A stretch of 33,681 nt of DNA from Candidatus Hecatellales archaeon B24 (lineage in GTDB: Archaea; Thermoproteota; Bathyarchaeia; Hecatellales; Hecatellaceae), in contig LUCC01000003.1 in the NCBI GenBank assembly GCA_001593855.1, positions 1-33,681 of the forward strand, in the 5' to 3' direction. The stretch's first letter is position 1. Each line of letters starts with the position of its first letter. This document shows positions 1-33,681 of the stretch, piece by piece. The position numbers and the translations under genes were made by a program. Below the pieces are notes generated by a model that worked only from the letters and a program-made list of their open reading frames with translations, was not told the DNA's origin and searched no databases.

Positions 1-106
1 GTTTAACTTTGCAACTTTTCTCTATTCTGGTTTTAACCGAGCCTTTCGGACCTATCAGCACTCCCACCCTTTCCAGAGGTATCCGAACTCTAAGGCTTTG
101 ACTCAT
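1..106 (-). CDS. KH-domain rRNA-processing protein (Pno1/Krr1-like), N-terminal fragment truncated by the window edge
   Basis: Reverse complement reads MSQSLRVRIPLERVGVLIGPKGSVKTRIEKSCKVK..., with the KH GxxG motif (IGPKGS). Its ATG overlaps the TGA of the RIO1 ORF (ATGA overlap at 103-106). Confidence 0.8.
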   Translation of the reverse strand, partial: MSQSLRVRIPLERVGVLIGPKGSVKTRIEKSCKVK

Positions 107-897
107 TTCCCCACAATCCACCTGTAGGCTTCTGCTTCAGGTTTAACTTTAACCCCAAGCTTCCCAAAATACTTGTTCAGGTTTTTCAGGTCACGCCTTA
201 AGAACTCGTCGGCCATGGAATGGCTTAAAAGCACGGCCTGCGAAAGGTCGAATATTACCGGCTGCCCCTTGAAAACCATGATGTTATATTCGCTTAGGTC
301 CCCGTGGACAAGCTCCGCTTTACGGTACAGGAATCTGACGGCTTCAAGAAGCTCCAAGTAGGTTTCCTCCGGGTTTTCCAGTTCAACCTCCCTCAAGAGG
401 GGGGCGGGAACCCCTTTTTCGCCTATGAACTCAACTACGAGCACGTTGTTTCTGACAGCGTAGGGTCTGGGAACTCTGACACCTGCCCGGTGGGCTAAGG
501 TTAGATTTTTGAATTCTTTTTCAGCCCAAGCGTAGATTAGCGCCCTAGTGCTTCCCTTAACATGCTTAAACCTTTCGTCACCTTTAATGTAGGGAAGCAT
601 TCCCTTCCTGAATTCAGCTGTGACGGTGAGGTAGATTTTTACGGCTAATTCTTCTCCTTTCGGACCTAGAGCCCAGTAAATTTTCGCTTCCTTCCCGCTT
701 TTCACAGCCCCGTACATGCGGTCTATTACGCCGCGGTTTATGAGGGTGTAAATGGTCATGAGGGTTGGCTTGTCGAAAACCTCTTCCAGGGCAGCCTCCT
801 CTTCAGAGCGGTCTCTAATCAAATGCTTCTGCTCTCTTTCAAGCTTACGCTCCTTCCTAGCAAGCTTCTTCCATAAGCCTCTTTTACGGGCTGCCAA
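103..897 (-). CDS. rio1: RIO1-family serine protein kinase
   Basis: 264 aa; GAVKSGKEAKIYWA, VHGDLSEYNIMV and IFDLSQAV motifs typical of RIO1 kinases. Confidence 0.93.
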   Translation of the reverse strand: MAARKRGLWKKLARKERKLEREQKHLIRDRSEEEAALEEVFDKPTLMTIYTLINRGVIDRMYGAVKSGKEAKIYWALGPKGEELAVKIYLTVTAEFRKGMLPYIKGDERFKHVKGSTRALIYAWAEKEFKNLTLAHRAGVRVPRPYAVRNNVLVVEFIGEKGVPAPLLREVELENPEETYLELLEAVRFLYRKAELVHGDLSEYNIMVFKGQPVIFDLSQAVLLSHSMADEFLRRDLKNLNKYFGKLGVKVKPEAEAYRWIVGK

Positions 898-1014
898 ACC
901 TAAAAGTATGTAAGGACTTAAAGGCTAAATAAAGAAAGCTATGATATTAATCGAACTCCATTAATAGCAGTTAGCTGATTTAGAAGCTTTGAAGCTATTG
1001 GCAGGTTAAAGGGT

Positions 1015-2196
1015 TTGACAGCCTCCAAGATGCATCCCGCCTATCTGGCTGCGCCGCTGGTTGGCTACCTAGTTTACGCCATGTTCAGGTTTTCGCTTGG
1101 AGTGGCCTTACCTCAGATTCAGGCTGCCTACACCATGTCGGATGCTGAAGCCGGCCTAATGGTTTCGGTGGGCTCCATCTCCATAACGGTCTTCATTCTT
1201 TATGGGGGCTACCTAACAGACAGGCTTGGCGTTTCCTCAAGCTTCCTCCTAGGCGTAATCCTCTTCTCCCTCGGCCTCGTGCTTTTCGCGTTCGCCTGGG
1301 ACTTCTGGACGTTGACAGTCTTCCTTTTCCTAGCTGGGGTTGGAAGCGGAATCCTCATCCCCGCCGTTTACTCTTGGGTTGGAGAAGCCTCAGCATCCCA
1401 CCGGGGTTTGGGCATAGGGGTTACCAACGCGTTCTTCGGTGTAGGAGGGTTTCTGGGCTCATGGCTTACAGGAGTTCTGCTTAAAGCTGGCTACTACTGG
1501 GTTCTGCCCTTCCACATTTTCGCGGTTATGGGGTTCATCTCAGCGATGGTATGCTTGGCTCTTCGAAACCGTTTAAGGGTTGGAAGAAAAAATGGAGAAG
1601 ACCTAAAAGGAAGTTTAGGGTATATTTCCCTGTTACGCTCGAGAAATCTGCTTCTCCTGTTTTTCGGGATGCTAGCTTCCAACGTGGCTTACTTCAATTT
1701 TATTGTTTGGGTTCCAAGCTTCCTGCTTAGGCTTCAGGATTTCAGCATCGCTGAGAGCGGGGTTACCCTAGCGGTTTTTTCGCTTGTTGGAAGCGGGGGA
1801 GCCGTATGCTTCGGCTACCTTTACGGTAGGGTTAAACGGAATCTTCTGGCTTCAGCGTTAGGCTTCGCCTCAGCCTTAACCATGCTTCCAATAGTCGTTT
1901 TAGGATATTCAGTGGTGGAAGGCATCCTTCTCTTCGCGGTTTTCGGCTTCTTCCTTTACCCCTACTGGAACTTGCAGATAACCATGGCTCAGGAGTCTGT
2001 AGGCGAAGAATCCGTGGGCAGGGCTACAGGGCTGGTTCAGAGTGCCGGCCTTCTATCTTCGGTGGCAGGGCCTTTCCTCGCAGGCCTGATAATAGAGCAG
2101 GCTGGAATGGTTATGGCGCTTCTAGCAACGGTTTTCCTTCCTTTAATGGCCTATGGAGTTATAGTTTCAGCTTGGAGGCCGACTGTAAAAGGTTAG
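1015..2196 (+). CDS. Major facilitator superfamily transporter
   Basis: 393 aa, about 12 hydrophobic segments, MFS-like GGYLTDRLG loop after TM2. Start is TTG at 1015 or the downstream ATG at 1030. Confidence 0.85.
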   Translation: MTASKMHPAYLAAPLVGYLVYAMFRFSLGVALPQIQAAYTMSDAEAGLMVSVGSISITVFILYGGYLTDRLGVSSSFLLGVILFSLGLVLFAFAWDFWTLTVFLFLAGVGSGILIPAVYSWVGEASASHRGLGIGVTNAFFGVGGFLGSWLTGVLLKAGYYWVLPFHIFAVMGFISAMVCLALRNRLRVGRKNGEDLKGSLGYISLLRSRNLLLLFFGMLASNVAYFNFIVWVPSFLLRLQDFSIAESGVTLAVFSLVGSGGAVCFGYLYGRVKRNLLASALGFASALTMLPIVVLGYSVVEGILLFAVFGFFLYPYWNLQITMAQESVGEESVGRATGLVQSAGLLSSVAGPFLAGLIIEQAGMVMALLATVFLPLMAYGVIVSAWRPTVKG

Positions 2197-2211
2197 AAAA
2201 CTTGAAAGATT

Positions 2212-2514
2212 TTATATTGTGATATACTTGTTTTTGCGAAGCCATTCAGCCTGGTTTTTAGTGTAGCGCCATACGATGTCTCCCCGGGTGTCACGCTGGA
2301 AGTCCCAGGGTGAGACAAGCACTATGTCGCCTTCTCTAATCCATACTCTCCGCTTGAGCTTCCCACTTATACGGCACAGCCTTTCCTTCCCGTCGTTGCC
2401 GGTAACCATAACCCTGTCGTAGCCGAGCATTTTGGTGACTACTCCGAGAACTTGTCCTTCTCCGGGGAGAACGAGCTCCTTAAGCTCTTCTTCGCTTAGA
2501 ACCTTACGCTTCAA
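2212..2514 (-). CDS. eif1a: Translation initiation factor 1A (aIF1A), S1/OB fold
   Basis: 100 aa; GQVLGVVTKMLGYDRVMVTGNDGKERLCRISGKLKRRVWIREGDIVLVSPWDFQ.. is characteristic. Confidence 0.95.
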   Translation of the reverse strand: MKRKVLSEEELKELVLPGEGQVLGVVTKMLGYDRVMVTGNDGKERLCRISGKLKRRVWIREGDIVLVSPWDFQRDTRGDIVWRYTKNQAEWLRKNKYITI

Positions 2515-2575
2515 GACCTTGGGGCACCTTACTTAAAAGAATATGACAAAATGAAATATAACAGTATCCTTAAGC

Positions 2576-2866
2576 CTACATTTTCACTATCTGGGCGTGG
2601 GGAACACCTTCAACGCGGATTACCGCCCTAGAATGGATAAGCCCCGCGTTCAAGGCTTCACCTACAATCCTTGAGCCAGCGAGGTTTGCTATAGAAGCCT
2701 CCCGGATTAGGCTTAGAGAACTCTTAACGTCCATAAGAACTCCCCTGTAAAACTTTTCGTTAATTTCAAGCTTCAACCCTCTGGCTTGGTCAACAAATTT
2801 TTTGCCTAAAATCTCCTCGTCACATACGGCTACAACTGTTTCTCCTCTCACCTTCACAACTTTCAC
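2576..2866 (-). CDS. DUF424 family protein
   Basis: 96 aa; MKVVKVRGETVVAVCDEEILGKKF...SIANLAGSRIVGEALNAGLIHSRAVIRVEGVPHAQ pattern; located between aIF2-beta and aIF1A. Confidence 0.75.
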   Translation of the reverse strand: MKVVKVRGETVVAVCDEEILGKKFVDQARGLKLEINEKFYRGVLMDVKSSLSLIREASIANLAGSRIVGEALNAGLIHSRAVIRVEGVPHAQIVKM

Positions 2867-2890
2867 AAAAACTTTTCCAGCATGCGTAGT

Positions 2891-3364
2891 TTAACACCTC
2901 ACAGGAGACTTGGCTCCACAGGCATCGCATAAGAGGAACCTAAGCCGCTCCTCCCTTGTAACCCGGGTGTCCGGACTTCCACATACGGGACATATAACGC
3001 AGTCTCTAACGTAAACGTTTAAGGCTTTACCTAGGGTTTCATGGGAAAACCTGCCTTGGAAAACCGCCATTTCACCTTCGAAGCCGCCTGCCGTAGCCAG
3101 CTCCTTAGATAGAAACCTTAAAAGATGCTCAGGTTTCCTGTTTAAGGCCTCAGCAACCTGCCTCAAATTCCGAATGATAGTTCGGTTTCCAGCTATGATA
3201 GACTGCAATGTGGGAATTTCAAACCGCTCCCTCACCGTAACGGTTTTAGGAAGCTTGGAGTACAGCCTTTCAAGCCATCGGTCGTAAGCTTTAAGGTCGC
3301 TCAGCCTTGCTCCCCGCCTTTCTTTAAAGCCTATTTCACCTTCAAACCTTTTAAATGGTTCCAA
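2891..3364 (-). CDS. Translation initiation factor 2 subunit beta (aIF2-beta)
   Basis: 157 aa; [30 protein letters not shown] and C-terminal [11 protein letters not shown]...[10 protein letters not shown] zinc ribbon. Confidence 0.95.
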
Positions 3365-4646
3365 GCTCCCAGCTTTCCAGGTATTTCCGCTGTTTTACGG
3401 TGAGCTTTTCAAGTTTAACGTTGTAGGCTTCTAAGGCTAGTTCCGCAACTCTCCGGTCTATTTCCTCCGGAACCCTGTAAACCTGGGGCTTCAGGCTTCC
3501 TCCTTCCCTTGCAAGGTAGACGATGGATAAAGCCTGGTTCGCGAAGGACATCATCATAACCTCTGGAGGATGGCCTTCAGCAGCTGCCAGGTTTACAAGT
3601 CTTCCCTCAGCAAGCAGGTACAGTCGCCTACCGTCTTTAAGCTTGTATTCCTCAATGTTCGGCCTCATGGTTCGCTTAGAAGCAGCCAGCTTCTCAAGGT
3701 CTTTCAGGTTTATTTCAACGTTGAAGTGGCCTGCATTGGCAAGGATTGCCCCGTCCTTCATTTTTTCTAGGTGTTCTCTGCGGATTACGTCTATGTTTCC
3801 TGTTGCGGTTATGAAAATGTCGCCTTGGGAGGCTGCCTCCCCCATAGAAAACACTTGAAAGCCGTCCATTAAGGCTTCCAAAGCTTTTAGAGGACTTGTT
3901 TCAACCACTATAACATTAGCACCCATCCCCCGGGCTCTTAGGGCTATGCCTCTGCCACACCAGCCGTAGCCAGCTACCACCAGCCTTTTCCCAGCCAGCA
4001 GAACGCTTGTAGCCCTTAAAACGCCGTCTATGGTGCTCTGCCCTGTTCCATACCTGTTGTCGAAAAGATACTTGGTGAAGGCATCGTTCACAGCGATTAT
4101 GGGGTAGCCCAGTTTTCCATCCCTAGCCATAGCTCTAAGCCTGATAACGCCTGTAGTGGTTTCCTCGGTTCCGCCTACTATATGCCTTATGAGCTTTCTA
4201 TGCCTGGTGTGAACGGTTGTAACTAGGTCTGCGCCGTCGTCCACGGTAATCCTAGGCCTGTAAGCCAGCACGTCTTCTACACACCGGTAGTATTCCTCTG
4301 TGGTTTCACCCCTCCAAGCGTAAACGTTCACGCCTTCCTCAGCCAGAAACGCAGCTACCTCGTCTTGGGTTGAAAGAGGGTTGGAAGCGCAAAGGGCAAC
4401 CTCAGCACCTCCAGCCATGAGGGTTCTAACTAGGACGGCGGTCTCCTTGGTTACGTGGAGGCAGGCTCCTATTCTCCACCCTTCTAGGGGCTTCTTCTTG
4501 GAAAACTCTTTTCTAAGCTTCATCAGAACGGGCATTCGGCTTTCAGCCCACTCTACGGTTTTCCTTCCATCCTCCGCCAGCGATAAATCTTTAACCTTGA
4601 AGCCTTCAGCCAACTGAACTCCCCTTCTAAAGCATACTCTCTCCAA
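3351..4646 (-). CDS. ahcY: Adenosylhomocysteinase (S-adenosyl-L-homocysteine hydrolase)
   Basis: 431 aa; [54 protein letters not shown] motifs. Confidence 0.96.
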
Positions 4647-4746
4647 CGCATTTTAGTCTTGCTTTGCCTTACACTTATTTCATAGCCCAGTTAGGGTTTT
4701 AACTTATTATTCGAGAAGGTTAATTAATGTTTGAGGTAGCCTGGTA

Positions 4747-6723
4747 ATGGCAAGGTGGCTGCTGGGTTCAGCATGGCCCTACATAAACTATGTTCCCCAT
4801 TTAGGCACCGTCATAGGCTCGGTGCTTTCAGGCGACGTGGTAGCCCGCCATCTCAGGCTTAAAGGCGAGAAGGTGCTTTACGTAAGCGGCTCAGACGAGC
4901 ATGGAACCCCCATAGAAGTTGAAGCGGTAAGACTTGGAATTCCGCCGAAGAAGCTTACCGACGAGAACCATGCCAAGGTTAAAAGCCTATTCGAAAGATG
5001 GTGTATATCCTTTGATAATTACACTCGAACTGAAACGCCTACCCACATCGAGTTTGTCAAGGAATTCTACATGAAGGTCTACAGGAACGGGTATGTTTTC
5101 GCCAGACAGGAGGAACTGCCATACTGCCCAAGCTGTAAACGCTTTCTACCAGACAGGTTTGTCCAGGGAACATGCCCTAAATGTGGCTATCAAGAAGCCT
5201 ACGGAGACCAGTGTTCAACCTGCGGAGCCCCTCTTGACCCAAGAGAACTTGTAAACCCCCACTGCACCATCTGCAGCTCAACCCCTGAAATAAGGACAAC
5301 CAAGCACTGGCATTTCGACCTTCCCCAGTTCTCCGGTAAACTTGAAGAGTACGTGAAGGAAAACCGGAGGCTCCCCGAAAACGCCAGGAACTTCTCGCTC
5401 AAGCTCATAAGGGAAGGACTTAAGCCCAGGTCGCTTACCAGGGATGTAGCTTGGGGTATACCAGCACCCTTCCCAGGGGCGCAAGATAAAACCATTTACG
5501 TCTGGATGGAAGCTGTGCTCGGCTATATTTCAGCAACCATAGAGTACTTCAAACTTAAGGGTGAAGAAGAAAAATGGAGGGATTACTGGTCTAACGGTGC
5601 CAGAATCATTTTTTTCATAGGTAAGGATAACATACCCTTCCACACGATTATTCTTCCAGCCCTCCTGATGGCTTCGGGTGAAGACTACGAGCTTCCCTGG
5701 ACCGTCAGCTCCACCGAGTTCCTCATGTTCGAAGGCAAAAAGTTCTCTAAGAGCCAGCGGGTGGGCGTATGGATTGATGAAGCCCTAGAAATGTTCCCCG
5801 TAGACTACTGGAGGTATACCCTCCTAAGCATAAGACCGGAGGTTAGAGACACAAATTTCACATGGGAAATCTTCCTGGAAAAAGTCAACTCAGACCTAAA
5901 TGACACTGTTGGAAACTTTATCCACAGGGCTTTAACCTTCCTCTGCCGGCATTTCAACTGTCAGGTTCCAAGCCCTCCAGCCCTCGACAGCTACGACAGG
6001 AAAATGCTGGAAGACGTGAAAGAAGCGAAGGAAGCATTCGACAGCCTTCTAGGCCAGATGAGAATTCAGCAGGCCGTTCAAGCAGTGGCAGATTTGGCTA
6101 GGAAGGCAAACAAGTATTTCAATGATAAGGAGCCGTGGAAGGCCGTGAACAGCAAAAAAGATGAGGCCGCTGCAACCCTCAACGTCTCTCTTCAAACGGT
6201 GGCAGCCCTCTCCATCCTGCTTGAGCCACTTATCCCCGAAACAGCTGAAGCCATCAGGAGAAGCTTAAACCTCAGCCTTCAGGAAGCCTTAAGGGGAGCA
6301 CCCCAAGGATTAAAAATTGGAAGGCCACAGCCACTTTTCAGGAAGATTTCAAGAGGGGAAATCGGCGTTAAGCCTGAAAGAGGTGGAAAAGAAGTGGGTG
6401 AAGTTACGCCTGAAGACTTGGCAAGACTTGGCTTAAAGGTTGCGAAAATAGTTGAGGTCGAAGAGGTTCCCAAGGCTAAGAAGCTTTACAGGCTTAGGCT
6501 TGACCTTGGAGGAGGAGTGATGAAACAGACTGTTGCAGGCTTGAAGGAATATTATAAGCCTGAAGATCTCCTCGGGAAACTTGTCGTGGTGGTTTCAAAC
6601 ATGAAACCTGCGGAGCTCATGGGCTTGAAGTCTGAAGCCATGCTTCTGGCAGCTGTGGAGGAGGGAAAAGTCGCCATTGTAACTCCGGAGAAGCCTGTCA
6701 AGCCTGGAAGCAAGGTCTACTAG
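4747..6723 (+). CDS. metG: Methionyl-tRNA synthetase with fused C-terminal EMAP/Trbp111-like tRNA-binding domain
   Basis: 658 aa; HLGTVIGSVLSGDV, paired Cys zinc knuckles, KFSKSQ signature, and a C-terminal VAKIVEVEEVPKAKKLYRLRLDLGG...VVVVSNMKPAELMGLKSEAMLLAA domain. Confidence 0.96.
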   Translation: MARWLLGSAWPYINYVPHLGTVIGSVLSGDVVARHLRLKGEKVLYVSGSDEHGTPIEVEAVRLGIPPKKLTDENHAKVKSLFERWCISFDNYTRTETPTHIEFVKEFYMKVYRNGYVFARQEELPYCPSCKRFLPDRFVQGTCPKCGYQEAYGDQCSTCGAPLDPRELVNPHCTICSSTPEIRTTKHWHFDLPQFSGKLEEYVKENRRLPENARNFSLKLIREGLKPRSLTRDVAWGIPAPFPGAQDKTIYVWMEAVLGYISATIEYFKLKGEEEKWRDYWSNGARIIFFIGKDNIPFHTIILPALLMASGEDYELPWTVSSTEFLMFEGKKFSKSQRVGVWIDEALEMFPVDYWRYTLLSIRPEVRDTNFTWEIFLEKVNSDLNDTVGNFIHRALTFLCRHFNCQVPSPPALDSYDRKMLEDVKEAKEAFDSLLGQMRIQQAVQAVADLARKANKYFNDKEPWKAVNSKKDEAAATLNVSLQTVAALSILLEPLIPETAEAIRRSLNLSLQEALRGAPQGLKIGRPQPLFRKISRGEIGVKPERGGKEVGEVTPEDLARLGLKVAKIVEVEEVPKAKKLYRLRLDLGGGVMKQTVAGLKEYYKPEDLLGKLVVVVSNMKPAELMGLKSEAMLLAAVEEGKVAIVTPEKPVKPGSKVY

Positions 6724-6739
6724 TCTTCCAAGGGAAACG

Positions 6740-7414
6740 GTGAAAATGAAGCTCAGAATAGACCTTCACATTCATACAACATATTCGGGAGACAGCAACC
6801 TAACGCTGGAAGCCTTAGCATTCTCAGCCCTCAAAAACGAGCTTGACGGAGTTGCCATAACAGACCATGACACCTGCGAAGCCCTAAAGGAAGCTGGAAA
6901 ACTCGAGAGGCAGGGGCTGCTGGTGATCCCAGGAATAGAAGTATCCAGTTCAGACGGCCACATCGTGGGGTTAGGAGTCAGTAAACCTATTCCTCCAGGG
7001 CTTCCAGCAGGTGAAACCGTCAGGGAAATTAAGAGGATGGGAGGAGTTGCCATAGCAGCCCACCCCCTGTGCCCCTTCAAGAAGAGCATCGGCGAAAGCG
7101 TTTTGAAAACAGCTGGGTTCGACGCTGTCGAAGTGCTTAACGCCTCAACCCTGCCCATAATCTATGCTTCAGAGGTTAAGAAGCTTAACAGGCTGTGCAT
7201 GGAACTAGGGCTTCCCCAGGTTGGAGGAAGCGACTCCCATACGCCTGAAACGGTGGGCCGCGCGTATACGCTGGTGGAAGCCGAGGAGAAGTCTGCTGAG
7301 GCTGTGATTGAAGCTGTGAAGAAAGGGGAAACCATGCCTGGGGGAGACAGAATAACTCTTCAGGAAGCTCTAGGCAGGCTGGGAATGAAACTAAAACAGA
7401 AATTTGGAATATAG
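6740..7414 (+). CDS. PHP-domain metal-dependent phosphoesterase
   Basis: 224 aa; DLHIHTTYSGDS, AITDHDT, PGIEVSS, AAHPLCP, GGSDSH motifs. Confidence 0.9.
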   Translation: MKMKLRIDLHIHTTYSGDSNLTLEALAFSALKNELDGVAITDHDTCEALKEAGKLERQGLLVIPGIEVSSSDGHIVGLGVSKPIPPGLPAGETVREIKRMGGVAIAAHPLCPFKKSIGESVLKTAGFDAVEVLNASTLPIIYASEVKKLNRLCMELGLPQVGGSDSHTPETVGRAYTLVEAEEKSAEAVIEAVKKGETMPGGDRITLQEALGRLGMKLKQKFGI

Positions 7415-7449
7415 CTTGGAAGGGAGAAAATAGCCCTCCCGTAGGGTGC

Positions 7450-7614
7450 TCAGTCTTCTTCAAGCTGGTCTAAGCCCATCTCGTCTAGGAAGTCCAGCGA
7501 GAAGCCTTCCTCAATCTCCGTCAGGTTTTCTTCTAGGTCATGCAAGTTGAGAACCTCCGTGAGCTGTACTGGTTCCTTGTTTTTCTCTAGCGGTGGAAGC
7601 GTGATTACTTTCAT
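7450..7614 (-). CDS. Small acidic protein of unknown function, 54 aa (not in the supplied ORF track)
   Basis: Reverse complement gives MKVITLPPLEKNKEPVQLTEVLNLHDLEENLTEIEEGFSLDFLDEMGLDQLEED*. SD-like GGAGGTG and GGGTGAG lie upstream. A TATTTAAATA element at 7684-7693 is a plausible TATA box. Confidence 0.6.
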   Translation of the reverse strand: MKVITLPPLEKNKEPVQLTEVLNLHDLEENLTEIEEGFSLDFLDEMGLDQLEED

Positions 7615-7683
7615 CAATCTCTCTCACCCCCCGGCACCTCCTAAATACACTTCAGAAAATTTATGTCCAGCGTATTTATCTTG

Positions 7684-7693
7684 TATTTAAATA
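7684..7693 (-). promoter_or_regulatory. Putative TATA box for the 54-aa ORF
   Basis: TATTTAAATA in an AT-rich intergenic region about 70 bp upstream of the small ORF start codon. Confidence 0.3.
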
Positions 7694-7831
7694 GTATTAC
7701 CAACAGGTTTTCCATATATAAATTAAACGGTAGCTCCTTCCAGGACATCCACCGAAAAAGTGCAAAGTTTCACGCTTGGCAGAGCAAAAATTAACATGTA
7801 CTTACATCATCATTTTCAGGCCTCAACCACG

Positions 7832-9133
7832 TTAACATTCCAGTATTTCGCCTTTCAGATAGTATCGGGAGGCTTCCACGATTTTCACCTTGACATTTTC
7901 ACCAAGCCTCCCCCCGGGAATAGCTACAGGCTTGTAGGCATAGTTCCTTCCAATCAGGTTTCCCTTCCATCCTTCTTCGTCCACGAGAACCTCTCCCTCC
8001 CATCCAGTCCACTTCCTATTTCTTTCCAAAGCTAAGTTCCCGGCAAGCCCCGCCAGCACCCGGCTTCTCTCCTTGACAACCTGGGTTGGAAGCTTCTTCA
8101 TGCGGCTTGCAGGCGTTCTCGGCCTTGGATAAAATTTTGAAAGGTTAACGATGTCTGGCCTAACCTTCTCCAGCAGGTTTAGGGTTTGCCGGAAGTCTTC
8201 TTCTGTTTCCCCGGGGAAACCGCAGATGATGTCGGTTGCAAGCGTTACATCGGGAATCCTCCTTCGGAAAGCTGCGATTACGGTTTCGAAGTCTCGACTC
8301 GTGTAAAACCTGTTCATAAGCCTCAAAACCTTATCGCTTCCACTCTGAACTGGAACGTGGAGGAATTTGAAAATTTTCGGGTGGGTGAAGGCTTCAACCG
8401 TTCTTTCAAGTATGGGAAGCAGGTGATTGGGGTTCATCATTCCAACTCTGACTTTGAAATCCCCCTCAACTTCCACCACTCTTTCAAGCAGCTCCGCAAG
8501 GTTTGACCCTGCGTCCAGCCCGTAACAGGAGAGATCCTGGCTTGTAAGCCATATTTCTTTGGCTCCAGCCTTCACAGCCATCTCAACCTGTTTTAAGACT
8601 TCCTCAGGCCTGTAGCTTCTAAGCCTTCCTCTGGCAAACTTAACACAGCAAAAACTGCAGTTGCCAAGGCAGCCGTAGGCTGCGACGATAATACGCCTGA
8701 CAGGTGACAGGGCTCTAACAGGCATGTCAGGTTCAGGTTTAGGTTTAATTTTCAAGATTACGGGCTTTCCGCCTTTAACAACTCTGCTTACAGCTTCAAT
8801 GATTTCGTTGGTTGGAGCGGGGCCGACAACGCCGTCGAAGGAAACCTCTCTTTTAAGCCTTTCAAAGTTTATCAGGGGCAGGCATCCGGCTACTATCAGC
8901 TTCCTGTCTTTCGGAGTAGCCTTCAGCAGGCTTATCATCCTGTCCTCCGTGGGTCCCTTAACGGCGCAGGTGTTATAGATTAAAACGTCAGCCTCTTGAG
9001 GATTTGAAACCGTCTGAGCCCCCACAGTTTCTAAGCAACCTAGCATCCGCTCTCCATCCGCCATGTTGGCTGAGCATCCGAAGCTTTCCAAGTAAATCCT
9101 TACATCCTTCAGGTTTCCGGTGGAAGGCAACAT
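7832..9133 (-). CDS. MiaB-like radical SAM tRNA methylthiotransferase (archaeal/eukaryotic e-MtaB/CDKAL1 type)
   Basis: 433 aa; SFGCSANMADGE, YNTCAVKGPTE, AGCLPL N-terminal cluster Cys; AYGCLGNCSFCCVKFARG radical SAM CX3CX2C; TRAM-like C-terminus. Confidence 0.93.
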   Translation of the reverse strand: MLPSTGNLKDVRIYLESFGCSANMADGERMLGCLETVGAQTVSNPQEADVLIYNTCAVKGPTEDRMISLLKATPKDRKLIVAGCLPLINFERLKREVSFDGVVGPAPTNEIIEAVSRVVKGGKPVILKIKPKPEPDMPVRALSPVRRIIVAAYGCLGNCSFCCVKFARGRLRSYRPEEVLKQVEMAVKAGAKEIWLTSQDLSCYGLDAGSNLAELLERVVEVEGDFKVRVGMMNPNHLLPILERTVEAFTHPKIFKFLHVPVQSGSDKVLRLMNRFYTSRDFETVIAAFRRRIPDVTLATDIICGFPGETEEDFRQTLNLLEKVRPDIVNLSKFYPRPRTPASRMKKLPTQVVKERSRVLAGLAGNLALERNRKWTGWEGEVLVDEEGWKGNLIGRNYAYKPVAIPGGRLGENVKVKIVEASRYYLKGEILEC

Positions 9134-9156
9134 TGTCGCCCTTTAAATTTCAGCCC

Positions 9157-10938
9157 TTACACTCCGAGGCAGAAGTAGGGATTGATTTTACGTTTAACTT
9201 CCAAAAACTCTTTCAGGCATTCCTCTTCGTCAGGGGTTAGGGTGTCCCTGTAGTTGCGAAGCAGGTTGCGAACGTGGTTTTCAGGCATGTCAACGTATAG
9301 GGTTTCACCCTCCTTAACCTGCCTTCCCAAGGTTGGCTCTTTCATTGATATGGCAACCTGCATCCCCCGGACGGCTTCCCTGAGGCTTTCACCCCGCTCT
9401 TGGATTTGAACGATTCTGCCTGCGAAGGTGCCGTCCTCCTTGGTAAGCGGGTATCCAGGCCTGATTCTTCCAGCCTGAACCTCCACCCCACAGATGGCCG
9501 GCTTGCTTCTCCTGAAGAGGCAGCCGGGCAGAACCTTTACTTTTCCAGGCCTTATCAAAGCTTCAAGGGCTATGCGGGCCTCCTCCTCTTTAAGGCTTCT
9601 AACCCAGTCAAAGTATTCCTCCATAAGCCTGTAAATCACGTTTTCCCGGAAGATTTTCACTCCAGCCCTCAGGGCTTCATCTTGGGCGTCAGGCAGAACC
9701 TTAACGTTGAAGCCGAGGACGGCACCGTGAGATAGGTCTGACCTTTTAGCTACGGAGGCCTCCACTATATCCCTCTTAGAAATATCTCCTACGTCAGCCA
9801 TCCTAACGGCAATCTGGCTGGCTTTAAGCTCGCCCAGGATAGCTTCAAGCGACCCTAACGTGTCAGCCTTAACGACTACCCCAGCCTTGTCCGTGGAGAA
9901 CCTTACGCTTTCAACTTCCTCGCCGACCTTTGCCTTAACCTCTTCAAGCTGCTCTTCGCTGGCAGCCGTGTAAAGCGGGCTTCCCGCGATAACATCTTCA
10001 AGGTTTGGAGCTGCAATTTTAACGCCGGCAGCGGCTGAAACCTCCTTTAAAGACTTAAACTTCTCGGAGGGGTCTCTGATTTCATCTAGGGGCTTAGGCA
10101 CTAGGATGGCTCTAACCTTCGTTGTTACGGGGCCGTGTTTTCCCCCTACAACTATGGTGTCGCCTTCCCTTAGCACGCCGTCGTACAGGATTACGTTGAT
10201 GTTCACACCTAAGCCCGGGTCTTCCCTAACCTCCAGCACGGTTCCAGCAGTCCGCCTGGAAACTTCAAGCCTACGCTTCAAATACTGCTGGGTCAGCCCT
10301 ACAAGAATCGCGAGGAGGTCAGGCACTCCCTCCCCAGTCCTGGCGCTCACCGGAACTATGGCAACGGTTTTCCTGAAGTCTGCTACACGGTCATACCTGT
10401 CAGCGTTTATTCCATGCTGGGATAGGGAAGCTACGATCTCGTATACCTTCTCGTCTAGGATTCGAGCTACAGAGCGGTCTAGGGTTTTCAACCTCTCGAA
10501 GAAGCATAGGTCTGAAGGCTGCCTCCAGCCTGGAAGCAAATCCACCTTGTTAGCTGCCACTATGAACGGGGTTCTTCTGGCTTTCAGAATTTCCAGCGAC
10601 TCCACGGTTTGAGGCATAACTCCCTCGTTCACATCCACCACGAGGATGGCTATGTCGGCTACAGAGCCTCCCCTACGCCTGAGACTGGAGAAGGCAGCGT
10701 GGCCTGGAGTGTCAACGAAAAGCAGCCCCGGCACTTCTATTTTGAAGTTGAACTTTCTAAGCAGGCCCATGCACAGCTTTTCCAGGATTTTGGTGGGAAC
10801 ATAGCTGGCTCCTATATGCTGGGTTATAGCTCCAGGCTCTCTGACAGCGACAACCGTCCCCCTGACTTTATCCAGTAGAGTGGTCTTTCCATGGTCTACG
10901 TGGCCCAGCACTACAACTATAGGCTGCCTGATGGGCAT
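9157..10938 (-). CDS. infB: Translation initiation factor aIF5B (aIF2/IF2-like GTPase)
   Basis: 593 aa; GHVDHGKTTLLDKVRGT, DTPGHAAF, NKVDLLPGW; no intein interrupts the P-loop. Confidence 0.95.
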   Translation of the reverse strand: MPIRQPIVVVLGHVDHGKTTLLDKVRGTVVAVREPGAITQHIGASYVPTKILEKLCMGLLRKFNFKIEVPGLLFVDTPGHAAFSSLRRRGGSVADIAILVVDVNEGVMPQTVESLEILKARRTPFIVAANKVDLLPGWRQPSDLCFFERLKTLDRSVARILDEKVYEIVASLSQHGINADRYDRVADFRKTVAIVPVSARTGEGVPDLLAILVGLTQQYLKRRLEVSRRTAGTVLEVREDPGLGVNINVILYDGVLREGDTIVVGGKHGPVTTKVRAILVPKPLDEIRDPSEKFKSLKEVSAAAGVKIAAPNLEDVIAGSPLYTAASEEQLEEVKAKVGEEVESVRFSTDKAGVVVKADTLGSLEAILGELKASQIAVRMADVGDISKRDIVEASVAKRSDLSHGAVLGFNVKVLPDAQDEALRAGVKIFRENVIYRLMEEYFDWVRSLKEEEARIALEALIRPGKVKVLPGCLFRRSKPAICGVEVQAGRIRPGYPLTKEDGTFAGRIVQIQERGESLREAVRGMQVAISMKEPTLGRQVKEGETLYVDMPENHVRNLLRNYRDTLTPDEEECLKEFLEVKRKINPYFCLGV

Positions 10939-11086
10939 TCCTGAAGCCTCACCGGGAGGTAGGGTATAATCACCATTAGGGAGGGAAACCGGAAAAGTTT
11001 AAGGTTTCCTTGGAAGGAAGGCTTAATAGGCTGAGAAAGCAGAAAATATCTTTCAGTTTGAAAGGTTCAGGCTGGGTGAGCTGAAA

Positions 11087-13195
11087 GTGTATTCCGCCTT
11101 GATGTTGCCCTTCATCGCGGTGGCAGCGGCTTTGGGGTTTGCAGGCTACCTGGTTTGGAGTATCCTGAAGGAGGAGGCAGGCTCAGGGGAGGTTATAACC
11201 ATCCATGAAGCCATAAAGGTTGCGGCGATGGCATACCTTAACCGCCAGTATAGGACGCTGCTGGCCTTCATGGTGGTGGTAGCCGTAATTCTAGGGGTAG
11301 CTGTTAAATGGCAGGTAGGCTTGTCCTTCATCGTTGGAGCCTGCTTTTCAGCTGCAGCAGGCTACATCGGCATGACCATAGCTGTTAGAGCTAACGCGAG
11401 AACGGCGACCGCAGCCAAACATGGCGTGGGGAAAGCCCTTCGAATAGCCTTTAAGGGAGGAGCGGTAACAGGGCTTCTAATGGTTGCCTTAGCCCTCCTA
11501 GGGCTTTCAGTATTCTTCCTGCTGTGGCAGGACCCCATTCTCTTCGCTGGGTTCGGCTTCGGAGGAAGCATTGTCGCCTTGTTTGCCAGGATTGGAGGGG
11601 GAATCTACACGAAGTCGGCTGACGTTGGAGCCGACCTGGTTGGAAAAGTTGAAGCTGGAATCCCTGAGGACGACCCACGTAATCCAGCTGTGATAGCAGA
11701 CTTCGTGGGAGACAACGTGGGAGACGACGCGGGGATGGCTGCAGACCTCTTCGAAACCTACGCTGTAACCATGATTGGAGCTATGCTGCTGGCGGTTATC
11801 CCGACGGTTCCAGCCTTCAAAGTTGTGGAGGGAGGAGCAGCCGTATACCACTGGGGTAAGCTTATTTACCCGCTGCTGCTGGGAGCTATAGCGCTTCTGG
11901 CAACCATCGTTGGAACCTTCGCTGTTAGGGCTGGAGGGAAAACCAAGCCTTCCACAGCCATCCTTCAAGGCATACTTGTCACCTCGGTAATCTCTGTTAT
12001 AGGCTTCTACTTCCTGACGGTCTGGCTTAGCCTTCCCATGGGAGTCTTCTACGCGTCCATTGTAGGCGTGGTGGTCACCGTTCTCCTCGCCGTGATAAAC
12101 AACTACTATACTTCCTATGCTTACAGGCCTACGAAAAGTATTTCAGAAGCCTCCCAGGCAGGTCCTGCTGTAAACCTGATTACGGGGCTTTCCATAGGGC
12201 TTGAAAGCTCAGCCCTCCCTGTAGCCGTCATAGCCTCAAGCATTCCCATAGCCTACTTCGCAGCTGGAGGAGCATTAAGCATAATAGACGGCTTCTACGG
12301 GGTTGCCGTAGCCGTTATGGCTATGCTTTCCATAGCCGGAATAATCGTTTCGGTGGACGCTTTCGGGCCTATAGTCGACAACGCCAACGGCATCGCAGAG
12401 ATGGCTGGGCTTGGAGAAGACGTTAGGGAAGGTTTAGACCCGCTGGACGCCCTTGGAAACACTACTAAGTCGCTTACCAAGGCTTTCGCCATAGGCTCCG
12501 CTGGGCTTGCAGCCTTATCGCTGCTCTTCGCCTACCTGGTTGAAGTGGTGAGAGGTTTAATAGAGCTTAACCCTCAAGCCTACTCGAACCTGAACTTCCA
12601 GCAGGCGTTGATGGAGCTCACCGGGAAGGTTACCCTTATGAGCCCGAAGGTTATCCTAGGCCTCTTCGTAGGCGGAGTTCTCGTGTTCCTTTTCGCATCC
12701 CTCTGCATGAGAGGTGTGGCCAAGGGAGCCTTCAGCATGGTAAGCGAAGTTAGAAGACAGTTCAGAGAGATAAAAGGCCTCATGGAGGGGAAAGCCAAAC
12801 CTGACTACGCCCGCTGCGTTGACATCAGCGTTAGAACTGCGCTGAAAAGCATGGCTCTCCCAGGCATCATCGTTATAGTTCCACCGGTAATCATAGGCTT
12901 CGTGGTAGGCTGGGAAGCCCTGGCAGGACTTCTCATCGGAACCACGGTTACAGGACTTGCCACAGCCATTTTCATGGCAACCGGCGGGGCAGCCTGGGAC
13001 AACGCTAAAAAATTCATCGAGCTTGGGAACTACGGTGGGAAAGGCTCGCCAGCCCACTCCGCCGCCGTGGTAGGAGACACCGTGGGAGACCCGTGCAAGG
13101 ACACCGCCGGCCCCGCCATAAACCCCATGATAAAGGCTGTGAACATGCTCTCGGTAATCCTAGCCCCACTATTCCTGCTGATAATGCTGGCCTAA
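11087..13195 (+). CDS. hppA: Membrane-bound proton-translocating pyrophosphatase, predicted K+-independent type
   Basis: 702 aa; DVGADLVGKVEAGIPEDDPRNPAVIADFVGDNVGDDAGMAADLFETY; GNTTKSLTKAFAIGSAGLAAL; GTG start preceded by GGGTGAG. Confidence 0.95.
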   Translation: MYSALMLPFIAVAAALGFAGYLVWSILKEEAGSGEVITIHEAIKVAAMAYLNRQYRTLLAFMVVVAVILGVAVKWQVGLSFIVGACFSAAAGYIGMTIAVRANARTATAAKHGVGKALRIAFKGGAVTGLLMVALALLGLSVFFLLWQDPILFAGFGFGGSIVALFARIGGGIYTKSADVGADLVGKVEAGIPEDDPRNPAVIADFVGDNVGDDAGMAADLFETYAVTMIGAMLLAVIPTVPAFKVVEGGAAVYHWGKLIYPLLLGAIALLATIVGTFAVRAGGKTKPSTAILQGILVTSVISVIGFYFLTVWLSLPMGVFYASIVGVVVTVLLAVINNYYTSYAYRPTKSISEASQAGPAVNLITGLSIGLESSALPVAVIASSIPIAYFAAGGALSIIDGFYGVAVAVMAMLSIAGIIVSVDAFGPIVDNANGIAEMAGLGEDVREGLDPLDALGNTTKSLTKAFAIGSAGLAALSLLFAYLVEVVRGLIELNPQAYSNLNFQQALMELTGKVTLMSPKVILGLFVGGVLVFLFASLCMRGVAKGAFSMVSEVRRQFREIKGLMEGKAKPDYARCVDISVRTALKSMALPGIIVIVPPVIIGFVVGWEALAGLLIGTTVTGLATAIFMATGGAAWDNAKKFIELGNYGGKGSPAHSAAVVGDTVGDPCKDTAGPAINPMIKAVNMLSVILAPLFLLIMLA

Positions 13196-13210
13196 CTACT
13201 GAAAGCCGGG

Positions 13211-14023
13211 CTACCCTTCCAGCAGCCTCTCCACTTCCTTTACTATTTTCGGCAGAATTTCCCCTGTTTTTCCTAGAAGCGAGCAGTCGGCTATGGTGTT
13301 GGTTAGCTGGGTGGGGCTGAGGTTTACTTCTATTATTTTAGCTGGCTTGCTTTTCTGGACAGGTTCTAGGCCGGGAAAGTTCATAGGCGACCTTCCGAAC
13401 TTTGCGATGTAGGGTAGCTCTGCTGCCGGGTAGACAGAAGCCGAAGTGCCTGCCACCAGCATTAAGTCGCATTTCAAGGCTTCAGAGTGGGCTTTTGACA
13501 GGGCTTCGAAGGGGATAGGCTCCTCAAACATGACCACGTTAGGCTTTAGAAGCCCCCCGCACCCGCATTTGGGCGGTATTTCACCGGATTTAACCCTGGC
13601 TTCAACACCTGCCATGGGGTAGAGGCTTCCGCAGCGTAGACATTTCGCCTGGCTTAGGCTTCCATGAAACTCCACGACGTTTCGGCTTCCAGCCTTCTGG
13701 TGAAGGCCGTCCACGTTCTGCGTTATAACACATTTCAGCCTTCCAACCTCTTCAAGCCTGGCCAGAGCGTAATGGGAAGGATTAGGCTTAGCCTCGCCTA
13801 GCCCCGCGAAGATTTCCAGGTGGCGCTTCCAGTAGCGGGCTGGGTTCTCCATGAAGCTGCTGAAGGTGAACTCGTCGGGATCGTATTTCCTCCATAATCC
13901 TTGAGGACCTCTGAAGTCTGGTATTCCGCTTTCCGTTGAAACCCCTGCCCCTGTTAAGGCTATGGGCCACCTAGCTTCCGCCAGAAGCCCAGCAGCCTTT
14001 TTCACAAGCTCTTCTAAGCCCAT
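13211..14023 (-). CDS. Sir2-family NAD-dependent protein deacylase
   Basis: 270 aa; TGAGVSTESGIPDFRG, TQNVDGLHQKAGS, EFHGS, Zn Cys pairs, GTSASVYPAAELP. Confidence 0.94.
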   Translation of the reverse strand: MGLEELVKKAAGLLAEARWPIALTGAGVSTESGIPDFRGPQGLWRKYDPDEFTFSSFMENPARYWKRHLEIFAGLGEAKPNPSHYALARLEEVGRLKCVITQNVDGLHQKAGSRNVVEFHGSLSQAKCLRCGSLYPMAGVEARVKSGEIPPKCGCGGLLKPNVVMFEEPIPFEALSKAHSEALKCDLMLVAGTSASVYPAAELPYIAKFGRSPMNFPGLEPVQKSKPAKIIEVNLSPTQLTNTIADCSLLGKTGEILPKIVKEVERLLEG

Positions 14024-15316
14024 TTACTCACTCTTCCCTGAGGCTTCTCTCAGCCCTAGAAGTTCTTGGGCTAGGAGAGGCAGAAAGGTTCCTACGTCTG
14101 AAATCACACCCACAGCCTGGCTTGACCCTCTGTCAAGAAGCTTGGTGACGGCGGAGGGATTTATGTCCACGCATACAAGCTTGACGGTGGAGGGAAGCAT
14201 GTTTCCCACGGCAATGGAGTGGAGGGCGGTGGCTAGCATGAGAACCATGGAGGCATCCTTTAAGGCTTCCCTGTACCTGCGTTGAGCTTCCACCATGTCT
14301 GTTACCACTTCTGGGAGGGGGCCATCATCCCTTATGGACCCGGCTAAAATGAAGGGCACCCCACACCTGATGCACTCATACATTATTCCACTCTTCAAAA
14401 TCTTCTTTTCCACGGCAGACCTGAGCCCGCCAGCCTTGAAAACCTCGTTTATGGCTACAAGATGGTTTCGATGGCCTCTGATGGATGGAACCCCATCCTT
14501 TAGGGATATTCCCAGCGAGGTTCCTAGGAGAGCTGCCTCCACGTCGTGGACTGCTAGGGCGTTGCCTGCCAGAAGCACGTCTACGAAGCCTTCCCGTATT
14601 AGGGTGGCTAGGGCTTCAGCAGCCCCAGTATGCACCACAGCAGGCCCGGCTACCACTACAACCTTTCCTCCTGAACGTTTCACCTGGTAGAGGTCTCGGG
14701 CTATCTGTCGGATGATGGTGGTGGCAGGCTTCTCGCTGGAAGCCTCGCTGACCATGAACCTGAAGATTCCTGTGCTCTCCCTCGGCCTTTCAGGAGGCTT
14801 AACCCTTACGCCTTCCTCTCCGACGACTATGAGGTCTCCTTTCTTCACGTCTCGAAGAGGCTTACAGTAGGCTCTGCCAGCCTCCGGGTCTACCACCACA
14901 ACCTTATCCATCATGACGTTTTCAACTTCAATCCATTTTCCACCATAGCGGATGTAGGTTGGGTTGTTGGTGGTAGAGTAGAAGTCGTCAGGAAGCACGG
15001 AGTCGGCTGGAGCAGGCTTAACCGTGGCCTCCTTAACCTCTAAGGGCACAGCCCCCAGCAGGTAGATTTCCCTTAGAATCTGGTCTAAATGCTCCGGGCT
15101 GTACCCTTTAACCAGCATGCGAATATAGCTTGTATCGGTTTTACGCCTGCCAACCCTGAACTCTAAAACCTCGAAGTCTCCTCCAAGCTCCATAATTCTA
15201 TCCCATATTTTAGGCAGAATCATGGAGTCTATGAGGTGGCCTTCAGCTTCCACCTCACGGCTGGCTGCAGACGTAGAGGTTGAAGGCTTAACTTTAAACT
15301 CGGCCATCCACACCAT
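14024..15316 (-). CDS. TIGR00300 / LOR-SDH-domain protein (unconventional archaeal ornithine cyclodeaminase-like)
   Basis: 430 aa; EAEGHLIDSMILPKIWDRIMELGGDFEVLEFRVGRRKTDTSYIRMLV..., VVVAGPAVVHTGAAEALATLIREGFVDVLLAGNALAVHDVE Rossmann-like segment. Confidence 0.75.
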   Translation of the reverse strand: MVWMAEFKVKPSTSTSAASREVEAEGHLIDSMILPKIWDRIMELGGDFEVLEFRVGRRKTDTSYIRMLVKGYSPEHLDQILREIYLLGAVPLEVKEATVKPAPADSVLPDDFYSTTNNPTYIRYGGKWIEVENVMMDKVVVVDPEAGRAYCKPLRDVKKGDLIVVGEEGVRVKPPERPRESTGIFRFMVSEASSEKPATTIIRQIARDLYQVKRSGGKVVVVAGPAVVHTGAAEALATLIREGFVDVLLAGNALAVHDVEAALLGTSLGISLKDGVPSIRGHRNHLVAINEVFKAGGLRSAVEKKILKSGIMYECIRCGVPFILAGSIRDDGPLPEVVTDMVEAQRRYREALKDASMVLMLATALHSIAVGNMLPSTVKLVCVDINPSAVTKLLDRGSSQAVGVISDVGTFLPLLAQELLGLREASGKSE

Positions 15317-15327
15317 ACTCCAACGGT

Positions 15328-16731
15328 TTACTGGAAGCCTAGCTTGGATTTAAAGTACTGCCAAAAGTATTTACCCATAACGTTTACGAGCAGCTCCTTA
15401 GCGTACCCCCTGCGGATGTAACGCCATATAACATGAGGTTGAAGGTAGAAGTCGAAGTAGGCCTTTTTAATAAGCTTCCTAAGCCTCTCCTCTGAAAGCT
15501 CCTCAGTCCGCATAACAGGCTTCAAAACCGTGTACTTAGTCCAGTCCTCGGTTAAAAGTAAACCCTCCTCTTTGGCAACCCTGTAAAGCTCCGTTCCCGG
15601 GAAGGGGGTGGCCAGAGAGAACTGGACGAAGTCGGGGTCAAGCTTCTTAGCAAACCTGATGGTTTCCATGGCTTCCTCCCAGGTTTCACCTGGAATGCCG
15701 AGGACGAAGGAGGCTACCACTTGGAGGCCTGCCTCCTTAGCCAGCTTCACCGCCCTAACCGACTGCTCCACTTTTATGCCTTTCCTCATGAGGTTTAGAA
15801 CCCGCTGAACCCCTGATTCAACTCCAAGGTAGACCATGACGCAGCCAGCGTCACGGATTTCCTTGAAAATCTCGCCGTCAACCGTGTCAACGCGAGCTGA
15901 GCAGACCCATAGAACATCTAGCCCTCTCTCTTTAAGCTCCCTGCAGATTTCTTTAACCCGCTTCTTGTCGAAGATGAAAAGGTCGTCGACGAACTCTACA
16001 TGGTTAGACTTGTACTGTTCGATGAATTCTTCCACTTCGTCAACCACGTTCTTTGGGCTTCTAGCCCTGAACCTTTTGCCGAAGATTAGGGATGAGGAGC
16101 AGAAGGTGCAGTTGAAGGGGCAGCCCCTGCTGGTAAAAACTAAGCCTAATGTTTCATGTTTCCCGAAGACCTTGTAGCGTTCCATGGGTAGCAGGTGGCG
16201 TGCTGGAAAGGGAAGCTCGTCTAGGTTCTCTATAAGCGGCCTGGGCTCCGAGTATTTAAGGCTTCCATTCTCCCGGTAGATTACGCCTTTAACCTCTCTC
16301 AGGTTTCCGTTTTCCTCCCAGGTTTTCACTAGGTCCAGCAGCGTGTATTCGCCTTCGCCTATTACGCCTATTTGGATGGAGGGCTCAGCCTTCATGGTTT
16401 CCTCGGGGAGAAAGGTTATGTGGGGACCTCCCATAATGACTAGAGCTTCTGGAGCGGCTTCCTTAACCATCTGAGCTGTTTTAAGGGCGCTGGGAGCCAC
16501 AGCCGTCGTGGCGGTTACACCTACAATGTCAGGTTTACGCCTTTCAACTTCGGCGGGAATTTTCTCGTAGGTCAGCTGGAAGGCTGGAGCGTCCAATATT
16601 TCAACCTTGTAGCCATGCTGCTCTAAAACCGCAGCTAGGTAGGCTAAGCCCATGGAGGGGGCTACCATTTCAGCTGTTGAGTAAAGCTCTACTTCAGGCG
16701 GGATGGGGGGCTGAACCAGAAGAATCCTCAA
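15328..16731 (-). CDS. B12-binding-domain radical SAM protein
   Basis: 467 aa; N-terminal cobalamin-type Rossmann region (GLAYLAAVLEQHGY, VGVTATTAVAPSALKTA), TSRGCPFNCTFCSS, VYLGVESG. Confidence 0.92.
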   Translation of the reverse strand: MRILLVQPPIPPEVELYSTAEMVAPSMGLAYLAAVLEQHGYKVEILDAPAFQLTYEKIPAEVERRKPDIVGVTATTAVAPSALKTAQMVKEAAPEALVIMGGPHITFLPEETMKAEPSIQIGVIGEGEYTLLDLVKTWEENGNLREVKGVIYRENGSLKYSEPRPLIENLDELPFPARHLLPMERYKVFGKHETLGLVFTSRGCPFNCTFCSSSLIFGKRFRARSPKNVVDEVEEFIEQYKSNHVEFVDDLFIFDKKRVKEICRELKERGLDVLWVCSARVDTVDGEIFKEIRDAGCVMVYLGVESGVQRVLNLMRKGIKVEQSVRAVKLAKEAGLQVVASFVLGIPGETWEEAMETIRFAKKLDPDFVQFSLATPFPGTELYRVAKEEGLLLTEDWTKYTVLKPVMRTEELSEERLRKLIKKAYFDFYLQPHVIWRYIRRGYAKELLVNVMGKYFWQYFKSKLGFQ

Positions 16732-16776
16732 GCCTTATTCTCCCAGCTGACTTAAGATATCAGCTTCTCATAAAAA

Positions 16777-17490
16777 TTAAATTTTTTGGAGGACAGCTTT
16801 CCTGAAAGTGACGGTTAAAACTGGGAAGCCTATAACCATGCCTGCGAGTAAGGCTGCTAGGTGTCCCACAACGTTCGCCTGAGGATTTCCCATTCCTAAG
16901 AAGGCTGAGAAGCTTCCTGCTTCCAGTAAGGGAAAACCGAGGAGAAGAAGATTTAGGGAAACCAGTGCAAGCACGTAGGCTAGAGACTTTCTCAACCTGG
17001 CAGGGAAAAAACTCCAGCCTTTAACGGTGATAGCCGCCAGGCCTCCCAAAGCGAAAAGGGTTAAAAGAAGAGAGTAACCGTAAAGGCTGAAAACGGCAAG
17101 GGACATCCCGAAAAACTTTGTTCCAGCCTCCAACAGGCATGCTTGCGCCGACAAAATAATGGAATGGGAAAGCAGGGGGACAGTAACGTATCCCCAGCTG
17201 AGCTTCCAAGCTGAAGACCATCCGGTGAGAACCGAAAGGACCACTATGGAGGTGAAGGCTGCGAACGTGCAAGTTAAAAGCCCCTGAAGGTTAGGAAGCA
17301 GATGTCCATCGTAGCTGATGTGGGTAAGAAGAGAGGTTGCCAGGCCCCAAGGAGCCTCACGGCTGAAAGCGAAGAGACTGAAGTATTCAGGGTTAAGAAG
17401 GCAAAAATGGGAAACTGCTATGGAGCCTAAGCTTAAAATGGTGAGGAGGAAAATTAGGGGGAGGAAAGGCTTTACTAGAGCTATCCTCAT
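16777..17490 (-). CDS. Rhomboid-family membrane protein (putative intramembrane serine protease)
   Basis: 237 aa; THISYDGHLLPNLQGLL matches the HxxxxHLxxN region; GMSLAVFSLYGY aligns with the GxSGAxxGxxG active-site helix; VVGHLAALLAGMVIG aligns with the catalytic His helix. Confidence 0.72.
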   Translation of the reverse strand: MRIALVKPFLPLIFLLTILSLGSIAVSHFCLLNPEYFSLFAFSREAPWGLATSLLTHISYDGHLLPNLQGLLTCTFAAFTSIVVLSVLTGWSSAWKLSWGYVTVPLLSHSIILSAQACLLEAGTKFFGMSLAVFSLYGYSLLLTLFALGGLAAITVKGWSFFPARLRKSLAYVLALVSLNLLLLGFPLLEAGSFSAFLGMGNPQANVVGHLAALLAGMVIGFPVLTVTFRKAVLQKI

Positions 17491-17493
17491 GCT

Positions 17494-18318
17494 TCAGCCT
17501 TCCTTTCTCGCTCTAGCCATCCTGTTGGCTATGAGGGCTGCATAGGCTCCAGCTCCAACCCCATTATCAATGTTCACCACAACTAAGCCTAAACTGCAGG
17601 ACTGAAGCATGGCCATTAGAGCTGCCTTACCTCTGCCTCCATACCCGTATCCTACGGATGTGGGAACCCCCACGACGGGAATGTCTACGAGGCTTGCCAC
17701 CACCGAGGGCAGGGCGCCTTCCATTCCGGCTACCACCACGGCCACATCAGCCTTCCAGCTTAAAATATGCTTTAAGGGTTCAAGCAGCCTGTGCATTCCT
17801 GCAACTCCTACGTCGTAGGCATGGTAAACCTCGCAGCCCAGTTCACGTGCCACAACCTCTGCCTCCAAGGCCACAGGAATATCTGCGGTTCCAGCGGTTA
17901 GAACAGCAACTTTCCCTCCCGTTTTCACCGTTTTGAAACCCCGCTTTTTCACCACGACCAGGCCTGCCTGCTCCCAGACTTCAACTTTGAATCTAGGCTT
18001 AAGCTTTGAAAGCTCTGAGAGGTGAGGCTTGGAGGCTCTTGCAAGGATGACCCTGCCCTCGGATTCAGCCACTTCACCTGCAACCTTTAAGGCTTGGACA
18101 GGAGTTTTGCCTTCAACGAAAACCACTTCAGGTATACTACGCCTTAGCTCTCTTCCAAGGTCTGCCCTCACGTAGTTTTCAACCTTCAGGATGGAGAGAA
18201 GCTTGAGTCTTCGCTCAGCCTCTTCTAGTCCTATTCTTCCATCCTTAAACTCCCTGAGAATTTTCCTGATGTCGGCTGTCAAAAGGCTGAGACACCAATT
18301 AACTAGCCAACTCTCCAA
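17494..18318 (-). CDS. larB: LarB-like pyridinium-3,5-biscarboxylic acid mononucleotide synthase (NCAIR mutase-like)
   Basis: 274 aa; VLTAGTADIPVALEAEVVARELGCEVYHAYDVGVAGMHRLL, VAGMEGALPSVVASLVDIPVVGVPTSVGYGYGGRGKAALMAMLQSCSLGLVVVNIDNGVGAG. Confidence 0.93.
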   Translation of the reverse strand: MESWLVNWCLSLLTADIRKILREFKDGRIGLEEAERRLKLLSILKVENYVRADLGRELRRSIPEVVFVEGKTPVQALKVAGEVAESEGRVILARASKPHLSELSKLKPRFKVEVWEQAGLVVVKKRGFKTVKTGGKVAVLTAGTADIPVALEAEVVARELGCEVYHAYDVGVAGMHRLLEPLKHILSWKADVAVVVAGMEGALPSVVASLVDIPVVGVPTSVGYGYGGRGKAALMAMLQSCSLGLVVVNIDNGVGAGAYAALIANRMARARKEG

Positions 18319-18365
18319 GCTAAATAAATTTTAAAGGATTTGAAGCCCTAGAGGGAGATTCCCCT

Positions 18366-19490
18366 TTACCTGATAAGCTTCTTAAGTTTTTGAGCCATAT
18401 ACTTGAAGTCTTCCTCGCCGAGACCCTGATGGCATGGAAGCGAGAAAACCTGGCGGGAGGCAGCCTCCGTGTTAGGCTGGCTTCTAGGTCTAATCCCGTA
18501 CTTCCTCCGGTAGTATGGTGCCATGTGGATGGGTGGCTGATAGAAAACCTTGGTCTGAATCCCGGAGGCGTTAAGCTTTAAAACCAGCTTGTTCCTCTCC
18601 CCCACTTTTCCTCCTCTAAGCCTAACCGTGTAGAGGCTCCAGGCATGCCTGTACCCGGGAGGCTCCTCTGGAGGGACAAGCCTTCCAATGCCTTCCAGCA
18701 GGGAAGTTAGGATTTGAGCGTTTTTACGTCTGGCCTCTAAAAGTCTTGGAAGCTTCTGAAGCTGGTAGTAGCCTAAGGCTGCAGCAACCTCCGTCATTTT
18801 ATAGTTGTGGCCAAGCCTTTCGCTTGAACCATATCTTCCGAAGCCATGCACTCTTATGGATTGAAGCTCTTCAGCGTAGTCCCTCCGGTTGGTGGTAATC
18901 ATTCCGCCTTCACCGGTCGTTATAACGCTTAGAGCGTTAAAGCTGAAGCATGCAAGGTCGCCGTAGGTTCCAGCCTTGCTTCCTTTAAGCTCGGCCCCGT
19001 GGGCTTGGCAGGCATGCTCTATAACGAAAATGTCGTGCTCACGGGCTATCTCGTTTATTTCCTCCATTTCAGCCATGAGACCGTAGACGTGGACTGGAAC
19101 GATGGCTCTGGTCTTGCTTGTAACCTTCTCTTCAACCGATTTCGGGTCTAAGCAGTAGGTTTTCGGGTTTATATCTGCGAAAACCGGTTTAGCCCCTGTT
19201 AGAGCCACGGCCTCCGCTGTGGAGGTTTGGGTGAAGCTTGGAACTATAACTTCGTCTCCAGAGCCTACGTCAGCCAGCATTAAGGCTGCATGTAAGGCGG
19301 CGGTCCCTGAGCTTACGGCTACAGCATATTTCACTCCCACGTATTTGGCGTAGGCTTCCTCAAACTTTTTCACGTAAGCTCCTGAACCTGTTTCGTCTGT
19401 AAGCGTTTTACCCCTTAGAACTCCTACTACTGCTTCCACTTCCTCCCTCCCGATGGAGGGCTGAAACATCTGAATGTTCTTTCTCACCAC
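18366..19490 (-). CDS. DegT/DnrJ/EryC1/StrS-family protein lacking the canonical PLP lysine
   Basis: 374 aa; AVSSGTAALHAALMLADVGSGDEVIVPSFT, IVPVHVYGLMAEM, IEHACQAHGAELKG, CFSFNALSVITTGEGGMITTN. Confidence 0.92.
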   Translation of the reverse strand: MVRKNIQMFQPSIGREEVEAVVGVLRGKTLTDETGSGAYVKKFEEAYAKYVGVKYAVAVSSGTAALHAALMLADVGSGDEVIVPSFTQTSTAEAVALTGAKPVFADINPKTYCLDPKSVEEKVTSKTRAIVPVHVYGLMAEMEEINEIAREHDIFVIEHACQAHGAELKGSKAGTYGDLACFSFNALSVITTGEGGMITTNRRDYAEELQSIRVHGFGRYGSSERLGHNYKMTEVAAALGYYQLQKLPRLLEARRKNAQILTSLLEGIGRLVPPEEPPGYRHAWSLYTVRLRGGKVGERNKLVLKLNASGIQTKVFYQPPIHMAPYYRRKYGIRPRSQPNTEAASRQVFSLPCHQGLGEEDFKYMAQKLKKLIR

Positions 19491-19572
19491 TTCTCCGCCG
19501 AAAATATTTTACCCTACCCTTTAGGTTATAAACCTTTTACGTGTAGACGTAGGAGAGAACGGTAGAAACACG

Positions 19573-20853
19573 TTGGAAAGCAGAAAAATGAGGAAAAACG
19601 TCTTCTTCATTCCGGTGGCTTCCACGGTTCATACTGCACGGGTTCAAAGCAGAATTGCCAGGGCTAGGAGCCTCCTCTCTTCAAGAGGCTTAAAAGTATA
19701 CGGCTCGGTGAAGCCTGTATGCTCCCCTTCGGAGGCCCCATCCTTCAGCCCGGAGGAGTACGATGTGGTGGTGATTTTCGTTGCAAGCGGCGGAACCAGC
19801 AGAACCCTGGCTGAGTTAGCCTTCAGGAAAAACTGGATGCTTTGGGCTTACCATGAAAACAACAGTCTGCCCTCGGCTTTAAGCGCTAAAGAAAAACTTG
19901 AAGCCTTGGAAGGCTGGAGGGGAGAAATAGTCTACAGCCAGCTTAAGGATGCCCCCAAGGAAGTCCTAGCCGAAGTTGAAGCCTCCCAAGCCCTTAAAAC
20001 CCTCAGAGGCTTAACCTTCCTCCTACTGACCGGGGAAAACAAGCTTAAAGAGTTAAAGCCGAAGCTTGAAAAGCTTTCAAAGGTCTTCGGCCTTAAAGCT
20101 CTACCCGTCTCCTTCACAGCTCTTATGAAAGTCTACGAGGAGGTTGAAACGGGGAAGGTTGAGGAGGTTTTAAAGGAGAAGCTGGGGGGAGTGAAGCTTG
20201 CGAGAGTTTCAGCTGAAAGCTTAAAGAAGCCCTTAAAGCTTTACCTCGCCGTGAAAAATCTGCTTGAAAAGTTTAAGGCTGAAGCTTTAACCATAGACTG
20301 TTTCCCCTTCATTACGGGAAAAGGCTTCACCCCCTGTATAATGCTGTCTCTTTTGAACAGCGAAGGGGTGCCCGCCGTCTGCGAGGCAGACATCGACACG
20401 CTTCCGATTTTCCTAGCCCTATCTAAAACCCTGAAAAAGCCTGTGTGGATGGCGAACCTATCCGGTTTCAATTCTGTGGGAAAAACGGTGACGTTGGCTC
20501 ACTGCACAGCGCCTCTAAGCCTAAAGGGGAAGAGAACGTTTCCTGCAAGGTTTAAAAGCCATTTCGAAACTGGGATGGACATTTCGCTGGACATATTCCT
20601 GCCTAGGGGGCCTGTGACCTTATCCCACTTCTCCCTCGGAAACTTCAGGCTTACGGTAGCCTACGGGATACTTGTAAAATCGCAGCTGGGCCTTCCAGGC
20701 ATGTGTAGAAGCCAGGCTAGGGTTAAAGTTGAAGGAAGCCTTGAAAGGCTTCTGGCATCTACGGGCAACCATCAAATTTTATGCTATGGAAACCAGGTTG
20801 AGATGTTAACTAGGTTTGGAAGGAAAATAGGGGTGGAAACGGTTATAGCTTAA
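19573..20853 (+). CDS. L-fucose/L-arabinose isomerase-like protein
   Basis: 426 aa; LTIDCFPFITGKGFTPCIMLSLLNSEGVPAVCEADIDTLPIFLALS and TVTLAHCTAP match the C-terminal metal-binding part of the family. Likely TTG start. Confidence 0.7.
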   Translation: MESRKMRKNVFFIPVASTVHTARVQSRIARARSLLSSRGLKVYGSVKPVCSPSEAPSFSPEEYDVVVIFVASGGTSRTLAELAFRKNWMLWAYHENNSLPSALSAKEKLEALEGWRGEIVYSQLKDAPKEVLAEVEASQALKTLRGLTFLLLTGENKLKELKPKLEKLSKVFGLKALPVSFTALMKVYEEVETGKVEEVLKEKLGGVKLARVSAESLKKPLKLYLAVKNLLEKFKAEALTIDCFPFITGKGFTPCIMLSLLNSEGVPAVCEADIDTLPIFLALSKTLKKPVWMANLSGFNSVGKTVTLAHCTAPLSLKGKRTFPARFKSHFETGMDISLDIFLPRGPVTLSHFSLGNFRLTVAYGILVKSQLGLPGMCRSQARVKVEGSLERLLASTGNHQILCYGNQVEMLTRFGRKIGVETVIA

Positions 20854-20909
20854 GGCTTAAAGGTAAAAATTTATAAACCATACGCCATTAAAGTTTTTAG
20901 CTTTATATA

Positions 20910-20992
20910 GGGCTGGTTGGTGAACTTCAAAGTTGCCTTTAACATTTAACGGCTCAAAGTTGAAACCATGCCTCCCCGAAACCCGCCAGCCC
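20910..20992 (+). ncRNA. Candidate structured RNA / rpoK leader (long-range stem)
   Basis: GGGCTGGTTGGT (20910-20921) pairs with ACCCGCCAGCCC (20981-20992) with one mismatch. Internal hairpins GGUGAACU-UCAA-AGUUGCC and UUUAAC...GUUGAA. TATA-like TTTATAAA at 20870-20877. Confidence 0.25.
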
Positions 20993-21013
20993 GTGAAGCT
21001 CTAGCAGGATTTT

Positions 21014-21298
21014 ATGGGATGGGGGTTTAAGCTTATAACTTCGGAAAAAACGATAACCGGGCCTCCGAGACTCACCCGGTTTGAGAAAGCCAGAATTATA
21101 GGGGCCAGAGCCCTCCAGATAAGCTTAGGCGCCCCCATCCTAATAGAAACCCCGGAAAACGTCAGCCACCCAATAGACATAGCGAAGCTTGAACTCGAGA
21201 AGGGCTTTCTACCTATAACCATTAGAAGGAAGCTTCCCGACGGAAGCTACGTGGACATCGCCATTCAAGACCTCGTTCAAGCTGAGAAGGAAGGATAA
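21014..21298 (+). CDS. rpoK: DNA-directed RNA polymerase subunit K (Rpb6 homolog)
   Basis: 94 aa; GPPRLTRFEKARIIGARALQISLGAPILI...PIDIAKLELEKGFLPITIRRKLPDG. Confidence 0.95.
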   Translation: MGWGFKLITSEKTITGPPRLTRFEKARIIGARALQISLGAPILIETPENVSHPIDIAKLELEKGFLPITIRRKLPDGSYVDIAIQDLVQAEKEG

Positions 21299-21300
21299 AC

Positions 21301-21510
21301 GTGGGCAGCCTGTCAGACCCTTCACCTTGGCTTCAAGCCTTCATAGTTTTGGCTTTAATCTCAGCAACATTTTTCATAGCCGAAAGCCTTTACGGCTTCC
21401 TCCTCCGGGATGAATTCAAAATATTCGTTTTCTACGCTCCGGCAGCTCTATCCCTGGCCGCATATCTCTACCTTAAGCTCACCGAGAAAAGCCGAGAAAG
21501 AAAGGCATGA
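21301..21510 (+). CDS. Small two-TM membrane protein of unknown function
   Basis: 69 aa; GTG start 2 nt after the rpoK stop; hydrophobic segments AFIVLALISATFFIAESLYGFLL and IFVFYAPAALSLAAYLYLKL. Confidence 0.6.
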   Translation: MGSLSDPSPWLQAFIVLALISATFFIAESLYGFLLRDEFKIFVFYAPAALSLAAYLYLKLTEKSRERKA

Positions 21511-22702
21511 AGTTTGAAGCTTCTAGGAATAAGCCTGTCCGGCTGGCTGAAATCTCGTCGAACCTTTCAGCGGGCTTAAGCCTTCCAGGCCTAGCTGGAA
21601 AAGTATAAACTATGAAGGGAACAGGGTCGCTGGTGTGAACCTTAGCGTTTATCGGCGTCGCATGGTCTGCCAGAACCCCTAAAACGAATTCTTCCTTCCT
21701 GCTTTCCAAGCCTTCAAGAAGCCTGCTTAGAAGCCTTCTATCCAAGTCCTCTATGGCTTTAACCTTTAACTCTAATTTTCCCGTATGGCCCGCTTCGTCC
21801 GGGGCTTCCACGTGAACAACGACTAGGTCACGGGTTTCCAAGGCTTTTAGGGCTGCGTCAGCCTTTCCCTCGTAGTTGGTATCTAGATATCCTGTGGCTC
21901 CTGGAACGTTGAGAACCTCCATGCCTAGGAGAGAACCGATTCCCCTGCCGATGTTTACCGCCGAAATCATAGCTGCATCCAAGCCGAACTTCCCGGTGAA
22001 AGTTAAAATTTGCGGTTTCCTGCCGGGAGCCCAGAACCAGACCATGTTTCCAGGCTTAAGCCCACGCTTAACCCTCTTAAGGTTGACAGGATGATTTGAG
22101 AGAACCTTATGGGAGGCTTCAGAAGCCTGGTTAAGAAGCCTGGCTGTTGAAGCAGCTTCAGCCTTTAAAGGCTTCACCTTAAGCTTTTCAACAGGCTCGC
22201 CTACGTGGTCGTGGGGAGGATAGGTTTCCAAGGCTTCAGAGTGTTTCATGCCTCTGAGCACGGCTACATGCCTGAAGCCTACTCCAACATGGATTTCCAG
22301 TTCGCCGAGAACTTCGGAGTCTCTTAAGGCTTTGAGAAGTTGAGAGGCTTCCTCCGTGGAAATATGGCCTGCGGAGTAGTCGGCTAAGAGCCCCTCCTCC
22401 ACGGTTACCAGGTTGCATCTTAGGGCTAGGTCTTCCCTTTTAAGCCTTACACCGATTCCAGCGGCTTCCAGCGGTCCTCTGGCAACCTGTAAATGTTTAG
22501 GGTTGTAGCCTAGGATGGCTAGAATAGCTGTTTCCGACCCTGGGTCTACACCTTCCGGTATGGTTTGAATCAGCCCGCACATGCCGTTGGAAGCTAAAAA
22601 GTCCATGTGAGGATGCTTCGCCAGGCTAAGCGGAGTTCCAAGCCTAACCTCATCCGACATGCCGTCGCCGATGACAAGTACAAACTTCAAGGCTAAAAGC
22701 AA
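21479..22702 (-). CDS. apgM: 2,3-bisphosphoglycerate-independent phosphoglycerate mutase, archaeal type
   Basis: 407 aa; VLVIGDGMSDE, PGSETAILAILGYNP, DYSAGHISTEEA, HVEAPDEAGHTG, ADHATP...HTSDPVPF. Confidence 0.94.
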   Translation of the reverse strand: MLLALKFVLVIGDGMSDEVRLGTPLSLAKHPHMDFLASNGMCGLIQTIPEGVDPGSETAILAILGYNPKHLQVARGPLEAAGIGVRLKREDLALRCNLVTVEEGLLADYSAGHISTEEASQLLKALRDSEVLGELEIHVGVGFRHVAVLRGMKHSEALETYPPHDHVGEPVEKLKVKPLKAEAASTARLLNQASEASHKVLSNHPVNLKRVKRGLKPGNMVWFWAPGRKPQILTFTGKFGLDAAMISAVNIGRGIGSLLGMEVLNVPGATGYLDTNYEGKADAALKALETRDLVVVHVEAPDEAGHTGKLELKVKAIEDLDRRLLSRLLEGLESRKEEFVLGVLADHATPINAKVHTSDPVPFIVYTFPARPGRLKPAERFDEISASRTGLFLEASNFMPFFLGFSR

Positions 22703-22760
22703 AAACGGACAATACTACTTATTACTTTTGCTGGCGAACGGATGGTTTAGAGGTGAAATC

Positions 22761-23912
22761 TTGTTGACGGGAGAACTAGCGGAAAGAGAAATGGCTGAGA
22801 TTGCTGGGAAGCTTGTGAGAGATTCGCTTAGGATTGGAAGGAAGCCTGATGGAGACTTTGAAGCTGTACGCATAATGTATAATTCCACTGATTCCACCTG
22901 CGCCGAGTTTGCTTTAAAGGTGGAGGAAGAATGCTGGAAGGCTGGAGCCCACACGCTTATGCTTCCCTACAGTTCAGCCAGACAGAAAACCAGGTTCACG
23001 GTAACCCCCCGAGAATCCTTAGCCCAAATGAACCCCATGGCTGAAGCCCTAGCAAAAACCATCGACGTCTCCATTTTCATCGGCGAGGAAGATGACCCGG
23101 GCTGGAGCAGAAACCTGGCTGACAGGGTTAAGCTTCAAGCCCCTCACAAGCAGAAGCTCCGGGAAATCCTAGACGAGAGGAAGGTGAGGTGGGCCTACGT
23201 GGGCTGGCCTATTCCTGGAGCCGCCCGAGGCTACGAGTGCCCGCTGGAGAAATTCCGCCAGATATTCTTCAACAGCATCCGCCAGTCCTTCACCGACGAG
23301 GTTAGAAAGCTGTGCGAATATTACAGGCAGGCTTTGGAGGGGGCAGACCAGGTGACCGTGAGGGCTGAGGATGGAACAGACCTTACCTTTAGTATTAAGG
23401 GACGGCCAATCCTGGTTGACGATGCCTATATTTCCGAGGAGGATGTTAAACGCGGTGACGTAGGGCTTAACATTCCCACAGGAGAAGTTTTCGTAGCGCC
23501 CCTAGAGGATTCAGCCAACGGAACCATACGCTTTGAGAAAGTAGCCATTCCAGGCTTCGGAAGAATACTTGGGCTTAAGCTAACCTTCAGAGATGGCCGT
23601 GTGGTTGAATACGAAGCTTCGGAGGGGCGTGAAGTTTTCACCCGCTTTCTCGAAGCCAACACAGGTGATAAGGACCGGATTGCAGAGCTTGGAATAGGCT
23701 GCAACCCCGGCGCCCAGTACACGGGTGGAAGCATCATAGTCGACGAGAAAATCTATGGAACCCTCCACATAGCCATAGGAAGCAACACAGGCGCCTACCA
23801 CGGCCGGAACAAGGCCTCCAGCCACCTTGACATGGTAAAGAACATGAAGGAAGGCGTGCTTCTAGCCGACGGAAAACTCGTCATGCAACAGGGTAAACCT
23901 TTAAAGCTCTGA
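22761..23912 (+). CDS. M29-family aminopeptidase (thermophilic metalloprotease)
   Basis: ORF opens at 22659; the likely start is TTG at 22761 after GAGGTGA. ELGIGCNPGAQYTGGSIIVDEKIYGTLHIAIGSNTGAYHGRNKASSHLDMV is characteristic. Confidence 0.9.
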   Translation: MLTGELAEREMAEIAGKLVRDSLRIGRKPDGDFEAVRIMYNSTDSTCAEFALKVEEECWKAGAHTLMLPYSSARQKTRFTVTPRESLAQMNPMAEALAKTIDVSIFIGEEDDPGWSRNLADRVKLQAPHKQKLREILDERKVRWAYVGWPIPGAARGYECPLEKFRQIFFNSIRQSFTDEVRKLCEYYRQALEGADQVTVRAEDGTDLTFSIKGRPILVDDAYISEEDVKRGDVGLNIPTGEVFVAPLEDSANGTIRFEKVAIPGFGRILGLKLTFRDGRVVEYEASEGREVFTRFLEANTGDKDRIAELGIGCNPGAQYTGGSIIVDEKIYGTLHIAIGSNTGAYHGRNKASSHLDMVKNMKEGVLLADGKLVMQQGKPLKL

Positions 23913-23957
23913 CCTTAAAAAAGGAAATCACGGCTTTCCAGCTCTTTTCTCAAATGT

Positions 23958-24497
23958 TTAAGACGGTTTTTTAAGCTGAACGGTTTCCCAGCTTTCCAAG
24001 GGCAGCTTCCTAACCATTAGAAGAGCGTCTTCGCCGTCGATGTAGTAGTGGGGTAAGGTCTTGTTTTCTTTGAAGCCCAGTTTCCGGTAGAGCTTTATGG
24101 CGGAGCTGTTGCTCACTCTAACCTCTAGGTATACTTCGTGGCAGGCGTATTTCTCGTAGAGGTTTTCCATGGCCTTAACCATGAGGAGGGTTGCAAGTCC
24201 TCTAAGCCTATGCTCGGGTAAAACCGCTATGGAGACCACATGCCCCTTCCTTGTAAGCTTGAACTTTAAAAAGCCTGAAAGCCCATGCTCAACCCTGCAC
24301 ATGACGTAGCCAACTATCTTCCCTCCAGCCTCAGCTACCAAGAAAGCTTCCGGATTAGAATGGTGGATTTCAAGGAAGAAATAGGAGGTATAGTTTTCAG
24401 GTAGACATTTCCTGTTTATCTCTATTACGCTTTCAAGGTCTTCCTCTCTGAAACTTCTAATATGGTAGGCTTGGCCGGCACTCATTACGCCGTGCAC
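23958..24497 (-). CDS. GNAT N-acetyltransferase, RimI/Ard1-like
   Basis: 179 aa; VVSIAVLPEHRLRGLATLLMVKAMENL...VYLEVRVSNSSAIKLYRKLGFKE. Confidence 0.93.
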   Translation of the reverse strand: MHGVMSAGQAYHIRSFREEDLESVIEINRKCLPENYTSYFFLEIHHSNPEAFLVAEAGGKIVGYVMCRVEHGLSGFLKFKLTRKGHVVSIAVLPEHRLRGLATLLMVKAMENLYEKYACHEVYLEVRVSNSSAIKLYRKLGFKENKTLPHYYIDGEDALLMVRKLPLESWETVQLKKPS

Positions 24498-24611
24498 ACC
24501 ACTTCAAGTTAGGCTCATACTTAAAATAAGAGTTTTTAGTTAACGCTACCCTTTAATTACTTTAAGCCTTTCACTAGCTTTAGAGATTTACTTTCAGCCG
24601 GCTGATGGACA

Positions 24612-25703
24612 ATGACCATTTACAGCGGGGAAACCAGGATTTTAAGCCTTTCAGAGCTTCAGGCCCTAATAGAATCAGAGTTCCCCGTTGAATCAGTGGT
24701 CTACGAGTTCGGCTTACCCTACTTCCTAGTTAGGCTTCCACCCCAACACAAAGAAAACTTTGAGAGGCTTGTATCCAAGCTTAAACCTTACGGGTTTATC
24801 CCTGTTCTGAGGAGAGGAGTGCTGGGTGAAACCATTATAAGAATCCTGTCGAAGCCCGCTCCATCCAAGAAGCCCAGCAGAACCCCGCTGATTCTTTTCT
24901 TAGTAACCTGTGTAACCATTTTCATAAGCGGATACTTCAATTCAACCGTCTGGAACCTTCTCTTCCAGGAGAGTATTTTCCTCCATGCAGCCTTTTTCAC
25001 CATAGGACTTCTCGCCATCGTCGGGCTTCATGAACTCGGCCATAAGACGGCTGCGGCTCTCAGAGGTATTGAGTCCACATCCCCCTACTTCATTCCAGGT
25101 CCACCCTTCCCCATAGGCTTCGGAACTCTAGGCGCCGTAATCATGCAGAAGGAGCCTCCAACCAACAGAGACCAGCTTTTCGACCTGGGATTCAGCGGCC
25201 CCATAACAGGCTTCATAGTCACCTTAATCGTGGCCGCTGTCTCGCTGGGAATGGCTAAAGCCGTCAGCCCTTCCATCCTAGCCCAGCTTGAAGCCCAAGG
25301 CGTTCAAATGATAAATCTTCCATCGTCGCTGGCGTGGGAGCTGCTTGCGGGAGCTATAATACCTGAGGTTAAAGGCAAGATTATGCTTACTCCGCCCTTA
25401 GGGCTCGCAGCCTGGATAGGCTTCATCGTTACCTATTTAAACCTGCTTCCAGCATGGCAACTGGACGGTGGCCACATAGCCAGGGCCATGTTCGGGGAGA
25501 GAGGACACCTAATCGCCTCCTTCATAGGGGTAATCATAGCCTTCGTCACAGGCTTCTGGTTCTTCGGCTTGATAATCCTCTTCTTCATGGGCAGAAAACA
25601 CATGGGCCCCCTAGACGACATTACACCTCTTTCAAAAAGCAGGAAGGCTTTAGGCGCCTCAGCCTACCTGATTCTAGCCTTAAGCGCCGTAATCCTGTGG
25701 TAG
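24612..25703 (+). CDS. Site-2 protease family (M50) membrane metalloprotease, EGY-like
   Basis: 363 aa; GLHELGHKTAA zinc motif, NLLPAWQLDGGHIARAMFG second motif, multiple TM segments, N-terminal soluble domain. Confidence 0.92.
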   Translation: MTIYSGETRILSLSELQALIESEFPVESVVYEFGLPYFLVRLPPQHKENFERLVSKLKPYGFIPVLRRGVLGETIIRILSKPAPSKKPSRTPLILFLVTCVTIFISGYFNSTVWNLLFQESIFLHAAFFTIGLLAIVGLHELGHKTAAALRGIESTSPYFIPGPPFPIGFGTLGAVIMQKEPPTNRDQLFDLGFSGPITGFIVTLIVAAVSLGMAKAVSPSILAQLEAQGVQMINLPSSLAWELLAGAIIPEVKGKIMLTPPLGLAAWIGFIVTYLNLLPAWQLDGGHIARAMFGERGHLIASFIGVIIAFVTGFWFFGLIILFFMGRKHMGPLDDITPLSKSRKALGASAYLILALSAVILW

Positions 25704-25704
25704 G

Positions 25705-26967
25705 CTAAACCTTAACTTTTAGAAGGGTTTTCAGGGCTGATGGTAGGGCTACCACGCTGCCTTTTCCTATGCCTCTCAAGGCAAGCCTCATGGCGTCGTC
25801 AAGGTTTCTGGCGGTTTTAAACCCTAAAAGCTCTGAGGCTATGGTTTCGGGGAGGCCTGAAACTAGGTAAACCCTAAACTTGGACTGAAGCCTTCTAAGC
25901 CTTAAAATCTTGTGGAAGCCTGGTTCAGAACGCTCCTTGAAGATTCTTTCAGCCTTCTCAGCGTTTTTCGCCTCGCTAAGCCACAGGAGGAAGTTGGAGC
26001 CCAGCCTTTCCCCCGAGCATTCGGCAGCCAGAACAATGCTTCCACCCTCCTCAACCAGGTCTATCACCCTTTCCAAGGCCTGCTGGGCGCCGTCGAAGGT
26101 TGAGTCGTAGGGTTTACCTCCAGGCGAGACCAATGCCACCCTGACCTTGCCTTCAAAGGTTGAGGAAAAATTCTCCTCGAAGAAGACTACGGCCGCCCCA
26201 AAGGTTTCCTCCGGTTTTCCTGCGAAAACCCTTAGGGGGGCTTCATCCCAGCCGTATACCACGTGTACAGCGTAGGTGACGCCAGCCATTCTGGCAGCCT
26301 CTAGAAGCTCGGAGTAGAGGGGATTCCCCTCAAGCCTTCCAGCCCTAGCCTCCAAGCTTCCGTAGAGCATGTAGTTTCGGCTTAAGGTGCGAAGGCTTCC
26401 GGCGGCTGAAAGCAGCGTCTGCCCAAGCCCGCTGTATCCAGCGTAGGGGTGAGGTGAAACCTTCCCGATTAAAACTTTAATTTCAGCTTCAACCACATCC
26501 TTTCTGAGGAAGACTTTAACCCTGCGGCTTGTTGAGCCTACTTCAGCGGTTTCTAGGCCTTCATCTCTAGGGTTGTGAACTCCAACCCTGCAGCCTTCAC
26601 AGGTTTCACCCAGCAGCTCTAAGGCTTCCTCCAGGTCGTAGGCTTCCCCTAAGCCTCTACCGAAGAGGAAAGCTGTTTTATCCCTTGAGACTCCTCCTGC
26701 CTCCAGTTCCTTCAGGATTTCAGCGGCTATGAGGCGGAGTGGCAGGGAGGAGGCGTATTCGTCTAGGAGGATTACAGCTCTCCCTCCAGCCTTAACCAGG
26801 CTGCTAAGCTTTAAACCGCTTAGAGGAGACTCGAAGGCTTTTGAAACCAGAGTTTCAGGGCTTGGAGGAGGGGAAAGCTCCCGGGGCTCTACAACTCCAA
26901 GATAGTTTTCAGCGGGAATATTGGCGCAGACCTCCGTCTCCCCGTAAGGTATCCAAACTTCAACCAT
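25705..26967 (-). CDS. LarA-family (DUF2088) protein, divergent active site
   Basis: 420 aa; VGVHNPRDEG, EAEIKVLIGKVSPHPYAGYSGLGQTLLSAAGSLRTLSRNY aligns with LarA NHDxRDxD and IxPHxxAGYSGGxKxIxPGxxGxxTxxxNH. Confidence 0.82.
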   Translation of the reverse strand: MVEVWIPYGETEVCANIPAENYLGVVEPRELSPPPSPETLVSKAFESPLSGLKLSSLVKAGGRAVILLDEYASSLPLRLIAAEILKELEAGGVSRDKTAFLFGRGLGEAYDLEEALELLGETCEGCRVGVHNPRDEGLETAEVGSTSRRVKVFLRKDVVEAEIKVLIGKVSPHPYAGYSGLGQTLLSAAGSLRTLSRNYMLYGSLEARAGRLEGNPLYSELLEAARMAGVTYAVHVVYGWDEAPLRVFAGKPEETFGAAVVFFEENFSSTFEGKVRVALVSPGGKPYDSTFDGAQQALERVIDLVEEGGSIVLAAECSGERLGSNFLLWLSEAKNAEKAERIFKERSEPGFHKILRLRRLQSKFRVYLVSGLPETIASELLGFKTARNLDDAMRLALRGIGKGSVVALPSALKTLLKVKV

Positions 26968-27088
26968 GACCTAACCCTTCACCATCAGGCCAGCTGCCGA
27001 GTGCCCGCCTTCAAGGAAATCCTAATGACTTCTATGGGCTTAATTTTTATAAAAGATTGCGTGCTGAGACGGGAGAAATCTTCTACGT

Positions 27089-27835
27089 CTAAAACCCTTT
27101 TTCGAGAAGCTCTTTAGGCTTTACTATGCCTTTATGGAGGACGGTGGCTACTAGGGCTCCTGCAGCTCCCAGCTCTGCCAGGTCTTCTAGGTCTCCCAAG
27201 CCTCTAACCCCGCCTCCTACGAGAACTTCGCCGTTGAAAGCTTTAACAATGCTTCCTGTAAGCTTCAGGTCTATTCCCCCTTCAACTCCAACCCTTGAAA
27301 GGTCTAGGACTATAAGCTCTTCAGCCCCCAGCCTGCCAAGCCTTCCAGCAGCCTCCCAAGGTTTCAAGCCTTCAAAATTACGGTTTAAACCTATAATTCT
27401 GCCTTCTGAAAGGTCTAAGCTTACAGCCACCTTACCAGGTCCGAAGCTTTCTAAGGCTTCTTTGGCAAGGTTTAGGCTTGGAAGGGTTTCCGTTCCGAAA
27501 ATGACTTTTGAAGCTCCGGCTTTAAAGACGGATTCTGCGTCCTTCAGCCTTCTGAAGCCTCCGTCAACCATTAGGCTTAGGCTTGTTACGCTGGAGATTT
27601 CGGCTAGAAGACTTAGGTTTGGAGGCGTCTTCCCGGTGATGGCGTCTAAGTCTGCCAGGTAGAGTTCCTTGAAGCCGTAAGCCGCCTCGAAGGCTTTGGA
27701 TAGGCTGACGGGGTCTGGAGCCGGGTGAAGCCACGACTTAACCGGCTGATACTCCTCTCTCCTTCCGGCTACAGCGTGAACTGCCAGGCCTCCCTTAACG
27801 TCCAGCACGGGGATAACCCGGAAAGGCTGCTTCAA
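27089..27835 (-). CDS. HisA/HisF-related TIM-barrel protein
   Basis: 248 aa; VIPVLDVKGGLAVHAVAGRREEYQPVKS, LMVDGGFRR, GASKVIFGTET, VGGGVRGLGDLEDLAELGAAGALVATVLH. Confidence 0.85.
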   Translation of the reverse strand: MKQPFRVIPVLDVKGGLAVHAVAGRREEYQPVKSWLHPAPDPVSLSKAFEAAYGFKELYLADLDAITGKTPPNLSLLAEISSVTSLSLMVDGGFRRLKDAESVFKAGASKVIFGTETLPSLNLAKEALESFGPGKVAVSLDLSEGRIIGLNRNFEGLKPWEAAGRLGRLGAEELIVLDLSRVGVEGGIDLKLTGSIVKAFNGEVLVGGGVRGLGDLEDLAELGAAGALVATVLHKGIVKPKELLEKGF

Positions 27836-28494
27836 ATCTTTATTTTCCTCCCGGACAAGGCTTTCGAAACCATCTCCTCCACGGGCAGTTTAGCCTCCTC
27901 AGCCTTCACGGCTTCAAGCCTCACCTTGGTGGAAGGCTTGCTGGGCGCAGCCTTACAGGGCGACAAGGTTGAAATGGAAATCTGGTAGGTTCCGATTTTT
28001 CTAGCCAACTCTACGATTTCCTCCTTGTTCAGGCCGAGCAGAGGCCTTAAGACGGGTAGAAGCGAAGCCTGGTCTTCAACCTTCAGATTTGCCAGGGTTT
28101 GACTGGCAACTTGGCCTAGGTTGTCTCCCGTAACCAGGGCTTTAGCTCCTTCTTGGAGGGCAAGCCTCGATGAAACCCCCAGCATAATTCTCTTACATAG
28201 AAGGCAGGTGAGCTTTCTGCTGCAGGACGAAACTATCCTGTCTAGGTTTTCTCCGTGGGGGAGCACGTAGAGGCTTTGAAGCTTCACCAAGCCTTTAAGC
28301 TTCCTACAGAGAGCTTCAACCTTTAAGGCTTCGCCGGGGCTGGTGAAGGGAGCGCCGTCAAAGAAAACGGCTACAACCTCCACGCCTTTATGGCTTCCAG
28401 CCATGTAGGCTGCTACAGGAGAATCTATTCCGCCGGAGATTAACGCTAGAACCTTAGCCACAGGTCGAACTCCCCTTGCACAATAAAGAAACAA
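27832..28494 (-). CDS. ThiI-like PP-loop tRNA sulfurtransferase without THUMP domain
   Basis: 220 aa; LISGGIDSPVAAYM, CLLCKRIM, GAKALVTGDNLGQVASQTLANL, LLPVLRPLLGLNKEEIVELARKIGTY; overlaps the HisA-like ORF by 4 nt. Confidence 0.85.
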   Translation of the reverse strand: MFLYCARGVRPVAKVLALISGGIDSPVAAYMAGSHKGVEVVAVFFDGAPFTSPGEALKVEALCRKLKGLVKLQSLYVLPHGENLDRIVSSCSRKLTCLLCKRIMLGVSSRLALQEGAKALVTGDNLGQVASQTLANLKVEDQASLLPVLRPLLGLNKEEIVELARKIGTYQISISTLSPCKAAPSKPSTKVRLEAVKAEEAKLPVEEMVSKALSGRKIKI

Positions 28495-28527
28495 TTCTGG
28501 AAGTTTAAGGATTTCCTCGAGGAAACC

Positions 28528-29130
28528 TTACGTTTCCGATAGGAGCCGTCCAACGGTTTTCCAGTCTTCAAACTGAAGGCTTTTCATGGGGGGCTTGTAG
28601 AGTGCTGAAGCCGGATGGAAAAGCGGAACTATGAGGATCCCGCCTAAAAGGCTTTGGGCTTTGAAGACTTTACCGTGAATCTTGGTTATGGGCTGAGGTT
28701 TAAGCCCGAAGAAGGAGAGAATTCTGGCGGTTGCATGGCTTCCAAGCGTGCATATCAGCCTGGGCTTCAGGAGGCTTAGCTGCCTTTCAAGGTAGGGTGC
28801 ACAGGCTTCCTCCTCTTCAGGTTTAGGATCCCGATTCTTCGGAGGCCTGCACTTAACTACATTGGTAATGTAAACCTGGCTTCGCTTCAGTCCTGCTAAG
28901 GCTAGAAGCTCGTTCAGGAATCTCCCCGCCGCACCAACGAAGGGTTTACCCTGCTGGTCCTCCCAGTAGCCTGGAGCTTCCCCCACGAGCATTATTTCCG
29001 CTGGGGCCGGGCCTTCACCCAGCACGGGCTTGGTTCTTCCCTTATGGAGGGAACACCTTCTGCATTTTTCTATTTCAGCCCTTAGCTTTTCCAGCTCTTC
29101 TTCCACGTCTCCCAAGGGTCTCCCCTTCAT
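28528..29130 (-). CDS. Family 4 uracil-DNA glycosylase
   Basis: 200 aa; CRRCSLHKGRTKPVLGEG, LVGEAPGYWEDQQGKPFVGAAGRFLNELL, NVVKCRPPKNRDP, LFHPASAL. Confidence 0.95.
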   Translation of the reverse strand: MKGRPLGDVEEELEKLRAEIEKCRRCSLHKGRTKPVLGEGPAPAEIMLVGEAPGYWEDQQGKPFVGAAGRFLNELLALAGLKRSQVYITNVVKCRPPKNRDPKPEEEEACAPYLERQLSLLKPRLICTLGSHATARILSFFGLKPQPITKIHGKVFKAQSLLGGILIVPLFHPASALYKPPMKSLQFEDWKTVGRLLSET

Positions 29131-29138
29131 GGCGGAGA

Positions 29139-29453
29139 CTATTCTAGGAGAGGTTCAGCTTTGCCCTTTTTCTCGTTCCAGACCATGGGGTTTTCAGGTT
29201 TAGCAGCGTCCTCCTTCTCTCCTTCAATCATAAGGTAGCGTCGGCCGTCCTTTAGGGGGATTATGAAGAACTCTCTCCTCCGGCCCTCCTCGTCTACAAG
29301 GATTATTTTACGTTTCTTATCCGCCAGCTTCAAGGTTTTAGGGTCGAGATACTTGCACATCAGAAATTTTCCTCGGCTGTCCAAGGCCCTGACCTCAAGC
29401 TTTCCAGCCTTGCTCCGGGTTAAAACTTCAGGAGGAAACTCCAATTCAGCCAC
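29139..29453 (-). CDS. Conserved-looking hypothetical protein, 104 aa
   Basis: Open frame immediately upstream of and co-directional with UDG4. Balanced charged composition, no recognised motif. Confidence 0.65.
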   Translation of the reverse strand: MAELEFPPEVLTRSKAGKLEVRALDSRGKFLMCKYLDPKTLKLADKKRKIILVDEEGRRREFFIIPLKDGRRYLMIEGEKEDAAKPENPMVWNEKKGKAEPLLE

Positions 29454-29527
29454 CTAATTAAGGCTAGCCTAAACTTTAAGATTAGTCTTCCTTCAAAGAT
29501 ATTTTAAAGGACTGCATACGAGAATGA

Positions 29528-30595
29528 ATGGAAGGAACGTTGAACTCTTACGAGCGGGTTATGCTGGCACTGGAAGGTAAGTCTTTCCAGGCAGATAGAG
29601 CACCATATGTAAACCCTACCATAACAGCCACCTTAGAGTTTATGGAGGCTACGGGAGCCCGGTGGCCCGAAGCCCACCGCAACCCCGAGCTGATGGCTGA
29701 GCTGGCTTCAGCTGGCCCGAGGCTGGCAGGCTTAGACATGCTTACGGTTCCCTTCGACTTCATGGTGGAGGCTGAGGTTTTAGGAGCGCCCATAGACTTT
29801 ATGGAGGAGCCTGCCAGCAGGGGTGTAATGGTTTGGCCTATGGTGAAAACCTTCACGGTTAAGGAGCCCTCAGACGTTAAGCCCCCCCGAAACGTGGGGG
29901 AAGCGGGAAGAATACCGGTAATCACCAGGGCTATCAGGCTTTTAAAGAGCAAGTTTGAAGGGTTAACCCCTGTGAACGTGGTGATGAACGCTCCCTTCAC
30001 CTGCGTAGGCTACTACCTTGTGAACCCCGCTGAATTCATGAAGGCACTCATCACCGACCCTGAAAAAATCGGGGAAATCCTAGAGGCTTCCGTTGAAGCC
30101 TTCATCGGAATAGCTCAAGCCTACGAGGAGGCTGGAGCAGACGTAATCACCTTTCATGACATGGGGGCCAGCACCGCGGTGATAGCCCCCCAACACTTTA
30201 AAGCCTTCGCGGCACCCCACCTGAAAAGCCTTGCCAAAGCCGTGAAATGCAAGACCATTCTAAGCATCTGCGGTCCAAACCTGAAAATTATCAGGGAGAT
30301 GGTGGAGGTGGGAGCCGACGCCATAGCCTTAGACGAACGCACTTCCATCCTAGAAGCCAGAAAGCTTGCGGACGAGACTAAACGTGGATATCCTATAGCG
30401 GGCAACATCTCTCCCAGACTTCTAGCAGCCGGAAGCCTTGAGGAAATTTCAAATGCTGTCAGGAAAGCCATAAGCGAAGGCGTAGACCTAGTAGCTCCAG
30501 GATGCGACCTTCTCCTTCAAACTCCAACCCGGAACTTGAAGGCTGCTGGGGAAGCCGTGGAGAAATATGGCGGGAGAAGCCCTCCCTTCAGATGA
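29528..30595 (+). CDS. Uroporphyrinogen decarboxylase/MtaA-MtbA-like corrinoid methyltransferase family protein
   Basis: 355 aa; YERVMLALEGK, ADVITFHDMGAS, LISP-type ending, GNISPRLLAAGSLEEI, LVAPGCDLLLQTPTRNLKA. Confidence 0.85.
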   Translation: MEGTLNSYERVMLALEGKSFQADRAPYVNPTITATLEFMEATGARWPEAHRNPELMAELASAGPRLAGLDMLTVPFDFMVEAEVLGAPIDFMEEPASRGVMVWPMVKTFTVKEPSDVKPPRNVGEAGRIPVITRAIRLLKSKFEGLTPVNVVMNAPFTCVGYYLVNPAEFMKALITDPEKIGEILEASVEAFIGIAQAYEEAGADVITFHDMGASTAVIAPQHFKAFAAPHLKSLAKAVKCKTILSICGPNLKIIREMVEVGADAIALDERTSILEARKLADETKRGYPIAGNISPRLLAAGSLEEISNAVRKAISEGVDLVAPGCDLLLQTPTRNLKAAGEAVEKYGGRSPPFR

Positions 30596-30612
30596 AAACC
30601 TATATTTCCATT

Positions 30613-31485
30613 TTACGCCGTGGAAACCGAGGTTAAGCCTGTGGAAAGCCTTGCCAAAGCTTCAGCCAGCCCTTCCTTTGAATACTTAAGGTGGACGGCA
30701 ATCTCTTTTTTAGGCCTAACGTAGAAGCCTCTCCTGCACTTTTCAACCCTGCTGAGGGCTGATAGGGTTTCTAAGACCGGGGTTTCAAGCTTCTCTAGGT
30801 AGATGCCCAGGCCTGGGTAAGGGCAGCCATCGCAGTCGTAGTTGCAGAATTCGCATAGGCTGTAGGTGGCTTCCAGAAGCTTCAAGGCTTTCTCCTCGGA
30901 GCTTTCTTCCTCAACCTTTGAGGTTTTAATCTCTACCCTTCCTGTTTTGCTTTTAAGCGTGAAAAGCCTTCTTTCCAGCCTTCTAACGGCGGCCTCCACT
31001 TCAGCCCTGTTTCTAGCCCCTGTCAGCACGGCTTTCCCGTTGGAGAAGAGCAGGGCTACCGTTTTAGGGTTTTCCATCTGGTAGATTAAGCCTGGAAACT
31101 GTTCAGGCTCGTAGATGGTTCCCGTCAGGGTTTTAGCAGCCTTCTCAAGGTTTATGGTACGCTTGAAGTTTACGAGAGCTACCACGTTCTGGATTTTCAC
31201 TCTAGGCCTCTCTTTGAACTTGACTCCTTTCTCTCTAAGGCTTAAAACAAGCTTTTTAACGGCTGTTCGGGCCCCGTACTCAGAGCTTGAACCCGTGCAA
31301 ATCATTTTCCCCGTGCTGAAGATCAGGTTGGCTGTTTTAGGCCTTCCAAGCTTTACAACGACGCCTGGAAAACGGCTTCTAGGCCCTGAAACCGTTGGAA
31401 GAGCCTTCTTTACGGCTGAAAGGGAAAGCCTCTGCCTGAAATCCACGGAGGCTACCACATTGCAGATTTTTATTTCAGCCTTCAT
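30613..31485 (-). CDS. tbp: TATA-box-binding protein with C-terminal cysteine-cluster extension
   Basis: 290 aa; two TBP repeats (FPGVVVKLGRPKTANLIFSTGKMICTGSSS and FPGLIYQMENPKTVALLFSNGKAVLTGARN), then about 110 aa with CEFCNYDCDGCPYPG. Confidence 0.93.
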   Translation of the reverse strand: MKAEIKICNVVASVDFRQRLSLSAVKKALPTVSGPRSRFPGVVVKLGRPKTANLIFSTGKMICTGSSSEYGARTAVKKLVLSLREKGVKFKERPRVKIQNVVALVNFKRTINLEKAAKTLTGTIYEPEQFPGLIYQMENPKTVALLFSNGKAVLTGARNRAEVEAAVRRLERRLFTLKSKTGRVEIKTSKVEEESSEEKALKLLEATYSLCEFCNYDCDGCPYPGLGIYLEKLETPVLETLSALSRVEKCRRGFYVRPKKEIAVHLKYSKEGLAEALARLSTGLTSVSTA

Positions 31486-31713
31486 CAGACTGCACCTGAG
31501 GGCTTAGAGAGGGCCCAACCCGCTTCCGCCAACCTATTCTTTACCCTTCATCCCCCATAAGCTTATCTTTAACAGAGGCTTCAACGGCGGTTTACGAAAA
31601 AATAATATATTAACGTAACGCGAATAATATCTTTGAGAAGATTGTCGCAAAAGGTTAATTAAATGTCAGCCTCTTCAGGCTTCCCCGTTCCCCCTGGGAG
31701 GTAAAAACGGGTA

Positions 31714-32210
31714 ATGGCCAAGAAAAAACTTGAATTCGAGATTGACTTGTCTGAAGGTAGAGTTACCCTGGGGGTGAAGACTGTATCGTTCTTAACCTTG
31801 AAGATTTTAAAGCTATTCTCCTCGGGATGTGGGAGGTCTTCGGCTCAGGAGCCTACACCATCCTGCTTACAGCCGGGAAACATCTGGGGAAAAGGCTGGC
31901 TGTAAGCCTTAAAGAGAAAGGGTTTGAAAGTGATAGGGCTCTGGTAGAAGCCTTCGCAAGCTTCGTAACAGAGGCAGGATGGGGTAGAATAGTGGCTGAA
32001 AAAATGACTGAAAAGGGTTTAACCATTAAAGTTTACAATTTCGCCTTGTACAGGGAAGAAATAAGCGGGAGAAGAGACTGCGCCCTAATCAAGGGGATAA
32101 TTTCAGGCTTCTTTTCAGCCCTTTGGAAGAAGGTTTCCTGCTCCGAAATCCGGTGTGTACTGGACGGAGACGAATGCTGCGAGTTTAAAGTTGAGAGAGG
32201 AAACGTCTGA
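31714..32210 (+). pseudogene. V4R-domain protein split by an apparent -1 nt frameshift
   Basis: Frame of 31714: MAKKKLEFEIDLSEGRVTLG. Frame of 31827, read upstream: GGEDCIVLNLEDFKAILLGMWEVFGSGAYTILLTAGKHLGKRL...CVLDGDECCEFKVERGNV. The frames join at G5 (31770-31774); a sixth G would restore one ORF. Confidence 0.65.
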
Positions 32211-32214
32211 AAAC

Positions 32215-32459
32215 TTGAAAGCCTCTTCCAAAGTTTACGCTGTAAGCCTGCTTGGAATGGCAGCCGTCGTCATAGTACATGTTTTATAGTGGGAAGACAG
32301 GGAGCTTCTAAACGTGTTCTCCGACATCGTGATTCAAGCCTTATTTTTCATCCTTGTAATTTTAGCTTTAACCAGGTTGGAAGCCTCGCGAACATGTTCA
32401 CCGAGTTAGGCCTCATTCTCCTAGCGCTTTCCTTCTACATTCATAGAAGAGAACTTTAA
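32215..32459 (+). pseudogene. Degraded small membrane protein ORF (in-frame TAG plus frameshift)
   Basis: TTG start: (M)KASSKVYAVSLLGMAAVVIVHVL*WEDRELLNVFSDIVIQALFFILVILALTRLEAS, then a -1 frame continues as ANMFTELGLILLALSFYIHRREL*. TAG at 32287-32289. Confidence 0.35.
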
Positions 32460-32468
32460 CCCTTAATT

Positions 32469-33681
32469 TCACATGCGTTTAGGCGTTGGTATTCCAAGCA
32501 GGTTTAGGCAGTTGCCTAGAACAGTTCTCACGCCTTTCACAAGCCACAGCCTTGAGGCTCTGAGGCTTCCTGGTTCAGCCTTCAACACGGGCAGGTTATC
32601 GTAGAAGTTGTTAAAAACCTCGGCAAGCCCGTTCGCATACTGCGTTAAAAGTTCAGGTTTCAACTCGTCTGCAGCCTCGGTGAAGACTTCGGGAAAGCGT
32701 GCCAACTCTATTATAAGGCTTCTTTCAAGCTTGTGTTCAAGAGATTCAGGGGAGGGTTTCGGAAGCTTTTTCGCTTTAGCCTTTCTGAGAATGCTTGAAG
32801 CTCTCGCATAAGCGTACTGGATGTAGGGTCCACTGTTAGCCTCGAAGTTTAGAACCCTATCCCAGGTGAAGTTTACAACTTTGAGGGGTGAGACGTTCAG
32901 CATCGCGTATTTGATGGCTCCAAGCCCCACAGCCCTTGCGATTTCATGTTTAAGCGTTTGAGGCAGGCTTGGGGAGCGTTTCTCCACCTCCTGGTAGGCC
33001 ATGTTTTCAGCTTCCTGAAGCAGCTCGTCGAAGGTTATATAGCGGCCTCTACGCCTTGACATTTTATAGCCTGGAAGCTTCACAAGCTCGTAGGCGCAGT
33101 GATGTAAGCCTTCTAGGGCTTTTTTAACGCCAAGAGTTATGAGGGCAACCTTAAGCTGGGTTTGAGCAAGCTTCTGGTCTACTCCTATAACGTTTACAGC
33201 CCTGTCAGCCCACTTGAACTTTTCTAGGTGGTAGGCTATGTCGCGTGTGGTGTAGAGGGTTGTTCCATCCTTCCGGGTGAGGGTAGGAAGCTTGTCATGG
33301 TAGTTAAGCCTGTCTTTAACCCCTAACCTTAAGGCTGCCTCCTCAACGTCGAAGACTAGGGCTCCCTCGCTGAGTCTAACATAGCTGGTCTGCCTTAGGA
33401 GGCTTAAAGCTTTTTCAACCTTACCCTGCCATACTAGGCTGCTTTCCCAGTCCCAGCGGTCAAGGCTTATTCCAGCCCTCTGCAGCGTCTGCCTGAAGCC
33501 TTTAAGGCAGAGCTGAACCATGCCTTTAACCAGGCTTAAAGCCTTCTTTTCCCCTTTCTCGTAGCTTCTGAGGATTTCATCTACGCTTGTCTGCGGGTCA
33601 GGGTCAGAGTTAACTCCATCTATGATGGTGTAGAGAGCTTTCCTGTTCTGGTCTTCCAGCTCGGCGGCTGTGGCTACATAT
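32469..33681 (-). CDS. argS: Arginyl-tRNA synthetase, C-terminal part, truncated at the window edge
   Basis: The frame stays open from 33521 to 33681 (VATAAELEDQNRKALYTIIDGVNSDPDPQTSVDEIL...). LPGYKMSRRRGRYITFDELL KMSKS-like motif and anticodon-binding DALR-like C-terminus. Confidence 0.94.
   Translation of the reverse strand, partial: YVATAAELEDQNRKALYTIIDGVNSDPDPQTSVDEILRSYEKGEKKALSLVKGMVQLCLKGFRQTLQRAGISLDRWDWESSLVWQGKVEKALSLLRQTSYVRLSEGALVFDVEEAALRLGVKDRLNYHDKLPTLTRKDGTTLYTTRDIAYHLEKFKWADRAVNVIGVDQKLAQTQLKVALITLGVKKALEGLHHCAYELVKLPGYKMSRRRGRYITFDELLQEAENMAYQEVEKRSPSLPQTLKHEIARAVGLGAIKYAMLNVSPLKVVNFTWDRVLNFEANSGPYIQYAYARASSILRKAKAKKLPKPSPESLEHKLERSLIIELARFPEVFTEAADELKPELLTQYANGLAEVFNNFYDNLPVLKAEPGSLRASRLWLVKGVRTVLGNCLNLLGIPTPKRM

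Follow-up and report, generated by a model that had tools for sequence, protein, structure and literature searches.

Archaeal TATA-binding proteins (TBPs) normally consist of the saddle alone, with regulation believed to go through separate factors. Cys-based redox control of archaeal transcription is found in the MsvR/V4R-domain regulators of methanogens. The TFE-beta/hRPC39 [4Fe-4S] domain is an example of a C-terminal module with four Cys carried by a basal initiation factor. TFE-beta is an archaeal basal factor, and its C-terminal [4Fe-4S] domain is required for assembly (PMC4495717).

The window, a stretch of 33,681 nucleotides (contig LUCC01000003.1, positions 1 to 33,681), belongs to the genome of Candidatus Hecatellales archaeon B24 (G000). 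Hecatellales, an order within the Bathyarchaeia, have been recovered from geothermal environments, and remnants of methanogenesis have been described in them (PMC9635834). On its reverse strand the window encodes an extended TBP paralogue of 290 aa, here called TBPx. With archaeal TBP (PF00352; NF001592) it shares both saddle repeats, the four DNA-kinking Phe and the TFB-contacting Glu pair. In contrast to archaeal TBP, it has about 100 extra C-terminal residues with four invariant Cys, and a basic N-terminal stirrup, and it scored under the NCBIfam equivalog cut-off (189 vs 270 bits). Its C-terminal module is placed as in TFE-beta; however, the TFE-beta ligands are C92-C95-C101-C112, spaced x2, x5, x10 (PMC4495717), whereas those of TBPx are spaced x2, x3, x2. 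Because the spacing differs, the comparison is one of possible working and not of family membership. The domain also lacks the PF05158 match of TFE-beta. When TFE-beta loss was considered, this profile matched only Sulfolobus among the control genomes. TBPx has no V4R domain either, and its link to MsvR is one of neighbourhood only, absent in two orthologous loci (G003 and G005).

The extended TBP and its ordinary paralogue

The TBPx gene, its parts and a conserved block upstream of it were located as follows:

30613–31485 (−): TBPx gene, open frame; orthologues in G001, G002, G003 and G005
31234–31476 (−): TBP repeat 1, N-terminal lobe, with a basic stirrup replacing the acidic one (PF00352, E 2.4e-21; 36 ordinary TBPs compared)
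30961–31200 (−): TBP repeat 2, C-terminal lobe, with the TFB-contact stirrup YEPEQFPGLIY kept (PF00352, E 3.5e-27)
30901–30957 (−): variable linker, residues 177–195 (low pLDDT at 178–192; dN/dS 0.30 for G000 vs G002)
30616–30900 (−): C-terminal domain, residues 196–290, without known family (AlphaFold2; profile searches; five genomes only)
30823–30855 (−): four-Cys cluster C211-x2-C214-x3-C218-x2-C221, probable metal site; invariant in 5/5 orthologues
31548–31570 (−): 23-bp conserved block AAAGATAAGCTTATGGGGGATGA with the palindromic core ATAAGCTTAT, possible promoter/operator

The ORF was single and unbroken, with an ATG start. The whole protein matched PF00352 with an E-value of 7.8e-49 in two stretches, the saddle covering about residues 1–176, and the best solved-structure match for the saddle was 1mp9 (Foldseek, E 1.7e-19). 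Beyond about residue 176 the Pfam profile search gave no credible family match. The original prediction of an uninterrupted 290-aa ORF with both canonical TBP repeats was thus borne out, and the four Cys map exactly where it had placed them. Lack of conservation of the clustered Cys in extended homologues would have refuted it; 4/4 were invariant across five genomes. The proposed survey of related genomes recovered the same fusion in these five, and not the early stops that an assembly error would imply.

An ordinary TBP of 187 aa was encoded on contig C4 of the same genome, so TBPx is a divergent paralogue and not the cell's sole TBP. It is a genuine TBP, but in place of the earlier designation as a general transcription factor we therefore speak of an alternative TBP. 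The pair was also present in G002, G003 and G005, and in G001 (85% complete) the extended TBP was the only one found. Many genomes of the class Bathyarchaeia carry more than one or two TBP genes; G079 and G250 had 17 PF00352 repeats apiece.

In a maximum-likelihood tree of 42 TBPs, the five extended proteins formed one clade, with a support of 100/100; its stem was long, at 1.41 changes per column. Within it the branching order was G005, G003, G001, then G000 with G002, and the ordinary TBPs of the family grouped separately. The five genomes comprise four of the genus and one of another genus in the family. QMXU01000031.1, a Candidatus Hecatellales MAG, is one of the records with the fusion. 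In all five genomes argS was near TBPx. The extension was not found in three further genomes of the family, G004 (98% complete), G006 and G007; downstream of argS, G004 had a different ORF. As read from the sequences, the simplest history would be a single duplication and fusion predating the split of the two genera, followed by vertical descent.

Elsewhere the C-terminal domain was not found, with no credible score in 257 genomes of the class and 398 sampled from the whole phylum, nor in the viral contigs, phages and plasmids searched. Among the weak matches, those in G024, G188 and G086 look like ferredoxin-type and hydrogenase-small-subunit-type proteins.

Other TBP paralogues of the class also carry an extra domain, as TBPx does, but their extensions are unrelated to that of TBPx and of separate origin. 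One genome only (G012, L040:6684-7535) had a TBP with a ~100-aa C-terminal extension containing several Cys (CIYVDGLWCNNKLCDGPPC). In G044 and G056 (L092, L093), TBP paralogues with a TTG start had an in-frame N-terminal helix-turn-helix-like domain, which matched Pfam HVO_A0114 just under the cut-off (E 2.6e-6). TBPs of G043 and G147 (L094, L100) had an insertion of about 30 aa directly before the N-terminal stirrup.

Saddle and C-terminal domain

A comparison with 36 ordinary TBPs from the class showed that the TBPx orthologues retain N9, V11, S13, F39, F56, T64, N100, V102, F130, F147, V153 and T155. The four DNA-kinking Phe (F39, F56, F130, F147), as well as E126 and E128, were invariant in all five extended proteins. 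The two Glu align with the TFB/TFIIB-contacting positions C.L3.2 and C.L3.4, human E284 and E286 (PMC7221094). The N-terminal stirrup had turned from acidic to basic, with SGPRSR, SSQKSR, LTRRNR or FRRKKH in place of EYRPEQ, and K67, invariant in ordinary TBPs, was replaced by Ser. The other main substitutions were E8 to Cys, S104 to Leu, G109 to Arg/Lys, D112 to Asn/Ser, L152 to Ala and E160 to Lys/Arg. The N-terminal lobe is a surface where regulation can act (PMC7221094). We infer that TBPx probably still recruits TFB and bends DNA, and that the N-terminal face was rebuilt, perhaps to suit the new domain.

The alignment of the five orthologues gave for residues 196–290 the motif YSLC-x-FC-x3-C-x2-CPYP-x-LG-x3-EK, invariant over the limited divergence of five sequences from one family. 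The linker before it (about residues 177–195) varied in both sequence and charge. Described originally as acidic, it was basic in G003 (RKGRRRRVKASGRG), and the second half of the stretch so described, EEKALKLLEA, belongs to the C-terminal domain as its first helix. Cys250, likewise suggested as part of the site, was not conserved, being His in G001. Given the local Cys content, the pattern C-x2-C-x3-C-x2-C has a chance expectation of about 7e-6 per 100 aa, and in about 177,000 aa of ORFs from the fetched loci only TBPx and its orthologues had it.

Selection was estimated as dN/dS by NG86 among the closest three genomes (G000, G001 and G002). Between G000 and G002 the values were 0.03 for the saddle, 0.02 for residues 205–235, 0.10 for 236–285 and 0.30 for the linker; against G001 the Cys core had 0.05–0.08 and residues 236–285 had 0.23. 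Purifying selection on the Cys core is strong, dN/dS being 0.02–0.08 across the three.

Modelled alone by AlphaFold2, the C-terminal domain was compact (mean pLDDT 78, pTM 0.73), with a predicted order of helix, Cys loop, short strand, helix, beta hairpin and two helices. In the full-length model the Cys loop had low confidence (pLDDT <50). The domain gave no credible match, and none above a curated cut-off, in Pfam, NCBIfam, PHROGs and PDB sequences. ARF7EP_C, CIAPIN1 and Molybdop_Fe4S4, all under the cut-off, were rejected as its identity, and no Fe-S or Zn family recognized the four-Cys motif. Foldseek against the PDB and viral models found nothing significant for the domain, the best PDB match being aRDF (E 0.043, TM-score 0.41). 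Scattered weak matches to a winged-helix fold were not relied on. The Rfam search gave no match. The fusion is a real, conserved and new domain architecture of a known factor.

Genomic neighbourhood

Divergent from TBPx in G000, G001 and G002 was a gene with a V4R domain, related to the C-terminal half of MsvR, a redox regulator; its NCBIfam match (E 3.8e-9) scored far below the cut-off of the MsvR model. In the window this gene, at 31714–32210 (+), appears frameshifted into two overlapping frames (31714–31905 and 31827–32210); in G002 and G001 it is intact. The frameshift looks like a sequencing error or recent decay. The 23-bp block lies 65–85 nt upstream of TBPx and had 0 to 1 mismatch among the same three genomes, with diverged flanks. 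A search of six genomes that allowed up to 3 mismatches found no other copy, and a regulon via this block was rejected for want of a second copy. A functional tie between TBPx and the V4R gene was likewise not retained, since they are paired in only 3/5 genomes and V4R proteins occur commonly across the class. As both the V4R gene and the block are missing from G003 and G005, neither is an essential component.

A gene of the methylcobalamin:CoM methyltransferase family (29528–30595, NF004889 above cut-off) was convergent with TBPx in G000 and G002, and a related one was near TBPx in G003. At 29139–29453 (−), adjoining a uracil-DNA glycosylase gene, we found a conserved 104-aa protein of no known family, also present in G001 and G002. 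A dedicated extra TFB for TBPx was not supported, two TFBs being present also in G004, which is without TBPx.

Proposed working of TBPx

We propose, with a probability of about 0.6, that TBPx is an alternative TBP recruiting TFB, and that its metal-binding domain (probably Fe-S, possibly Zn) is a regulatory or partner-docking module. The intact saddle would bind and bend promoter DNA, and TFB would be recruited via the normal C-terminal stirrup, judging by the retained contact residues. The N-terminal stirrup, which sits on the lobe through which other TBPs are regulated, has been remodelled. The C-terminal domain may coordinate a metal centre by its four clustered Cys, most likely [4Fe-4S], else one Zn, and in this way act in regulation or docking. 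TBPx would serve a subset of promoters or conditions, with the standard TBP doing the housekeeping. We lean toward [4Fe-4S] because the four Cys lie within 11 residues and a Pro follows the last one. Zn knuckles are usually more widely spaced, and [4Fe-4S] sites more typically have a Pro directly following the last Cys. TFE-beta offers a precedent for an Fe-S domain on an archaeal basal factor. For the domain, metal binding together with a lineage-specific interface is the best inference. Points against the proposal are the low confidence of the Cys loop in the full-length model, the lack of an Fe-S or Zn family that recognizes the motif, the limited divergence over which the Cys are invariant, and that G004, of the same family, lives without TBPx.

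The same four Cys would suffice for one purely structural Zn, in a domain that docks constitutively to a lineage-specific partner or TATA-flanking DNA and senses nothing. Zn modules are frequent on basal factors, and conservation runs beyond the Cys (PYP-x-LG-x3-EK), as on an interaction surface. However, Zn ribbons have knuckles that lie apart, unlike the two CxxC pairs here with only three residues between them, and the Pro fits [4Fe-4S] sites better; we hold this possible and somewhat doubtful. It is unlikely that TBPx is a sensor in the full sense, its fused Fe-S domain switching promoter choice by redox or iron, possibly with the MsvR-like V4R protein and the palindromic element.

The long stem branch and the loss of otherwise invariant residues (K67, Y34, P36, D112, E160) could also mark a decoy or repressor, which would restrain the standard TBP by occupying TATA boxes or tying up TFB with no productive initiation. 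The TFB-contact stirrup and the DNA-facing residues are, however, fully kept, a joint conservation that a simple decoy does not need, which makes this role quite improbable. An assembly error, a read-through or a decaying tail has virtually no chance of explaining the extension, even though the window's genome is fragmented (72% complete) and the adjoining V4R gene does appear frameshifted. The fusion with identical Cys in five genomes, including G005 in 3 contigs, rules out an assembly error or missed stop, and the dN/dS well below 1 over the whole extension rules out a pseudogene.

Two other TBPs of the class also have fused domains, which suggests that Bathyarchaeia have added domains to their extra TBPs on more than one occasion. 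With a probable metal-binding domain joined to one of two TBPs in a conserved fusion, signals would feed directly into promoter recognition, and TBPx would offer a clean test of the division of labour among TBP paralogues. By means of the fused domain, a basic promoter-recognition factor of these heat-loving archaea could answer to a cellular signal. Should the metal centre be Fe-S and control promoter binding, the significance of TBPx would rise sharply.
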